This document shows, one piece after another, positions 1 through 64,000 of a stretch of DNA of 64,000 nt. A program made the position numbers and the translations under genes. Source of the DNA: Hymenobacter sp. 15J16-1T3B (GTDB lineage Bacteria; Bacteroidota; Bacteroidia; Cytophagales; Hymenobacteraceae); the NCBI RefSeq assembly GCF_020711235.1, contig NZ_JAJFAV010000009.1:1-64000 (forward strand). The letters are read 5' to 3'. Within the stretch, counting starts at the first letter, position 1. Every line of letters begins with the position of its first letter. The notes beneath the pieces are model-generated. The model saw nothing but the letters and a program-made list of their open reading frames with translations. It was not told where the DNA came from and did no database searches.

Positions 1-117
1 TGACCCACCGCGACGAGTAGGGCCCGGCGGCTTTACCGGCTCATTTGCCGGCGTGCGGGCGGGTAACTGCCCGCGCGGGCTTTCCCGCAGCTTCACCCTT
101 TTCCTTCTTACCACGCC

Positions 118-1113
118 ATGAGTGCCACTATCACCGCTGCCGCCGTGCAGATTAGCCCCGTGCTGTACAGCCGCCGGGGCACCGTCGAAAAAGTCGTTGC
201 CAAAATCCGGGAGCTGGGCCGGCAGGGTGTGCAGTTCGCCACCTTCCCCGAAACCATCATCCCGTATTACCCCTACTTCAGCTACGTGGTGGCCCCCTAC
301 CAGCTGGCCAAGGAGCACCTGCGCCTGATGGAGGAGTCGGTGACGGTGCCCTCGGCCGAAACGCGGGCCATAGGCGAGGCGGCGCGGCAGGCGGGCATGG
401 TCGTGTCCATCGGCGTGAACGAGCGCGACGGCGGCACGGTGTACAACACGCAGCTGCTCTTCGACGCCGACGGCACCCTAATTCAGCGCCGGCGCAAGCT
501 CACCCCGACCTACAACGAGCGGATCCTCTGGGGCCAGGGCGACGCCTCCGGCCTGCGGGCCGTGGACAGCGCCGTGGGCCGCGTGGGGCAATTGGCCTGC
601 TGGGAGCACAACAACCCGCTGGCCCGCTACGCGCTCATCGCCGACGGGGAACAGATTCACTCGGCCATGTACCCGGGCTCGTTTGCCGGTCCCCTCTTTG
701 GCGAACAGGCGGAAATCAACGTGCGCCAGCACGCGCTCGAGTCGGCCTGCTTTGTGGTCTGCGCCACGGCTTGGCTCGACGCTGCGCAGCAGGCGCAGAT
801 CATGCAGGACACCGGCTGCCCCATTGAGCCCATCTCGGGCGGCTGCTTCACGGCCCTGGTAAATCCCTTCGGCCGGCTCATTGGCGAACCGCTCACCAGC
901 GGCGAAGGCGAGGTCATTGCCCAACTCGATCTGTCGCTGATCGACGCGCGCAAACGGCTGATCGACACGCGCGGCCACTACAACCGCCCCGAACTGCTGA
1001 GCCTGCGCATCGACCGCACGCCCATGACGCCCGTCCACGAACGCACGGCCCCGCAGCCCGCGGAGGCCCCCCGGGCGGCTGCTCCGGAAGAACTGGCCGC
1101 CGAGCTTTTCTGA
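118..1113 (+). CDS. Nitrilase-family carbon-nitrogen hydrolase
   Basis: Hydrolyses a nitrile or related C-N bond in the cytoplasm; substrate unknown. The 331-residue length suits true nitrilases. The catalytic triad of the superfamily is visible: Glu45 in FPET, Lys127 in RRRKLTPTYNE, and the nucleophile Cys161 in LACWEH. The CWEH context is characteristic of the nitrilase/cyanide hydratase branch rather than amidases or ureidopropionases. The last ~35 residues are Pro/Ala-rich and probably disordered. The ATG at 118 fits the family N-terminus. First gene of a plus-strand run of oxidoreductases and hydrolases that looks like an accessory detoxification or catabolic group. Family assignment is firm; substrate is not inferable. 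Confidence 0.9.
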   Translation: MSATITAAAVQISPVLYSRRGTVEKVVAKIRELGRQGVQFATFPETIIPYYPYFSYVVAPYQLAKEHLRLMEESVTVPSAETRAIGEAARQAGMVVSIGVNERDGGTVYNTQLLFDADGTLIQRRRKLTPTYNERILWGQGDASGLRAVDSAVGRVGQLACWEHNNPLARYALIADGEQIHSAMYPGSFAGPLFGEQAEINVRQHALESACFVVCATAWLDAAQQAQIMQDTGCPIEPISGGCFTALVNPFGRLIGEPLTSGEGEVIAQLDLSLIDARKRLIDTRGHYNRPELLSLRIDRTPMTPVHERTAPQPAEAPRAAAPEELAAELF

Positions 1114-1203
1114 GCCCTTAGGCTCCTTTGCCTTCGGCAACAGGCAGCCTTGGTCTCACCGCGCGCTTTTGCAGCACGCCGCAAACAAGTAACCCCAGCA
1201 AGC

Positions 1204-2133
1204 ATGAAATTCACTCCAAATCTGCCCATTCTCGTCACCGGTGCGGCCGGCGACGTCGGCGCCATCGGGCGTCACCTCACCGCTGAGCTGCTGGCCAAGG
1301 GCCACCGGGTGCGCGCCCTGGTACGGCGCGAAGACGAACGGGCCGAGGCGCTGCGCCGGCTCGGCGCTGAGGTCGTGCAAGGCGACCTGACCAGCCTGGC
1401 CGATGTGCACCGCGCCCTCGAGGGCTGCCGGCGCGTGTACTTCGGCATGTCGATTTCGCCCGCCTACCTGGAAGCCACCGTCAACGTGGCGGCCGTGGCG
1501 CGGCACCGCGGCGTGGAGGCCCTGGTGAACATGTCGCAGATGACGGTGACGCAGATGAGCATCACCGAAACCACGCCCAGCCCCCAGCACAAGCTGCACT
1601 GGCTGGCCGAGCAGGTGCTGGCCTGGTCCGGGCTGCCGGTGGTCACGGTGCGGCCCACGGTCTTTCTGGAGGGCTTTTTCCTAAAGTTGGTGGAAGCCGG
1701 CGTGCGCGACCAGGACGAGCTGCAGTTGCCGCTGGGCCACAGCAGAACCTCGCCCATTGCCGCCGCCGACGTGGCCCGGGCCGTTGCGGTAATTCTGGAT
1801 AATCCCGCCCCGCATATCGGGCAGGTCTACAACCTGACGGGGTACGAATCGGCTGACCTGGACCACTACGCGCGGGCCTTCTCCGAAGCCCTCGGCCGGC
1901 CCATCCGCTACCGCGACGTGCCGCTCAGCGCGTGGACCGCACGGCTGCGCGAACTAGGGGTGCCCCCGCACTTGGTCAGCCACCTGGCCACGATGGCCGA
2001 ACTGCACCAGCAAGGCCGCTACGACCGCATGACCGACGACCTGACGCGCCTCACGGGCCAGGCTCCGACTAATGTGCAAGCCTTCGTCCGCCAACACGCC
2101 GCCGCCTTCACCCGCAGCGCCGTGACGGCATAA
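1204..2133 (+). CDS. NmrA-like NAD(P)-binding atypical SDR protein
   Basis: A 309-residue Rossmann protein of the NmrA / atypical extended SDR type, acting as an NAD(P)H-dependent reductase or redox-sensing regulator. The dinucleotide-binding loop TGAAGDVGAIG lies at residues 12-22, followed by the basic ALVRR after strand 2 that favours NADP(H), and GDL near 60 after strand 3. A VRPTVFLEGF segment near residues 148-157 matches the family. The canonical YxxxK of catalytic SDRs is not evident. An in-frame TTG exists at 1150, but the ATG at 1204 starts right at the Rossmann fold and is preferred. Lies 90 bases after the nitrilase in the same orientation. Confidence 0.85.
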   Translation: MKFTPNLPILVTGAAGDVGAIGRHLTAELLAKGHRVRALVRREDERAEALRRLGAEVVQGDLTSLADVHRALEGCRRVYFGMSISPAYLEATVNVAAVARHRGVEALVNMSQMTVTQMSITETTPSPQHKLHWLAEQVLAWSGLPVVTVRPTVFLEGFFLKLVEAGVRDQDELQLPLGHSRTSPIAAADVARAVAVILDNPAPHIGQVYNLTGYESADLDHYARAFSEALGRPIRYRDVPLSAWTARLRELGVPPHLVSHLATMAELHQQGRYDRMTDDLTRLTGQAPTNVQAFVRQHAAAFTRSAVTA

Positions 2134-2287
2134 CGGCTGAATCAAGGCCAGCAATAGAAGTCGGTGCCGGCCTTTGATCCTCCCGTTCCAACTCGGTGAG
2201 TTGGGTTTGCCGCACGCAGCATCTGTCTTCTTTCCCCCTGAAATGGGCCTTTCGGTCCTCAATCCTTTCGTTATAACATCGTAAACC

Positions 2288-3145
2288 ATGAAAACGCAGA
2301 AAGTCTGGTTTGTCACCGGGGCATCCCGGGGGTTTGGGCAGGAAATTGTGCGCGCGGCACTTGCAGCCGGCGACGAAGTCGTGGCTACCGTGCGCAAGCA
2401 ACCCGAGCAACTGCTCGCCGCCCTGGAGCAGCACCCTAACTTGGAAGTGGTGGTGATGGACGTGACCAGCGGGCCGCAGGTACAGGCGGCCGTGCAACAG
2501 GCCGTACAGCGCTTCGGCCAAATCGATGTGCTGGTCAACAACGCCGGCTACGGCTTCCTCGGCGCCGTCGAGGAAGCAACCGAAGAAGAAATTCACCGGC
2601 AGTTTGACACCAACGTATTCGGGCTGATCCGCGTCACCCAGGCCGTGCTGCCGCACATGCGCCAGCGCCGCAGCGGCCACATCATCAACTTCTCCTCGCT
2701 GTTCGGCTACCAGGCGTCTATTCCGGGCTTCGGCCTCTACGCGTCGAGCAAGTTTGCGGTGGAAGGCATCTCGGAAGGCCTAGCCCTCGAGCTGCAGCCC
2801 TTGGGCATTTATGTGACGGCCCTGGCTCCAGGCCTGTTCAGCACCGACTTTCTGGCGGCCGATTCCTACGCTGCAGGCGCCACTGTGCTGGAGGCCTACG
2901 AACCGACAGTGGGCCGCACCCGCGCCGCCGCCGGCCACATCCACGGCAACCAACCCGGCGACCCGGCCAAGCTGGCAAAGGTGGTCTTGTTACTGGCCTA
3001 CAGCCAGGCGCCCCCGGTGCACCTGCCGGTTGGCCGGGATGCCGTAGCCGCCTTCCGCTCGAAAGTAGCGACGATGGAGGCGGAAGTGCAGGCATGGGAA
3101 AGCGTAGCGGTTAGCACGGACCGTACGACCGAGGCGGTAGCCTGA
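2288..3145 (+). CDS. Classical SDR-family oxidoreductase
   Basis: NAD(P)-dependent short-chain dehydrogenase/reductase, 285 residues, cytoplasmic. The cofactor motif TGASRGFG is at residues 10-17, NNAG at 84-87, the catalytic serine pair near 136-137 and the YxxxK motif at Tyr151-Lys155, so all catalytic residues are present. It is ~30 residues longer than minimal classical SDRs, with an extended C-terminal substrate loop. The substrate cannot be told from sequence. It follows the NmrA-type gene after a 154-base gap, so a separate promoter is possible. Confidence 0.9.
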   Translation: MKTQKVWFVTGASRGFGQEIVRAALAAGDEVVATVRKQPEQLLAALEQHPNLEVVVMDVTSGPQVQAAVQQAVQRFGQIDVLVNNAGYGFLGAVEEATEEEIHRQFDTNVFGLIRVTQAVLPHMRQRRSGHIINFSSLFGYQASIPGFGLYASSKFAVEGISEGLALELQPLGIYVTALAPGLFSTDFLAADSYAAGATVLEAYEPTVGRTRAAAGHIHGNQPGDPAKLAKVVLLLAYSQAPPVHLPVGRDAVAAFRSKVATMEAEVQAWESVAVSTDRTTEAVA

Positions 3146-3494
3146 TTCGTTCTGGCTGCTCCGGCATCGGTGGACGAATTGTAGAGCTTGTGGGCGCACC
3201 GCGCCGTGCAAGACTAGCGCGGCGGGAGCCTGAGAGCATGAGCCGTTAGGACTTGTATTGCCCGGCCCGCGCCGCGCGGGAAAAACGCCGCCGGAAAGTC
3301 GTTTCCTGCGCAAAGCTGTTGGGCGGCGCTCTTCCCCCAAACCGGGCCCTTCATCGGCCAGATTCGGCGCTGATCCGCTTTGGTTTCCCCGCGCCGCCCG
3401 GATACCGCAGGTTTGCAAGCGTTTTACGACGCGCGGCGCCATAACCGCTTGGTATGCCCACGCGGGTCACTTCTTCGCTAATTCATCTTGAGCT
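3146..3494. other. Intergenic region without recognised gene
   Basis: About 350 bases between the SDR gene and the epoxide hydrolase. Short open frames here have no recognisable motif and include stretches of simple GC-rich sequence. No convincing hairpin terminator was seen. Presumably carries the promoter of the following GTG-started gene. Confidence 0.5.
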
Positions 3495-4772
3495 GTGAAA
3501 AGCAGTACCGCTTCCTCTCTCATTCAGCTGCTGATGCTCGCCGGCGCCCTGGTGTTGCTTCCTTGCCGCGTCAAGGCTCAACCGAGTCCGGACGTTACCA
3601 CCACATCTGCGGCGGCCATTCGGCCCTTCCGCGTGCACATTCCCCAACGCGACCTCGCCGACCTGCGCAAACGCATCCGCGCTACCCGCTGGACCGAGCC
3701 GGAAACCGTACCCGACCGCTCCCAGGGCATGCAACTGGCTCACTTGCAGGACGTGCTCAAGTACTGGGGCACCGGCTACGACTGGCGCAAGGCGGAAGCC
3801 AAACTCAATGCCCTGCCGCAATTCAAGACCCAGATTGACGGCCTCGATATTCACTTCATCCATGTGCGTTCCAAGCATCCGAATGCCTTGCCGCTGCTCA
3901 TCACGCATGGCTGGCCCGGCTCGGTGCTGGAGCTGCTTGGCGCCGTGGGGCCCTTAACCGACCCCACGGCCTACGGCGGCACGGCCGAAGATGCCTTCGA
4001 CGTGGTCATTCCCTCCCTGCCGGGCTACGGCTTTTCAGACAAGCCCACCGGGCCCGGCTGGGACCCCGACCACATTGCTCGCGCCTGGGCTACGCTCATG
4101 CAGCGGCTGGGCTACCCGCGCTACGTGGCGCAGGGCGGCGACTGGGGCGCCCCTGTTTCCCACGCCCTGGCCCGGCAGGCGCCGGCCGGACTGCTGGGCA
4201 TTCACGTGAGCCTGCCCGCTACCGTGCCTACCGACGTGGCGGCGCAGCTGAGTGGGGGTGCCGCGCCGGCGGGCCTATCCCCGCAGGAGCGCGCGGCATT
4301 CGATGCGCTGAGCACTTTTTACCAGCAAAACCGCGCCTACTCAGTGTTGATGGCCACGCGCCCGCAGCTGATTGGCTACGCCCTGACCGATTCGCCCGTG
4401 GGGCTGGCAGCCTGGATGTACGACTATAACAACGGCGAGCCGGAGCGCCTACTGTCCCGCGACCAAATGCTGGACGACATCACCCTGTACTGGCTCACCC
4501 AAACGGCCACCTCGGCGGCGCGGCTGTACTGGGAAAACCACGGCCGCGGCTTGGTGGGTGCCGGGGCTCAGCGCACGGCCGAAATCCGTCTGCCGGTGGC
4601 TGTCACGGTGTTTCCGGACGAAATCTACCGCGCGCCGGAGTCGTGGGCCCGGCGGGCCTACCCCAACCTGCTGTATTTCCACGAGGCCGAGAAGGGCGGG
4701 CATTTCGCGGCCTGGGAGCAGCCCCAGCTGTACGCCCAGGAGCTTCGGGCAGCGTTCAAATCCCTGCGCTAG
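3495..4772 (+). CDS. Secreted epoxide hydrolase (EHN domain plus alpha/beta hydrolase)
   Basis: Opens epoxides to diols, probably in the periplasm. The 425-residue product begins with a signal peptide (hydrophobic residues ~8-24, likely cleavage after VKA near 28). Residues ~44-150 form the epoxide hydrolase N-terminal domain, then the alpha/beta hydrolase core has the oxyanion motif HGWPGS at 138-143, the nucleophile Asp216 in GGDWG, and a C-terminal catalytic His403 in GGHFAAWEQP. The start is GTG; no in-frame ATG is better placed. Upstream of a secreted cupin and a flavin oxidoreductase in the same orientation. Juvenile-hormone/microsomal type fold rather than the smaller soluble bacterial type. 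Confidence 0.88.
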   Translation: MKSSTASSLIQLLMLAGALVLLPCRVKAQPSPDVTTTSAAAIRPFRVHIPQRDLADLRKRIRATRWTEPETVPDRSQGMQLAHLQDVLKYWGTGYDWRKAEAKLNALPQFKTQIDGLDIHFIHVRSKHPNALPLLITHGWPGSVLELLGAVGPLTDPTAYGGTAEDAFDVVIPSLPGYGFSDKPTGPGWDPDHIARAWATLMQRLGYPRYVAQGGDWGAPVSHALARQAPAGLLGIHVSLPATVPTDVAAQLSGGAAPAGLSPQERAAFDALSTFYQQNRAYSVLMATRPQLIGYALTDSPVGLAAWMYDYNNGEPERLLSRDQMLDDITLYWLTQTATSAARLYWENHGRGLVGAGAQRTAEIRLPVAVTVFPDEIYRAPESWARRAYPNLLYFHEAEKGGHFAAWEQPQLYAQELRAAFKSLR

Positions 4773-4873
4773 GGCCGGACAGCAGCATTCCTCGATTCCT
4801 CTCCGCCCATGCCAGCCTTTCCTAGAATCGGCCTTGCGCACTGGGTTTTAAGCCCCCCACTCTGTTCTGTGAT

Positions 4874-5281
4874 ATGAAAAAGCACTTTTATGCGGGCGTC
4901 CTCGATTTGGCGGTACTCGGCGCGTTTCTGGCGCCCACCTCTGCCGCCCAGGCGCCTCCTACGGGCATCCGGCGCAGCACGCTCCAGCAGCATGATCTTG
5001 CCACGCCCGGGCTGGAGGCAGTGCAGGCCCGCATCGACTTTGAGCCGGGGGCGGCTTTCGGGCGGCACAAGCACCCCGGGGAGGAAATTATCTACGTGCT
5101 GAACGGCTCGTTGCAGTACCTGGTCGACGGCAAACCGCCGGTGACGCTGCGCGCCGGCGAAACGCTGTTCATCCCCGCCGGCACGGTGCACGCCGCCCGC
5201 AACGTGGGCAAAGGCCAGGCGGCCGAGCTGGCCACGTACGTGGTGACCAAAAACAAGCCGTTGCTGACGCTGGTTGAGTAA
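4874..5281 (+). CDS. Secreted single-domain cupin protein
   Basis: A 135-residue cupin with an N-terminal signal peptide (hydrophobic ~7-25, AAQA-like cleavage site). The conserved barrel carries a full metal-ligand set: His65, His67 and Glu71 in GRHKHPGEE and His106 in PAGTVHAA. Such proteins act as metal-dependent dioxygenases, isomerases or simple binding proteins; activity cannot be assigned. It lies 101 bases after the epoxide hydrolase and 96 bases before the nitronate monooxygenase, consistent with one transcription unit. Confidence 0.85.
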   Translation: MKKHFYAGVLDLAVLGAFLAPTSAAQAPPTGIRRSTLQQHDLATPGLEAVQARIDFEPGAAFGRHKHPGEEIIYVLNGSLQYLVDGKPPVTLRAGETLFIPAGTVHAARNVGKGQAAELATYVVTKNKPLLTLVE

Positions 5282-5377
5282 GACCCGCGCCCGCGCAGCT
5301 CAACAGTTCGACAACTGCAGCATTGATCATCAGCAAGCCCAGCTTGTTTCTTTACGCCCGGATATTAGCCCCGCACC

Positions 5378-6451
5378 ATGTGGCACCGCACCAGAGCAAG
5401 CGCCCTACTCGGCGTTGAATACCCGATTTTGCAGGGGCCCTTCGGCGGCGGGCTGTCTACGGTGGCGCTGGTCAGCACGGTCTCGAACCTGGGCGGCTTG
5501 GGCGGCTACGGGGCTTACACGCTCAGCCCCGAGGAAATCTACGCCGTCGATAAGCAAATCCGCGCGGCTACCGACAAGCCCTACAACCTGAACCTGTGGG
5601 TATCGGACACGGATGCGGCCGACGGAACGGTCAGCGACGCGCAGTACGCGCAGGTAGCGGCGCAGTTCCGGCCCTATTTCGACGCGCTCGGGCTGGACGT
5701 ACCGCCCAAGCCGGCGCCGTTTCAGTCCCGGTTTGCCAACCAGGTGCAGGCGGTGCTGGACATTCGGCCGCCGGTCTTCAGCTTTATGTTCGGCATTCCC
5801 TCCCCGGATGTGCTCGAAGCCTGTCGGCGCCGGCAGATCAAGCTGATGGGCGCCGCCACGACCCTGGACGAGGCCCTGGCCCTGGAAAACGCGGGCGTCG
5901 ACCTCATCGTGGCCTCGGGGTTTGAGGCCGGCGGGCACCGGCCGTCGTTTCTGGCGCCGGCCGAGCAGTCGACGACCGGCACCTTCGTGCTGCTGCAGCT
6001 GATCAGGGAGAAAACCAAGCTGCCCGTCATTGCGGCGGGCGGCATTGCCAGCGGCCGCGGCGTGGCGGCGGCCCTCACCCTGGGCGCGGACGCCGTCCAA
6101 ATCGGCACGGCCTTTCTGGCCTGCGACGAATCCGGCGCCCTGCCGGTGCACAAAGCCGCGCTGTTCTCGGCAGAGGCGAAGTACACCACGCTGACCCGTG
6201 CGTACACGGGCCGGTTGGGCCGGGGACTGCGCACCCGCATTACGCTCGATTTGCTGGCGCACGCGGCCAGCCACCTGCCCTTCCCACTGCAAACTACCTT
6301 CATGGCTCCGCTGCGCAAGGCGGCCTTGGAACAGCAGAAATTGGACACGGTCTTTTTCTGGGGCGGACAGATTGCGCCGCTGCTGCGGCACCGCAACGCC
6401 GCGGCCCTCATGCAGGCGCTGCTGGCGGAAACCTCAGCCCTGCTGGCGTAA
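5378..6451 (+). CDS. Nitronate monooxygenase / NAD(P)H-dependent flavin oxidoreductase
   Basis: FMN-dependent TIM-barrel enzyme of the 2-nitropropane dioxygenase family, 357 residues. It would oxidise alkyl nitronates, or reduce quinones with NAD(P)H. Visible motifs are the N-terminal YPILQGPFGGG, the SGFEAGGHR segment with catalytic-type His187, and the phosphate-binding AAGGIASGRG near 219-228 followed by GADAVQIGTAFLA. The ATG at 5378 gives the normal N-terminus. Last gene of the opening oxidoreductase/hydrolase run. Confidence 0.9.
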   Translation: MWHRTRASALLGVEYPILQGPFGGGLSTVALVSTVSNLGGLGGYGAYTLSPEEIYAVDKQIRAATDKPYNLNLWVSDTDAADGTVSDAQYAQVAAQFRPYFDALGLDVPPKPAPFQSRFANQVQAVLDIRPPVFSFMFGIPSPDVLEACRRRQIKLMGAATTLDEALALENAGVDLIVASGFEAGGHRPSFLAPAEQSTTGTFVLLQLIREKTKLPVIAAGGIASGRGVAAALTLGADAVQIGTAFLACDESGALPVHKAALFSAEAKYTTLTRAYTGRLGRGLRTRITLDLLAHAASHLPFPLQTTFMAPLRKAALEQQKLDTVFFWGGQIAPLLRHRNAAALMQALLAETSALLA

Positions 6452-6563
6452 GCCCCGGCCCCGGCGCGTTGCCGCACCGGGCGGCAGGTACCGAAGACAA
6501 CCACGACATTTGCGGCCAACCCGCTCCCTAAATAGGGGGCACCGCCACTTAAACGCAGCTTCG

Positions 6564-7331
6564 ATGCCACCACCCGCCGACCGGCAACAAGCGGAAAAAC
6601 AGCTGGTTGCCCAAGCCGCCGTTTCCCTGATGCAAGACGGCATGCAGCTCGCCGTCGGCAGCGGCAGTACCGTGGCGGCCTTTCTGCAGGCGCTGGGGCA
6701 GGCGGTGCGCACTACCGGCTTGCGCGTGCAGGCGACGCTGGCCTCGCGCGCCAGCGAGCAACAAGCTCGGGCGGCCGGTATTCCGATTCAGAGCCCGCAG
6801 CGCGGCCTGCGCTTCGACCTCTGCCTCGACGGCGCCGACGAGCTGGACGGGCAACTGCAACTCATCAAAGGCGGCGGCGGGGCGCTGCTGCGCGAGAAGG
6901 TGCTGGCCACGGCCGCCGCCATCCGGCTCATCTTGGCCGATTCTTCCAAGCTGGTGCCGGCGCTGGGCCGCTTTCCCTTGCCCCTGGAAGTGGTGCCGTT
7001 TGCCCTGCCTTGGGTGCTCGACGCGGTAGCCGCGTTGGGCGCCGACCCGCACCTGCGCGTAAATGCGCAGGACCAGCCCGTGCTGTCGGATCAGGCCAAC
7101 TACTTGGTAGACGCGGCCTTCGGCCTCATCGCAGAGCCAGCCGTGTTGGCTATGCAGTTGCAGGCCATTCCCGGCCTGGTAGCGCACGGCTTGTTTTTGG
7201 GCTTGGCCGACGCGGCCTTGTTGGCCCATGAGGGGCATTTGAGCCTGCTGCGCCCCGGCCAGCCGCCCCTGCGCGTGGAGCACCCGCAGCAGTTGCCCGC
7301 GCTCATGAGTGGCTTGGGCCGGAATCTTTAA
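6564..7331 (+). CDS. rpiA: Ribose-5-phosphate isomerase A
   Basis: Interconverts ribose-5-phosphate and ribulose-5-phosphate in the non-oxidative pentose phosphate pathway. The 255-residue product shows the phosphate loop GSGST at 32-36, DGADEL at 89-94, and KGGGGALLREK at 102-112 containing the catalytic Glu111. The ATG at 6564 is chosen because the longer reading frame upstream overlaps the preceding gene and lacks family similarity. It ends tail-to-tail with pgl, sharing TTAA at 7328-7331 as both stop codons. Confidence 0.93.
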   Translation: MPPPADRQQAEKQLVAQAAVSLMQDGMQLAVGSGSTVAAFLQALGQAVRTTGLRVQATLASRASEQQARAAGIPIQSPQRGLRFDLCLDGADELDGQLQLIKGGGGALLREKVLATAAAIRLILADSSKLVPALGRFPLPLEVVPFALPWVLDAVAALGADPHLRVNAQDQPVLSDQANYLVDAAFGLIAEPAVLAMQLQAIPGLVAHGLFLGLADAALLAHEGHLSLLRPGQPPLRVEHPQQLPALMSGLGRNL

Positions 7332-8074
7332 CTCGTTGCCAACTCGGCCGCCGCGGCCTGATCCAGGAACCACTCGGCGGGCTGTGCGGGCGCAACAAGC
7401 TGCGCCGGGTACTGCGCCGGGTCGTTTTCGCCCCTAAGCACCTGCCGAACCGCCGCGGCTTTTTCCGCTCCGTAGACCAGAAACGCCACCTGGTTGGCCT
7501 GGTTTATCAGCGGAGCCGTCAGGGTGATGCGGTACACCTGCTGCTCGGGCAGGTACACCTCCCGGGCCCCAGCCACCTGCTCGTTCAGCACCGGGGTGTG
7601 GGGAAAAAGCGAAGCCGTATGGGCGTTGTCGCCCAGGCCCAGCAGCACCAGGTCGAACTGCATGGGCGGCGGCCCGAAAAACGCTTGCAAGGCCTCGGTG
7701 TAAGCCTGGGCCGCCGCCGCGGGCGGCAACGCGGTGTCGACGGGAAACACATGGTCGGCGGCAATGCCCAGGGGCTCGAGCAAGGTCGTGCGTGCCAGGC
7801 GGTAGTTGCTGTCGGGCGAGGTGTGCGGCACGTAGCGTTCATCCCCGAAAAAGAAATACCCCGCGGCCCAGTCGATTCGGTTGCGGAATTCGGCCGACGC
7901 CAGGAGCTCGTAGAGCCGGCGCGGCGAGCTGCCGCCAGCCAGCGCCCAGACAAACCGCCCGCGCTGCTGCACGGCTTGCCGGGCTTGCCCCACCAGGTAG
8001 TCGGCCAGGCTGCGCACGGCCGCTTCGGGCGAAGCATGCACGTGCAAATGCGACTCCGAGCTATTTCTTACCAT
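7328..8074 (-). CDS. pgl: 6-phosphogluconolactonase
   Basis: Hydrolyses 6-phosphogluconolactone to 6-phosphogluconate, second step of the oxidative pentose phosphate branch. 248 residues, DevB/SOL type. GGSSP at 47-51, FFGDERYVP at 75-83 and [14 protein letters not shown] at 145-158 match the family; the usual GxDGHTAS is replaced by GDNAHTAS. The ATG at 8074 is preferred over a start 13 codons upstream: it overlaps the end of zwf by 14 bases, implying translational coupling. Confidence 0.93.
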
Positions 8075-9575
8075 TGAGCGGGCGCATAAACCAGTGGTAC
8101 CCGTCGCGGGCAATCAGGGCCTCGGCCAGCTCGGGGCCCCAGGAGTCGGCCGCGTAGTTGGGGAAGCTCTGGCTGGTGCGCCCCTGCCAGGAGCTGAGGA
8201 TGGGCATGAGTACCTCCCAGGCCGCCTCCACTTGGTCACCGCGCATGAACAAAGTCTGGTCGCCGAGCACGGTGTCGAGCAGCAGGGTTTCGTAGGCTTC
8301 AGGGGCCTGGCTGGTGTAGGTGCCGTCGTAGTCGAAGACCATGTCCACCGTGTTGAGCATCATGTCGAGGCCCGGCCGCTTGGCCTGCACCTGCAGCCGG
8401 ATGCTCATTTCGGGCTGAATGCTGATGATCAGGCGGTTTTGCTGCCAGCTTTCGGCCGTTTGGGGCGGAAAGATGAAGTGCGGCACGTCCTTGAACTGCA
8501 CGGTAATGCTCGACGAAGAGCTGTGCATACGCTTGCCGGTGCGCAGGTAGAAGGGCACATCCTGCCAGCGCCAGTTGTCGACGAAAAACTTGACGGCGGC
8601 GAAGGTTTCGGTGTTGGAACGCGGGTTCACGCCTTCCTCCTGCCGGTAGCCCGGCACCTGCTTGCCCTCGATCCAGCCCGGGCCGTACTGGCCCCGCACC
8701 GCCGATTCGCGCACGGCCTCGGGCGTGAACCGGCGCAGGGCCCGCAGCACGTCCACTTTGCGGTTGCGGACCTCGTCGGCGTTGAAGTTGACGGGCGGCT
8801 CCATGGCCACCAGGCAGAGCAGCTGCAGCAGGTGGTTCTGAATCATGTCGCGCAGGGCCCCGGCACCTTCGTAGTAGCCGCTCCGGTCGCCGACGCCCAG
8901 CTGCTCGGTCACCGAAATCTGCACGTGCTCGATGTAGTTGCGGTTCCACAGCGGCTCGAACAAGGCATTGGCGAAGCGAAACGCCATGATGTTCTGCACC
9001 GTTTCCTTGCCCAGGTAGTGGTCGATGCGGTAAATCTGCCGCTCCTCGAACAACCGGCACAGCTGCTGGTTCAGCTCGCGCGCCGACGCCAGGTCGTGGC
9101 CGAAGGGTTTTTCAATGACGATGCGGACGCGGTCGGCGTCGGCCGTCAGGCCGTTCTGGGCAATATTGTTGGCAATGACGCCGAACAGGTTCGGGGCCAC
9201 GGCCAGGTAGAACACCACCGTGGCCGGGGCGTGCCACTGCTGCTCCAGCACCTTGATGCGTTGCCCAAAGCCCTGATAAGCACTCGGGTCCGCCACGTCG
9301 GCCGCTTGGTAGAATAAATGGCTGGCAAAAGTACGCCACCGCTCCGGCTGCACCCGCCCGCTGCGCGAAAACTGGTCCAGGCCCTCCCGCAGCTTGTCGC
9401 GGAACGCCTCGTCGGTGAGGGCGGTGCGGCCCGTGCCGATGACGGCGAACTGTTCCGGCAACCAGCCATCGAGAAACAGGTGGTAGAGCGCCGGCGCCAG
9501 CTTGCGGGCGTTCAGGTCGCCGGTGCCGCCGAAGATGACGAAAATGGTGGGTTGCGACTGGATGCGAGGGTTCAT
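8061..9575 (-). CDS. zwf: Glucose-6-phosphate 1-dehydrogenase
   Basis: Oxidises glucose-6-phosphate to the lactone with NAD(P)+, entry step of the oxidative pentose phosphate pathway. The 504-residue length is normal. The cofactor loop FGGTGDL is at residues 15-21, EKPFGHD at 155-161 and the active-site signature RIDHYLGKE at 183-191. Middle gene of gnd-zwf-pgl, separated from gnd by only 46 bases and overlapping pgl, so one transcript is expected. Confidence 0.96.
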
Positions 9576-9621
9576 ACAAACGCGCGAAGAAAGTGCTGAG
9601 CAAAAGAAGGCGGGCCGGGCG

Positions 9622-11049
9622 TTAGGCCTGCCCGGGCGCTTGCCATTCCGTGTGAAACACCCCCTCCCGGCCGATCAGCTCGTAGGTGTGGGCGCCGAAG
9701 TAGTCGCGCTGGGCCTGAATGAGGTTGGACGGCAGCCGCTCCGTGCGCAGGGCGTCGAAATAGCTGAGGGCAGCGGCGTAGGCCGGCACCGGAATGCCCG
9801 CGGCCACGGCGGCCCCCACCACGGCCCGCGCCCCGGCCGCGGCCTGCGTCACGTGTTGGCGAATGGCCGGGTCGAGTAGCAGGTGGGGCAGCGCGGGCTC
9901 CTGCTGGTACGCCTGCAGGATGTCGGCCAGGAAGGCGGCGCGGATGATGCATCCGCCGCGCCAGAGTTTGGCAATGCTGGCCGGTTGCAGCTCGTAGCCG
10001 TAGGCCTGCGAGGCTTTGCTGAGTAGGTGCATGCCCTGCGCGTAGCTCAGCGCCGCGGCAAAATATAGCGCCTGCTCCACCTGCGCCGCCAGCGCGGCGG
10101 CCTCGCCCGCAAAAGCCGCGTTGCCGCCGATGAGCTCCGCTAGCTGCTCGCGCAGCGCCTTATATTTCGAGGTGTCCCGCGCCGATACGGCCGCGTCGAT
10201 GACGGGGATGGGCAGCTCCAGGTCCATGGCTACCTGCGAGGTCCACTTGCCCGTGCCCTTGGCCCGTGCCTCGTCCTTGATGGCGTCGAGCAAGAGCCCA
10301 TCCGCTCCAGGGGCGCGGAACGCGAAAATGTCGCGGGTGATTTCCAGCAGAAAGGATTGCAGCCGTCCTTCGTTCCACTGGCCGAACAAGCTGCCGATGG
10401 CCTGGTTGCTCAGCCCCAGGCCGTGCTGCAGCACGGCGTAGGTTTCGGCAATGAGCTGCATGAGCCCGTACTCGATGCCGTTGTGCACCATCTTGACGAA
10501 GTGCCCGGCCGCGCCCGGCCCGAGGTAGGCCACGCAGGGCTCCCCGTCGACGCGGGCGGCAATGGCCTCGAGCAGGGGCCGTACCACTTCGTAGGCTTGC
10601 CGGTCGCCGCCGGGCATCAGGCTCGGCCCGAAGCGGGCGCCGGCCTCGCCGCCCGACACGCCCATGCCGAAAAAGTGCAGGCCCTGGGCCGACAGGGCCG
10701 TGGCCCGGCGTTCGGTATCGGTAAAATGGGAGTTGCCCCCGTCGATGATCAGGTCGCCGGGCGCCAGCAAGGGCCGCAGCTCCTCTATCACGCTGTCGAC
10801 CACGCGCCCGGCGGGCACCAGCAGCATGATGGCGCGGGGCTGCTGCAGGCTGGCCACAAAGTCCGGCAGGCTGCCAAACCCGGCCACCGGCTTGCCGGCT
10901 CCTTCCTGCGCCAGCAGCTCCAGCTTGGTGGCGGCCGTGTCGTAGCCCGCCACGGCGAAGCCGTGGTCAGCCAGGTTCAGCAGCAAGTTGCGGCCCATGG
11001 TGCCCAGGCCAATCATGCCCAAGCGGTATTGCGTAGACGTTGCGCTCAT
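9622..11049 (-). CDS. gnd: 6-phosphogluconate dehydrogenase, decarboxylating
   Basis: Converts 6-phosphogluconate to ribulose-5-phosphate and CO2 with NADP+. The product is 475 residues. The dinucleotide motif GLGTMG is at about 14-19, the substrate signature [19 protein letters not shown] follows near 125-143, and catalytic Lys/Asn/His lie in [13 protein letters not shown] near 180. A GTG three codons upstream (11058) is possible, but the ATG at 11049 is favoured. First gene of gnd-zwf-pgl; the 257-base gap upstream should hold its promoter. Confidence 0.95.
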
Positions 11050-11315
11050 GTCAGTCACTGAGGGGAAGGAGGGTTAACCGCCGTAATGTATACCGGAGGC
11101 GTCGGAACTACATCCAACTAAGCACGCAGAAGGACCCAACTGTCGGGTTACGACCCTTTCTGCATCAACTAGCCCACGACCACAAAGTTGGCCAGGCATC
11201 TGCAGCGCCCCCTCGCGGCGGACTTGGCTTGCTACGCGGGTTACTCCACTTGCCCGTCACCACCAGCGGCGTACATTCTGCATTTCAAGTCATAGCCGGC
11301 GGATGGCCGGCGGCC

Positions 11316-13940
11316 TTAGAAGAAAAAGCCGAGGCGCACCAAGGGTAGCTGGTCTTCCTCGGAGAAGCCGTACATGGCCGTCAGCACCAGCCGGTCGAGC
11401 GGGCGGAACCACAAGCCGCCCCCGTAGCCGCGGTGCCACTGCTGCGACGACTCGCCGCGCAGCCAGACGCGGCCCAAGTCGTGGAAAGCGAGCAAGCCGA
11501 TTTCACCGTTTAGCAACAGGGAATGAACAGTCGCCAGCCGCCAGCGGGCTTCCGCGTTGTGGTACAGGCTGTGGTCCCCGGCAAACCGGGTGCGGCGGTA
11601 GCCACGCAGGTTTTCGATGCCGCCGAGCGTGGCCGCCTGGAAAAACGCATAGCTGCCCATGTTGGCGGTGCCGCCCACGCGCGTCGCCAGGGTAAGCCGC
11701 GGCAGGGGCAGCAGGTAACCGGCCAGCGTTGTGCTGAGTTGCGACAGGGGCCGGGCGCGGGCGTCCAGGCGGTGCAGCAGCAGGTAGTCCAGCCGCCAGG
11801 TAAAGCCCGAAACCGGCACTACGCGCGGCAAGCGGCTGTCATAAGCGTAGCTCATGCGCAGCCCGCCGTACTGCCGATTGCGAAACAGCTGGTCGCCGGT
11901 GCTCGACTCAGCTTGCCACAAGGAAATAAAGCGGCCGGGGGTGTTTTCCACCCGCACGGCCTGGTACACTGGCCCGGCTCGCAGCTCATGGCGCAGCCCC
12001 AGCTGCCGGCGCGCCAGCGCCTCCACGGCCAGGTTGCGGAAGCGTACCCGGTAATACCGGATGCTGCGCGCCGGATCGTAGGCAGTTTCGTTGCCCAGCC
12101 CGAAGAAATTGCGCACGTAGTTGGGGGCCTGCACGTCGGCGTTGAGCAGCAGGTCGGTGCGGCCAACGAGGTGCGTAAAGCGGCCCGCGTAACGAAACGT
12201 AAATGCGCCGGTGCCCAGCGCGACGTTGCCCGTGAGCACGTGCTCGGCCGCCCACGGGTCCTTGCGGAAACCGGCGCGGCGCAGGTTCAGCCCCAGGCCC
12301 ACGAACAAGCCGTCGTCCATGTTATACGCCCAGGGCAGCAGCGGCCCGGTGTAGGGGTAGCGGTAGGTGCGCCGGTCATAGCGGTTCACGGCCGTGTCGG
12401 ATTGCGTTCGGTTGCGGGTGGCTGCGCCCAGGCGCAGGTCGTTGCCCGCGCGGGTGTCGTAGATGTTGAGGCGCCGGCTGCCGCGGCCGGCATTGGTCTG
12501 ATCGGTTATCGTGTCGGCGCCATGTCCGCCGATGACGCGCAGGCGCAGACCGGCGGGAACCGTGCCGGAAACCACCACCTGGTCGGCGCCGCCGCGGGCG
12601 TACAAGTCCAGCTCGTGGGTTTCCCGCACGTCGAAGGTGCGCTCGTAACTGGGCCGCGTGGCCAGCTGTCCATGCACGAGGGGCGTCACCCGGACCCGGG
12701 TGCGGTTGTCGCCCACCTGCGTGACGTCGAAACGTTCCGGCTCATTGCTGCCCACCACGTTTACCTGCCGGGCCAGAAAACGGTAGTAGCGCTGGGCGTA
12801 GCGCGGCAGGGCAGCCCGGTGCTGGCGGAGCGCCCGGCTGATCCGGGCCGCCGACAGGCGGTAAATCGGCGCCGGCAGTTGGCGCACCGCCTGCTCAATT
12901 ACTTCGTCGGTCAGCGCGGCTTGCAGGGAGGCCGCTTCGGCCTGCCACACATCTTCTTCCAGCCCCGCCAGAAACGAGCGGTCGAAGTACCGGGCGTTGT
13001 AGGAGAAGGTGTTCACGTCGCGAAGCTCGTCGTCGAAGCCTTGAAACTTCGGCAGGGCCCATTCCCGGCTGGCCAGGCGCGGCACCACGCCCTGGTTGAC
13101 GAAGAACGCCTGGTCGCGGTCGAGGGGCACGGGGCGTAGCAGCACGCCCCCGTCGGGCTGCGGGTAGGCCCACCACCGCCACTGTTCGTCGTGCCGGTCC
13201 CAATCGGCCAGGAACAAGTCAAACAACCGGGCGCGCAGCACCTGCCGCTCGTCCACGCGGTTGGCGGCGCTTTGCGCCAGCAGGTCCAACACCTTGTCGG
13301 TGCTGAGCGAGCGGGGGCGCGGCACCCCGGCAAAGGCGGGCGGGGGCGCCGGCTCGCGCGTTTCGAGGTAAGCCAGCGTGCCCCCAAACGCCGTGCGGAA
13401 TTCACCCAGGCGCTCATCATCCGGCACCAAGACCAGCCGCGGCGCCGTGTGGCCCACGCCGGCGGCTTCGGCCAGCGGCGGAACGACGAGGGCGGCGTAC
13501 GGGTGCTCGGCGGAAATCTGGTCCTGCACGACCCGAGCCGCCACCGTGCCCCGCAGGTCGGCCGCGAGGACCTGTTCGGTATTTTTGTCCACGGAACGCA
13601 GCACAAACTGGCGCCCGTCGGCCGCCTGCAGGCGCAGGGATTTGGTTTGCATGCCGCCGCCCAGCTTCACCGGGACCAGCCCGCCCGCTTCCCGGCTCAG
13701 GTCAAGCACCGGCACCCGCACCGGCTGCTCCCACACTTGGCGGTAGTTGCGGCCCAGAACCCAGCCATGGACCTTGCCGCCGGCGTAGCGGCGGCCGGCC
13801 TGCACGACGGCGCTGTCTTCCGCCTGTCGGGTGGGTGCGTCCACGCGGTGATGAGCAAGCGGCGCGGCCGAGTTGGTTTGCGCCTGAAGAGTCGACGTGC
13901 AAGGCAGCCAAAGCAGCAAACCAAGTAGGAGAAAGCGCAT
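11316..13940 (-). CDS. Outer-membrane BamA/TamA-like barrel protein with kinase-like periplasmic region
   Basis: An 874-residue envelope protein. A signal peptide covers ~1-22. Residues ~50-420 form a periplasmic region with motifs like those of CotH/HipA/PI4-kinase-type kinases: VLRSVDK (Lys119), DWDRHDEQW at 246-254 and PLDRDQAFF at 272-280. A beta-sandwich-like stretch with YARGGADQVVVSG follows. The last ~350 residues contain alternating aromatic strands, GLGNET and GGIENLRGYR segments, and a terminal Phe, typical of the Omp85/surface-antigen barrel. Start is the ATG at 13940; the longer frame begins with TTG. It follows a membrane-fusion lipoprotein gene by 52 bases. Barrel assignment is strong; kinase-like activity is inference. 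Confidence 0.75.
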   Translation of the reverse strand: MRFLLLGLLLWLPCTSTLQAQTNSAAPLAHHRVDAPTRQAEDSAVVQAGRRYAGGKVHGWVLGRNYRQVWEQPVRVPVLDLSREAGGLVPVKLGGGMQTKSLRLQAADGRQFVLRSVDKNTEQVLAADLRGTVAARVVQDQISAEHPYAALVVPPLAEAAGVGHTAPRLVLVPDDERLGEFRTAFGGTLAYLETREPAPPPAFAGVPRPRSLSTDKVLDLLAQSAANRVDERQVLRARLFDLFLADWDRHDEQWRWWAYPQPDGGVLLRPVPLDRDQAFFVNQGVVPRLASREWALPKFQGFDDELRDVNTFSYNARYFDRSFLAGLEEDVWQAEAASLQAALTDEVIEQAVRQLPAPIYRLSAARISRALRQHRAALPRYAQRYYRFLARQVNVVGSNEPERFDVTQVGDNRTRVRVTPLVHGQLATRPSYERTFDVRETHELDLYARGGADQVVVSGTVPAGLRLRVIGGHGADTITDQTNAGRGSRRLNIYDTRAGNDLRLGAATRNRTQSDTAVNRYDRRTYRYPYTGPLLPWAYNMDDGLFVGLGLNLRRAGFRKDPWAAEHVLTGNVALGTGAFTFRYAGRFTHLVGRTDLLLNADVQAPNYVRNFFGLGNETAYDPARSIRYYRVRFRNLAVEALARRQLGLRHELRAGPVYQAVRVENTPGRFISLWQAESSTGDQLFRNRQYGGLRMSYAYDSRLPRVVPVSGFTWRLDYLLLHRLDARARPLSQLSTTLAGYLLPLPRLTLATRVGGTANMGSYAFFQAATLGGIENLRGYRRTRFAGDHSLYHNAEARWRLATVHSLLLNGEIGLLAFHDLGRVWLRGESSQQWHRGYGGGLWFRPLDRLVLTAMYGFSEEDQLPLVRLGFFF

Positions 13941-13992
13941 GGCAATGGGGTTAGGGCGAAGCAATGGCAGGCCGCAACCTGCTTACACAGCA

Positions 13993-14748
13993 TCAGCGGG
14001 GCTTGGAGCTGGCCACCTGGGCCGCGGGCGCCGGCAGCCGCAGGCGCACGTGCATACCGGGCCGGATAGCCGGTTCTGCCCCTGGATTGTCCAGCAGCAA
14101 CGAGACCAGCGCCTCGCGGGCAAGGCTGGGGAGAGGCTCCACTTCGCCCACCCACGTGCGCCCAGGAAGCTCCGGCACCAACAGCGGCCAGCGTTGGCCC
14201 GCGGCCAAGGGCCGCGCTAGCGCCGGGGACAGGCGAAAGGTGGCGCGTACGCGCGACCAGTCGTGCAGCGTAGCTACCGGCGCCCCTCGACCCAGATAGG
14301 GCCCAAGCTGAACCGGCACGTGGGTGAGAAGCCCAGGAGCGGGCGCCTTGACAAAGCCAGGTGACAAACTGGTGGTCTTGGCGCCGGTGGCGGGGACCAG
14401 GTCCAGCTTCAGCAACAACTGACCGCGCGTAACGAATTGCCCTGAGCTGATGTAGGAGAGCCGCACCCATCCGGCCTGCGGATTCAGCAACGGGTAGGTG
14501 CGCGCGGCCCTCAAGGCGCCGTTGACCACTACCGCCGGCCCGCCCACGGCTTGCACCTTCGGCTTCTGCATCGGGGGCGTATTCGGGCCCAATCCTCCTG
14601 CCCTCGCGGGAGGAGAAGCAGCGCCCGGGCTGGGGCTTTCGGCATTGGGCAGCGAGGTTTGACAGGCCGGTAAGCCAAGCAGCACCAGCACTACGAGCCG
14701 AGGCAGAACCGGGAAGCAGGGGCGCGTGAGAGCAGGGACATGAGGCAT
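13993..14748 (-). CDS. Short periplasmic adaptor (membrane-fusion-like) lipoprotein
   Basis: A 251-residue predicted lipoprotein, with hydrophobic residues 13-28 ending in GLPAC and Cys29 as the lipidation site. Residues ~75-120 resemble the first half of a biotinyl-lipoyl-like domain of RND adaptors (PQAGWVRLSYISSGQFVTRGQ), and ~130-240 supply the other half, a beta-barrel-like part and GMHVRLRL. The alpha-helical hairpin that normally separates the halves is replaced by ~10 residues of low complexity, so this is a minimal adaptor. No inner-membrane pump or TolC-like gene is nearby; its only partner is the downstream barrel gene. Confidence 0.6.
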   Translation of the reverse strand: MPHVPALTRPCFPVLPRLVVLVLLGLPACQTSLPNAESPSPGAASPPARAGGLGPNTPPMQKPKVQAVGGPAVVVNGALRAARTYPLLNPQAGWVRLSYISSGQFVTRGQLLLKLDLVPATGAKTTSLSPGFVKAPAPGLLTHVPVQLGPYLGRGAPVATLHDWSRVRATFRLSPALARPLAAGQRWPLLVPELPGRTWVGEVEPLPSLAREALVSLLLDNPGAEPAIRPGMHVRLRLPAPAAQVASSKPR

Positions 14749-15705
14749 GCGCTAGCGGGTTGAAAGCCAAGGCGGCTCTCTACCGTAAATCAACCCTTGT
14801 ACCAAGGCGCCGCTGCCATGCGTAAAGCTCACCCCGGCTTCCGCCCGAGCCAATCAGCACCGTTTTTTTCCGGTTGCGGGGCGTATCAGGTCCGCCGACG
14901 CGGGCCGGCTATGCCTCCTTCCTCCAATAAATTGGAGCACAAGCTTATCGAACTCCATCTTTTCGTAATTATTCTGGGTTCTGGTCGTAGGAGCGTTGGT
15001 GCTTTTCGGTTGGAAAAGCTGCAGCGGCGGCGGATGACAGGCCGCGGCGAGACGCCGAATGCGCACCGCGTCAATTAGGAGTTCTTGGTTGCTGGAGGCC
15101 ACCGATTTGCCCATGTCCCGCGCTGGGCTTGAGCCGCTTCGCTTACGGTTCATCGGCTCCGATCGGGGCTCTATCTGCAAAATCGCGCACTCATCCATTT
15201 CTGTTTTCCCGCTGCCCCTATCCGGTGGAGTTTTGCACTGCCTTCCCGGTCCACTGGTCAACTACGAGCACCGCATGTCAACTCTTGGTCAGCCCAGCAA
15301 TTGGAAGAATAGAAAACAGGCTGCGCTGAGAAGCGCCCTTATGGGGTGCCCTTGGGTCCAATACGCCAGAGCAAGCCGGCATCAACGCAGACAAGCTGGG
15401 AACGGGCGGCGCCGAGAATAGCCGGCCGCGGCGCCTCCATTGTATTGGGTGAAACCCGCCTTCACCTACGCAAAGTTGGAGTCGGCGTGCTGGGCGTAAG
15501 CCTGATGCCCTACTCCCCAACCGCCGGCTGTGCGTCTTGCTGTTCTCCGTTGCCTTCTTCAAGGAATGGCTTCCTTCTGGCACAGCTCTTGGCACTCACA
15601 GCCCGCCGGATTAGCGGTGCTCGCGCATCCCTGGTTCCCTTGGGAGGCGTGATGAACTGAGAGTAGAAAGCAGAGAAGCGACTTGACAACTTCCAGATTC
15701 AACCT
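14749..15705. other. 957-base region without intact gene
   Basis: No intact gene was recognised on either strand. Several open frames up to 135 codons (for example 14854-15261 on the minus strand) lack motifs and family resemblance. The 3' part contains a plausible aldo/keto reductase relic, listed separately. The rest may be decayed coding sequence or regulatory DNA for the Tat-exported hydrolase at 15706. Confidence 0.5.
15442..15660 (+). pseudogene. Possible relic of an aldo/keto reductase C-terminus
   Basis: One plus-strand frame ending at 15660 reads GVSLMPYSP, resembling the aldo/keto reductase segment before PLGRGF, then after ~30 residues LAQLLALTARR followed by SLVPLGGVMN. These resemble the family's AQLALAWLL and VPIPG blocks in the correct order. 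In intact enzymes the first and second blocks are roughly 90 residues apart and follow a TIM barrel; here the intervening part and the N-terminal two thirds are missing. Similarity is short, so chance is not excluded. Confidence 0.3.
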
Positions 15706-16761
15706 ATGATGTCGCAACAACAAATCAACGGTCGCCGCCGCTTCTTAAGCCAGATGGTCACGAGCATGGCGGTCATTCCATTTGGGTCGCTGGCCTTAGC
15801 CGGCGGTGAGGCCGACGGCACTGGCGTGCGACCTTCCGCTACCCCGGCCCGAAATGCCGCTAACTCGTTTGGCCCCCTGAAGCAAATCGATGCCGGGCTG
15901 CTGCGCATCGGTTACGCCGAGGTTGGTCCGGCGCACGGCCCGGCCGTCATCCTGCTGCACGGCTGGCCCTATGATATTCACAGTTTCGTTGATGTGGCCC
16001 CGGTGTTAGCCGCAAACGGCTTTCGGGTCATTGTGCCGCACTTGCGGGGGCACGGCTCGACGCGGTTTCTGTCCGATACCACGCCCCGCAATGCGCAGCA
16101 GTCCGTCGTCGCCCTCGACATCCTGGCGCTGATGGATGCCCTGAACATCAAGAAGGCCACCCTAGCCGGCTACGACTGGGGGGCGCGCACGGCAAACATT
16201 ATCGCGGCGCTTTGGCCAGAACGCTGTCAAGCCCTGGTCTCGGTAAATGGGTACCTGATCAATAACCTGGAGCGCAATAAGCTGCCGTTGCCTCCCCGGG
16301 CCGAATGGGGCTGGTGGTACCAATACTATTTCGCTACCGAACGCGGCCGGGCCGGTTTAGAGGCGAACCGGCGGGAGTTGGCCAAGCTGATCTGGCAGTT
16401 CAACTCCCCGAAATGGAGCTTTGACGACGCTACCTTCAGTCGCACGGCGGCCTCCTTCGACAATCCGGATTACGTCAGCATTGTCATTCACAACTACCGC
16501 TGGCGCTTAAGCCTGGCCGCCGGCGACCCGCAGTACGACGACCTGGAAAAGCGACTTGCCGCGGCCCCGCCCATCCCGGTGCCCACCATTACCCTGGATG
16601 GGGACTCGGACGGCGTGGTGCCGGCAACGGACGGCCAGGCGTACGCCGGCAAGTTTTCGGGAAAACGCCACCACCGCATCATTCGCGGAGTCGGCCACAA
16701 TCTGCCCCAGGAAGCTCCGCGTGATTTCGCGCAGGCGGTCCTGGACGCTGGGTCCCTCTAA
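15706..16761 (+). CDS. Tat-exported alpha/beta hydrolase (epoxide hydrolase / dehalogenase type)
   Basis: A 351-residue alpha/beta hydrolase. A twin-arginine leader is visible at residues 10-14 (RRRFL) before a hydrophobic stretch 18-33, so export folded to the periplasm is likely. The core has HGWP at 85-88, the nucleophile elbow GYDWG with Asp157, an acid in LDGDSDGVVP and His331 in VGHNLPQEAP. An Asp nucleophile with HGWP indicates an epoxide hydrolase or haloalkane dehalogenase-like activity rather than an esterase. Two adjacent ATGs (15706, 15709) are equivalent. It is followed 43 bases later by a small DUF2798 gene. Confidence 0.85.
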   Translation: MMSQQQINGRRRFLSQMVTSMAVIPFGSLALAGGEADGTGVRPSATPARNAANSFGPLKQIDAGLLRIGYAEVGPAHGPAVILLHGWPYDIHSFVDVAPVLAANGFRVIVPHLRGHGSTRFLSDTTPRNAQQSVVALDILALMDALNIKKATLAGYDWGARTANIIAALWPERCQALVSVNGYLINNLERNKLPLPPRAEWGWWYQYYFATERGRAGLEANRRELAKLIWQFNSPKWSFDDATFSRTAASFDNPDYVSIVIHNYRWRLSLAAGDPQYDDLEKRLAAAPPIPVPTITLDGDSDGVVPATDGQAYAGKFSGKRHHRIIRGVGHNLPQEAPRDFAQAVLDAGSL

Positions 16762-16804
16762 CGCCATACCCAATTTCAATCCGCAACGCCATTGTTCCGC
16801 CGCC

Positions 16805-17071
16805 ATGAAGCAAAAAATTGTTGTTGCATTTCTCACCGGAATCATCACCACGAGTATCATTTCCTTCACGCTCCTGGGGGTAAACCGGGGCTTCGCAACC
16901 GGGTTCGTCTGGGTGTGGCTACGGTCCTGGGCCATAGCTTGTGCGGAGGTAGTCCCCGTTGTCTTGCTCATTTCGCCCCTAGTGCAGCGGCTGGCCCGCC
17001 TGCTGCTCCGGGAAAGGCTACCCGCCGCAGAGGCTCCGCTTCTTCCTGATGCTGGCATTGAAAAAACTTGA
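16805..17071 (+). CDS. DUF2798 small membrane protein
   Basis: An 88-residue protein with two transmembrane helices (about residues 6-25 and 37-60) separated by a short loop. The pattern NRGFATGFVWVWLRSWAIA followed by PVVLLISPLVQRL matches the DUF2798 family of unknown function. The ATG at 16805 gives the family N-terminus; the longer frame overlaps the upstream gene. Probably co-transcribed with the hydrolase. Confidence 0.75.
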   Translation: MKQKIVVAFLTGIITTSIISFTLLGVNRGFATGFVWVWLRSWAIACAEVVPVVLLISPLVQRLARLLLRERLPAAEAPLLPDAGIEKT

Positions 17072-17543
17072 CGCGGCCCGGTGCGGAAGGCCTCGCGTTG
17101 TATTGCAATCAGGTCATCTCACCGCACTTGCCTCCTTGTGCAGAAGCGAGCATTGAAGCAGAAGCGCTTAGCAGTTTAGGCCTGAATAGCGCAGCCGGCG
17201 GTTCGGCGGCTCGGGGTGGTGCCCGGGCTTAGGGGTAGCCGGCGCCAAGAGCCGTTATTCTGGCTCCCGAAGACCAACCGGCCCACCTGCCGCCGGATAT
17301 GTAGGCGTGTTGAACGCCGAGGCCACCACCAAGCACCTCCCCGTTTAGCGCGCTAAGCCGGCTACACCACTCCGTGCTGTTGCAAAACCAGGCTTACTCC
17401 GGAAGCCCAGTTTGGTCGTCAAAATATTGGCTTTCAGCTTCCTATAACGGCAGCCCGCTCCACGCCGGGCAATTCCCGGCGGAACGCCCCACCGCCCAAC
17501 CTTCTGTTGGCACACCGTGGATTCACTTTAGTAGTCATTTCAA
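17072..17543. other. Intergenic region, nothing recognised
   Basis: About 470 bases between the DUF2798 gene and the cupin gene. Frames are interrupted by stops on both strands and no repeat or strong terminator was noted. It presumably contains the cupin promoter. Confidence 0.45.
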
Positions 17544-18002
17544 ATGAACAACTCATTTTGGCTTTTCAGTACGCATTTGACGATACTGGCCAATCAAACC
17601 GACACCGACGGCCGCTACGACCTGATTGAGGGCACGTTTGCCCCCGGCGTCGAAACGCCCGTGCACCGACACACCACCTACGCCGAACAGCTGTACGTGC
17701 TAGCCGGTGAATTCACCGTGCGCACGGAAGGCGGCACGGTGGTGCTGGGCCCCGGCCAAAGCCACTTCATCCCGCAGGGAATAGCCCACAGCGTAGCCGC
17801 TACCAGCCCGGAGCCGGCAAAGGGCTTGGTCGTGGCTTCTCCCAGCGGCTTTGCTGCTTTGATCCAAGCCGTGGGCACGCCCTCCGACGGCAGTGGCAAC
17901 CTGCCGACCTCGCCACCTGATCTGGAGGCATTTATGCGGATTTCAGCAGAAATTGGTGATGAGAATCTTGCTCCCCCCGGCGCGCCGATTCCCCGTGTTT
18001 AG
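17544..18002 (+). CDS. Cupin-domain protein
   Basis: A cytoplasmic 152-residue single-cupin protein. The metal-binding cupin motif 1 appears as GVETPVHRHTTYAEQLYVLAGE (ligand-type His and Glu at about 37-50) and motif 2 as GQSHFIPQGIAHSV with His near 79. Enzymes of this type include quercetinase-like dioxygenases; the activity here is unknown. It stands alone and is followed by a strong hairpin at 18059-18103. Confidence 0.8.
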   Translation: MNNSFWLFSTHLTILANQTDTDGRYDLIEGTFAPGVETPVHRHTTYAEQLYVLAGEFTVRTEGGTVVLGPGQSHFIPQGIAHSVAATSPEPAKGLVVASPSGFAALIQAVGTPSDGSGNLPTSPPDLEAFMRISAEIGDENLAPPGAPIPRV

Positions 18003-18058
18003 GAAATCTGAAGCGGCAATCAATACAGTAATCCTTTTTTCTGGCCTACCCTCCTAAT

Positions 18059-18103
18059 CAAGCAGAAGCCCTAACGGAGCAATTCCATTAGGGCTTCTGC
18101 TTG
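18059..18103 (+). terminator. Perfect 16-bp hairpin after the cupin gene
   Basis: Arms 18059-18074 and 18088-18103 are exact reverse complements with a 13-base loop, starting 57 bases after the cupin stop. The T-rich tract is short, so termination efficiency is uncertain. Confidence 0.65.
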
Positions 18104-18475
18104 TGTATGGACGTGCTCACGAGCCAGCTTTTTTAGGATGGCACACTGCTAAGCAGACGTCAAGCAAAACATCCATTTGACTGTAAGACGGCAGTTCATG
18201 ATCAGCGGCAATATCGGACCTCGAGGGACACCCGTTGCTCAGCAGCGGCCCACCCAACCCTCCCACTGGCGCCGGGGTAGTTGACTAAATTCTAGCATGT
18301 CCAACTTGGCTGAGCTCAGCTACTCACCGATAGTCAGGTTTTTTTCAGCTGTGTAGGCAGGTGAATGCGAGTAGCTCTATGCGAGTTATTAACTGTCCCC
18401 TAATGCCTATGGCTGCTCATTGCCTTGCCTAGCTAGTAGCCAATTCTGTCCCCTATGGTGTCCCCCACAGAAACA
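18104..18475. other. Intergenic region upstream of the tRNA pair
   Basis: About 370 bases with no recognisable gene or repeat between the cupin terminator and the tRNA terminator. Although it abuts a tRNA gene, no duplicated tRNA 3' end or integrase was seen. Confidence 0.4.
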
Positions 18476-18508
18476 AAACCCCCGCTTCTGAGTCAGAAGC
18501 GGGGGTTT
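18476..18508 (-). terminator. Rho-independent terminator of tRNA-Ser(UGA)
   Basis: Arms 18476-18490 and 18494-18508 form a 15-bp stem (AAACCCCCGCTTCTG and its complement) with a 3-base loop. On the minus strand it is followed by a T-rich run, just downstream of the tRNA. Confidence 0.8.
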
Positions 18509-18511
18509 ACG

Positions 18512-18596
18512 CAGAGGAGGAGGGATTCGAACCCCCGGAGGTGTTACCCTCAACGGTTTTCAAGACCGCCGCAATCGACCACTCTGCCACTCCTCT
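18512..18596 (-). tRNA. tRNA-Ser (anticodon UGA)
   Basis: An 85-base class II tRNA on the minus strand. The acceptor stem AGAGGAG pairs with CTCCTCT, the T-loop is TTCGAAT, and a long variable arm follows the anticodon stem, as in serine tRNAs. The anticodon TGA corresponds to forward bases 18560-18562. The CCA end is not encoded. Confidence 0.95.
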
Positions 18597-18612
18597 GTGG
18601 CTATTACTCACA

Positions 18613-18650
18613 AAAAAAGGCTTTTTCGGGAATCCGGAAAAGCCTTTTTT
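18613..18650 (-). terminator. Bidirectional hairpin between the two tRNA-Ser genes
   Basis: A 17-bp stem (18613-18629 with 18634-18650, one G-U wobble) flanked by A- and T-runs, so it can end transcription on either strand. It separates the two tRNA genes and suggests each is made as its own transcript. Confidence 0.75.
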
Positions 18651-18651
18651 G

Positions 18652-18738
18652 CAGAGAGGGGGGGATTCGAACCCCCGATACCCTTGCAGGTATAACGGAT
18701 TTCGAATCCGTCGCATTCGACCACTCTGCCACCTCTCT
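18652..18738 (-). tRNA. tRNA-Ser (anticodon CGA)
   Basis: An 87-base class II tRNA. The acceptor stem AGAGAGG pairs with CCTCTCT; the anticodon loop TTCGAAA contains CGA (forward 18702-18704); a long variable arm is present. CCA is not encoded. It reads UCG serine codons, which are common in this GC-rich genome. Confidence 0.95.
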
Positions 18739-18869
18739 GTAGCCCAAATCGAGTGGTTTGGGATGGCAAAAGTAGAAGGCTGCGGCAGCCGATGCAAGCC
18801 TGCGGCGCAACTTTTTTCGCTGCACCAGCTTGCCGCGCCGCAGTTATTTGGCTTTCAGGCCGATATTTT

Positions 18870-19838
18870 TCAGGACTTGAGCAGCTTTTCCTCTTCTGCC
18901 CGCATTTTGCCCCTCCCCGTTACCGCGTCCACGCTCACGTTGACCTCGAATCCCAGAATCAAGGTCATGCACACAAAATCCAGCCACACCATGAAGCCTA
19001 CGAGCGTACCGATGGAGCCGTAGAAGTGGTTGTAGCTGTCGAAGATCTTGATGTAGAGCACGAACAGCAGCGACACCAGCAGAATCAGGATGGTGGCCAC
19101 CACAGCCCCGGCCGAGAGGAAGGGCCAGCGGTCCTGCACGGCGGGCACGTAGTAGTAAATCAGGCAGGTAACGAAGAGAAACAGCCCGATAACCGAGCCG
19201 TAGCGCAGCACGGTAATCATGAATTCGGTGAGGCGCTCGGGCACAATTTCGTAGTACACCAGCGCATCGATGATGTAGGTGCCGAAGAACAGGCTGGCCA
19301 CGGCCACCAGCAAGGCCAGGGACAACACCACCGTCAGCACCGTGGCAATGAGGCGCTTGTGCAGGTAGGAGCGCCGCTTGAAGATGCCGTGCTTCTTGTC
19401 GAAGGCGTCGAGCAAGGCCATGATGCCGTTGGAGCTGAGCACCAGGGCGGTGGCGAAACCGAAGGAGAGCAGGCCGCCGTGTGGGATGTTGACGATGTCC
19501 TCGATGGTGTCGCGGGTGGCGGCGTACATTTCCCGCGGCATCACGTCGCCCAGAAAGGTCAGGATGTCGATGTCGACGCCCGGAATCCGCGCGATGTACG
19601 GAATCAGGGTGAAGAGGAAGATAATGGTGGGAAACACGGCCACCGTGAAGTTGAAGGCCATGTAGGAGCTGCGCTTGGTCAGCGAGTCGAAGCGCAGCTC
19701 GTAGAGCATGCGGTCGACCACGTCGTAGACCGAGGCGCCGCCGCGCAGCCGGAAGCCTTCCAGCCACTGAATAAAGCGGCGGTAAGTGCGGCGCCGGCGC
19801 AGGATCAGGGCTTTGCGGTAACGGTCGGGCAGGTCCAT
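18870..19838 (-). CDS. YihY/BrkB-family inner-membrane protein
   Basis: A 322-residue polytopic protein of the YihY/virulence factor BrkB family. About six hydrophobic helices are visible, with the conserved segments MAFNFTVAVFPTIIFLFTL, SSNGIMALLDAFDK and NHFYGSIGTLVGFMVWLDF. The family's molecular role is unsettled; it is not an RNase despite old annotation. The ATG at 19838 is preferred; the longer frame starts with TTG. Third gene downstream of mltG and a thioesterase on the same strand. Confidence 0.88.
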   Translation of the reverse strand: MDLPDRYRKALILRRRRTYRRFIQWLEGFRLRGGASVYDVVDRMLYELRFDSLTKRSSYMAFNFTVAVFPTIIFLFTLIPYIARIPGVDIDILTFLGDVMPREMYAATRDTIEDIVNIPHGGLLSFGFATALVLSSNGIMALLDAFDKKHGIFKRRSYLHKRLIATVLTVVLSLALLVAVASLFFGTYIIDALVYYEIVPERLTEFMITVLRYGSVIGLFLFVTCLIYYYVPAVQDRWPFLSAGAVVATILILLVSLLFVLYIKIFDSYNHFYGSIGTLVGFMVWLDFVCMTLILGFEVNVSVDAVTGRGKMRAEEEKLLKS

Positions 19839-19896
19839 TGAGTCAGAGAGCAAGTATCAGTGCGGCATGAACAACGCCGGGCAGCCACGGGTGCCC

Positions 19897-20340
19897 CTAG
19901 CCTTCCCGGGGCGCGTCAGCCGGGGCTTGCTCCGCAAAATACGGCCGGATGCTGTCGAGCACGTGGCCCGGAATGGCGGTGGGCCGGCCGGTGCTGCCGT
20001 TGACGAACACCATCAACGTGCTGCCCTCGGTGAGCAGGTCGTTGGCCTCGTTGTAAATTTCGTATTCAAAGAGCACGCGGGAGCCCTCGGGCATCTGGCG
20101 CAGCAGCATGCGCACGCGCAACAGGTCGTCGTAGCGGGCGGGGCGCTTGAACTTGATGCGCAGCTCGCCCACGGGCATACCCACGCCCTCGGCTTCCATT
20201 TCCTTGTAGCTGATGCCGAGTTGGCGAAAGGCTTCGGTGCGGGCCACCTCGAAGTACGCGGCAAAGTTGCCGTGGTACACGTAGCCCATCTGGTCGGTTT
20301 CGGCGTAGCGGACGCGGATGTGAACGTCGGAAGAGTACAT
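19897..20340 (-). CDS. Acyl-CoA thioesterase (YbgC/FadM, hotdog fold)
   Basis: A 147-residue 4-hydroxybenzoyl-CoA thioesterase-like protein. The active-site helix region RYAETDQMGYVYHGNFAAYFE carries the conserved Asp16 and the Gly-x-Val-x-His-x-Asn pattern. It would hydrolyse acyl-CoA or acyl-ACP in the cytoplasm. Lies between mltG and the YihY gene on the same strand, in what looks like an envelope-related operon. Confidence 0.9.
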   Translation of the reverse strand: MYSSDVHIRVRYAETDQMGYVYHGNFAAYFEVARTEAFRQLGISYKEMEAEGVGMPVGELRIKFKRPARYDDLLRVRMLLRQMPEGSRVLFEYEIYNEANDLLTEGSTLMVFVNGSTGRPTAIPGHVLDSIRPYFAEQAPADAPREG

Positions 20341-20477
20341 TCTTTTCTACTGGGCGGAATGTGGTGGAATGAGCAGCGCTTCGCTAAGGTGAAACAGGTG
20401 CTGATGGGCTGTTGCGGCGGTGCCCGCCTGCTGGCCGGGCATTTTCGCAATTCCTGCACTCAACACCTTTCGCACAA

Positions 20478-21551
20478 TTACTTCATAATGCCCGAGCGGT
20501 TCAGCGCGGCCTGGTAGCGGCGGGCGTTCAGGATATGCTCCCGCTCGGTGGCGGCAAAGGCGTGGTAACCGCTGAAGTCCTCGCGGGCGCAGAAGTAGTA
20601 GTAGTTGTGCTGCTCCGGGTTGAGCACCGCGTCGATGCTGGCAATGCTGGGCAGGTTGATGGGGCCAGGCGGCAGGCCGGCGTACTTGTAGGTGTTGTAG
20701 GGCGAGTCCTTGGTCAGGTGCACGTTCAGCACGCGGCGGATGCCGAAGTCCCCGTTGGCGTATACCACGGTGGGGTCGGCCTGCAGCTTTTGGCCGCGCT
20801 TGAGGCGGTTCAGGTACACGCCGGCCACGCGGGGCCGCTCGTCGGGGTGCTGCTGCTGCTCAGCCTCCACGATGCTGGCCAGGGTGCTCACCTCGGCGCG
20901 CGAGAGGCCCAGGGCCTTGGCTTTGGCGTCGCGGGCGGGCGTCCAGAACCGCTCGTACTCTTCCTTCATGCGATTCAGCACCTTCTTGGGCGCGGTGGTG
21001 TAGTACAGCTCGTAGGTGTTCGGGATGAACATGGTGAGCAGCTGCGTGGTGTCCTTGAAGCCCAGGGTCTGGGCGTAGGCGTTGCTGCTCAGCAGCGAAT
21101 CGAATTCCTGGGGCCGGGCGGCGAAACTCTCACTAAGCTTGCGGGCCAGGTCCTGGCGCAGACGGATGTTCTGGAAGGTCAGCTTCACCGGCGACTGAAT
21201 GCCGCGGCGCAGGTCGTTGATGAGCTGGCGGTTGGTGTAGCCGTTCTTGATTTCGTAGCGGCCGGGCTTCACCAGCTTGTCGTACTTCATCAGCCGGGCC
21301 ACGAAGTGCAAGCTGAGCTTGTCGATGATGGCGCCCGAGCGGTCGATGCTGTCGAGCACCGCCTTGGCCGACTCGCCGGGGCGCACCACCACGTAGGTCG
21401 GGCGGCCGTGGGTATCCACGTTCGGCGTGAAGATGATCTGGTAGGCGTAGTAGGAAAAGGTAATCAGCAGGATGCCGAAAATGCCCAGCGGATAGGCAAA
21501 GCGGTTTCGGCGGCGGGTGGCGCGGGCGCGGTACTCGTCAGGAGTTGGCAT
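20478..21551 (-). CDS. mltG: Endolytic peptidoglycan transglycosylase MltG
   Basis: Cleaves nascent glycan strands at the inner membrane to set strand length. 357 residues, with one transmembrane helix at about 20-38 and then a periplasmic YceG domain. The catalytic region ASIVEAEQQQHPDERPRVAG holds Glu229, equivalent to Glu218 of the E. coli enzyme, and LQADPTVVYA and GLPPGPINLPS are family signatures. A good minus-strand -7 box (TATTTTTG) lies 65 bases before the start. Confidence 0.94.
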   Translation of the reverse strand: MPTPDEYRARATRRRNRFAYPLGIFGILLITFSYYAYQIIFTPNVDTHGRPTYVVVRPGESAKAVLDSIDRSGAIIDKLSLHFVARLMKYDKLVKPGRYEIKNGYTNRQLINDLRRGIQSPVKLTFQNIRLRQDLARKLSESFAARPQEFDSLLSSNAYAQTLGFKDTTQLLTMFIPNTYELYYTTAPKKVLNRMKEEYERFWTPARDAKAKALGLSRAEVSTLASIVEAEQQQHPDERPRVAGVYLNRLKRGQKLQADPTVVYANGDFGIRRVLNVHLTKDSPYNTYKYAGLPPGPINLPSIASIDAVLNPEQHNYYYFCAREDFSGYHAFAATEREHILNARRYQAALNRSGIMK

Positions 21552-21910
21552 AAAACGGGGCGAATGGCAAACAAACGGGCAGGCAGCAGGCTTTGCCTGA
21601 CGGGCTCGTTCGGGTCAAAAATACGACCCGCGGCATTGATTGCACAGGAAGTCGTCAGAACCTCAGGCCGGGCGAAGCCGAGGACCCGCAGGAAGGCGCG
21701 GCCCGGCCCGCGTGCCGGCTCCTGCGAGTAATTTCTTTGTTGCACGGGGATTCAACCAGCCAGCGTCAGCACGCAAGCTGCCGCGCGGCGCCCGGCCCGC
21801 CCGCCTGCGCTCATTCCCACATTCGACACAACTCAACGGCCCGCTTGCGCGTCATAGCAGGATTGTGTAACTAAGCCGCCTTTCGTTTCACCTTAGCCCG
21901 CTGACCTCCT
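21552..21910. other. Divergent promoter region of mltG and the YciO-type gene
   Basis: A 359-base gap between divergently transcribed genes. It carries a TATTTTTG box for mltG. No coding sequence was recognised. Confidence 0.5.
21616..21623 (-). promoter_or_regulatory. mltG: Bacteroidetes -7 box for mltG
   Basis: Minus strand reads TATTTTTG, an exact match to the TAnnTTTG consensus of Bacteroidetes primary-sigma promoters. It sits inside a small inverted repeat (GGGTC...GACCC at 21612-21628). No clear TTTG at -33 was found, so the call is moderate. Confidence 0.45.
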
Positions 21911-22540
21911 ATGGCTGCATCCCTGCTGCGCATTCACCCCGATAACCCGCCCCAGAACAAAATTCAGCAGGCCGCCGAAGTGCTGCGCCAGGGGGGCGTC
22001 ATCATCTACCCCACCGATACCATCTACGGCCTGGGCTGCGACATTACGAATCAGCGCGCCGTCGAGAAGCTGTGCCGCATCCGCGGGCTGAAGCCCGACA
22101 AGGCCAATCTGTCGTTTATCTGCTCCGACCTCTCCCACATCAGCGACTACGCCCACGGCATTAGCACGCCGGTGTACAAGCTGCTCAAGAAAGCCCTGCC
22201 CGGCCCGTTCACCTTCATCTTCGAGGCCAGCGCCAAAGCGCCCAAGTACGGCGGCGTGAAGCGCAAAACCGTCGGCATCCGCGTGCCCGACAACGCCATC
22301 TGCCTGGCCCTGGTACGGGAGCTCGGCCACCCCATCGTTTCCACCTCGGTGCACGACGACGACACCATCATTGAATACAGCACCGACCCGGAGCTGATCT
22401 TCGAGAAATACCGCCCGCTGGTGGACCTGGTCATCGACGGCGGTTACGGCAACAACGTGGCCAGCACTGTGGTCGACTGCACCACCGAGGACTTCGAGGT
22501 CATCCGCCAAGGCGCCGGCGACATCGAACAGTACCTGTAG
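21911..22540 (+). CDS. Sua5/YciO/YrdC-family protein (YciO type)
   Basis: A 209-residue protein of the L-threonylcarbamoyladenylate synthase superfamily. The N-terminal YPTDTIYGLGCDI, CRIRGLKPDKANLSF, KRKTVGIRVPD and PIVSTSV segments match. The KRKTxGxRVP and terminal GAGDIEQYL fit the YciO subgroup better than TsaC/Sua5, so the tRNA t6A role should not be assumed. It converges with the acyltransferase gene downstream. Confidence 0.85.
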   Translation: MAASLLRIHPDNPPQNKIQQAAEVLRQGGVIIYPTDTIYGLGCDITNQRAVEKLCRIRGLKPDKANLSFICSDLSHISDYAHGISTPVYKLLKKALPGPFTFIFEASAKAPKYGGVKRKTVGIRVPDNAICLALVRELGHPIVSTSVHDDDTIIEYSTDPELIFEKYRPLVDLVIDGGYGNNVASTVVDCTTEDFEVIRQGAGDIEQYL

Positions 22541-22613
22541 TCAAAGATGAATTTGTGAAAGGAGAGGTTATGAACTGGAAGAACCCCTGTTCTCAACTTC
22601 CCCTTTCACAAGT

Positions 22614-23522
22614 TCACCCTTGCCTTTTGTGTTTCCAGCGGCGGTGCGACCAGAGGTAGTCGGCGGGCCGGGCGCGGATGTCGCGCTCCACGCGGCGGGC
22701 AAACTGCTCGGTCACGACGTGGGCCTGCTTGTCAAGCGGGGTCTGGCCGTCGTGCAGTTCCTCCACGATGATTTCGTAGTAGCCGCGGCGCTGGCGCACG
22801 ATGTTCACGTACAGCACCGGGCAGCCAAACTGCGCGGCTAGTTTGTCGGCACCGGTATAAAAGGGCGTGTCCTGGTGCAGGAAGTCGGTCCAGTAGGTTT
22901 GCTCCAGGCCGCCGGGGCTTTGGTCGGAGAGCATGGAAAGGCTGCGGGGCTGCCCGCGCAGGCGGAGCATGTCGCGCAGGGTGTCGCGCATGGGAATGAG
23001 CCGCGCCCCGGTATGGGTGCGCAGCTGCAGCATGAAGTCCTCGAAAAACGGGTTGTGCAGGGGCTTGTACACGCCATCGGCCTTGCCGGGAAAATACACC
23101 GCCCCGGCGGGCAAAATCCACTCCCAGTTGCCGATGTGCGAGCCCAGCGCCAGCACCGTGCGCCCAGCCGCAAAATGCCGCTCAAACAGCTCCAGGTTGC
23201 GAATCTGCACGCGCCGCGTCATTTCGGCCGGGCTGATGGCGGCGAGCTTGAGGATTTCTACGATGACATCGGCAAAGTGCCGGTAGAAGCCGCGTTGCAG
23301 CTGCCGGATTTCGGCGTCGGGCTTCTCCGGAAACGAGTTGCGCAGATTCGCCAGCACCACCCGCTGCCGGTAATTCAGCACGAAGCGCATCAGCAGGTAC
23401 AGCACGTCGGCGAGGCGGTGCAGCACGGACAGCGGCAGGTGCGCCAGCCCCAGCAGCAACCACTGCAGGGGCAAGTAATACCACGGAAAAGGACGTACGG
23501 GCGGTTTTGCAGCGGTACTCAT
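22614..23522 (-). CDS. LpxL/HtrB-like lipid A acyltransferase
   Basis: Membrane-associated acyltransferase, 302 residues, expected to add a secondary acyl chain to lipid A. The catalytic HxxxxE motif is SHIGNWEW, with downstream LSDQSPGGLEQTYWTDF typical of the LpxL/HtrB family. A hydrophobic N-terminal segment follows residues ~14-35. Its ATG overlaps the TGA-type stop of the preceding gene by 4 bases, so the two are translationally coupled. Confidence 0.88.
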   Translation of the reverse strand: MSTAAKPPVRPFPWYYLPLQWLLLGLAHLPLSVLHRLADVLYLLMRFVLNYRQRVVLANLRNSFPEKPDAEIRQLQRGFYRHFADVIVEILKLAAISPAEMTRRVQIRNLELFERHFAAGRTVLALGSHIGNWEWILPAGAVYFPGKADGVYKPLHNPFFEDFMLQLRTHTGARLIPMRDTLRDMLRLRGQPRSLSMLSDQSPGGLEQTYWTDFLHQDTPFYTGADKLAAQFGCPVLYVNIVRQRRGYYEIIVEELHDGQTPLDKQAHVVTEQFARRVERDIRARPADYLWSHRRWKHKRQG

Positions 23523-24415
23523 CGCGGCAAAGATGCACCCGCCGGCGCGTACTCTTGCTGGCTGCGCACAAACTGCCCGGTGCGGGCGGCCAGTACTTTC
23601 TTGCCGCTGCGCACCTCCACCGTCAGCGTGTAGGTGCCGTCGGTTTGCACGCCCAGCTGGCTCAGCCCGCCCAGCGGCAGCTCCCCGGCCACCGGCGTGG
23701 CGCGTCCGGCTTTGGCCTGCCCGAGCGGCGCATCCGCGTCGGCGGCGAATCCCTCCGCCGACTCCACGTGGTAGTGCAGCGTCAGCGGCTGGCCGGTCGG
23801 GGCGTTGTAGAGCTCCACGTAGAAGTACAGCTGGTCGGCGCCGCGGCCGTAGTTGCCGGCCGGGGTGCGTACCAAGGAATACCCGCCGCGGCTGAAATTG
23901 CTTTGCTCGGTCGTTTTGCCGGCAGCCTTGGCCAAAAACACGATGTCGCTGAGCGCCGGGGTGGCCGTCGGCGCATCCAGCGTCAGCGGCTCATCGACTT
24001 TGAAAGTGCCAGCCGTCTTGCGGTACTGGTCCTTCAGCTCGGCCTTGATGCTGTACTGTCCGCTGCGCAAGGTCAGCCGGCGCAGGAAGCTCTGCGGGTT
24101 TTTGATGCCGATGGTGGTGTCGCTGATAACCGGCGGTTTCAGCGTTATCGTCTCCGCATGCACCGCCCGCCCGTCGGGCCCGAGCACCTGCAGGGTCACG
24201 GTCGCGGCGGCTTGGTAGGTGTCGCGGGTGCGCTTGATGTAAGTGAGGCCGTTGCCCGGCACAGTGAGGTACAGCTCCACTTCGTAGCTGTTGCCGGCCG
24301 CCAGTGGGCGGAAGCGGGCCACGTCGAGCAGCAGCGTGGGCGTGGCGGCAGAAGCTGACGCGGCAGTCAGCAACCAAAGCAGCAGGGGCAGCAAAAAGCG
24401 CAGGCGCATGGGCAT
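23519..24415 (-). CDS. Secreted protein of unknown function, coupled to lipid A acyltransferase
   Basis: A 298-residue protein with a signal peptide (hydrophobic ~6-20, cleavage near ASA). The rest is beta-rich with repeated sandwich-like strands, e.g. SYEVELYLTVPGNGLTYI and QLYFYVELYNAP. This resembles the N-terminal beta domains of Bacteroidetes GWxTD proteins, but the GWxTD motif itself is absent. I do not recognise a specific family. The 4-base overlap with the downstream lpxL-like gene points to an outer-membrane or lipopolysaccharide context. The ATG at 24415 is used; a TTG lies one codon upstream. Confidence 0.6.
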   Translation of the reverse strand: MPMRLRFLLPLLLWLLTAASASAATPTLLLDVARFRPLAAGNSYEVELYLTVPGNGLTYIKRTRDTYQAAATVTLQVLGPDGRAVHAETITLKPPVISDTTIGIKNPQSFLRRLTLRSGQYSIKAELKDQYRKTAGTFKVDEPLTLDAPTATPALSDIVFLAKAAGKTTEQSNFSRGGYSLVRTPAGNYGRGADQLYFYVELYNAPTGQPLTLHYHVESAEGFAADADAPLGQAKAGRATPVAGELPLGGLSQLGVQTDGTYTLTVEVRSGKKVLAARTGQFVRSQQEYAPAGASLPR

Positions 24416-24675
24416 CAAGGGCGGTGAAAGCGAAAGGTACTGCGCCTACAACGCAAAAACGCCGCCGAAGTGCCCGCGCAGTGTCCGCAGCAGCAGCACG
24501 ACTTTTAAGCGCACTCTTGGTATTGTTACTGCATGACCCAAACAACCCGCTGCTGCTTGCCCCGGCGCAGCGGTCAATACTCGGCCATTTCCTCACCTTT
24601 GCCGTCTTTGAAAGCTGGTAGCGGCACGACGTTGGCGTCGTACTGCCGCCACGCCGTCCGCCCAAACCTGCCACA

Positions 24676-25353
24676 ATGTCCACGGTTCTTTTCGAGTTGC
24701 CCTACTGCCCGCCGGCCGCTTTCTTCGCCGAACTTCTCGCGGCCGACCGGCTGTTGTTAGAGCGGCACGAGCACTACCACAAGCAAACCTACCGCAACCG
24801 CTGCCTCGTGCTTACCGCCCAGGGTGTGCAGCCGCTCACCGTGCCCGTCGTCGACGGCAACCGCTCCGAAAAAGTCGGCATCGACGCGCTGGAAATCGAC
24901 TACCGCCAAAACTGGGTGCACCGCCACTGGCGCACCCTGCAAACGGCCTACGGCAACAGCTCTTTTTTCGAGTACTACGCCGACTATTTCCACGATATCT
25001 ACGTAAGCAAACCCGACCGGCTCTTTGACCTTAATCTTGCCCTGCTGCGCCTTATTCTGCGCAGCCTGCGCCTGACCCTGCCGGTGGAGTTTACGGCTGA
25101 GTGGCATGCCAGCTACCCGCCCGGCACCGTCCTGGACCGGCGGGATTGGCTAAGCCCGAAGGCCCTGCCTGACACAGCGTCAGGTGCGGGGCTGCGCGGG
25201 CCCTATCGGCAGTGCTTTGGCGCGGCGTTTGTACCCGGGCTGAGCGTGCTGGACCTGCTATTCGCAGCGGGTCCGGCGGCCGGCCAACTGCTACTGCCGG
25301 CCCCCCTGACCGGCGGCGAACCTTCTGCCCTGAGAGCCGGTTTAAGTATTTGA
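24676..25353 (+). CDS. WbqC-family protein
   Basis: A 225-residue WbqC-like protein, a family found in O-antigen and glycan gene clusters and thought to act in acyl or sugar modification. Recognisable segments are the N-terminal ELPYCPPAAFFAELLAADRL, HKQTYRNRC, and NWVHRHWRTLQTAYGNSSFFEYY. The start ATG is well placed. It lies divergently from the lipid A-related pair and just upstream of clpC, with 52 bases between. Confidence 0.82.
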   Translation: MSTVLFELPYCPPAAFFAELLAADRLLLERHEHYHKQTYRNRCLVLTAQGVQPLTVPVVDGNRSEKVGIDALEIDYRQNWVHRHWRTLQTAYGNSSFFEYYADYFHDIYVSKPDRLFDLNLALLRLILRSLRLTLPVEFTAEWHASYPPGTVLDRRDWLSPKALPDTASGAGLRGPYRQCFGAAFVPGLSVLDLLFAAGPAAGQLLLPAPLTGGEPSALRAGLSI

Positions 25354-25405
25354 TATCCGGAACCCCTGATTTGCGCGTATCCGGATTCTTTCTCACCTTA
25401 TCTGC

Positions 25406-28003
25406 ATGGAAGCGAAATTCTCAAATAGAGTCAAGGAGGTCATCTCCCTGAGTCGGGAGGAAGCCATCCGACTCGGCCACGACTATATAGGCACCGAGCA
25501 CCTGTTGCTGGGGATGATTCGGGAGGGTGAAGGCACCGCCATTGCTCTGTTGAAGAAGCTCGGCGTCTCCGTCGAGGAACTGAAATACGCCCTCGAGCAA
25601 GCCACTCGTAACACTGCCACCCAAGGTATCAGTATAACGGGCAGCATCCCGCTGACGAAGCAGACGGAAAAGGTCCTGAAGATTACGTATCTCGAAGCCA
25701 AAATCTTCAAGAGCGAAATCATCGGCACCGAACACCTGCTGCTCTCGATTCTGCGCGATGAAGACAACATTTCTTCCCAAATCCTGAGCAAGTTCAACGT
25801 GAACTACGAATCCGTACGCGACTCGCTGGATTACCACGGCGGTAACACCAGCCAAAACCCGACCTCGGGCCCCTCGGACACCGACGACGACGACAACGAC
25901 AAACTGTTTGGCTCGTCCAAAGGCTCCGGCTCGGCTGCTGCCAAGAAGCCCGGCGAAAAGTCGCGCACGCCCGTGCTCGATAACTTCGGCCGCGACCTGA
26001 CCAAGCTCGCCGAAGACGACAAGCTCGACCCCATCGTCGGCCGCGAAAAGGAAATTGAGCGCGTTGCTCAAATTCTGTCGCGCCGCAAAAAGAACAACCC
26101 GATTCTGATCGGTGAGCCCGGCGTGGGTAAGACGGCTATTGCCGAAGGCCTCGCCCTGCGCATCGTGCAGAAGAAAGTGTCGCGCGTGCTCTTCAACAAG
26201 CGCGTCGTTACGCTCGACCTCGCCTCGTTGGTAGCCGGTACCAAGTACCGCGGCCAGTTCGAGGAGCGCATGAAGGCCGTGATGAACGAGCTGGAGAAGT
26301 CGCCCGACGTTATCCTGTTCATCGACGAGCTGCACACCATCGTGGGCGCCGGCGGTGCTTCCGGTTCGCTGGATGCCTCGAACATGTTCAAGCCGGCTTT
26401 GGCCCGCGGCGAAATCCAATGCATCGGTGCCACTACGCTGGACGAGTACCGCCAGTACATCGAGAAGGACGGCGCCCTGGCCCGTCGTTTCCAGATGGTG
26501 ATGGTGGACCCCACCACGCCGGAGGAAACCATCGAAATCCTGCACAACATCAAGGACAAGTATCAGGACCACCACCATGTGGTGTACACCGATAAGGCCA
26601 TTGAAGCGTGCGTGAAGCTGTCGGACCGCTACATGTCGGACCGTTTCCTGCCGGACAAAGCCATCGACATCCTTGACGAGGCTGGTGCCCGCGTCCACAT
26701 CAACAACATCGTGGTGCCCGAAGACATCGTGAAGCTCGAAGAGCAGATCGAGAACATCAAGGGCGAGAAAAACGCGGTGGTGAAGTCGCAGAAGTACGAG
26801 GAAGCCGCCCGCCTGCGCGACACGGAGAAGAAGCTGATTGAGCAACTCGACCAGGCCAAGAAGAACTGGGAAGAGGAGACCAAGAAGAAGCGCTACACCG
26901 TGAAGGAGGAAAACGTGGCCGAGGTTATTGCCATGATGACTGGCATCCCGGTAAGCCGCGTGGCCCAGAACGAAAGCGCCAAGCTGCTCAACATGGGTGA
27001 GGAGTTGAAGGGCAAGGTAATCGGCCAGGACAAGGCCATTGCCCAGCTCGTGAAGGCCATCCAACGCACCCGCGTGGGTTTGAAAGACCCGAAGAAGCCC
27101 ATCGGCTCGTTCGTATTCCTCGGCCCGACCGGCGTAGGCAAGACGGAGCTGGCCAAGGTGCTGGCTACCTACCTCTTCGACAAGGAAGATTCGCTCGTGC
27201 GCATCGACATGTCGGAGTACATGGAGAAATTCAGCGTATCGCGCCTGGTCGGCGCGCCTCCCGGCTACGTGGGCTACGAAGAGGGCGGGCAGCTGACGGA
27301 GAAAATCCGCCGCAAGCCGTACTCGGTTATCCTGCTCGACGAAATCGAAAAGGCGCACCCGGACGTGTACAACCTGCTGCTGCAGGTGCTCGACGACGGC
27401 ATCCTGACCGACGGCCTCGGCCGCAAGGTGGACTTCCGCAACACCATCATCATCATGACCTCGAACATCGGGGCGCGTGATCTGGCCGACTTCGGCGTGG
27501 GCATCGGCTTCGGCACGAAGGCCCGCACGGAGAACATGGACGACATGATGAAGGGCACCATTGCCAGCGCGCTGCGCAAGACCTTCGCACCGGAGTTCCT
27601 GAACCGCCTGGACGACGTTATCGTGTTCAACGGCCTGCAGAAGGAAGATATCTTCAAGATCATCGACATCTCGCTCGCCAAGCTGCGCCAGCGCGTACAA
27701 GCCCTGGGCTACCGCATCGAGCTGACCGAAGCCGCGAAGACCTTCGTGGCCGAGAAAGGCTACGATCCGAAGTACGGCGCGCGTCCGCTGAACCGGGCCA
27801 TCCAGAAGTACATCGAAGACCCGATTGCGGAGGAAATCCTGAAAGCTCAGCTGACCCAGGGCGACGTTATCACTGCCGACTTCGAGGAAGGCAAGGAGGA
27901 ACTCACGTTCAGCTCGCACAAGAGCGACGAGGCTTCCACACTCGCCAGCGACGAGCGGCCGGCCGAAACGCCGGAGTCGCCGGAAGGCAAGACGGGCGAA
28001 TAA
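25406..28003 (+). CDS. clpC: ClpC-type ATP-dependent protease ATP-binding subunit
   Basis: Hexameric AAA+ unfoldase that feeds proteins to ClpP. The 865 residues comprise two N-terminal Clp repeats (1-~140), an acidic linker (SDTDDDDND), NBD1 with Walker A GEPGVGKT at 236-243, a middle region with a UVR-like [13 protein letters not shown] segment near 465, and NBD2 with Walker A GPTGVGKT at 573-580. The GIGFGTK segment is consistent with the ClpP-binding loop. The ATG start gives the canonical [13 protein letters not shown]. Followed by a strong terminator at 28024. Confidence 0.97.
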
Positions 28004-28023
28004 CCAGCCCTGAGTAAATGAAG

Positions 28024-28060
28024 AACGGCCGGTTCCCGCGAGGGAGCCGGCCGTTTTTTG
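28024..28060 (+). terminator. Rho-independent terminator of clpC
   Basis: GC-rich stem built on AACGGCCGG and CCGGCCGTT with loop GCGA, followed by a T6 run. It begins 20 bases after the clpC stop and also marks the border to the AT-rich island. Confidence 0.85.
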
Positions 28061-28064
28061 TTTT

Positions 28065-28814
28065 TTACAACGTCTTTCTATATTGAGGAAGCTCCTGAAG
28101 TATTTGACTTTTAAGTATCGACCAAACCCTTAAACCAAATTTTGCTTCTAATCCATCCTTTATCAACTCAACGGTGGATGGAAAAGAATCAGCAACAATT
28201 GCTATTATTTTCCTTTTACCATTACTTTCATCAATACCAGCAATAGCTTTACATATATCGTGCATTTTTCTATTATCAACTTTACCAGATTTCACTTGGC
28301 AACATATTAGCCTTTCATCATCTTCAGCAATAACATCAACCTTAAGTGCATCAAGTTGCTGACTTGCTTTTATTGAGACAAAGCCGAGTTTTGCAAAATA
28401 TTCTTTCACTACGTGTTCATTCAGCTGCCCTCTGGCATCTTGATATTTAGATAGCATCTTGTTAATAAGAACTCCGTGTTCTTTCAAATCCTTCTTTGTA
28501 GGAGCGTAATCATCATGATCTACTGTATCTGAATATGACCCTATTTCTTTTGCCTGGTAGACAGAAAATATAAAATCATCTCTATCCTGAATCGTATCTA
28601 CCAACCAATCTTTTAAATAGGAAATAAGATCATTCATTTCGCTGTCTGTAATCTTATCCCACAATATAACATCCCCATAAATACATTTTGTGAAATGCAA
28701 ATGAATAACCCCCAACCTTTGACCTTTAAAATCAATTAGCCAAACTTCGCTGTTTGGCGTCCTGAACAATCTTAGAAAGTATAAGCTGTTTTTTGGCTTC
28801 ATAAAATGGAGCAT
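28065..28814 (-). CDS. PD-(D/E)XK / Mrr-like nuclease-domain protein
   Basis: A 249-residue protein whose C-terminal half looks like a restriction-endonuclease fold. Glu133 sits in a helix (QLNEHVVKEYFAKLGF), Asp160 in LKVDVIAE, and Gln173-Val-Lys175 in CCQVKSGK, the QxK variant common in Mrr-like nucleases. The N-terminal ~125 residues are unrecognised. Codons and surrounding DNA are strikingly AT-rich compared with neighbours, signalling recent transfer. No methyltransferase or partner gene is adjacent. ATGs at 28814 and 28802 are both possible. Confidence 0.6.
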   Translation of the reverse strand: MLHFMKPKNSLYFLRLFRTPNSEVWLIDFKGQRLGVIHLHFTKCIYGDVILWDKITDSEMNDLISYLKDWLVDTIQDRDDFIFSVYQAKEIGSYSDTVDHDDYAPTKKDLKEHGVLINKMLSKYQDARGQLNEHVVKEYFAKLGFVSIKASQQLDALKVDVIAEDDERLICCQVKSGKVDNRKMHDICKAIAGIDESNGKRKIIAIVADSFPSTVELIKDGLEAKFGLRVWSILKSQILQELPQYRKTL

Positions 28815-29000
28815 ACCGTAGTACCAGCACTAATTAAGTTCAATTAATATATCAACATAACAAAAAATCTCAAATAAGCGACCTATTACACATTGCATTC
28901 CCAACTATCGGCTAAGCAATCTGAGTACATAACGGTTCTGTTCTAAAGCTATATACTAAACCCACCCCAACACCCATTCGGCTATCTTGCCTCCACAACT

Positions 29001-29008
29001 TACCTTTG
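29001..29008 (+). promoter_or_regulatory. Bacteroidetes -7 box for the carboxylase gene
   Basis: TACCTTTG matches the TAnnTTTG consensus exactly and lies 43 bases before the ATG at 29052. The -33 TTTG is not clear. Confidence 0.4.
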
Positions 29009-29051
29009 GCCTCCTTTCCCAACTGACCTTTCGCATCCCCTCTCCCACCCT

Positions 29052-30620
29052 ATGTCCGATCCGCACGCCGACCCGACGCTGAGCAAACTCGAAGTACTGG
29101 AACAGAAAAATGCCGAGGCCCTGCTGGGCGGCGGCCAGGCCCGCATCGAGGCCCAACACAAGAAGGGCAAGCTGACGGCCCGCGAGCGGCTGGACCTCTT
29201 GATGGACCCCGGCTCCTTCGAGGAAATCGGCAAGTTTGTGATGCACCGCTCCAAGGACTTCGGCCTCGACAAGGAATACTACCTCGGCGACGGCGTGGTG
29301 ACGGGCTACGGCACGATTAACGGCCGGCTGGTGTACGTTTTCTCGCAGGATTTCACGGTGCTGGGCGGCTCCTTGAGCGAAACGCACGCCGAGAAAATCG
29401 TGAAGATCATGGACCTGGCCATGAAGAACGGCGCGCCGGTTATCGGCCTGAACGACTCGGGCGGGGCCCGCATTCAGGAGGGCGTGGTGAGCCTGGGCGG
29501 TTACGCCGACATCTTCTACAAGAATACCCTGGCCTCGGGCGTGGTGCCGCAGCTGTCGGCCATCATGGGGCCGTGCGCGGGCGGCGCGGTGTACTCGCCG
29601 GCCATTACCGACTTCATCCTGATGGTGGAAGACACGAGCTACATGTTCGTGACCGGCCCGAACGTGGTGAAGACGGTAACCCACGAAACGGTGACCAGCG
29701 AAGAACTGGGCGGCGCCAGCACCCACAGCACCAAAAGCGGCGTGACGCACTTCACGGCGCCCAACGAGGTGGCCATCATTCAGCAGCTCAAGCAGCTGCT
29801 GAGCTACATGCCGCAGAACTGCGAGGACACCGCCCCGGTGTACCCTTACGAAGCCCAGGGCGACGAGCTGCGGACGGAGCTGGACAGCATCATTCCCGAC
29901 AACCCCAACCAGCCCTACGACATCCGCGAGGTCATCCACGGTATCATCGACCAGGACTCGTTCATGGAGGTGCACCAGAACTTCGCCGAGAACATCGTGG
30001 TGGGCTTTGCGCGGCTGGGCGGGCGCAGCATCGGCATCGTGGGCAACCAGCCGGCGGTGCTGGCCGGCGTGCTCGACATCAACGCTTCGACCAAGGCGGC
30101 CCGCTTCGTGCGCTTCTGCGACTCGTTCAACATCCCGCTGCTGGTGCTGGAGGACGTGCCCGGCTTCCTGCCCGGCACCGACCAGGAGTGGCGCGGCATC
30201 ATCACCAACGGCGCCAAGCTGCTCTACGCCTTCTGCGAAGCCACCGTGCCGCGCATCACCGTTATTACCCGCAAAGCCTACGGCGGCGCCTACGACGTGA
30301 TGAATAGCAAGCACATCGGGGCGGACATGAACTACGCCTGGCCCACGGCCGAAATTGCGGTGATGGGCGCCAAGGGTGCGGCTGAAATCATCTTCAAGCG
30401 CGAAATAGCTGCCGCTGACGACCCCGAAGCCAAGCTGCAGGAGAAGGTCGATGAGTACCAGCGCAAGTTTGCCACGCCTTACCGGGCGGCCCACCGCGGC
30501 TTCGTCGACGAGGTCATCGTGCCCTCGCAGACGCGGCAGAAGCTCATCCGCGCCTTCAAGATGCTCGAAAACAAAGTAGACCAGTTGCCGCGTAAGAAGC
30601 ACGGGAATATTCCCCTGTAA
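29052..30620 (+). CDS. Acyl-CoA carboxylase beta (carboxyltransferase) subunit
   Basis: Carboxyltransferase subunit of a biotin-dependent acyl-CoA (probably propionyl-CoA) carboxylase, 522 residues. It transfers the carboxyl group from carboxybiotin to acyl-CoA. The crotonase-like repeats are complete: [19 protein letters not shown] and [12 protein letters not shown] in the N-half, and [30 protein letters not shown] and [16 protein letters not shown] in the C-half. The biotin carboxylase and carrier subunits are not in this window, so they must be encoded elsewhere. Confidence 0.94.
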
Positions 30621-30634
30621 CCCACGAAGGCCGC

Positions 30635-30898
30635 ATGAATTGGCAGCAGACCGGTACCATCCTGACGGGCTTCGGCATCGTATTGGTGGTTATCGGGCTG
30701 CTGCTGCGATTTAAGGCTGGGCGCTGGCTGCTCGGGGCCCTGCTGGTTGTGCTGACGCTGGCGTCCCTGTTTAGCGGTGACTGGACGGACCCCGGCACCA
30801 ATATTGATTCCGCTCCGCACAAAGCCAGCCGCTGGTTGTTACTCATTGGCGGCGGCAGCCTGCTCATTAGCTGGGGCATAACGTCCGCGAATCGGTAG
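30635..30898 (+). CDS. Small two-to-three-helix membrane protein (copy 1)
   Basis: An 87-residue hydrophobic protein with helices at about 9-27, 30-47 and 66-82 and a polar loop between the second and third. It aligns along its length with the next gene: an ILxGxxxxxxGxxLR(F/Y)K segment, LLGxLLxVLxxL, and ASRxLxLIGGxxLxxS. Function unknown. It starts 14 bases after the carboxylase stop, so it is probably co-transcribed. Confidence 0.6.
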   Translation: MNWQQTGTILTGFGIVLVVIGLLLRFKAGRWLLGALLVVLTLASLFSGDWTDPGTNIDSAPHKASRWLLLIGGGSLLISWGITSANR

Positions 30899-30929
30899 GT
30901 CGAATGTCAAACACCAACTAGGTTAGAGC

Positions 30930-31187
30930 ATGAACTTACCATCCGCCAATTCGCTATTGGCCATTCTCGGCGGCATTAGCTTATTTACCGGTATAGTGCT
31001 GCGGTATAAGCCCAAGTACCGGCTGCTGGGTGTGTTGCTCCTCGTGCTTTGGGTCTTGGCCAACGACGCGCCTTCTGATAGTTCGTGGGTTGCTGCCAAC
31101 CCCGCAAGTCGTTATTTAATGCTAATCGGAGGCTGCTTTTTGGTATTTTCCTTATTCATTTACATTCTTCACCAACCCGTGAGCTAA
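30930..31187 (+). CDS. Small membrane protein (copy 2, paralogue)
   Basis: An 85-residue membrane protein with the same helix layout as the gene before it, clearly a diverged tandem duplicate (shared LRYK/LRFK, LLGxLLxVL, ASRYLMLIGG). Slightly less GC-rich. Function unknown. It lies 18 bases before the M42 peptidase. Confidence 0.6.
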   Translation: MNLPSANSLLAILGGISLFTGIVLRYKPKYRLLGVLLLVLWVLANDAPSDSSWVAANPASRYLMLIGGCFLVFSLFIYILHQPVS

Positions 31188-31205
31188 CCGCTCCTTTTCC
31201 AAACC

Positions 31206-32276
31206 ATGCGCCAAGAGAGTTTCGACTTCCTGCAGAAATACCTGAACACCCACTCGCCCACCGGCTTCGAGAAAGAAGGCCAGAAGGTGTGGTTGGAGTA
31301 CATCAAGCCCTACATCGACGAGTATTTCGTGGACACCTACGGCACCGTAGTGGGCGTGGTCAACCCCAAGGCCGAGTACAAAGTCGTTATCGAAGCCCAC
31401 GCCGACGAAATCAGCTGGTTCGTCAACTACATCACGAAGGAGGGCTACATCTACCTGCGCCGCAACGGCGGTTCCGACGCGCTGATTGCGCCGTCGAAGC
31501 GGGTGCTAATCCATACCAAGAACGGGCCGGTGCGGGCCGTGTTCGGCTGGCCGGCCATTCACGTGCGCAAGGTGGAGCAGGACAAGGCGCCGACCATCGA
31601 AACCATCTTCCTCGACTGCGGCGCCTCGTCGCAGAAGGAAGTGGAGGAAATGGGCATTCACGTGGGCTCGGTCGTCACCTTCGAGGACGAGCTGATGGAG
31701 CTGAACGGCAAGTACCTGGTGGGCCGGGCGTTAGACAACCGCATCGGCGGTTTCATGATTGCCGAAGTGGCTCGCCGCCTGAAGGAAGAAGGCAACATCT
31801 TGCCCTTCGGCCTCTACATCGTGAATGCGGTGCAGGAGGAAATCGGGCTGCGCGGGGCCGAAATGATTGCCCATCGCATCATGCCCGACGTGGCCATCGT
31901 GACGGACGTGACCCATGACACCCAGTCGCCGATGTACGAGAAGAAAACCTCCGGCGACATTCACTGCGGTAAGGGTCCGGTCATTACCTACGGGCCGGCC
32001 GTGCAAAACAACCTGCGCGACCTGATCATTGAGGCAGCTCAGGCCAAGGAAATTCCCTTCCAGCGCGCCGCCGCCACCCGCGCTACCGGCACCGACACCG
32101 ACGCCTTTGCCTACGCTGGCGCCGGCGTGGCTTCGGCCCTGATTTCCTTGCCGCTGAAGTACATGCACACCACCGTCGAAACCGTCAGCCACGACGACGT
32201 GCAGCACGTCATCGACCTGATTTACGAAGCGTTGCTGCGCATCGAGGACAAGCACGACTTCCGTTATTTCAGCTAA
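31206..32276 (+). CDS. M42-family metallo-aminopeptidase
   Basis: Di-zinc aminopeptidase of the M42 glutamyl aminopeptidase family (356 residues), which assembles into tetrahedral dodecamers and trims peptides in the cytoplasm. Metal and catalytic residues are visible: His65 and Asp67 in EAHADE, Asp177 in RALDNR, Glu211-Glu212 in VQEEIG, Asp234 in VTDVTHD, and His321 in YMHTTVE. All family residues seem present. Confidence 0.92.
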   Translation: MRQESFDFLQKYLNTHSPTGFEKEGQKVWLEYIKPYIDEYFVDTYGTVVGVVNPKAEYKVVIEAHADEISWFVNYITKEGYIYLRRNGGSDALIAPSKRVLIHTKNGPVRAVFGWPAIHVRKVEQDKAPTIETIFLDCGASSQKEVEEMGIHVGSVVTFEDELMELNGKYLVGRALDNRIGGFMIAEVARRLKEEGNILPFGLYIVNAVQEEIGLRGAEMIAHRIMPDVAIVTDVTHDTQSPMYEKKTSGDIHCGKGPVITYGPAVQNNLRDLIIEAAQAKEIPFQRAAATRATGTDTDAFAYAGAGVASALISLPLKYMHTTVETVSHDDVQHVIDLIYEALLRIEDKHDFRYFS

Positions 32277-32281
32277 GCCAG

Positions 32282-32435
32282 AACGACCAAATCAAAACGT
32301 CATTCCGAGCTGGTCGAGGAATCTCGCGTGCTGACCTGCGGTAGTAAAATCTTCTCCCAATTAGGAAGAATGCTATCAGGCATCAGCTCGCGAGATTCCT
32401 CGACAAGCTCGGAATGACGTTTTGATTTGGTCGTT
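32282..32435. repeat. 154-bp element with 47-bp inverted repeats (MITE/REP-like)
   Basis: Arms 32282-32328 and 32389-32435 are reverse complements with one mismatch, around a 60-base spacer. The arms contain CGTCATTCCGAGC followed by GAGGAATCTCGCG. A further partial copy of the outer motif (GCTTCGCTCGGAATGACGTT) is at 32484-32503. No ORF of note is inside. Such elements are typically dispersed in Hymenobacter genomes (from memory). Confidence 0.8.
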
Positions 32436-32537
32436 TGGTGAGCCTCGCCACAGTGGCTACGTCTTCCTTCCGTTCTTCGGCTTCGCTCGGAATGACGTTC
32501 TTTTGTTTCTCCGTAATTCGTTCCCCGCCCCGCCCGC

Positions 32538-33410
32538 ATGTTCATTTCCGGCTTCACCATCATCCGCAACGCGGTCATCAACGACTACCCCATTGTGGAG
32601 GCCATCCGCTCCATTCTGCCGGTGGTAGATGAGATGGTGGTGAGCGTGGGCGACAGCGACGACGACACCGAGGGGCTGATTCGCAGCATTCACTCGCCCA
32701 AGATTCGCATCGTGCACTCTACCTGGGACCCGGCCCTGCGCAAGGGCGGCGCGGTGCTGGCGGCCGAAACGGACAAGGCCTTTGCCCAGATCAGCCCCGA
32801 GGCCGACTGGGCGTTTTACATTCAGGCCGACGAGGTAGTGCACGAGCAGTACCACCACGCCATCCGCAAGGCCTGCAAAGAGCACCTGCACGACCCCGAG
32901 GTGGACGGGCTGCTGTTTGACTACACCCACTTCTACGGCACCTACGACTACATCGGCGACAGCCGCCGCTGGTACCGCCGCGAGGTGCGCGTAGTGCGCA
33001 ACGACAAGGCCATCCGCTCCTACCGCGACGCGCAGGGCTTCCGGCGCAACGGCGAGAAGCTGCGGGTGAAGCCCGCCCACGCCAGCGTGTACCACTACGG
33101 CTGGGTGAAGAGTCCGCAGCAAATGCTCACCAAAATCAAGAACCTGGATTCGCTCTGGGACGAGGGCCGCGCGCCCGAGCAGCACCCGCTGGCCGCGGCC
33201 GAAGTCTTCAACTTCGACGACTACGACTCGCTGCGCCGCTTCGCGGGCACTCACCCGGCGGTGATGCAGGACCGCGTGAACCGCCAAAACTGGCAGGTCG
33301 ACATCGACGTGACGCGCAAGCACTTCAAGCTGAAGAACCGGGTACTGCACTGGATTGAGCAGCTGACGGGCAAGCGCCTGTTTGAGTACCGCAACTACCG
33401 GTTGGTGTAA
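32538..33410 (+). CDS. Glycosyltransferase family 2 protein
   Basis: A 290-residue GT-A fold enzyme. The N-terminal FISGFTIIRNAV and IVEAIRSILPVVDEMVVSVGDSDDDT form the nucleotide-sugar site; the DxD-like metal motif is IQADE at 95-99. The C-terminal half contains HASVYHYGWVKSPQQM, seen in WaaE/KdtX-type and related transferases. No transmembrane helix is visible. Acceptor and donor are unknown, though cell-surface glycan synthesis is likely. Confidence 0.85.
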   Translation: MFISGFTIIRNAVINDYPIVEAIRSILPVVDEMVVSVGDSDDDTEGLIRSIHSPKIRIVHSTWDPALRKGGAVLAAETDKAFAQISPEADWAFYIQADEVVHEQYHHAIRKACKEHLHDPEVDGLLFDYTHFYGTYDYIGDSRRWYRREVRVVRNDKAIRSYRDAQGFRRNGEKLRVKPAHASVYHYGWVKSPQQMLTKIKNLDSLWDEGRAPEQHPLAAAEVFNFDDYDSLRRFAGTHPAVMQDRVNRQNWQVDIDVTRKHFKLKNRVLHWIEQLTGKRLFEYRNYRLV

Positions 33411-33521
33411 GCTCTGAGCTTTATTAGTCGCTGGCCGGCGTAGTCAGTGCCCAAAATCTAGCTTCAAACTATTGCAAGACAGGCCGCTGCGGGCAACTGA
33501 AAATATATTTGTTCGTAAATT

Positions 33522-33553
33522 ACTTTGAAACACAAAGTTCTTTATTTCCTTTG
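33522..33553 (+). promoter_or_regulatory. Promoter with palindromic operator-like site
   Basis: ACTTTG-AAACA-CAAAGT (33522-33538) is a perfect inverted repeat in an AT-rich gap. TTTG at 33524-33527 could serve as the -33 element, with TTCCTTTG at 33546-33553 (18-base spacing) as a near-consensus -7 element. The repeat thus overlaps the -33 box, the position expected of a repressor site. Confidence 0.45.
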
Positions 33554-33592
33554 TGGTATCACCAGGTTGCGTCTGCCCAAACTCCCAAAACC

Positions 33593-34144
33593 ATGAACCT
33601 TACCAAAAGCCTCACCCGCGTTTCGCTCGGTACCGCTGCTCTGCTGCTGGTGCCTTTGGTAGCTATGCAATTCACGGCCGAAGTCAACTGGAGCCCGTTC
33701 GATTTTGTGGTAATGGGCGCCCTGCTGTTTAGCGCCGGCTTCGCCTTGGAGCTGGTGGCCAGCCGGCGGGGGACCCTGGCCTACCGACTGGCCGCGGCCG
33801 GGGCCGTGCTGACGGCGCTGCTGCAACTGTGGGCCAACCTGGCAGTGGGCTTTATCGGCAGCGGCCCCAACCCAGCCAACCTGCTGTGCGGCGTGGTCCT
33901 CGTAGTGGGGCTGGCCGGGGCGGTGGTAGCGCGCTTCCAGCCGCGGGGCATGGCCTACGCCATGTTGGCCACCGCGGGCCTGCAAATACTGGTTCCCGTG
34001 CTAGGGCTACTGATCTGGCACCTGCAGATAGCCCCGCAGGAATGGGCCATCAGTGGAGTTTTTGCCGCGCTGTGGCTCGCCGCCGCGTGGCTGTTTCAGC
34101 GTTCGGACGTCTCCCCCACCAAGCTACACCAGCAACTCGCGTAG
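33593..34144 (+). CDS. Multi-helix membrane protein of unknown function
   Basis: A 183-residue protein with about five hydrophobic helices (roughly 10-27, 33-52, 62-82, 92-108, 118-160). It begins MNLTKSLTRVSLGTAALLLVPLVAMQF and carries FDFVVMGALLFSAG, a pattern I associate with uncharacterised Bacteroidetes membrane proteins. The ATG at 33593 is used because the longer frame runs back through the promoter. Expressed alone from the palindromic promoter upstream. Confidence 0.65.
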   Translation: MNLTKSLTRVSLGTAALLLVPLVAMQFTAEVNWSPFDFVVMGALLFSAGFALELVASRRGTLAYRLAAAGAVLTALLQLWANLAVGFIGSGPNPANLLCGVVLVVGLAGAVVARFQPRGMAYAMLATAGLQILVPVLGLLIWHLQIAPQEWAISGVFAALWLAAAWLFQRSDVSPTKLHQQLA

Positions 34145-34351
34145 TCCCGGCTACAAGCGACGCGCTTACCTTGCTCGGGCCGGCGCGGCAGAAGACAGGT
34201 ACTTCTGCCGCGCCGGCCCGAACTGCTTTCACCGCTGTGGTTGCTTTCGGCAGTCCTACGGGTACTGCCGCCAGCGTGAACCTCGCGCGGCGGGCCGTAC
34301 GCGGCCGGCGTACCGGGCCAGCGGCTTATCTTGCGGCCCTACCCTGCTGCC

Positions 34352-35170
34352 GTGCTCACTCCCCCACCCATCTTCCCGCCGCTCACCGTCACCGACCAGA
34401 TGAACCGCCGCGTGGCCGTGCCGTTTCCGCCCCGGCGCATCGTGTCGCTGGTGCCTTCGCAAACGGAGCTGCTGTTCGACCTGGGCCTCGGCGAGCGGGT
34501 CGTTGGCGTGACCAAATTCTGCTTACACCCGGCCGAAGCGCGGCAGCAAGCCACCGTAGTTGGCGGCACCAAGAACTTTCACTTCGACAAAATTGCCGCG
34601 CTCCGGCCCGACCTCATCATCGGCAACAAGGAGGAAAACTACCAGGAAGGCATCGAGCAGCTGGCGGCGCAGTGTCCGGTGTGGATGAGCGACATCGTGA
34701 CCCTAGCGGATGCGCTGGACATGATGCGGCGCGTGGGGCTGATAACGGGCGTCAAAACCCGCGCCGAGCAGCTCACCGCCCGCATCGGCGCCTCGCTGGC
34801 GGCGCTACCACCAGTACCGGCCCTGCCGACGGCGGCGTATTTCATCTGGCGGCAGCCCTACATGGTGGCCGCCGCGGGCACCTTTATTCACGAAATGCTG
34901 CCGCTAGCCGGCTTCCGCAACGTCTTTGCCGACCTGACGCGCTACCCCGAAATCAGCGCCGAGCAGCTGGCCGCGGCCCAGCCACAATTCATCCTGCTTT
35001 CTTCCGAGCCCTACCCCTTTCAGGCCAAGCACGTGGCCGAATTCCAGGCGCTGTGCCCCGCGGCGCAGGTGCGGGTGGTCGACGGCGAGCTGTTTAGCTG
35101 GTACGGCAGCCGGCTGCAGCATTCGGCGGCGTATTTCCGGGAGCTGCGCGAGCTGGCACACCCGCAGTAG
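34352..35170 (+). CDS. BtuF-like helical-backbone metal/cobalamin receptor, apparently not secreted
   Basis: A 272-residue periplasmic-binding-protein-like fold of the BtuF/FhuD class. Segments RRIVSLVPSQTELLFDLGLG, KIAALRPDLIIGNKEENY and FIHEMLPLAGFRNVFADLTRYPEISAEQL match. There is no signal peptide or lipobox at any plausible start, so it is unusual for an ABC substrate-binding protein and may act in the cytoplasm. Start is uncertain: GTG at 34352 keeps the first beta-hairpin; a TTG at 34331 overlaps a -7-like TATCTTG. No transporter genes are adjacent. Confidence 0.75.
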   Translation: MLTPPPIFPPLTVTDQMNRRVAVPFPPRRIVSLVPSQTELLFDLGLGERVVGVTKFCLHPAEARQQATVVGGTKNFHFDKIAALRPDLIIGNKEENYQEGIEQLAAQCPVWMSDIVTLADALDMMRRVGLITGVKTRAEQLTARIGASLAALPPVPALPTAAYFIWRQPYMVAAAGTFIHEMLPLAGFRNVFADLTRYPEISAEQLAAAQPQFILLSSEPYPFQAKHVAEFQALCPAAQVRVVDGELFSWYGSRLQHSAAYFRELRELAHPQ

Positions 35171-35283
35171 CGTAAGCTTGGCGGTGCCTTCCTGCGGTCT
35201 GGCTCGCATCAGGTCGGATGCTTAGTCAAAAAGCAGAATCAATCGGTCGGCACTTCCCACCCGCGGGCCAGCTGCCGCCCGGG

Positions 35284-36522
35284 CTACAGCTCAAACCCTG
35301 CTTGGCGCAATTCCTCCCAGAAGAAGGGGTAAGACTTGCGCACCACGGCGGGCGCTTCCACGGTGATGTCGCCGCGCAGGGCCAGCGGGGCAAACGCCAT
35401 GGCCATGCGGTGGTCGTGGTAAGTATGCACGGTCTGGCCGCCCACGTGCAGATTGGGGGCCGAGGCCCGGAACATGTCGCGGCCTTCGGGTGCCAGCACC
35501 GCGCCAAACTTGGCCAGCTCGCGCTGCAGGGCAGTAATCCGGTCGGTTTCCTTGATGCGCAGGCTTTCCAGGCCGGTCATATCAACTACCACGCCGGTGG
35601 CGGCGGCCACCACGGCAATGGTCTGGGCCAGGTCGGGGCAGTCGGTGAAGTTCATGGCCACGCGGGCGGCGCGCTCGGGCACCTGGCGCAGCAGCACGCC
35701 GTCGGCCACAAACTCGGTGCGTACGCCCAGCGGCTCCATCAGCCGCACGATGGCCTGGTCGCCCTGCCAGGAGTGGCGGCGCAGGCCGGGCAAGTGCAGC
35801 TGCGAGCCTTCGGGCGCCAGCGCCACCAGGCTGTACCAGTAGCTGGCCGCCGACCAGTCGGCTTCCACGGTGTAGTCGGCGGGTTGGTAGGGGCGCGCGG
35901 CCACGTGCACGTCGCGCTCCTGCACGTCCACTTCGGCGCCGAAGTGCCGCATCAGCGCCGCCGTCATCAGGATGTAGGGGCGCGAGCCGATGTGGCCGGT
36001 AAGCTGCAGGTGCAGGCCGGCGGGCAGCAGCGGCCCAATCATCATCAGGGCCGAAATAAACTGGCTGCTGATGTCGCCGCGCACGCTCAGCGGGGCACCG
36101 GCCGCGGGCGCCCAGCCCTGCAGGCGCAGCGGCGGGTACCCCTCGCGGCCCTCGTAGCCGATGCGGGCGCCAAGCTGGCGCAGCGCGTCGACGAGCACGC
36201 CGATGGGGCGCTCCTGCATGCGGGCGGTGCCGGTGAGCAGGGCGCGGCGGTCGGTGGCGGCCAGGTAGGCCGTCAGAAAGCGCATCACGGTGCCGGCGTC
36301 TTCGGCGTCGAACTCCGCCGCCTCGGGATGGGCCAGCAGGCGGCGCATGAGCTGGGTGTCGTTCGCTTCGGAGAGGTTGTGCAGCGTGCCCGCCCCGGCC
36401 AGGGCCTGAATGATGAGGGCGCGGTTGCTTTCACTTTTGGAGGCGGGCAGCAGGGCCGTGCCCCGCAGGGGGCCGCCGGACCAATGCAGCGTCAGGGAGT
36501 CGGGGAAGTGGGGAGTCAGCAC
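35284..36522 (-). CDS. aroA: 3-phosphoshikimate 1-carboxyvinyltransferase (EPSP synthase)
   Basis: Sixth step of the shikimate pathway: shikimate-3-phosphate plus PEP gives EPSP. 412 residues, slightly shorter than the E. coli enzyme. Ser28-Lys29 and Arg34 in PASKSESNR bind substrate; GTVMRFLTAYLA, YTVEADWSAASYW, FTDCPDLAQT (catalytic Asp) and LRIKETDR are all present. The start codon is GTG. Immediately downstream of aroB on the same strand (63-base gap). Confidence 0.93.
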   Translation of the reverse strand: MLTPHFPDSLTLHWSGGPLRGTALLPASKSESNRALIIQALAGAGTLHNLSEANDTQLMRRLLAHPEAAEFDAEDAGTVMRFLTAYLAATDRRALLTGTARMQERPIGVLVDALRQLGARIGYEGREGYPPLRLQGWAPAAGAPLSVRGDISSQFISALMMIGPLLPAGLHLQLTGHIGSRPYILMTAALMRHFGAEVDVQERDVHVAARPYQPADYTVEADWSAASYWYSLVALAPEGSQLHLPGLRRHSWQGDQAIVRLMEPLGVRTEFVADGVLLRQVPERAARVAMNFTDCPDLAQTIAVVAAATGVVVDMTGLESLRIKETDRITALQRELAKFGAVLAPEGRDMFRASAPNLHVGGQTVHTYHDHRMAMAFAPLALRGDITVEAPAVVRKSYPFFWEELRQAGFEL

Positions 36523-36585
36523 GAAGGCAAGTGCGGGCGCAAGACCAGGCTGCGCGGGTTCAACGAGGAAAATACGGCGGCAAAC

Positions 36586-37623
36586 TTAGAGCCGGTGGTA
36601 GTAGCGCAGGCTGGCGGCCAGCTCGGCCAGGGTCACTGGTTGGTCGTACACGCCCTGCCCGATGCCGCGCAGCAGGGTGCAGTTGATGACCTCGCCCTGG
36701 TTTTTCTTGTCTTGGCGGGCCAGCTCGGCAATGGCTTCGGTTTCGAGCAGGATGAACTGCACTTTCTCGAAGACGGTGAAGAGGAAGGTTTCGATTTTAT
36801 CCAGCTCTTCGGGCGTCAGCAAGCCTTTTTGCACCGACAGCCACGCCTCGCACACCATGCCCACGGCCACGGCCTCGCCGTGCAGAATGGGCCGGCCCTG
36901 CAGCAGCAAGTAGCTTTCCAGCGCGTGCCCGACGGTGTGGCCGAAGTTGAGCAGCTTGCGCGGGCCGCGCTCTGTGGGGTCTTGCTGCACAATGTCCTGC
37001 TTCACGGCCACCGACGCTTCCACCACGGGCAGCCAGTCGTCGACGAACAAGCCCTGCCGCCGCCCCTGCTCGAACGCGCCGGCGTCGGCAATAAGCCAGT
37101 GCTTGACGACTTCGGCGTAACCGGCGCGCAGCTCACGCGGGTCGAGGGTGCCGAGGAAGCGCGTGTCGATGCACACGGCCTCGGGCAGCTGAAACACGCC
37201 GAGGTGGTTTTTGTAGCCGTGGTAATCGACGCCGGTTTTGCCGCCGATGGCCGCATCCACCTGGGCCAGCAGCGTGGTGGGCACCAACGCGCAGCGCAGG
37301 CCGCGCTTGTAGAGGGCCGCGCAGAAGCCGCCCAAATCCGTCACCACGCCTCCGCCCAGGCACACCAGCACGCTGTGCCGGTCGAAGCCGTGCTCGGTCA
37401 GCTCCGTCCACACCTGCTGGCAGGTTTCGAGGGTTTTGTGCTCTTCGCCGGCCGGGATGCTGATGAGGCGGTGCCCGGCGGGCAGGTAGGGCTGCAGCTC
37501 CGGGTAGCAGAGGCGCGCGGTGTTGGCGTCGGCCAGCACGGCCACCTGCGTGGTGCCGGGGCGGCTGAGCTGGGCGGCCAGGGCGGGCAACGCGGCGGGC
37601 CCGAGGTGGAGGTAATCGGTCAT
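36586..37623 (-). CDS. aroB: 3-dehydroquinate synthase
   Basis: Cyclises DAHP to 3-dehydroquinate using NAD+ and zinc. 345 residues. The NAD loop GGGVVTDLGGF is at 90-100, substrate-binding residues lie in GGKTGVDYHGYKN (127-139), and zinc ligands are Glu171 (YAEVVKH), His229 (NFGHTVGH) and His248 (ILHGEAV). Part of a minus-strand chorismate group with aroA and the DAHP synthase gene, interrupted by one opposite-strand lipoprotein gene. Confidence 0.95.
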   Translation of the reverse strand: MTDYLHLGPAALPALAAQLSRPGTTQVAVLADANTARLCYPELQPYLPAGHRLISIPAGEEHKTLETCQQVWTELTEHGFDRHSVLVCLGGGVVTDLGGFCAALYKRGLRCALVPTTLLAQVDAAIGGKTGVDYHGYKNHLGVFQLPEAVCIDTRFLGTLDPRELRAGYAEVVKHWLIADAGAFEQGRRQGLFVDDWLPVVEASVAVKQDIVQQDPTERGPRKLLNFGHTVGHALESYLLLQGRPILHGEAVAVGMVCEAWLSVQKGLLTPEELDKIETFLFTVFEKVQFILLETEAIAELARQDKKNQGEVINCTLLRGIGQGVYDQPVTLAELAASLRYYHRL

Positions 37624-37729
37624 GGGGCGCTAAGTTCGGGGTTACGGATGGGTTGTACGCGACATACGAGGGTGGGCAACCGGCCAGCGTCGCCGTATAC
37701 TATCCACTTGCACCCACATTCTTCACCGC

Positions 37730-38146
37730 ATGCTGCTTCGCATTACGTTGTGCCTCACGCTGGGCACGGCCGCTCTTATGGGCTGCCAAACCGACAAGAA
37801 CGTCTCTAAACCCGACGGCATAACGGGCTATTGGGCGCTCAGCCGCCAGGATTGCAACTGCCCGCCCAACACGCCCACGCCCCAAGAGGCCATTGAGTTT
37901 GACGGCAAGGGCCACGTAACCGCTTTCGAGAACGGGCAAGCCAAGCAAGCCGGCACCTACCAGCTGGCCACCGGCGCGGCCGCCTGCGAAGCCAACGCGC
38001 CCATCGTCACCTTGGCGTGGTCGGGCGCGGCCGAGCCCGCCAAAGCCACCTACACCGTGCGAGGCGACACCCTGGTCATCGACTACGGCATTTGCTTCGA
38101 CGCGCCGCGCAAGACCTACACCTTGGCGCCGCGCCGCGCGGAATAG
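37730..38146 (+). CDS. Small lipoprotein of unknown function
   Basis: A 138-residue lipoprotein with a hydrophobic leader and lipobox ALMGC (Cys19). The mature part, from ITGYWALSRQDCNCPPN to the C-terminus, looks like a small lipocalin/META-like beta-barrel that detects or stores a ligand: strands alternate and Cys pairs are present (about 41 and 43, 87, 122). Specific function unknown. It is nested between aroB and the DAHP synthase gene on the other strand. Confidence 0.65.
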   Translation: MLLRITLCLTLGTAALMGCQTDKNVSKPDGITGYWALSRQDCNCPPNTPTPQEAIEFDGKGHVTAFENGQAKQAGTYQLATGAAACEANAPIVTLAWSGAAEPAKATYTVRGDTLVIDYGICFDAPRKTYTLAPRRAE

Positions 38147-38155
38147 CAGCTTCCG

Positions 38156-39238
38156 CTACTCCGGCCGCTGCATGATTTCCGTCTGCTTGCGGATGCTCTC
38201 GATGTGAATGAGCTTGTAGAGCTCGGCCACGAATTTGTCGTTGACGCGCAGCTTGGCGGCCCACTCCGGGCGGCTTTTGAAGATTTCGTTCCAGCGGTCC
38301 AGCTGCAGAATCTTCACGTTGTTCTGCTTTTTGTATTCGGCCAGCTCCTCCACCAAGGCCATGCGGCGGGCCAGAGCTTCAATGATGTCCTGGTCGGCCA
38401 CGTCCATTTTCTGGCGCAGCTCCTCCGCTTTGTTGAGGTAGTCGGCGTTGTCGGTGGAGCGGTAGCGGTGCTTCAGTTCGCGCAGGATTTCGCCCAGGCG
38501 CTCGGGCGTCACCTGCTGGGCGGCGTCGCTCCAGGCGTGGTCGGGGTCGGGGTGGGTTTCCAGCATCAGCCCGTCGTAGTCGAGGTCGAGGGCTTTCTGG
38601 GCCACGGGCAGCAGCAAGTCGCGGCGGCCGGTGATGTGGCTCGGGTCGCAGATGAGCGGCAGTTCCGGAAAGCGCGTCTTCAGCTCGATGGCAATGCCCC
38701 AGGTGGGCGCGTTGCGGTACTTGCTCGGGGCGCCGGTGCTGAAGCCGCGGTGAATGGCGGCCAGGTCGCGCACGCCGGCGCGGTCGAGGCGTTCCAGCGC
38801 GCCGGCCCACAGCGCCAGGTCGGGGTTGACGGGGTTCTTGACCATCACCGGCACGCCGGTGCCGCCCAGCGCCTCGGCCAGCTCCTGTACCGCAAAGGGG
38901 TTTACCGTGGTGCGCGCCCCGATCCAGACCACGTCCACGCCGTGGGCCAGGGCTTCTTCCACGTGACGCGGCGTGGCTACTTCCACCGTCACCGCCAGGC
39001 CTGTTTCCTGGCGCACGCGCTGCAGCCAGCGCAGCCCCTCGGTACCGATGCCCTCGAAGGAGCCCGGCCGGGTGCGCGGCTTCCAGATGCCGGCCCGAAA
39101 CAAGTCGACGCCCAGACCCTGCAGGCCGCGGGCGGTGGCCATTACCTGTTCTTCGGTTTCGGCCGAGCAAGGGCCGGCAAACAGCAGCGGCTGCCCTTTC
39201 TGGGCCAGCCGGCGGGTAAAATACGTGTCGATTTGCAT
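38156..39238 (-). CDS. Bifunctional DAHP synthase / chorismate mutase
   Basis: A 360-residue fusion. Residues ~1-260 form an AroA(beta)/KDPG-type DAHP synthase (GPCSAE at 22-27, AGIWKPRTRPGSFEG, WIGARTTVNPF, VMVKNPVNPD, ICDPSHITGRRD). Residues ~275-360 are an AroQ-type chorismate mutase (LRQKMDVADQDIIEALARRM, then KIHIESIR-type terminus). It condenses PEP with erythrose-4-phosphate and also converts chorismate to prephenate; the mutase domain usually mediates feedback control. The ATG at 39238 is preferred over an extension with proline-rich translation. Confidence 0.92.
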   Translation of the reverse strand: MQIDTYFTRRLAQKGQPLLFAGPCSAETEEQVMATARGLQGLGVDLFRAGIWKPRTRPGSFEGIGTEGLRWLQRVRQETGLAVTVEVATPRHVEEALAHGVDVVWIGARTTVNPFAVQELAEALGGTGVPVMVKNPVNPDLALWAGALERLDRAGVRDLAAIHRGFSTGAPSKYRNAPTWGIAIELKTRFPELPLICDPSHITGRRDLLLPVAQKALDLDYDGLMLETHPDPDHAWSDAAQQVTPERLGEILRELKHRYRSTDNADYLNKAEELRQKMDVADQDIIEALARRMALVEELAEYKKQNNVKILQLDRWNEIFKSRPEWAAKLRVNDKFVAELYKLIHIESIRKQTEIMQRPE

Positions 39239-39363
39239 GGGAAGCGGCGGCCGCGGGGGCGGCCGGTCCGGGGCCGAACTCCCCTTGCCGCGTAAGCGTT
39301 GTAAGGGCGCCACCGGCGCGTTCTAGCTGCTAAACTACGGCCCTTGGTCCGATGTTTCGTGGC

Positions 39364-39371
39364 TATCTTCG
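39364..39371 (+). promoter_or_regulatory. Probable -7 box for proline dehydrogenase
   Basis: TATCTTCG differs from TAnnTTTG at one position, with TTGG (39344-39347) 16 bases upstream as a weak -33 element. The ATG follows 23 bases later. Confidence 0.35.
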
Positions 39372-39394
39372 CGGCCCCAACCTTTCCCCGCCCC

Positions 39395-40594
39395 ATGCCC
39401 GAGCCCCTCACCCACCCCGCTGTTTCCTTCGACAACACGGCCGTAGCCTTCGCCAGCAAATCCGACGCGGAGCTGCGCCAGATGTACGCCCTGTTCGCCG
39501 CCATGAACAACAACTCCCTAGTGAGTTTCGGCGGCGGCGTGATGAAGAAGGCCCTGAGCTGGGGCATCCCGGGCACCAAGAGCATCATCAAGCACACCAT
39601 CTTCAAGCAGTTCTGCGGCGGCGAAACCATCCAGGAGTGCAAGCCCGTCATTGCCGAGTTGGGCAAGTACCACATCGGCACCATCCTCGATTACTCGGTG
39701 GAAGGCGAAGGCAGCGAACAAAGCTTTGACCAAACCCGCGACGAGCTGCTGCGCACCATCGACCTGGCCGCCGGCAACCCGCACATTCCCTTCTCGGTGT
39801 TCAAGGTAACGGGCGTGGCCGACAGCGCCCTGCTCGAAAAAGTGCAGGCCGGCCAGGCGCTCAGCAGCGCCGAGCAGCAGGCCTACGCGCGGGCCCAGGA
39901 ACGCATCGACGCGCTCTGCCGCCGTGCTCATGATCAGAACGTGCGCGTCTTCGTCGACGCCGAGGAAAGCTGGTTTCAGGACACCATCGACGACTTGGCC
40001 CGCGACATGATGCGCCGCTACAACCAGCAGCGCGCCATTGTGTGGAACACTTACCAGCTCTACCGCCACGACCGACTCGATGCCCTGCAGGCCGACGTGG
40101 AGCGTGGCGCGCAGGAAGGCTATTTTGTGGGCGCCAAGCTGGTGCGCGGTGCTTATATGGAGAAAGAAGCCCGCGTGGCCCAGCAACGCGGCTACCAAAA
40201 CCCCATCAACCCCACCAAGCAAGCCACCGACGCCCTCTACGACGAGGCTCTGCGCTACTCGGTGGCCCATCTTGACCGCCTTGCCATCTGCGCCGGCACC
40301 CACAACGAGGCCTCCTCGCGCCTGCTCACCGAGCTGCTGGCCGAAGCGGGCCTGGCGCCCGGCGACGAGCGGGTGTGGTTTGCGCAGCTCTACGGCATGA
40401 GCGACAACTTGAGCTACAACCTCGCCCACGCCGGCTACAATACGGCGAAGTATGTACCTTACGGCCCGGTGGAAGCGGTGATGCCCTACCTGCTGCGCCG
40501 CGCCGACGAAAACACGGCCATTTCGGGCCAGAGCAGCCGCGAGTTTCTCCTTATAAAGCGCGAAATGGACCGCCGCAAAAATAAAGGGCGCTAA
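39395..40594 (+). CDS. Monofunctional proline dehydrogenase
   Basis: FAD-dependent (beta-alpha)8 barrel enzyme oxidising proline to pyrroline-5-carboxylate and feeding electrons to quinone. 399 residues. Signatures present are VRVFVDAEESWFQ, GAKLVRGAYMEKE, GTHNEAS, FAQLYGMSD and KYVPYGPVEAVMPYLLRRADEN. The ATG at 39395 removes an upstream extension that overlaps the promoter. The P5C dehydrogenase domain of PutA is absent, so that enzyme must be encoded elsewhere. Confidence 0.93.
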   Translation: MPEPLTHPAVSFDNTAVAFASKSDAELRQMYALFAAMNNNSLVSFGGGVMKKALSWGIPGTKSIIKHTIFKQFCGGETIQECKPVIAELGKYHIGTILDYSVEGEGSEQSFDQTRDELLRTIDLAAGNPHIPFSVFKVTGVADSALLEKVQAGQALSSAEQQAYARAQERIDALCRRAHDQNVRVFVDAEESWFQDTIDDLARDMMRRYNQQRAIVWNTYQLYRHDRLDALQADVERGAQEGYFVGAKLVRGAYMEKEARVAQQRGYQNPINPTKQATDALYDEALRYSVAHLDRLAICAGTHNEASSRLLTELLAEAGLAPGDERVWFAQLYGMSDNLSYNLAHAGYNTAKYVPYGPVEAVMPYLLRRADENTAISGQSSREFLLIKREMDRRKNKGR

Positions 40595-40622
40595 CAATCA
40601 ATGGCATAGTTGTTGGAAACCG

Positions 40623-40662
40623 GCCCGTGGCGTTGGAATTGTCCAACGCCACGGGCTTTTTT
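40623..40662 (+). terminator. Terminator of proline dehydrogenase
   Basis: 15-bp perfect stem (GCCCGTGGCGTTGGA and its complement) with a 4-base loop and a T6 tail, starting 29 bases after the stop codon. Confidence 0.85.
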
Positions 40663-40699
40663 GGTATTTTAACCCCTCTCAACTCCCCTTACTCCTCAC

Positions 40700-41083
40700 A
40701 TGATAACTCGCGTCCGCCGCTTCCTCATCAATTACTCCCGGCACCAGACCGGCACCGTCAGCTACCTGACGGTGGTGCAAGAAGCGGAACTAGGCCTCAA
40801 CCTCGACATCTCGCACGAAAAATCCCGCTTGAATGAGCTGCTGGCCGAAATTTCGGAAACGGAATATACCGCGGGTCGTCCTATACTGAGCTGCTTGGTG
40901 AAAGTGGAAGGCTCCAAGGGCCAAGGTGACAATTTCTTCAAGCTCTGCGAACGGCTGGGCCTGGGCCCGTGGCGCGAGCTAAAGCAAAACCCCGACTTCC
41001 TGTCGAATCTGCGGGCGGAGTGCCGGGACTTTTGGCGCGACGAAAAAAATTACGCCCAGTTTTCAGGGGCCACGGTCGAGTAA
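40700..41083 (+). CDS. Hypothetical protein, 127 residues
   Basis: A soluble 127-residue protein with no recognised motif. It is rich in charged residues, with predicted helices in the first and last thirds (LNELLAEISETEY; FFKLCERLGLGPWRELKQ). Translation signals and codon use are normal for the genome, and it has its own downstream terminator, so it is likely real. Function not assigned. Confidence 0.6.
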   Translation: MITRVRRFLINYSRHQTGTVSYLTVVQEAELGLNLDISHEKSRLNELLAEISETEYTAGRPILSCLVKVEGSKGQGDNFFKLCERLGLGPWRELKQNPDFLSNLRAECRDFWRDEKNYAQFSGATVE

Positions 41084-41109
41084 GCCGGCCCGCCGCGAGG
41101 TACCTGATT

Positions 41110-41144
41110 AAGCGAAGCTGCATCGGATGCAGCTTCGCTTTTTT
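41110..41144 (+). terminator. Terminator after the 127-residue protein gene
   Basis: A nearly perfect stem of about 15 bp (AAGCGAAGCTGCATC and complement) with a minimal loop followed by a T-run, 26 bases after the stop. Confidence 0.8.
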
Positions 41145-41333
41145 GCGTTTAACGAGGTATTAAGTACGCTTTTTCCTCCCTCGGCTTGCAAATGCGCATA
41201 GGCTTTTGTAACGGCCAACGCAACCCGGACGGAAAGCCCCCCGTTAAGGACCCAAACGAATGTAAGCTCGTCCCCTCGAGCTAGCTTCGGCAAAATCTCC
41301 TTCCCTTTTCACCCAACCACAACCTCACCTGTC

Positions 41334-42302
41334 ATGAATACCGACAACACCTCCAACCTGGGCAACACGCCCGGCACTGGCTCTTCGATGAATCCCGCCA
41401 ACCAAGGTACCGGCGCTGGTGCTGGCTACGGTAGCACCCAGCATTCGGGCAGCGGCTCGATGGGCTCGTCGGGCATCAACTCGAGCGGCAACACGTCGTC
41501 GGCCTCGCAAGTAGGCGCCGGCACCGACCAGAGCACCGGCACGAACTACAACTCGGGCTCGGGCATGGGCAACAGCAATATGGGCTCGACCTCGTCGTAC
41601 AGCACCCCGCAAAACAGCGTGGATCCGGACGACAAGCACCACGACTACAGCGCCACCCAGAAAGGCGGCGAAATTGCCGGCACCCCCGGCGCCGTAGTGG
41701 GCCGCGGCATTGACGCCGTGCAAAACACCGCCGGCGACGCTGCCCGCGCCGTAACCGGCAACGACACGACCTACGGTTCGAGCAACCAGTCGGGCCGTTA
41801 CCTGACTTCGACCTTCCGCGACCGTGAATCGGCTGAGCGCGCTTACTCGACGCTGTCGTCGCGGGGCTACACCAAGGATGACGTGAACGTGCTCATGTCG
41901 GACGACACCCGCAAAACGCACTTTGGTGACCATACGCCCGATACCGAACTCGGCAGCAAAGCCATGGAAGGTGCCGGCGTAGGCTCGGCCATCGGTGGCA
42001 CGGCCGGTGCCGTTATCGGTGCCATTGCCGCTATCGGTACTTCGGTAGCCCTGCCGGGTCTGGGCCTGATCGTGGCCGGCCCGCTGGCCGCTGCGCTGGC
42101 CGGTGCCGGTGCCGGTGGCCTGACGGGTGGCCTGGTAGGCGCCCTGGTGGGCTCGGGCATCCCCGAAGAGCGGGCTGCTGAGTACGAGCACGACATCAAG
42201 AATGGCGGCATTGTGATGGGCGTACGCCCCCGCAACGACGAAGACGCCCGCCACTTCCAAGACGAGTTCCGCCGCAACAACGGCGACCGTATCTACTACT
42301 AG
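41334..42302 (+). CDS. Stress-type protein with low-complexity N-terminus and glycine-zipper domain
   Basis: A 322-residue protein. Residues ~1-110 are a Ser/Gly/Asn/Thr-rich disordered tract. Residues ~160-190 (TSTFRDRESAERAYSTLSSRGY) resemble the general-stress-protein 17M/YflT domain. Residues ~205-280 form a long glycine-zipper membrane-inserting segment (AGVGSAIGGTAGAVIGAIAA onwards), then EERAAEYEHDIKNGGIVMGV. Likely membrane-associated and induced by osmotic or envelope stress; this is inference from the family. Confidence 0.7.
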   Translation: MNTDNTSNLGNTPGTGSSMNPANQGTGAGAGYGSTQHSGSGSMGSSGINSSGNTSSASQVGAGTDQSTGTNYNSGSGMGNSNMGSTSSYSTPQNSVDPDDKHHDYSATQKGGEIAGTPGAVVGRGIDAVQNTAGDAARAVTGNDTTYGSSNQSGRYLTSTFRDRESAERAYSTLSSRGYTKDDVNVLMSDDTRKTHFGDHTPDTELGSKAMEGAGVGSAIGGTAGAVIGAIAAIGTSVALPGLGLIVAGPLAAALAGAGAGGLTGGLVGALVGSGIPEERAAEYEHDIKNGGIVMGVRPRNDEDARHFQDEFRRNNGDRIYY

Positions 42303-42349
42303 CCGCTAGGCTAGTACCAACGCCCGGCCATTTTTTTAGGCTGGCTATC

Positions 42350-42381
42350 AAGACCTCCCCGCAACCGGGGAGGTCTTTTTT
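42350..42381 (+). terminator. Terminator after the glycine-zipper gene
   Basis: Stem AGACCTCCCCG / CGGGGAGGTCT with loop CAAC and a T6 tail, about 50 bases after the stop. Confidence 0.8.
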
Positions 42382-42524
42382 GTTTCTATAGTCCGGAAGC
42401 TATTCCTTGGGCACTATTGCCCAGCGAGGCTGGTTAAGCTAGATGAATGGGCCGATTTTTGACCATACCCATTCGGTGCGGCTTTACGTACATCAACACA
42501 CCACTTTTTACCGCGTCCCTGCCC

Positions 42525-44663
42525 ATGTCATTCCTTCGCCTGAAAATAGGCCTGTACGCCGCTGTCGTGATGGCAGTGTTTGTGCTGGCCTCCTACAAGC
42601 TTTACCGTGGCACCGGCGCCCCGGCCCCCGAAAAAGAAGAAGTCCTGATCAAGGCCATGCTGCAGGGCCTGAGCCAGGCGCACTACCAACCGGAGCAAAT
42701 CGACGACAACTTCTCGAAACGGGTGTTCGACCTGTACCTGAAGCGCATCGACTACTCCAAGAAATTCCTGCTGCAGTCGGACGTGGCCCAGCTGCGCAAG
42801 TACCAGACCGACATCGACGACGAGGTGAAGCGCGGCTCGCACGAGTTCCTGGAGCTGTCGACGCAGCTGATGGACCAGCGCACTAAAGAAGCGCAGGCCC
42901 TGTACCGCGAGCTGCTGAGCAAGCCCCTTGATTTCACGACCGAAGAGACGTTCCAGACGGACTTCGACAAAGCCCAGTTCCCGGCCGATAAAGCGGCTCA
43001 GCGCGACGAGTGGCGCCGGTACGTGAAGTACCACACCATGACGCGCCTGGCCGAAATTCAGGACGAGCAGGCCAAGCGCGACCCGAAGAAAGCCACCGAG
43101 CCGGCCATGACGGCGGTGCAGATGGAAGCCGAAGCCCGCAAGCGCGTGCTGAAGTACTTCGACGAGCAGTTCAGCGACTTGATGCAGAACGACGCCAACG
43201 ACCGGTTGGCGCTGTGGGCCAATACCATTGCCAACACCTACGACCCGCACACGGAGTACTTCGCGCCGAAAGACAAGGAGTCGTTTGACATTGCCATGAC
43301 GGGCCGCTTCGAGGGCATCGGCGCGACGCTGCAAGAGAAAGACGGTCAGATCAAAGTGGCCGACATTATCCCTGGCTCGGCTTCGTACCGCCAGGGTCAG
43401 CTCAAGACCGGTGACATCATCCAGCGCGTGGCCCAAGGCGCCGCCGAGCCGGTGACCATCGAAGGCATGCGCCTCGACAAAGCCATCAGCTTTATTCGCG
43501 GGGCTAAAGGCACGGAAGTGCGCCTGACGGTGAAAAAGCCCGACGGCAGTACCCAGGTTATTCCGATTGTCCGCGACGTGGTCATCGTAGAAGAAACCTA
43601 CGCCCAATCGGCCGTCATCAACGAGGGCGGCAAGAAAATTGGCTACCTGCGCCTACCCACCTTCTACGCCAACTTCAACGACGAGAAAGGCGGCCGCAGC
43701 TCGGCGGAAGACGTGAAGAAGGAGCTGGAAAAGCTCAAAGCCGAGAACGTGCAGGGCATCGTGTTTGACCTGCGCACCAACGGCGGCGGCTCCCTGACCG
43801 ACGCCGTGGAAATGGCGGGCCTCTTCATCGACAGCGGCCCCGTGGTGCAGGTGCGTTCGGGCCAGGGCTCGGCCCAGGTGCTCAACGACCGTGACCCGCG
43901 CGTGCAGTACGACGGCCCGCTGGTGTTGATGGTGAACAAGTACAGCGCTTCGGCGTCGGAAATTCTGGCTGCTGCCATTCAAGACTACAAGCGTGGGGTG
44001 ATTATGGGCTCGACCAGCACCTATGGCAAGGGCACGGTGCAGCGCATCTTCAACCTCGATGACGCCTTGCCGGCCGAGTTCAACGCTATCAAGCCCTTCG
44101 GTTCGCTGAAGCTTACGACCCAGAAGTTCTACCGCATCAACGGCGGCTCGACGCAGTTCAAGGGCGTGGTGCCCGACATCGTGCTGCCCGACGCGTATAG
44201 CTACCTCGACCAAGGCGAGAAAGACTCGGATTACCCGCTGAAGTGGGACGAAATCAACCCGGCCCGTTACCGCGCGTGGCAGCAGGCCCCGCAGATCGAT
44301 AAGCTGAAAGCCGCCAGCACGGCCCGCGTGGCCGCTAGCCCGAGCTTCAAGCTGGTGACGGACATCGTGGAGCGCATGCGCAAGCGCAAGGACGACACCA
44401 GCGTGTCCTTGAAGCTGGCTACCTACCGCGCCGAGCAGGAACAAGCCAAAGCCGAGTCGAAGAAGTACGACGACCTGCAGAAAGCCGCGCCGGCCCTGAG
44501 CATCGCCCCGCTGGCCGCCGACCTGCGCACCGTGCAGGGCGACTCGGTGCAGACCAACCGCCGCAGCCGCATGTCGAAAAACCTGGTGAAGGACATCAAC
44601 CTGCGCGAAGCCGTAGCGGTGGTGAAAGACCAGATCGACGCTCCGCAGGTAACCAAGCGCTAA
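42525..44663 (+). CDS. C-terminal processing (tail-specific) protease, S41 family
   Basis: Periplasmic serine protease of the Prc/Tsp group that degrades or trims proteins from their C-terminus. 712 residues: an N-terminal membrane anchor or signal (~8-26), a helical Tsp N-domain, a PDZ domain (~250-350) and the S41 catalytic domain. The Ser-Lys dyad is visible as Ser476 in YSASASE and Lys502 in TYGKGT, with Asp487 between. The ATG at 42525 is chosen because the 26 extra codons upstream look non-coding. Followed by a strong terminator. Confidence 0.92.
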   Translation: MSFLRLKIGLYAAVVMAVFVLASYKLYRGTGAPAPEKEEVLIKAMLQGLSQAHYQPEQIDDNFSKRVFDLYLKRIDYSKKFLLQSDVAQLRKYQTDIDDEVKRGSHEFLELSTQLMDQRTKEAQALYRELLSKPLDFTTEETFQTDFDKAQFPADKAAQRDEWRRYVKYHTMTRLAEIQDEQAKRDPKKATEPAMTAVQMEAEARKRVLKYFDEQFSDLMQNDANDRLALWANTIANTYDPHTEYFAPKDKESFDIAMTGRFEGIGATLQEKDGQIKVADIIPGSASYRQGQLKTGDIIQRVAQGAAEPVTIEGMRLDKAISFIRGAKGTEVRLTVKKPDGSTQVIPIVRDVVIVEETYAQSAVINEGGKKIGYLRLPTFYANFNDEKGGRSSAEDVKKELEKLKAENVQGIVFDLRTNGGGSLTDAVEMAGLFIDSGPVVQVRSGQGSAQVLNDRDPRVQYDGPLVLMVNKYSASASEILAAAIQDYKRGVIMGSTSTYGKGTVQRIFNLDDALPAEFNAIKPFGSLKLTTQKFYRINGGSTQFKGVVPDIVLPDAYSYLDQGEKDSDYPLKWDEINPARYRAWQQAPQIDKLKAASTARVAASPSFKLVTDIVERMRKRKDDTSVSLKLATYRAEQEQAKAESKKYDDLQKAAPALSIAPLAADLRTVQGDSVQTNRRSRMSKNLVKDINLREAVAVVKDQIDAPQVTKR

Positions 44664-44686
44664 GCGCGGTTCGCCAACGCCTTTAG

Positions 44687-44732
44687 CGAAACACCCCCGG
44701 TGCCCTTGCGGCGCCGGGGGTGTTTCGTTTAC
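44687..44732 (+). terminator. Terminator of the S41 protease gene
   Basis: 14-bp perfect stem (arms 44687-44700 and 44714-44727) with a 13-base loop and GTTT tail. Confidence 0.8.
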
Positions 44733-44740
44733 TGACGGCT

Positions 44741-44922
44741 ATGCTTAGACTACGCTATTTGAGTAGTTCTATCCAGCTGATAATCAACGGCGATTATTCT
44801 ACCCAACAAATTTATCTAACACTCATTCAATACATTGATTATCAACTAAATATTTTTAGTAAAATCATACCAAAAAAATTAGCAAATCGGCACCATATCG
44901 GGTTAACTTGCGTTGAGCAGAT
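44741..44922 (+). promoter_or_regulatory. AT-rich leader with a possible upstream short ORF
   Basis: About 180 bases of markedly AT-rich sequence before a 349-codon gene. It contains a 61-codon frame from ATG 44741 whose TGA (44924-44926) overlaps the ATG of the downstream gene at 44923. The peptide has no known motif, and the region may simply be a promoter/leader. Confidence 0.35.
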
Positions 44923-45972
44923 ATGATGACGAACAACGAACAACTGACCGACAACGTCCTGCAATTGCCCGTGTCCGACGACGCACAGCTTCAGCATGAT
45001 GAGGCATGGCGCAAGTCCATCCCGGCGCAGGTGTTCCTGAACTACTTCTTCGCCCTGAGCTACCACATCCGCGAGGCGGACGACGCGACGGGTGGGCTGC
45101 AGCATCTCCCCTTCTTCCGGGCCCACCAAGCCGAGTTGACCGAAGCCGACCGCGCCGCCGTGGAGAAATACCTGCACAGCTGCTGGAGCACGGAGTACGC
45201 CCTGCGCGCCACCGCTGACCTCGGCGACGATGACTACCTGCGCAACGCCCTGCACTGGACGTTCCCGCAGGCCTACCACGCCATCATGGCTGGCCTGCAG
45301 GCCTTCCTGCATACGGCCGGCGTGCGCACCAACAACCCCGCGCTGATTCGCCGCGAAGTGGGCCGCTTGGTCGTGCGCAACGCCTACCCGCGTCCGGTGG
45401 CCTTCTACGCCGCTGGTTCTTACGGCGACTTCAGCATCCACCGCTTGCCGCTGGCCGGCTACAAGGCCGGGCTGCAGATTGCCAGCAAGGCTATCGATGC
45501 GCAGGCCCAGATCGGGCAGTTTCTGCGCACCACCCGCAAGCAGAAAGCCGTGAGCGTGCGGCAGCAGCTGCAAGCTAACCCCAGCACGGCCATCCGCAGC
45601 CAGAAAACGGGCCAGCCGCTGGAGAAGTGGACGGCGCAGCACTGGCAGCAGATTACTTGGCGCCTGGGCTACACCACCATCTTCGACTTGCTGGGCCGCC
45701 TGCGCATCTCGCAGACCAGCCGCGAGATTGAGCGCTTCGTAGAAGCCGAAATCGACTTCCGCCTGTTCCACCAGTCCTTGCTCGACATCGTGAGCTACCT
45801 CAACGGCATTCACGAGACCTACGTGGCCAAGGCCCTCGGCCTGGAGCGTTACCAGGAGCTGGTCAACAACCTGCCCAAGCACTTGCAGCACGGCTTCGTG
45901 GAAGAGCGCCTGCGCACCCGCGTTGCGCCTACCTTGACCGAAGGCGAGCCGCAATTGGGCATGGCGGCCTAA
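44923..45972 (+). CDS. Hypothetical protein, 349 residues
   Basis: A soluble, predicted mainly helical protein of 349 residues. I do not recognise its family. Distinctive segments are IPAQVFLNYFFALSYHIREADD, YRLGYTTIFDLLGRLRISQTSREIERFVE-like text near 250-280, and a conserved-looking LVVRNAYPRPVAFYAAGSYGDF near 150. No signal peptide or membrane helices. Gene is monocistronic with its own leader and terminator, and codon use is typical of the genome even though its leader is AT-rich. Confidence 0.6.
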   Translation: MMTNNEQLTDNVLQLPVSDDAQLQHDEAWRKSIPAQVFLNYFFALSYHIREADDATGGLQHLPFFRAHQAELTEADRAAVEKYLHSCWSTEYALRATADLGDDDYLRNALHWTFPQAYHAIMAGLQAFLHTAGVRTNNPALIRREVGRLVVRNAYPRPVAFYAAGSYGDFSIHRLPLAGYKAGLQIASKAIDAQAQIGQFLRTTRKQKAVSVRQQLQANPSTAIRSQKTGQPLEKWTAQHWQQITWRLGYTTIFDLLGRLRISQTSREIERFVEAEIDFRLFHQSLLDIVSYLNGIHETYVAKALGLERYQELVNNLPKHLQHGFVEERLRTRVAPTLTEGEPQLGMAA

Positions 45973-46013
45973 GCGGCCCGCACCACCGACTACTTACGAC
46001 TGCATATACACGT

Positions 46014-46046
46014 AACCGCTGGCCCATTGGGCTGGCGGTTTTTGTT
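46014..46046 (+). terminator. Terminator after the 349-residue protein gene
   Basis: 12-bp stem (46014-46025 with 46029-46040, two G-U pairs) and a T-rich tail, 41 bases after the stop. Confidence 0.7.
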
Positions 46047-46147
46047 TGACCACCACCGGCCCGACAGCGGGCTTGGCTTTAAGCAGTAGCATCCTAGTCG
46101 GCTAACGCGCGTAGCTGAGGTTATCAACCCTATGACCGCGTATTCCC

Positions 46148-46576
46148 ATGAACCATGACGAATCCCTGCAACGATTTCTGGAGGCCCAAGAAACGGCTTT
46201 CCCCAAGGCCTTGGCCGAGCTGCAGCAGGGCCAGAAGCAAAGCCATTGGATGTGGTACATCTTTCCCCAATTGCAGGGACTGGGCCGCAGCAGCACCGCG
46301 CACTACTACGGCTTGCACGGTGCCGCCGAAGCTCTGGCCTACGCGCAGCACCCGCAGTTGGGTAGCCGTTTGCTGCTGCTCTGTGCCGCCTTGCTCGCGC
46401 TGCCGGGCAATAACGCGACCCGCATCATGGGCAGCCCGGACGATATGAAGCTGCGCTCCTGCATGACCCTGTTCGACGCCGTGTGTCCCGACCAACCTAT
46501 CTTTCAGGAAGTTTTGGACAAGTTCTTCCGGGGGCAGCCCGATGCCAACACGCTGCGCCTGCTCCATCCAAGCTAG
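46148..46576 (+). CDS. DUF1810-family protein
   Basis: A 142-residue cytoplasmic protein. ESLQRFLEAQE, ALAELQQGQKQSHWMWYIFPQLQGLG and MGSPDDMKLRSCMTLF are signatures of DUF1810, a family of unknown biochemical role often sitting near ADP-ribose/macro-domain genes. Start ATG fits. Stands alone ahead of lysS. Confidence 0.85.
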   Translation: MNHDESLQRFLEAQETAFPKALAELQQGQKQSHWMWYIFPQLQGLGRSSTAHYYGLHGAAEALAYAQHPQLGSRLLLLCAALLALPGNNATRIMGSPDDMKLRSCMTLFDAVCPDQPIFQEVLDKFFRGQPDANTLRLLHPS

Positions 46577-46638
46577 ATGTTGAACCCTATCACGCACACT
46601 GTCCAATGTGTACTTCGGGGCCCCGCGGAAATACAAGC

Positions 46639-46656
46639 GCCGGTTTGCAAACCGGC
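46639..46656. repeat. 18-bp perfect palindrome
   Basis: GCCGGTTTGCAAACCGGC reads identically on both strands. It lies between the DUF1810 gene and the lysS -7 box and could be an operator or part of a dispersed repeat. Confidence 0.5.
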
Positions 46657-46705
46657 CCGACCGTATCTCTAAATGCCCGGCTATCATCATTGGCGGTCCG
46701 TGGTC

Positions 46706-46713
46706 TATCTTTG
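46706..46713 (+). promoter_or_regulatory. lysS: Bacteroidetes -7 box for lysS
   Basis: TATCTTTG is an exact TAnnTTTG match, 50 bases before the lysS ATG. The matching -33 TTTG is weak. Confidence 0.5.
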
Positions 46714-46763
46714 CAGCTTGACTTTTGCGGCCCGCTGTGGGCCTTGTTTTTACGCCTCGTGCC

Positions 46764-48326
46764 ATGCACCACCTTAGCGAACAGGAAATCATTCGCCGCA
46801 ACAAGCTCGACGAGCTGCAGAAGCTCGGCATCGAGCCCTACCCGTCGGAGCTGTTCGACGTGACCTTCTACGCCCAGGAGATTCACGACAACTACCACCC
46901 CGAGCTAAACAACTTTCAGGACGTGAGCCTGGCCGGCCGCCTGATGTCAATTCGCGTGAAGGGCAAGGCTTCGTTTGCCGAGCTGCAGGATGCCTCGGGC
47001 CGCATTCAGCTGTACATCAACCGCGACGAAATCTGCCCTGGCGAAGACAAGGAGCTCTACAACACCGTCTTCAAGAAGCTGGTGGACCTGGGCGACTTCG
47101 TGGGCGTGAAAGGCCACGTGTTCAAAACCATGGTGGGCGAAACGTCCGTGCACGTCACGGGCTTCACGCTGCTGAGCAAGGCCCTGCGCCCGTTGCCGGT
47201 GGTGAAGGAGCGCGTGGACGAGGCCACCGGTGAGAAAATCACCTACGATGCCTTTACCGACCCCGAGCAGCGATACCGCCAGCGCTACGTGGACTTAGTG
47301 GTGAACCCGCACGTGCGCGACGCCTTTGTGAAGCGCACCCAGCTGGTGCAGGCCATGCGCAATTACCTCAACGACAAAGGCTACTTGGAGGTGGAAACGC
47401 CCATCCTGCAGCCTTTGTACGGCGGGGCCGCCGCCCGCCCGTTCAAGACCCACCACAACACGCTGGACATGACGCTGTACTTGCGCATTGCCAACGAGCT
47501 GTATCTGAAGCGCCTCATCGTGGGCGGCTTCGACGGGGTGTACGAGTTCAGCAAGGACTTCCGCAACGAGGGCATGTCGCGCTTCCACAACCCGGAGTTC
47601 ACCCAGATGGAGCTGTACGTGGCCTACAAGGACTACTACTGGATGATGGATCTGGTGGAGGAAATGGTGGAGCGTGTGGCCCTGGCCCTGCACGGCAAAA
47701 CCGAAGTGCAGGTCGGCCCGAACGTCATCAACTTCCAGCGCCCCTGGAAGCGCTTCACCATGGCCGAGGCCATCGAGCACTACACCGGCTTCAACATCGA
47801 CGGCAAGAGCGAAGACGAGCTGCGTGCCGCCGCCAAGGACCTGAAAGTGGGCCTGGAGCCGAGCATGGGCAAGGCCAGAATCATCGACGAAATCTTCGGG
47901 GAGCACGTGGAGCCCAAGCTGATTCAGCCCACGTTCATCACCGACTACCCGGTGGAAATGTCGCCGCTGGCCAAGAAGCACCGCTCCAAGCCGGGCTTGG
48001 TGGAGCGCTTCGAAGCCATCTGCAACGGCAAGGAAATCTGCAACGCCTTCTCGGAGCTGAACGACCCCATCGACCAGCGCCAGCGCTTCGAAGACCAGCT
48101 GGAGCTGGGCAAGCGCGGCGACACCGAAGCCATGGTGCTCGACGAGGACTTCCTGCGCGCCCTGGAGTACGGCATGCCGCCTACGGCTGGCTTGGGCATT
48201 GGCATCGACCGCCTTTCGATGATCATGACCAACTCCAACTCCATCCAGGACGTGCTCTTTTTCCCGCAGATGAAGCCCGAACAGGCGGAAAAGAAAACCG
48301 AGAAGAGCGAAAAGCCGGTGGAATAG
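46764..48326 (+). CDS. lysS: Lysine--tRNA ligase (class II)
   Basis: Charges tRNA-Lys. 520 residues. The N-terminal OB-fold anticodon domain is at ~60-150 ([22 protein letters not shown]). The class II catalytic core has motif 2 [20 protein letters not shown] from about residue 266 and motif 3 [12 protein letters not shown] near 475. A Lys/Glu-rich tail of ~15 residues is added at the C-terminus. The ATG at 46764 is preferred; a longer frame overlaps the promoter box. Followed directly by a 36-bp hairpin. Confidence 0.96.
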
Positions 48327-48402
48327 CTGCCTTGCTTTAAAAGCCAAAACGCCCCGCCGGTGGAGTCACCGGCGGGGCGTTTTGGCTTTTAAAGCAAGGC
48401 AG
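48327..48402 (+). terminator. 36-bp perfect hairpin directly after lysS
   Basis: Arms 48327-48362 and 48367-48402 are exact complements around a GAGT tetraloop, beginning at the base after the lysS stop codon. Internal AAAACGCCCCGCCGG / GGCGGGGCGTTTT gives a classical bidirectional terminator core; the outer ~14 bp are unusual extra pairing. Confidence 0.85.
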
Positions 48403-48429
48403 GCCGAAGGGAAGGTACCCGCCGTAAAT

Positions 48430-48687
48430 GTCGAAAGCCCCTCGTGCTAATAACGTGCACGGGGGGCTTTCTTCTATTAATCAGTTAACCATTCCAGTCA
48501 GTACACATCGGAGAAATGTGCGATGGACAAGTGCGATTTTGCTGCGAGGTTGTTTGACCAGATCCTTGCAGAAGCTCCACCGTCGGCAATTTTACTCCAA
48601 AGGTTTATCCGACCTTCTTACTAAACTGATTACACTGTCTTTAACGGCCGCATTACGAGAAGGTTACGCAGCCGGAAGTTTTTTTTT
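48430..48687 (+). repeat. Structured tandem element, unit 1
   Basis: Starts with a 15-bp hairpin (48433-48447 with 48457-48471, one G-U) and ends with an imperfect hairpin (GGCCGCATTAC ... GTTACGCAGCC) followed by nine T. Aligned to unit 2 at offsets of 299 to 307 with only small indels. Open frames are poor, so a non-coding RNA is the favoured reading; strand is inferred from the terminal T-run. Confidence 0.55.
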
Positions 48688-48728
48688 GTTTGCGTCCGGC
48701 AGCGGTGTGCTGCCTTTGAACCCAAAAA

Positions 48729-48989
48729 GTCGAAAGGCCTCGCACCAGCATTGACGGGTACGAGGCCTTTCTTTGAGAAACTGTCTGTAGCTAATTCAAC
48801 TGCTTGAAAAGCCGAAGAAGCTTACCAGAAATCAGGTTGATTTTGCTGACACGGTTGTTAAACCAATCCGTACAGAAGCTCAACTCGTTGGCAATTTTGC
48901 TTCGGAGTACAAATGCAGTGATTTGTCTAAGGCAATTTCTACTCTCCTTAACGGCCGCGTTACAGGAAGGTTACGCAGCCGGCAATTTT
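48729..48989 (+). repeat. Structured tandem element, unit 2
   Basis: Second copy of the element. The leading hairpin keeps its position but changes sequence on both arms (GAAAGGCCTCG / CGAGGCCTTTC), a compensatory pattern. Shared blocks with unit 1 include GATTTTGCTG, CAGAAGCTC, GGCAATTTT and the 3' TTAACGGCCGC...GGTTACGCAGCCGG followed by a T-run. Confidence 0.55.
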
Positions 48990-48990
48990 T

Positions 48991-49452
48991 TTAGCTGCCG
49001 ACGCCACTACCGCCGGTCGTTCCGCCGGTACCAGCCGCATCCTCGGGGCTGCCGGTGCCTTGCGAATACGTAGCCGTCGAGGCGGAATCAGGGCCGTCGA
49101 CGGGACCGGAACCAGACGACGAGCCGTTGCCCGAGGTTTTGCGGCCTCCGCCGCCTTTGCTACCGGTGCTTTTGCCGCTGCTGCTGCCAAGGCCCGCCAG
49201 GGCGTCTTCGGCCCCCGAGCGGTCGGCGTTGTCGCCTTCGCCGCTGCCGCTGGCGCCCCCTTTAAGGGCATCGAGCTTGGAGAGGCCGTCTTGCAGGAGC
49301 TTGTTGAGGTCGTCGCCGAATTTGCCGAGCGACTTGCCCCAGTTTTCGCGGGTGGCCGTGCCGGTTTCGGGGGCCATCAGCAGGCCGGCTACGATGCCGG
49401 CGCTGGCACCGGCCAGCAGGGCGAGAAGTACTTTACCGCTGTTGTCTTTCAT
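48991..49452 (-). CDS. YtxH-domain protein with Gly/Ser-rich tail
   Basis: A 153-residue protein. Residues 5-35 (GKVLLALLAGASAGIVAGLL then APETGTATR) form the YtxH glycine-zipper membrane helix. An amphipathic stretch (GKFGDDLNKLLQDGLSKLDAL) follows, then ~85 residues of Gly/Ser/Asp low complexity. YtxH proteins are stress-linked in other phyla. A paralogue lies 150 bases upstream on the same strand with a nearly identical N-terminus. Confidence 0.75.
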   Translation of the reverse strand: MKDNSGKVLLALLAGASAGIVAGLLMAPETGTATRENWGKSLGKFGDDLNKLLQDGLSKLDALKGGASGSGEGDNADRSGAEDALAGLGSSSGKSTGSKGGGGRKTSGNGSSSGSGPVDGPDSASTATYSQGTGSPEDAAGTGGTTGGSGVGS

Positions 49453-49546
49453 AACAAGCTAGATGAGTTTGGATGTGGGGGAAGAATGCAGGTGGCCGCC
49501 GGGGCCGGTAGTTGCTAACGATAATGTGCAGGGAAAGTTATCATGC

Positions 49547-49581
49547 AAAACGCCCCGTACCGGGCCGGTACGGGGCGTTTT
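49547..49581 (-). terminator. Terminator between the YtxH paralogues
   Basis: 16-bp perfect stem (AAAACGCCCCGTACCG and complement) with a GGC loop and flanking A/T runs; it serves the upstream YtxH-CsbD gene on the minus strand. Confidence 0.75.
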
Positions 49582-49604
49582 GAGAACTACTAAGCAGCTC
49601 AGAC

Positions 49605-50039
49605 CTACAGGTCGTTGAGCAGTTTCACGATTTCGCGCTTGCCTTTGCCGAGCTTCTCCTGCAGGCGGCCCACCAGTTCGTCGGCGGCGCCTTCGGAGTA
49701 CTCCAGGTCTTCGTCGGTGAGCTGGGCGTACTGCTGCTTCAGCTTGCCTTTCGACTCGTTCCAGTCGCCCTTCAGGTTCAGGCTGGAACCGGCACCGGTC
49801 ACGCCCAGGTCTTCCAGTTTCTCCACGAGGGTCTTGAACGAACCGTCGAGCTGGGTGCCGAATTTGTTCAGCTGCTCGCCCAGTTGGTCGCCGTATTTGC
49901 CGGCGTAGTTTTTCAGGTTGCCGCGGGTGGCGCTGCCCTTGTCGGGAGCGATGAGCAGACCGGCTACGATACCAGCGCTGGCGCCGGCCAGCAGGGCCAG
50001 CAGGACTTTGCCCGTGTTGTTGTCTTCGTTGTAAGACAT
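49605..50039 (-). CDS. YtxH-CsbD fusion protein
   Basis: A 144-residue protein joining two stress-associated modules. Residues ~9-40 are a YtxH helix almost identical to the neighbouring paralogue (GKVLLALLAGASAGIVAGLL). After an amphipathic linker (40-80), residues ~88-140 read GDWNESKGKLKQQYAQLTDE onward with EGAADELVGRLQEKLGKGK, a CsbD-like domain. CsbD proteins belong to general stress regulons; a membrane-tethered role in envelope stress is plausible. Confidence 0.78.
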   Translation of the reverse strand: MSYNEDNNTGKVLLALLAGASAGIVAGLLIAPDKGSATRGNLKNYAGKYGDQLGEQLNKFGTQLDGSFKTLVEKLEDLGVTGAGSSLNLKGDWNESKGKLKQQYAQLTDEDLEYSEGAADELVGRLQEKLGKGKREIVKLLNDL

Positions 50040-50307
50040 GGTGAAGGAGGATGTAGGGTTGAAAGAAAGGTTCGGGGTTGATAAACCGGTCGGCCTATAT
50101 ATCCGACAGTCGATTTGACCTGCCTATACGGAAGGCCTACGGTCGGGTTGTAAGCGCGGCGGCGAAATCCAATACCGGCCGGCAACAATATAGTTTTAAA
50201 AATATATTAAGACCGCGGGCTGTCCGCTGAACCCCTGGCATTTACCGCGGCGCATGACCGCGGCTCCGGCTTTCGCCGTATTTTTCCGCTCACCAAGCCG
50301 CTTTCCC

Positions 50308-50562
50308 ATGACCAACCGCTTGCTTTCGGCCGCCGCCCTGCTGGCCCTGCTGCTCAGCGGCGCCTGCCACCGCGCCGCGGCGCCCACCGAAACCGCCGCC
50401 GACTGCATCGACCCCAGCAAGATTCGCAAAGACGCCATGTGCACCATGGAGTACAACCCGGTGTGCGGCTGCGACAACAAAACCTACAGCAACGCCTGCC
50501 AGGCCAGCAACGCCGGCGTGAAAACCTTCACCCCCGGCGCCTGCCCCGGCACCCAAAACTAA
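50308..50562 (+). CDS. Kazal-type protease-inhibitor lipoprotein
   Basis: An 84-residue lipoprotein with lipobox LSGAC (Cys20). The mature part contains one compact Kazal-like domain with six cysteines (33, 45, 53, 55, 64, 79) and the signature VCGCDNKTYSNACQA. Such domains bind the active site of serine proteases; in a bacterial lipoprotein it could protect the cell surface from host or competitor proteases, or control a self protease. The ATG at 50308 gives a proper lipoprotein leader. It is 8 bases before the cupin gene. Confidence 0.85.
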   Translation: MTNRLLSAAALLALLLSGACHRAAAPTETAADCIDPSKIRKDAMCTMEYNPVCGCDNKTYSNACQASNAGVKTFTPGACPGTQN

Positions 50563-50570
50563 CCCACCGC

Positions 50571-50942
50571 ATGGCTGACAAACGCTACATCCTGAACCCG
50601 GCGCCCTTTGTGGTGCCCACCACCGACGGCAAGCTCATCGAGGAGCACGTGGGGCTGGCCAGCACCGGCAGCGGCCAGTATAGCCTGGCGCACATGGTGG
50701 CCCCGCCCCAGTGGAGCGAGCCGCACCAGCGCCCGGAGTTCGACGAAATTACCATCGTGGTGCGCGGGCGCAAGCGCTTTGAAATCGACGGCGACGTGGT
50801 GGAGCTGGCCGCCGGGCAGGCGCTGCTCATCAAGGGCGGGGCGCGGGTACGCTACTCCAACCCCTTCGACGCGGAGTGCGAATACTGGTCGATTTGCGTG
50901 CCGGCCTTCAGCCCGGCTACGGTGCACCGCGAAGACGAGTAA
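50571..50942 (+). CDS. Cupin-domain protein
   Basis: A 123-residue cytoplasmic cupin. PQWSEPHQRPEFDEITIVVRG is cupin motif 1 with His and Glu ligands, and AGQALLIKGGARVRYSNP fits motif 2, though its usual His is replaced. Possibly a ligand-binding rather than catalytic member. Likely co-transcribed with the Kazal lipoprotein; followed by its own terminator. Confidence 0.8.
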   Translation: MADKRYILNPAPFVVPTTDGKLIEEHVGLASTGSGQYSLAHMVAPPQWSEPHQRPEFDEITIVVRGRKRFEIDGDVVELAAGQALLIKGGARVRYSNPFDAECEYWSICVPAFSPATVHREDE

Positions 50943-50962
50943 GCGGCTATTCAATGCCCAGC

Positions 50963-50991
50963 AAAGGCGCCTATATTCAGGCGCCTTTTTC
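50963..50991 (+). terminator. Terminator after the cupin gene
   Basis: 10-bp stem AAAGGCGCCT / AGGCGCCTTT with a 6-base loop and T-run, 20 bases after the cupin stop. Confidence 0.75.
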
Positions 50992-51013
50992 GTTTTCATC
51001 TATCCCTCGGCCC

Positions 51014-51871
51014 ATGGATCAGCGCATCATCAATCTTTTCGACGAATACACCCACCGCCCACTTACTCGGCAGGAGTTTATGCGGCGGCTGGTGCAGCTC
51101 ACCGGCAGCCTCGCCCTGGCCACCACGGCCCTGGGCCTGCTCGACCCGGGCTACGCCGAAGCCGCCACGGTGCCCGAGGACGACCAAGACCTGGTGACGG
51201 AAGAGGTGAGTTGGCCCGGCGAGGGCGCCACCGTAACGGGCTACCTGGTGCACCCCAAGGGCAAGAAAAAGCGCGGCGCGGTGGTGGTTATCCACGAAAA
51301 CCGCGGCCTGACACCCCACATCAAGGATGTGACGCGGCGCGTGGCCAAGGCCGGCTACTTGGCCCTGGGCGTGGATGCGCTGTCGGTGCTGGGCGGCACG
51401 CCGACGGACGAGGAAAAAGGCCGGGAGCTGATTGGCAAGCTCGACGCGACGCAAAACCTCCACAACTACCTGCGGGCGCTGGAGTACCTGCGCGCCCGGC
51501 CCGACTCGAACGGCAAAACCGGCTGCGTGGGCTTCTGCTGGGGCGGGGCCCTGGCCAATCAGCTGGCGGTGCACGACCCGAAGCTGAATGCCGCGGTGGC
51601 CTACTACGGCCGGCAGCCCGACGCGGCCGACGCGCCCAAAGTGAAGGCCCACCTGATGATGCACTACGCCGGCCTCGACGAGCGGGTGAATGCCGGGCTC
51701 ACGACCTGGGCCATGGCCCTCACGAATGCCGGCGTGAAGTACGAGCAGTACCTGTACGAGGGCGCCCAACATGCCTTCAACAACGACTCCTCGCCGGCGC
51801 GCTACAACGAAGCCGCCGCCAAGCTGGCCTGGGAGCGGACGCTAAAGCTGTTCAAACAGAAGTTAGGATAG
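51014..51871 (+). CDS. Exported dienelactone hydrolase-family protein
   Basis: A 285-residue alpha/beta hydrolase with the cysteine nucleophile of dienelactone hydrolases: Cys175 in GFCWGG, Asp222 in YAGLDERV and His253 in AQHAFNND, plus Glu95 in IHENRG that polarises the thiol in this family. The first ~50 residues hold TRQEFMRRLVQLTGSLALATTALG, a leader-like segment with a paired arginine that may direct export. Starts at ATG 51014, just after a terminator. Confidence 0.87.
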   Translation: MDQRIINLFDEYTHRPLTRQEFMRRLVQLTGSLALATTALGLLDPGYAEAATVPEDDQDLVTEEVSWPGEGATVTGYLVHPKGKKKRGAVVVIHENRGLTPHIKDVTRRVAKAGYLALGVDALSVLGGTPTDEEKGRELIGKLDATQNLHNYLRALEYLRARPDSNGKTGCVGFCWGGALANQLAVHDPKLNAAVAYYGRQPDAADAPKVKAHLMMHYAGLDERVNAGLTTWAMALTNAGVKYEQYLYEGAQHAFNNDSSPARYNEAAAKLAWERTLKLFKQKLG

Positions 51872-51890
51872 GCCACTTCCCCTGCGTGTT

Positions 51891-52184
51891 ATGGATGTTG
51901 CATTATTCGTCTTCCTCTTTCTGCTGCTGGCCTCGCCGGTGCTTTGGATGGTCAGTGTGGTGCTGTTACTGGACTGGCGCCGCTTTTGGCAATTCTTCCT
52001 GCTGAATCTGGCGCTGCTGGCGGGCTACCTGATGTTGTTCTTTGGTACGGAGCTGCTCCGTTTTGGGCACGATGAATACGGCCTGCGCCAAGCCTTTGGG
52101 GCGCTGCTGGCCGTGACTCTGCACGTTGTGCTTGGTTTTGGCTTCGCCGTGGGCTTCCGGCTATATCAACGGCACGCCGCCTGA
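51891..52184 (+). CDS. Small membrane protein, three helices
   Basis: A 97-residue protein with hydrophobic segments at about 3-27, 33-51 and 69-88. No family recognised. It begins 19 bases after the dienelactone hydrolase stop and is probably on the same transcript; a strong hairpin follows. Confidence 0.6.
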   Translation: MDVALFVFLFLLLASPVLWMVSVVLLLDWRRFWQFFLLNLALLAGYLMLFFGTELLRFGHDEYGLRQAFGALLAVTLHVVLGFGFAVGFRLYQRHAA

Positions 52185-52203
52185 ATAGCGCCAGCAGCAT
52201 AAC

Positions 52204-52246
52204 GCAAAAAGCCCCGACGGTAACTGGTACCGTCGGGGCTTTTTGC
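52204..52246 (+). terminator. 19-bp bidirectional terminator
   Basis: Perfect arms 52204-52222 and 52228-52246 with A5/T5 ends. It separates the convergent small membrane protein gene and the M28 peptidase gene and can serve both. Confidence 0.85.
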
Positions 52247-52264
52247 TGACTGGCCTACGGCAAG

Positions 52265-53827
52265 CTACGACTTCGGTTGCGGGGCGGGCAGCGGTTTGCG
52301 CGGCAGTTTTTGGTCGCGCATAGCGGCGTTATACACGAACGAAGCCACGATGACGGAGGCCTGCTTTAAGTCGTCAGGCTGCAGCCGCTCGTAGGTGTCC
52401 ATGTTGGTGTGGTGAGTGCGGGTGTTGTAGTCGAGCCCGTCCTGGATGAACTGGAAGCCGGGCAGGCCCACCGCGTCGAAGGCCAAGTGGTCGGTGCCGC
52501 CGGTGTTGCGGGGCGTCACCGTCGTGGCGCCTAGGTCGGCAAAAGGCCGGAGCCACTCGGTGAAGATGGGCTGCACCTGCTCGTTACCCTGGGCGTATAT
52601 GCCGCGGATTTTGCCCGAGCCGTTGTCGAGGTTGAAGTAAGCGGCCAGTTTTTCGTGCTCGGGCAGCAGTTTCATGGTGGCCGGGTCGCCGAAGTGATTC
52701 TTCACGTAGTTGCGCGAGCCGTGCAGGCCCTGCTCCTCCTCGCCCCACAAGGCCACCCGGATGGTGCGGCGCGGCTTCACGTTGAGGGTTTTCAGAATGC
52801 GCACGGCTTCCATCATCACGGCGCAGCCGGCGGCGTTATCGGTGGCGCCGGTGGCGGCGTGCCAGGAGTCGAGGTGGGCGCCGAGCATGACGACTTCGCT
52901 CTTGAGCTTTTTGTCGGTGCCGGGAATTTCGGCCACCACGTTGTAGCCTTTCAGGTCCTGGGTCTGAAACTTGGTTTTAGTCTCCATTTCCAACTCTACC
53001 GGGATGCCCGCTTCTACCAGCCGGATTAGGCGCAGCTGGTCCTCGGGTGCCATTTCGATTTCGGGCAGCACGGGCTTGGCGTCGGCGGCGTAAGGGGCAC
53101 CGTTGGAGGTGAAGAACGTGCCGTGCGAACCGCCGCGGGTGCTGAGCACGGCCGCGGCGCCCTCCTGCAGGAACATTTCCGTCATCTTGGTGCGTAAGGC
53201 GGCGCGGGCCCGGTAGGCGTTGCGGGCCGCCTCGTCGCCGCCGGGGCGGGCGGCATTGGCCTCGGCCGGCGCGGTCATCTTCTGCAGCTCGTCGTCGGTG
53301 TAGCGCTTGGCGTCGGCCGTGAAAGTGGTTTTGGGCTCCTGCGCCACTTCCGTCAGCACGATTTTGTCGCGCAGCTGGCCCTTGTACTTGTCGAGGTCGG
53401 CTTCCGCGGCGGCTTTCACCAGCACCACCTGCTTTTTCAGCACGCCGTTGGTGCCCGGCGTCCAGGCTTTCGGCGCCCCGATCATGGCGTGGTAGTAGGG
53501 CGCCGTCATGGCCACGTAGGACTTCTCGATGTCCCAGCCGCGGCCGAAGTCGCCCCAGGGCTCGATTTTCGCGTTCGAGAGGCCCCACAAGGCCATTTGC
53601 TTCTGCGTCCACTCGTTGGCGCGCTTCAGGCCCTCGGAGTTGGCCAGGCGCGGACCGCACACGTCGGTGAGGTAAAAGGCCGTTTCCATAACCTTGGAGC
53701 GGTTCAGTCCCTCGTCGCGGATTTTGGCCAGGGTGGCCTGGTCGAGTTTTTCGGCGGCTTGCTGGGCCAGCGCGGGTGCGGTAGCGGTGAGGCCGTAGGC
53801 AACGGCCAGGTAGAGTAGTTTTTGCAT
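52265..53827 (-). CDS. Secreted M28-family metallopeptidase
   Basis: A 520-residue Zn aminopeptidase/carboxypeptidase of the M28 family. A signal peptide (hydrophobic 5-20, cleavage at ALAQ) directs export. A PA-like insert precedes the catalytic domain. Metal ligands are visible as His318-x-Asp320 in GAHLDSW, Asp330 in ATDNAAGC, Glu in [10 protein letters not shown], and an acidic residue in YFNLDNGSG, with the final His in [11 protein letters not shown]. It digests peptides in the periplasm or medium. Confidence 0.9.
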
Positions 53828-54057
53828 GGGGCAGCGAATGGGGTGCGGTTGTGCGAGGACCCAAGAAACGCGAAAGGGACGAGGTTTTTACTTAGGCGTT
53901 GCGCTGCCGCCGCTTTATCCCGATTTGAGGCACCAACGGGCTAGAGCGTGCCCTGGTCAGCTTTAGTCGATGCCGGCATTTCCCAATATGGGCACGCCTT
54001 GCTTCTGCCGTTTTTTCCCGATATTATCCCAGTAGTATCACTCCTAAATCCTGTCGC

Positions 54058-54852
54058 ATGAGCGCGCTGAAACGCAACAACGTGCACGTAGCCGGCCGCG
54101 GCCAGCAAGCGTTGCTGTTTGTCAACGGCTTCGGCTGCGACCAAACCATCTGGCGCTACATCCTGCCCGCGCTGGCCGAGCACTTCCGCTTGGTGCTCTT
54201 CGACCACGTCGGGGCCGGCCTTTCCGATGCCAAGGCGTACGACCCGCTGAAGTACGCCTCGCTGCAGGGCTACGCCCAGGACGTACTCGACATTTGCCAG
54301 GAGCTGGACCTGAGCGACGTGACGCTGGTAGGACACTCCGTCGGCGGCATGATTGGGGCGCTGGCCGCCATCCGGGAGCCCGACCGGTTTGCCCGGCTGC
54401 TGCTGCTCTGCCCCTCGCCCTACTACCTCAACGAGGCCGACTACCACGGCGGTTTCGACCGGGCCGACATCGACAACATGCTCGGTTTCATGGAGCGTGA
54501 CTTCGTGGAGTGGGCCGATTCGTTTGCGCCGCTCATCATGGGCAACCCCGACCGGCCGACCCTCTCGGCTGAGCTCATCCACAGCTTTTGCCAAAACGAC
54601 CCGGCCATTGCCAAGCAGTTTGCCCGCGTCACCTTCCTCTCCGACAACCGCCCGGATCTGGTGCAGCTGCGCACGCCCTGCCTGCTGGTGCAGTGCGCCG
54701 AAGACCTTATTGCCCCGCTGGAAGTCGGCGACTACCTGCGCGAAACCATTCCGCAGGCCACGCTGGTCACGCTGCCGGTGAGCGGGCACTGCCCGCACGT
54801 GAGTGCCCCGCGCGAGACGCTGGCGGCCCTGGAAGCCTACATGGCCGCCTGA
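54058..54852 (+). CDS. RsbQ/KAI2-like alpha/beta hydrolase
   Basis: A 264-residue hydrolase with a complete Ser94-Asp216-His244 triad (VGHSVGGM, QCAEDLIAP, SGHCPH). Its N-terminal GFGCDQTIWR, DHVGAGLSD, PSPYYLNEADYHGGF and CQNDPAIAKQFARVTFLSD blocks closely follow RsbQ of Bacillus, the partner of the RsbP phosphatase in energy-stress sigma-B activation, and the plant KAI2/D14 receptors. No RsbP-like gene lies here; instead a LytS/LytTR pair is adjacent on the opposite strand. It may sense or hydrolyse a small hydrophobic molecule. Confidence 0.88.
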   Translation: MSALKRNNVHVAGRGQQALLFVNGFGCDQTIWRYILPALAEHFRLVLFDHVGAGLSDAKAYDPLKYASLQGYAQDVLDICQELDLSDVTLVGHSVGGMIGALAAIREPDRFARLLLLCPSPYYLNEADYHGGFDRADIDNMLGFMERDFVEWADSFAPLIMGNPDRPTLSAELIHSFCQNDPAIAKQFARVTFLSDNRPDLVQLRTPCLLVQCAEDLIAPLEVGDYLRETIPQATLVTLPVSGHCPHVSAPRETLAALEAYMAA

Positions 54853-54928
54853 TCCAGCCCCAGTCCGCCTCACGGCCAGCCCGCGTTTGCGCCGCCGGAC
54901 TTTTGGCCTCTCGGCTACAGTACCGCCA

Positions 54929-55675
54929 TCAGCGCAGGTTCAGGCGGCGCAGCACCTCCTGGCGGAAGGTGGCGCCCACCGGCACTTCGCGGCCGCCCAC
55001 CAGCAGGCTGTTGCCGCTGAGCCGCTCCACGCCGCTCAGGTTGACGAGGTAGGACTTGTGGGTGCGCACAAACTGCGCGGCCGGCAGCTGATTTTCCATT
55101 TGCTTCATGGTTTCGGCGGTGAGCAGCACACGGCCCGAGGCCAGGTGGCACTTCACGAAGTTGCCGTAGCCCTCCACGAACCGCAGCTCCGCGAAGCGCA
55201 CCCGCTCGGTACCGGCGTCGGTTTTGATAAACACGAAGTCGGGCGCCGCCGGGGCGGTGGTGGGCGCGGCCACGGGCAGCGCGGCGGCCGCAGCGGGCTG
55301 CTGGGCGTGCAGGCGGTTGATGGTTTTCACGAACCGGTCGAAGCGCACGGGCTTGAGCAGGTAGTCAGCCACGCCGAGGTCGAAGGCATCGAGGGCGTGG
55401 TTGGCGTGGGCGGTGCAGAGCACCACGGCCGGCGGCTGGGGCAGGGCGCGCAGCAGCTCCAGGCCGGTCAGCTCGGGCATGTCCACGTCGAGAAAAAGCA
55501 CGTCCACCGGGGTGGTGCGCAGCACGGTGAGGGCCTCCACCGAGCCGTAGCAACTGCCAGCCCAGCTGACCAGGCCGGGCAGGCGGTCGAGGTAGGTGCG
55601 CAGTACCGTGTGAGCCAGGGGCTCATCATCGACGATCAGGCAGCGCAGGGGCGCGGGAGTAGCAGCGGGCAGCAT
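54929..55675 (-). CDS. LytTR-family response regulator
   Basis: A 248-residue DNA-binding response regulator. The receiver domain (residues ~9-125) has acidic residues 16-17 and phospho-acceptor Asp63 (LDVDMPELTG), with Lys near 112 (LLKPVRF). A Pro/Ala-rich linker precedes the C-terminal LytTR domain (~148-248) with VEGYGNFVKCHLASG and VRTHKSYLVNL. It is 33 bases downstream of its histidine kinase, and the two form a two-component pair. Confidence 0.92.
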   Translation of the reverse strand: MLPAATPAPLRCLIVDDEPLAHTVLRTYLDRLPGLVSWAGSCYGSVEALTVLRTTPVDVLFLDVDMPELTGLELLRALPQPPAVVLCTAHANHALDAFDLGVADYLLKPVRFDRFVKTINRLHAQQPAAAAALPVAAPTTAPAAPDFVFIKTDAGTERVRFAELRFVEGYGNFVKCHLASGRVLLTAETMKQMENQLPAAQFVRTHKSYLVNLSGVERLSGNSLLVGGREVPVGATFRQEVLRRLNLR

Positions 55676-55708
55676 GGGGGCAACAAGAACGGGCGGTTAG
55701 CGGCGAAA

Positions 55709-56725
55709 TCAGCCGACGAGGGTAAGCGTGGCGGCGTAGCGCGTGGCGGTGGCTTCCACGGTGAGCTGGTGGCGCGGGCCGGGGTAAAACTGCGTCAGGC
55801 GGCGGCGCAAGGTAGGCAGCCCCAGCCCCGAGGGCGCCGGCCGGAAGTGCGGCGGAATGCTGTTGTCGGTGCGCAGGGTCAGGCCGGCGTCGGTTTGGGT
55901 GAGCACGATGCGGATGGTGTTGGGTCCAGACGGCCCGATGGCGTGCTTAAAGCAGTTTTCGACCAGCGGCAGCAGCAGCAGCGGGGCCACGGGCCGCTCG
56001 GGGTGCGGCAGCTCCGCCACGAACTCCACCCGGGTGTTGTCGCGCAGGCGCAGCTTTTCCAGGCCGATGTAGTTGGCCAGGTACTCGGCCTCGGTGCCCA
56101 CCGTCACGTGGGCCTGCCGGGAGCTGTCGAGCTGGTAGCGCATGAGCCCGGCCAGCTGCATCAGCGCCTCGGGCATTTGCTCGGGCGCGGCCAGGCTCAG
56201 GCCGTAAAGGTTGTTGAGCGTGTTGAAGAGAAAGTGCTGGTTGACCTGGGCTTTGAGCAAGCTGAGCTCCGTTTCGAGCTGCAAGGCGCGCAGCTGCTGT
56301 ACCTGGTAGTGGCTCACGATGCCGCGGCGCACGTAGCGGGCCACGGTAGCGGCCAGCAACACCAGCCCCACGTTCAGCACATCCTGGGCGTAGGTGCCCA
56401 GCGCCTCGGGCTCCGTCTTGCCCGCCCCCGTAACGCTGAAGCCGATGTTGTGCTCGGCCCCGTAGAGCAGGCCAGCCCCGCCCAGCAGCACCGCAGCGGC
56501 GCCCAGCAGGTACCAGGCGTAGCGGCGTTGGTCAAACAGCCGCGTCAGCACCCAGTAGTGGGCATACACCGCCAGGGCCAGCGTGCCGAGGGTGTAGGTC
56601 AGGTACCCAAGCAGCTCAGCAGCGTTGGTCGAATCGGCCCAACTGGCCCAGGCCAGACCACCGACCAGCAGCAGCCACACGCCCAGGTGGCGCGCGAGGC
56701 GGGGGCCAAACAAGGAAGTCATCAT
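55709..56725 (-). CDS. LytS/YehU-type sensor histidine kinase
   Basis: A 338-residue membrane kinase. Four hydrophobic helices (about 10-27, 36-56, 69-90, 115-130 from this start) form the sensor. The His_kinase domain carries the phospho-acceptor His164 in QVNQHFLFNTLNNL, and the ATPase part has LPLVENCFKHAIG and SGLGLPTLRRRL. The ATG at 56725 begins just ahead of the first helix; the 35 residues of a longer frame are hydrophilic and overlap the divergent promoter. Pairs with the LytTR regulator. Confidence 0.9.
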   Translation of the reverse strand: MMTSLFGPRLARHLGVWLLLVGGLAWASWADSTNAAELLGYLTYTLGTLALAVYAHYWVLTRLFDQRRYAWYLLGAAAVLLGGAGLLYGAEHNIGFSVTGAGKTEPEALGTYAQDVLNVGLVLLAATVARYVRRGIVSHYQVQQLRALQLETELSLLKAQVNQHFLFNTLNNLYGLSLAAPEQMPEALMQLAGLMRYQLDSSRQAHVTVGTEAEYLANYIGLEKLRLRDNTRVEFVAELPHPERPVAPLLLLPLVENCFKHAIGPSGPNTIRIVLTQTDAGLTLRTDNSIPPHFRPAPSGLGLPTLRRRLTQFYPGPRHQLTVEATATRYAATLTLVG

Positions 56726-56900
56726 AAGGCCAAAGCTACCGGCCGGGACGTGCGCCGTCAAACCGGAATGACGAGCGGGGTTGGTCCGCGTCGCCGGGGC
56801 GTTGGTCACGGCTTCGGCAGCGTTGGTCATTCCCCAAAACGAGGCCGGCTGGGAGCCTGCACCTTTGGAGCATCAAACCGCCATAAACGCTCCCAAGCCC

Positions 56901-57746
56901 ATGAAAAACCGTTTCGCCTCCGCCCTGCTGACCTTGTTTTGCGCCCTGGGCGCCACCGCCCAGCCCCAGCCCACCACCCTGCGCGGCCAGATTATCGATG
57001 AGCGCACCCACGAGCCGCTGAGCTACGCCAGCATCGGGGTGCTGCACCGCCCCGCCGGCACCGTGGCCGATGCGCAGGGCCGCTTCAGCCTGGCCGCTAC
57101 CGCGACGCTGGACCACGACTCGGTGCGCATCGCGCTGCTCGGCTACGCCCCGCTGACGCTGTCGGGAGCCGAGTTTCGGCGGCAGCTCAGCCAGCCCGAC
57201 GGGCAGCTGCAGCTGCGCCCCGAGCGCGTTCAGCTGGCCGAAGTGGTCGTGCGGCCAGCACGCGCCAAGGAGCGCGTGCTGGGCAACTCCAGCAACTCGA
57301 CCTCGGTTACGGGCATGTTCGGGGTCAACCGCCTGGGCAACCAGATCGGGCAGGGCATGCACCTGCGGCGGCTCTCGGCGGTGGAGCAGATATCCTTTCA
57401 CGTAGCCAAATGCACCTACGACAGCCTGTTTTACCGCGTGAACGTGTACCAGGTGGAGCGGGGCCAGCCCACCCGCAGCCTGCTGCCCGAACCGGTGTAC
57501 GTGCGGGTATGCAAGGGTCAGATCAAGGACCGCCTGGTGGTCGATTTGCGCCCCTACCACGTGCGCGCTGAAGGCGACATCGTGGTGGCGCTGGAAATGG
57601 TGAAAGAGCTGGGCCCCGGCACCCTGCAGCTCAGCGCCAGCCTGCTCGACGGCCCCATCTACACCACCGAAAACCACCTCAACGGCTGGGCGCGAACCCG
57701 CGGCGTGGGCATCGGCATCGACGCCACGGTGGTGGAATACCGCTAA
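56901..57746 (+). CDS. Secreted protein with carboxypeptidase-like regulatory domain
   Basis: A 281-residue exported protein. A signal peptide (~1-20) precedes a CarboxypepD-regulatory-like Ig-type domain (QPTTLRGQIIDERTHEPLSYASIGVL ... GTVADAQGRFSL, residues ~24-100), as found at the N-terminus of TonB-dependent receptors. There is no TonB plug or barrel; the C-terminal ~170 residues form a beta-rich unknown region. Divergent from the LytS kinase, which may regulate it. Confidence 0.8.
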   Translation: MKNRFASALLTLFCALGATAQPQPTTLRGQIIDERTHEPLSYASIGVLHRPAGTVADAQGRFSLAATATLDHDSVRIALLGYAPLTLSGAEFRRQLSQPDGQLQLRPERVQLAEVVVRPARAKERVLGNSSNSTSVTGMFGVNRLGNQIGQGMHLRRLSAVEQISFHVAKCTYDSLFYRVNVYQVERGQPTRSLLPEPVYVRVCKGQIKDRLVVDLRPYHVRAEGDIVVALEMVKELGPGTLQLSASLLDGPIYTTENHLNGWARTRGVGIGIDATVVEYR

Positions 57747-57767
57747 GCCCGCCGGCCATGCTCCTTT

Positions 57768-57860
57768 ATGACGCTGCTGCTTTTGCTGCTCATCGCCCCC
57801 AAGCTGTCCTTCTGGCTGGGCTACCTGCTCCACCTGGCCGTGCGGCTGGTGTTGGGTTAA
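57768..57860 (+). CDS. Possible 30-residue membrane peptide
   Basis: An ATG-started frame encoding a single hydrophobic helix rich in Leu (about 20 residues), 21 bases after the preceding stop. Overlapping frames are not better, and GC-rich DNA produces such frames by chance, so the call is weak. Confidence 0.25.
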   Translation: MTLLLLLLIAPKLSFWLGYLLHLAVRLVLG

Positions 57861-57913
57861 TCATTCTGGATACCCGCGTGCTAGATTCTTAATCTTCTTA
57901 TGGTTAGTTGGCC

Positions 57914-57947
57914 GCGCGGCCCGCTGCTTAGCTGCAGCGGGCCGCGC
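57914..57947. repeat. 14-bp GC-rich hairpin
   Basis: Arms GCGCGGCCCGCTGC and its complement with loop TTAGCT. No T-run, so it is a structural or weak terminator element in the gap before the monooxygenase gene. Confidence 0.5.
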
Positions 57948-58033
57948 CCGCACGTCTGTCCGGTGCGCACTGCAGGCCGCGGCCGGAAGGCGCCGAAAAG
58001 CTACCTTGCCCGCTCACCGCAGTCCTCACGGCC

Positions 58034-58324
58034 ATGATTGTCGAATACATCCGCTACCGCATCAGCGCCGAGCAGCAGTCGGCATTTATCGAGGCCATTC
58101 GAGCCGCCAACAACCTACTGGCCGCCTCCCCCGACTGCCTGCGCTACGAGCTGACGCACTGCGCGGAAGACCCCACCCGCTTTGTATGGCGCATCGAGTG
58201 GACCTCGGTGGAGCGCCACCTGCAGGGCTTCCGCAAGAGCCCGGAATTCTGGGCGTTTTTTCAGCTGGTAAAGCCGTTTTACGTAGGCATTGAGGAGATG
58301 CAGCACTACGCGGTGGTGGAGTAA
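58034..58324 (+). CDS. ABM-domain putative quinol monooxygenase
   Basis: A 96-residue single ferredoxin-like domain of the antibiotic biosynthesis monooxygenase family (YgiN-like). IVEYIRYRISAEQQSAFIEAI and LRYELTHCAEDPTRFVWRIEW are typical; such proteins dimerise and oxidise quinols or aromatic metabolites without cofactors. Ten bases before a DUF4274 gene. Confidence 0.85.
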   Translation: MIVEYIRYRISAEQQSAFIEAIRAANNLLAASPDCLRYELTHCAEDPTRFVWRIEWTSVERHLQGFRKSPEFWAFFQLVKPFYVGIEEMQHYAVVE

Positions 58325-58334
58325 CTCACTGGCT

Positions 58335-58892
58335 ATGTATTTTCTATCGAAGAGCAAGACCGAATTCATTCAGGTGCATTTTATCGACACCGCTGCGAAA
58401 GGACTCATACCCGATTTTGCCCGCTTTCAACAGCTCCACTCAGCCGCAGAACTCCATTATCTGGCGGACACTTACAATTGGGACGACGGAGTATCCGTGC
58501 TCGACTGGATAATCAGCAGCCCAAGGTGCGACTATGGAACCGCGCTACTGATTTTTTGGCGGGCCCAGCCTGATTTCTACACTCAGTTTGAATCCGAACA
58601 GGAAGCCGCTGACGAGGAAGACATTTTCCGCCTGCTAAGGACCGTCATCCGCAACTGGGAAACCGGGTTTTATCAACACCATCGCATTGGTTACGACCCA
58701 GTGGCAGAAGAGCTACTAGACTTTGAACGACCGGACGCCAAGTGGGCTATTCCCATAGCATTCAGGCTAGGTAATCCCGGGCAGGCCGTAGTTGCACAAC
58801 AAGCCTTGGAAAAATGGCTTGCGGGGCTGTTGCATCGTTTGTGGCACTGGCGGCGGCAACGCCGCCGGGCGTTGAACAGGAGGCGGCACTAA
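58335..58892 (+). CDS. DUF4274-domain protein
   Basis: A 185-residue protein. The N-terminal half with AAELHYLADTYNWDDGVSVLDWII and CDYGTALLIFW is the DUF4274 signature. The C-terminus is Arg-rich, ending in RRRALNRRRH. Somewhat lower G+C than flanking genes. No function is established; families of this kind are often found as orphan, immunity-like or accessory proteins. ATG at 58335 is used. Confidence 0.75.
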   Translation: MYFLSKSKTEFIQVHFIDTAAKGLIPDFARFQQLHSAAELHYLADTYNWDDGVSVLDWIISSPRCDYGTALLIFWRAQPDFYTQFESEQEAADEEDIFRLLRTVIRNWETGFYQHHRIGYDPVAEELLDFERPDAKWAIPIAFRLGNPGQAVVAQQALEKWLAGLLHRLWHWRRQRRRALNRRRH

Positions 58893-58960
58893 CATTCCGC
58901 ACAACCCCATGCCCCCTTCCGCTCGTCTAAACCGACTACCACCTACCGCGTAGCCGTTCT

Positions 58961-60772
58961 ATGAGCCTTTGGGAAATTATTCAGCGTCTGTTCCCCTACG
59001 TCCGCCCCTACCGCGGGCTGATTATTGCCACCTTGCTGCTCACGCTGGTGGGCTCGTTGGCGGCGCAGGTCAACCCCTTCGTGCTGCGCTACACGGTGGA
59101 CACGGTGCAGGCCCTGCTGAACCGCAACGCCACCCTGGCCGAGGGCATGCCCATGCTGCTACTGGTGAGCGGGCTGCTACTAGGCAAGGAAATCATCAAC
59201 ACTTTCATTCAGTTCGGGCAGAAGTTCTACGGCGAGAAAATCCGCATCAACGTGTCGAGTACCCTCATGCACGACGCGGTGCACAAGGTGGTCAGCTACC
59301 AGCTCGGCTTCTATGCCGACACGGGCAACCAGACCGGCAAGCTGCAGACGCGCATCGACCGGGGCGTGGAAAGCCTGATGAAGCTGGTGCAGAACTTTTT
59401 TATCGACATTCTGCCCCTGTTTGCCAATTCCATCGTGGCGCTGGTGGTCATGTTTACGGCCAACGTGTACGTGGGCTTGGTGGCCGTGGCGGTGCTGCCC
59501 GTCTACTTCTGGCTGAGCTACCGGCAGGCCGATAAGCTCAACGGTACCCGCCGGGCCCTGCGCGGCCTGCGCGAAGCCCGCAGCCAGGGCCTGGTGAACC
59601 TCATCGACTCGGCCGTGGTCATCAAGAGCTTCGTGCGCGAGGACTACGAGGAGCAAAAGCAAAACCAGCAGCAGGACGCCTTGCAGGAAGCCCAGCTGCA
59701 GACGCGCAAAACCAACTTTCTCTACGACGGCCTCAAAACCTTCACCGAGCAGATCGGGGTGGTGCTCATCATCATCCTGACGGCCTACTTGGTCTTGGAC
59801 CGGCAGATCAGCATCGGGGCCATTATGTTCCACATCCTGCTGTTTAACAACGTGTCGGCCCCGATCCGGCAGCTGCACCGCATCTACGACGAGATGAACG
59901 ACGCGCTGACTTACTCCGAGGGCTTCTTCGACATTCTCGACGCCAAGGATGCCCGGGAGCCCACCGGCCCGCTAAAGCCCGAGCACCTGCAGGGCACCTT
60001 CGATATCTGCAACGTGGACTTCACCTACCCCAGCGGCACCCAGGCCCTGCACGACGTGTGCCTGCGCATCGAAGCGGGCAAAACCACCGCGCTGGTGGGC
60101 CTGAGCGGGGCCGGCAAGAGCACCATCATCAACCTGCTCTGCAAGTTCTACGAGCCCCAGCGCGGCCGCATGTTGCTCGACGGCAAGCCACTGGCCGATT
60201 ACGACACCCACGCCCTGCGCCAGCAAATCGGGCTGGTGCTGCAGAAAAACCACATTTTCAAGGGCACCATCGAGGAAAACATCCGCTACGGGCTGATGGA
60301 CGCCACGCTGGAGCAGATTCAGCACGCGGCCAAGCAGGCTTACCTGCACGAGCAGATCATGGACTTGCCCAAGGGTTACCAGTCTGACGCCCAGCAGCTC
60401 TCGGGCGGACAGCAGCAGCGCATTGCCATTGCCCGGCTGTTCCTGAAAAACCCGCCCATCATCTTCCTCGACGAGCCCACCGCCTCGCTCGACGCTATTG
60501 CCACCGAACAAATTAAAAACTCGCTCGACGCCATCAAGAAGGGCCGCACCGTGGTTATCATCTCCCACTCCCTGGCCCAGATCGTCGACTCCGACGTCAT
60601 CTACGTGATGAAGCAGGGCCGCATGGTGGAAAGCGGCACCCACGAGCAGCTCTACGACCTGCGCGGCACCTACCGCGAAATATTCGACGCCTCGGCCCGC
60701 AGCCTCAATATTGAGAAGCTGGCCCGGGTGCTGGTGGATGACGGGGATGAGGTGGAGGATACGGCGGCGTAG
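58961..60772 (+). CDS. ABC transporter, fused permease/ATPase
   Basis: A 603-residue half-size exporter that forms dimers. Residues ~1-320 hold the six-helix transmembrane domain. The nucleotide-binding domain has Walker A GLSGAGKST at 380-388, the Q-loop, signature LSGGQQQRIAIARL near 485, Walker B IIFLDEPTAS near 505, and the switch His in IISHSLAQ. The substrate (lipid, drug or peptide) is unknown. Isolated single gene. Confidence 0.92.
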   Translation: MSLWEIIQRLFPYVRPYRGLIIATLLLTLVGSLAAQVNPFVLRYTVDTVQALLNRNATLAEGMPMLLLVSGLLLGKEIINTFIQFGQKFYGEKIRINVSSTLMHDAVHKVVSYQLGFYADTGNQTGKLQTRIDRGVESLMKLVQNFFIDILPLFANSIVALVVMFTANVYVGLVAVAVLPVYFWLSYRQADKLNGTRRALRGLREARSQGLVNLIDSAVVIKSFVREDYEEQKQNQQQDALQEAQLQTRKTNFLYDGLKTFTEQIGVVLIIILTAYLVLDRQISIGAIMFHILLFNNVSAPIRQLHRIYDEMNDALTYSEGFFDILDAKDAREPTGPLKPEHLQGTFDICNVDFTYPSGTQALHDVCLRIEAGKTTALVGLSGAGKSTIINLLCKFYEPQRGRMLLDGKPLADYDTHALRQQIGLVLQKNHIFKGTIEENIRYGLMDATLEQIQHAAKQAYLHEQIMDLPKGYQSDAQQLSGGQQQRIAIARLFLKNPPIIFLDEPTASLDAIATEQIKNSLDAIKKGRTVVIISHSLAQIVDSDVIYVMKQGRMVESGTHEQLYDLRGTYREIFDASARSLNIEKLARVLVDDGDEVEDTAA

Positions 60773-60813
60773 TACGTTTGTGTCCACGGCAGTCCGCCTT
60801 TCAAATCTATCAC

Positions 60814-61206
60814 ATGGAAATCATCTTGCACAGTATTGCGAAGTTGGACAAGCCTCCTTACATGGAAACAATAATAGGCGGACCAGTAGACTATGAGCAA
60901 GTGGCTCCAATTTTCGCATTCTATGAGGTAGCGCTGGAAATAGCTGGCACAAAAATCCTGTTAGAGACGGAAATCAGGAATTTTGGTGGTGGCCCAGGTG
61001 ATATAGGAGTTGATTGGGACTCGGATACATTTTATGATTTATTCTATTCTCATCTAAAAATAAAGGGCGTAAATGAGGTACAACACCTAATATCCTCTAA
61101 TGTCTGGCTTGTTCACTCCAACGAAAGAATTGACCTTCCTATAAGCCTGATGGTGGATCCGTCTTGGATTGCCAAAAGTCATAATCGGTCTGATAACGTG
61201 CGCTGA
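60814..61206 (+). CDS. Hypothetical 130-residue protein, AT-rich gene
   Basis: An acidic, soluble 130-residue protein (many Asp/Glu, as in GVDWDSDTFYD) with no recognised family. The gene is visibly poorer in G+C than its neighbours, which marks it as a recent acquisition. Size, acidity and position between an ABC transporter and a barstar gene are reminiscent of toxin immunity proteins, but no motif proves this. A TTG 12 codons upstream is an alternative start. Confidence 0.55.
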   Translation: MEIILHSIAKLDKPPYMETIIGGPVDYEQVAPIFAFYEVALEIAGTKILLETEIRNFGGGPGDIGVDWDSDTFYDLFYSHLKIKGVNEVQHLISSNVWLVHSNERIDLPISLMVDPSWIAKSHNRSDNVR

Positions 61207-61243
61207 GGGCATAAACCGGCTGCTTTGCCAATTTTCGCACTCG

Positions 61244-61366
61244 CTCGGCTGTGCCGAGTAAGCCTTACGCCTGAGGGGCTACGTCCCAAATTCGCTTGCG
61301 CAGCCGGCCCGGGGCTCCCGCAGCACAGTTGCTCCAGCGTAATCGTCGCTCGGTTGTGCCGAGCGA
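61244..61366. repeat. Two short inverted repeats with shared CTCGG-YTGTG-CCGAG core
   Basis: The cores occur at 61244-61258 and 61349-61363 (the second inside arms TCGCTCGG / CCGAGCGA, 61346-61366), about 100 bases apart, in the gap before the barstar gene. Likely copies of a small dispersed repeat. Confidence 0.5.
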
Positions 61367-61411
61367 CTGCGGCAGGTTCGCGCCAGCAGCAGCACATCCA
61401 AACCATCATCC

Positions 61412-61675
61412 ATGACCCTTGACCTCACCGGCATCACCACCAAAGCCGCCCTACACCAGCTGTTCAAGGAGAAATTGGGTTTTGAGGACTGGTACGGGGC
61501 GAGCTGGGATGCTTTCTGGGATTCTATCGTGGCCATCGTGGAAATGCCGGAGCAACTCACCCTCACCAACTGGGAGGAATTTGCCCAACACTGCCCGCGC
61601 GACATGCAGATTCTGCGGCAGGTAATTCAGGATTACGGGGTAGAAATGGCGCCCAAGCGCATTGTACTTGCCTGA
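61412..61675 (+). CDS. Barstar-family ribonuclease inhibitor
   Basis: An 87-residue barstar homologue. LHQLFKEKLGFEDWYGASWDAFWDSI and the following MPEQLTLTNWEEFAQHCP are family hallmarks, with the acidic inhibitor helix intact (WYGASWDAFWD). It would neutralise barnase-type RNases. No barnase or toxin carrier gene is adjacent, so it is an orphan immunity gene in this window. Confidence 0.88.
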   Translation: MTLDLTGITTKAALHQLFKEKLGFEDWYGASWDAFWDSIVAIVEMPEQLTLTNWEEFAQHCPRDMQILRQVIQDYGVEMAPKRIVLA

Positions 61676-62091
61676 TCTTCCGCCTAGTTATCCTCACACC
61701 ACCAAGTATATTTCGGCGACACCAGCTAGGCCTTGTCACCTTACCAGCGTCGACCACCCGAAGCAGCGGGTAACGAAAGCGGCAGCAATGCACGGCGTCA
61801 AAACCCATGGCCGCATTCGATTTACGGCAATGCGACGTCCGCCGCGCCGTCGTTGGCTGCTGGCCTTAAGAGCCTCGGCTTGCACGTGTGCTGGTGGTGC
61901 GCCGCACCCGGATCCAGGTAGTCTACTAGGTACATCTTCGCAAGCCCGGGCCCGGACGTTGGGCCACGCGCAGCGTCTATTCATCCGCCCCCGGGGCGCA
62001 ATCGGCCAAAACGCGCCGCCGTGCCGCGCCGGGTGCCCATCTTTGCGTTCAGCTTCGCTTCTCCCCTTACCTACTGCTCTTACCGGGCTCC
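61676..62091. other. Intergenic region, no gene recognised
   Basis: About 415 bases. A minus-strand frame of 82 codons (61736-61984) has no recognisable motif. A -7-like CATCTTTG lies at 62037-62044, 48 bases before the next ATG. Confidence 0.45.
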
Positions 62092-63099
62092 ATGAAACGC
62101 TTTTTCCTCGCTGCCTTGCTGCTGCAGGCCACCCTGGCCTCGGCTCAAAAATCCGCTTACTCCGTGGTGCCGGTGACGCTGCCCCGGGAGCTAGCCGATA
62201 AAAACAACCAGTTTTCGGGCCTGTTCCGCCGCGACAATCAGTTGCTACTGCTGTCGGAAAGCCGCTTGCAAGAGCGCGCCGAGGCCAAAGTGTACGCCCT
62301 CGACCTACCCGCCATCGACGCGCAGATGGCCAAAAAACCGGGCGAACTGAGCTACCGGAAATACCCCATCGAGCGGCTGGACCGCATCAAGGCCCGCATC
62401 GACAGCGCCTGCCAGGTGTACGAAGGTCTGGAGGCCATGACGCTGGTGGGCAACGAGGTGTACTTCACCATCGAAACCACCACGCCCTCCACGTACTGCT
62501 ACCTCATCAAAGGCACGTTGGACGAGGGCCGGGCGGCTATTGTGCTCGATCCGGCGTACCTGGTGCCGCTGCCCAAGCCGGCCCTGACCAGCAACACGCA
62601 CATTCACAACGCGGGCTTCGAGGCCATGGTCGCCGATGAAAAAGGCCTGTTGCTGCTGTTTGAATTCAACAGCTTCGGCCACGACAACCAGGGGCTGCGC
62701 CTGCCCAGCGGCCCGCTGCTCCCGAACGACATTCTGCGCCCGGTGCCGCTGGCCCCGCTGCCCTTCCGCGTGACCGATATGGTGTACGAGGGCAAGAACC
62801 GCTACACGGCCATCAACTTCTTCTACAAGGGCGACGAGGATGCCGTGTACCGCCCCGCCGCCGGGGACGCCAACGCCAAGCTGGTGCAGGACGGCTCCGG
62901 CTACAAAAACTATTGCCGGCTAATCAGCTTGGAGTACAAAAAAGGCCAGCTGAGCTGGAAGCCCACCTTTGAGCTGCCCGCCGAGTACATGCCCTACAAC
63001 CTGGAGGGCCTTGCGGCCTACCGCGGCGGCTACTTCCTGATCAACGACAAATACGGCCCCTCCAACCAATCGACGCTGCTCTACCTGCAGAAGCAATAG
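62092..63099 (+). CDS. Secreted propeller-like protein of unknown function
   Basis: A 335-residue exported protein with a signal peptide (~1-19). The mature part shows repeated beta strands and FEAMVADEKGLLLLFEF, YLINDKYG segments, suggesting a beta-propeller related to phytase-like esterase-domain proteins. No active-site motif is identified. It ends opposite the C-terminal gene of a large surface protein, with a 27-bp hairpin between. Confidence 0.6.
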   Translation: MKRFFLAALLLQATLASAQKSAYSVVPVTLPRELADKNNQFSGLFRRDNQLLLLSESRLQERAEAKVYALDLPAIDAQMAKKPGELSYRKYPIERLDRIKARIDSACQVYEGLEAMTLVGNEVYFTIETTTPSTYCYLIKGTLDEGRAAIVLDPAYLVPLPKPALTSNTHIHNAGFEAMVADEKGLLLLFEFNSFGHDNQGLRLPSGPLLPNDILRPVPLAPLPFRVTDMVYEGKNRYTAINFFYKGDEDAVYRPAAGDANAKLVQDGSGYKNYCRLISLEYKKGQLSWKPTFELPAEYMPYNLEGLAAYRGGYFLINDKYGPSNQSTLLYLQKQ

Positions 63100-63160
63100 C
63101 CCCGGCCGCCACACGGAGGTGGCACAACCTCCCTGTCGGCGCCTCACGGACCTAAGCAGC

Positions 63161-63218
63161 CCCGGTCAAGCAACGGCCCCGCACCAACGTATTGGTGCGG
63201 GGCCGTTGCTTGACCGGG
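63161..63218. terminator. 27-bp perfect bidirectional hairpin
   Basis: Arms 63161-63187 and 63192-63218 are exact complements with loop CGTA. Sits between convergent genes. It lacks a strong T-run, so it may act as a transcript-end stabiliser as well as a terminator. Confidence 0.7.
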
Positions 63219-63235
63219 AAACGGAAGGCGGACGC

Positions 63236-64000
63236 TTACGGAATGGCCAGCCAGTCGAGCAGCAGCACTTGGTTCCAGTTGTTGGCGTCTACGCGTTTGA
63301 TGTTGACCTGAAAGCTCGCGGTACCGATGCTTTTCACCGTGGCAGCGAAGGTATCCGTGGCCGTTTGGCCGTTTTGGGTGCGCACCGTCACCAGCACCTG
63401 CCCGGGCGCGGCCCCGAAGGCTGTGGGAAACGTCACCGTGTACACGGCGGGGGCGGAGCCGCAGCCCGGGCAGGAGCTCAGCGTGGCGGTGCCAGCCTGC
63501 CCGTTGGCCAGGCGGCTGAGCAGGCCGGAGGTGGCGGCGAGGTTGCCGCTGGCGTCGGCCAGCACGGGGCGGCTGCCGCTGCCGGCCAAGCCGTTGACGC
63601 GCAGGCCGCCGGCCAGCTCCGTGCCGCCCTCGGCCCAGAGCTTCACCTTGCGGTTGCTGCCGCTGGTGCCGGCCCCCACCACATCGAGGGCATCGGCAGT
63701 GAAGGTCTGGTACCCGATTTTGCCGGCGTTGACTTCTTTGCCGCCGACGCCGTAGCCCAGTTCCAGGGTGCTGGTGCTGCCCACCGCTACGTTGCCCGCG
63801 TTGTCGACGCGCAGCCCTTCGCTGCCGCCGTCGTTGGAAAGCCAGTTGTTGCTCAGCTGCACATTCTGGCTGGCCACGTGGCTGCCCAGGTTGTCGGCCG
63901 AGGACGGAATAACCACGCTGGCGCCCGCGCCCGTAACGCCCGAAATCGTGACGGTGGTGCTGCCGGCCGCCGTGGTGGCCGCCAACGTCTGGCTGTCCGA
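63236..64000 (-). CDS. C-terminal part of a large surface protein with H-lectin-like domain
   Basis: The frame is open from its stop at 63236 to the window edge, so only the last ~255 residues are seen. They are Gly/Ala/Ser/Thr-rich repeats of the type seen in Bacteroidetes tail-fibre or cell-surface proteins (GNVAVGSTSTLELGYG, GNLAATSGLLSRLANGQAGT). The final ~85 residues (VTFPTAFGAAPGQVLVTVRT ... FQVNIKRVDANNWNQVLLLDWLAI) look like an H-type lectin domain. Likely secreted; adhesive or carbohydrate-binding function is inference. Confidence 0.65.
   Translation of the reverse strand, partial: SDSQTLAATTAAGSTTVTISGVTGAGASVVIPSSADNLGSHVASQNVQLSNNWLSNDGGSEGLRVDNAGNVAVGSTSTLELGYGVGGKEVNAGKIGYQTFTADALDVVGAGTSGSNRKVKLWAEGGTELAGGLRVNGLAGSGSRPVLADASGNLAATSGLLSRLANGQAGTATLSSCPGCGSAPAVYTVTFPTAFGAAPGQVLVTVRTQNGQTATDTFAATVKSIGTASFQVNIKRVDANNWNQVLLLDWLAIP

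Follow-up and report, generated by a model that had tools for sequence, protein, structure and literature searches.

Enterobacterial sRNAs such as MicA, RybB and MicL depend on ECF sigma factors, which use promoters of the type AAC-N16-CGT, and the sigma-E-dependent sRNAs of enterobacteria pair with target mRNAs. OmrA and OmrB are tandem paralogous sRNAs, and both alternative-sigma promoters and tandem paralogues are common among antisense sRNAs. Bacillus has two paralogues of 6S RNA. Hymenobacter as a group is noted for radiation and desiccation tolerance. Within the Bacteroidetes, a CGT box at -10 has been reported as an ECF signature in Flavobacterium, and the sRNA Rfp18 is required for normal protease mRNA levels (PMC9723704). 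The literature searched contained almost nothing on regulatory RNAs in Hymenobacter and no description of an RNA such as the one presented here.

We analysed a window of 64,000 nucleotides from Hymenobacter sp. 15J16-1T3B (contig NZ_JAJFAV010000009.1, positions 1 to 64,000), in which comparison of the sequence with itself resolved positions 48430-48992 into two diverged copies of one unit. Both are paralogous genes, on the minus strand, of a non-coding RNA that stands alone and has a predicted length of about 215-225 nt. The features of the locus are as follows.

46725..48326, plus strand: lysS (lysyl-tRNA synthetase), convergent neighbour (Pfam tRNA-synt_2; synteny in relatives); the coordinates are those of a mechanical ORF, and the true start possibly lies further in
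48433..48471, minus strand: putative terminator hairpin of RNA 1 (15-nt arms, 93% complementary; GACATTTAC next on the minus strand)
48477..48635, minus strand: rod-shaped body of RNA 1, the copy beside lysS (covariance model 146 bits, E 3.4e-31; MFE z -4.2; covariation, 83 homologues)
about 48640 to 48425, minus strand: predicted transcript of RNA 1
48640..48667, minus strand: putative promoter of RNA 1, GTAACCTT-N13-CGTTAAA (pattern match with 0 mismatches; A-tract upstream at 48679-48687)
48732..48771, minus strand: putative terminator hairpin of RNA 2 (15-nt arms, 93% complementary; GACTTTTTGGG next on the minus strand; kept in homologues)
48777..48941, minus strand: rod-shaped body of RNA 2, the copy beside ytxH (covariance model 100 bits, E 1.3e-20; MFE z -5.6)
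about 48946 to 48724, minus strand: predicted transcript of RNA 2
48947..48974, minus strand: putative promoter of RNA 2, GTAACCTT-N13-CGTTAAG (pattern match and logo; A-tract upstream at 48986-48992)
48991..49452, minus strand: ytxH (YtxH-like protein), the next gene upstream, same strand (Pfam YtxH, 41.3 bits against a cut-off of 37.5; synteny in relatives)
49516..49539, minus strand: putative ytxH promoter of the same type, AACTTT-N13-CGTTA, 63 bases before the start codon

The copies align as direct repeats at offsets of 304-307 with 72-88% identity, and copy 2 was recovered with copy 1 as the query (E=1.6e-13), a similarity far above chance in the 6.3 Mb genome; beyond the two units, a search of that genome for further copies returned only a chance 22-base match. 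The tandem duplication reported in a preliminary description of this DNA is thus present, and its placement beside lysS and stress-protein genes agrees with the Pfam matches and synteny. A tree of the units shows the duplication to be old, since within each genus copies at the same position mostly group together across genomes; support at its deepest nodes is poor. The window also holds a second YtxH gene (49605-50039), in which a YtxH domain is followed by a CsbD domain, both stress-protein families. On the other flank, the lysS stop codon is immediately followed by a perfect inverted repeat of 36 bp around a loop of 4 bases (48327-48402), and unrelated long palindromes occupy the same place in relatives (L007 2090-2200, L009 1030-1140, L010 1000-1110 and L011 1790-1880), as though the point after lysS attracted palindromic elements of the REP/MITE kind.

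The architecture of the unit, taken from an alignment of 33 units from 19 loci, makes sense on the minus strand only. Read in that direction, an A/T tract is followed by GTAACCTT, 13 unconserved bases, CGTTAAAG, the body of ~160 nt and a GC-rich hairpin. On the minus strand of the homologue alignment G-U pairs outnumber A-C pairs 199 to 32, a bias that only the RNA strand should show and that settles the strand; consensus-fold energies by themselves gave no verdict (-98.9 versus -96.3). An RNA on the plus strand was rejected, being contradicted by these counts, by the direction of the promoter and by isolated copies of the unit. The preliminary description had read the units in the opposite sense, and its strand and boundaries therefore need correction: each RNA lies on the minus strand and points from the T-run block to the hairpin, which forms its 3' end, and the T-run block is the promoter. 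Its observation that both units carry a hairpin whose arms differ yet still pair stands, but these hairpins are 3' terminators and not 5' elements.

In both copies the RNA body folds into one long, irregular, bulged hairpin, or rod, of ~160 nt, and minus-strand folding is far better than that of shuffled sequences (z -4.2 for RNA 1 and -5.6 for RNA 2). Covariation was counted on an alignment of 83 distinct homologues fitted to the first covariance model. There, 94.0% of pair cells were standard, compared with 30-45% when partners were slid by 1-3 columns; both sides had changed in 24/34 pairs, and compensatory cells numbered 485 versus 141 in shuffles, none of which equalled the observed values. 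The same rod emerged from a sequence-only MAFFT alignment of the 33 units from 19 loci, made before any covariance model. The consensus has a basal helix of about 9 bp, followed by several internal loops with covarying helix between them. Two of the internal loops are invariant, each with GyAAAAU opposite AGCUUC, and are placed in reversed orientation along the rod; the invariant sequence sits in the apical half. Helices hold 23/38 of the columns conserved at >=95%, and some unpaired stretches are fully conserved as well, among them AAAAU and portions of the strand CCAUCGCA.

Shape and length near those of 6S RNA raise the possibility that this is a lineage-specific 6S-like RNA, a rod mimicking an open promoter and binding RNA polymerase. 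The two paralogues, as in Bacillus, would fit, as would the apparent lack of 6S RNA in the genus: neither RF00013 nor RF01685 detected one in the 8 genomes of the genus, although RF00013 gave hits in 6 control genomes and RF01685 did so elsewhere in the class, in other families. The 6S RNA of these 8 genomes has either been lost or has diverged beyond recognition. The likeness to 6S and 6S-Flavo RNAs nevertheless ends at a rod-like non-coding RNA of similar size. No model matched in either direction, neither the 6S models to the RNA nor the covariance model of the RNA to three 6S-Flavo loci; the basal stem is short, there is no single large central bubble, the invariant internal loops are apical, and an ECF-type promoter would be an unusual form of control for 6S RNA. 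The sister genera also lack the RNA. We consider a 6S-like identity improbable.

Upstream of the body, the two conserved boxes at a fixed distance with a free spacer led us to read the end block as a promoter. In the logo, the A/T tract and the GTAACCTT and CGTTAAAGA boxes approach 2 bits per base, and most of the spacer is near zero. The boxes occur in 82/84 homologue copies at either of two adjacent spacings, with AAC at -35 and CGT at -10 separated by about 16 bases, and the arrangement GTAACCTT-N13-CGTTAAAG, with its AAC motif and CGT box, appears ECF-sigma-like. The upstream A-tract would be an UP element. The block GGCCGC...GCAGCC with its T-run, described earlier as a terminator-like hairpin, exists as such; the fixed 13-base spacing and unconserved spacer identify it as the minus-strand promoter instead. 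The boxes could alternatively be the operator of another regulator, as TAAC and GTTA form a short dyad. At the other end, a hairpin occupies the terminator position in 84/84 homologues, and the next 12 nt contain 5.2 T on average. The terminator hairpin of RNA 1 may double as a lysS terminator from the opposite strand.

The pattern AACYTT-N13-CGTTA has exactly three exact sites in the genome, those of RNA 1, RNA 2 and ytxH, so that the set appears confined to one locus; upstream of the second YtxH gene in the window it is absent. The ytxH site lies 62-64 bases ahead of the start codon in relatives of the same genus. Many ytxH genes of a second genus have a CGTTA-type box at looser spacing, and the case for co-regulation is therefore strongest in the own genus. 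Because ytxH carries the same promoter type there, the RNAs and ytxH are probably switched on together, presumably by one alternative (ECF-type) sigma factor that would act on a separate promoter for each RNA. Searches for a wider regulon returned the exact promoter pattern elsewhere at about background numbers. We note that AACTTT-N13-CGTTA precedes a sucA-like gene in 3/8 genomes of the genus (L040, L041 and L062), not including the genome of the window.

A coding interpretation, with either a short protein gene or a degenerating pseudogene on the plus strand, derives from the final 17 codons, which align in frame between the two copies in the window; the preliminary description had kept coding as an alternative. 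The peptide block concerned, LSLTAALxEGYAAGxFF, is the conserved promoter in translation. Stop codons interrupt this frame in relatives, where its open length upstream ranges from 5 to 73 codons and neither ORF nor length is conserved. There was no Pfam match, and the likelihood of a coding unit is negligible. Known RNA families were likewise not recovered, as neither the window stretch nor any of the 19 homologous loci reached the gathering score of an Rfam 15 family. Low-score Rfam listings (miRNA, Thr_leader and others) were set aside as chance, most falling on the post-lysS palindrome or other hairpins. The best reading of the sequence is that the RNA represents a previously undescribed, lineage-specific family. 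The core of the preliminary description, a novel family of structured non-coding RNA in tandem paralogues under selection for structure, is in this respect upheld by the covariation, the homologues and the lack of a conserved ORF.

Nearly all of the Hymenobacter examined have conserved the RNA. The covariance-model search that had been proposed for the two units detected it in 119/200 genomes of the family and in 3/6 genera, comprising all 8 genomes of the own genus, 109 of the second genus and 2 of a third. Among named relatives, a conserved core pattern matched Hymenobacter species as well as Solirubrum. The RNA was not found in 23 further sister-genus genomes searched with laxer filters, nor, under strict filters, outside the family in samples of 291 genomes of the order and 395 of the class. 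Several candidate matches were discarded as chance: those of the first DNA search (L027-L032), and a single viral-contig match together with DNA-pattern matches beyond the Hymenobacter group, which had chance-level scores with the covariance model. A plasmid or phage origin found no match.

Homologues nearly always lie between ytxH and lysS. Since in nearly all genomes the unit follows ytxH in the same direction and converges on lysS, it might be processed from the ytxH 3' UTR or be an element antisense to lysS. Conserved promoter-like boxes and a terminator belong to each copy, however, and in the two third-genus genomes the unit lies between unrelated genes with neither lysS nor ytxH nearby, which makes this origin very improbable. 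These occurrences also answer the earlier concern that homologues might be confined to the one locus. The isolated third-genus units keep both the boxes (GTAACCC...CGTTAAAG) and the terminator hairpin, so promoter, rod and terminator constitute one self-contained gene. Compensatory change, strand bias, promoter and terminator signals of its own, the lack of an ORF and the presence of the unit in another context together characterize a standalone structured RNA gene.

Our preferred reading, held with moderate confidence, is that these tandem standalone RNA genes have ECF-type promoters, are probably stress-induced and more likely act by binding protein than as antisense RNAs. We infer ECF-sigma control, induction under stress and action in trans. 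Each transcript would fold into one long bulged rod and stop at the GC-rich terminator, and under stress the rod would most likely bind a protein partner, which may be dimeric, instead of pairing with mRNAs. Protein binding is favoured by the invariance of residues in helices as well as in loops and by the two opposed copies of the loop motif; from these features we judge it slightly better than an even prospect, and mRNA pairing a distinctly weaker one. Two copies of the RNA would, speculatively, provide dosage or slight specialization.

Trans-acting antisense sRNAs, whose conserved unpaired bases pair with mRNAs and whose rod is mainly stabilizing, are the main rival, one that we regard as less likely but deserving of attention. 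Alternative-sigma-type promoters and tandem paralogues, common in such sRNAs, are both present here, the fully conserved unpaired stretches named above could serve for pairing, and the action of Rfp18 on protease mRNA levels gives a precedent in the Bacteroidetes (PMC9723704). Yet most columns conserved at >=95% are helical, and the whole rod is under compensatory change, beyond the need of a seed-based sRNA. Comparison with described sRNAs is similarly divided. The RNA resembles MicA, RybB and MicL as a standalone sRNA with its own terminator, an apparent ECF-type promoter and an envelope or stress context, but has no sequence relation to them; they have a seed and short stem-loops, whereas the RNA here is a long covarying rod, lineage-specific to Hymenobacter relatives and with ECF control deduced from its promoter sequence. 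It shares with OmrA and OmrB an arrangement of adjacent paralogues, separately transcribed (here by prediction), and differs in sequence, structure and host. Conserved structured sRNAs of Bacteroidetes also include Rfp18 and further flavobacterial sRNAs (PMC9723704); these belong to another bacterial group, and Rfp18 was compared by description and not by sequence.

Returning to protein binding, a bolder version of the preferred reading, for which we see an outside chance, is that the rod with its two opposed loop motifs would represent a new RNA class that docks a protein dimer, which might come from a sigma/anti-sigma system or from RNA polymerase, and would form the non-coding arm of a one-locus ECF-type stress regulon. 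Whatever its partner, the RNA combines unusually clean covariation with presence in nearly every Hymenobacter-group genome checked, and brings a ready hypothesis, that an ECF sigma factor would co-control two RNAs and a YtxH protein. It provides a well-defined and testable starting point for work on stress regulation in the Hymenobacter group, where no 6S RNA is recognizable in the genomes of the genus searched.
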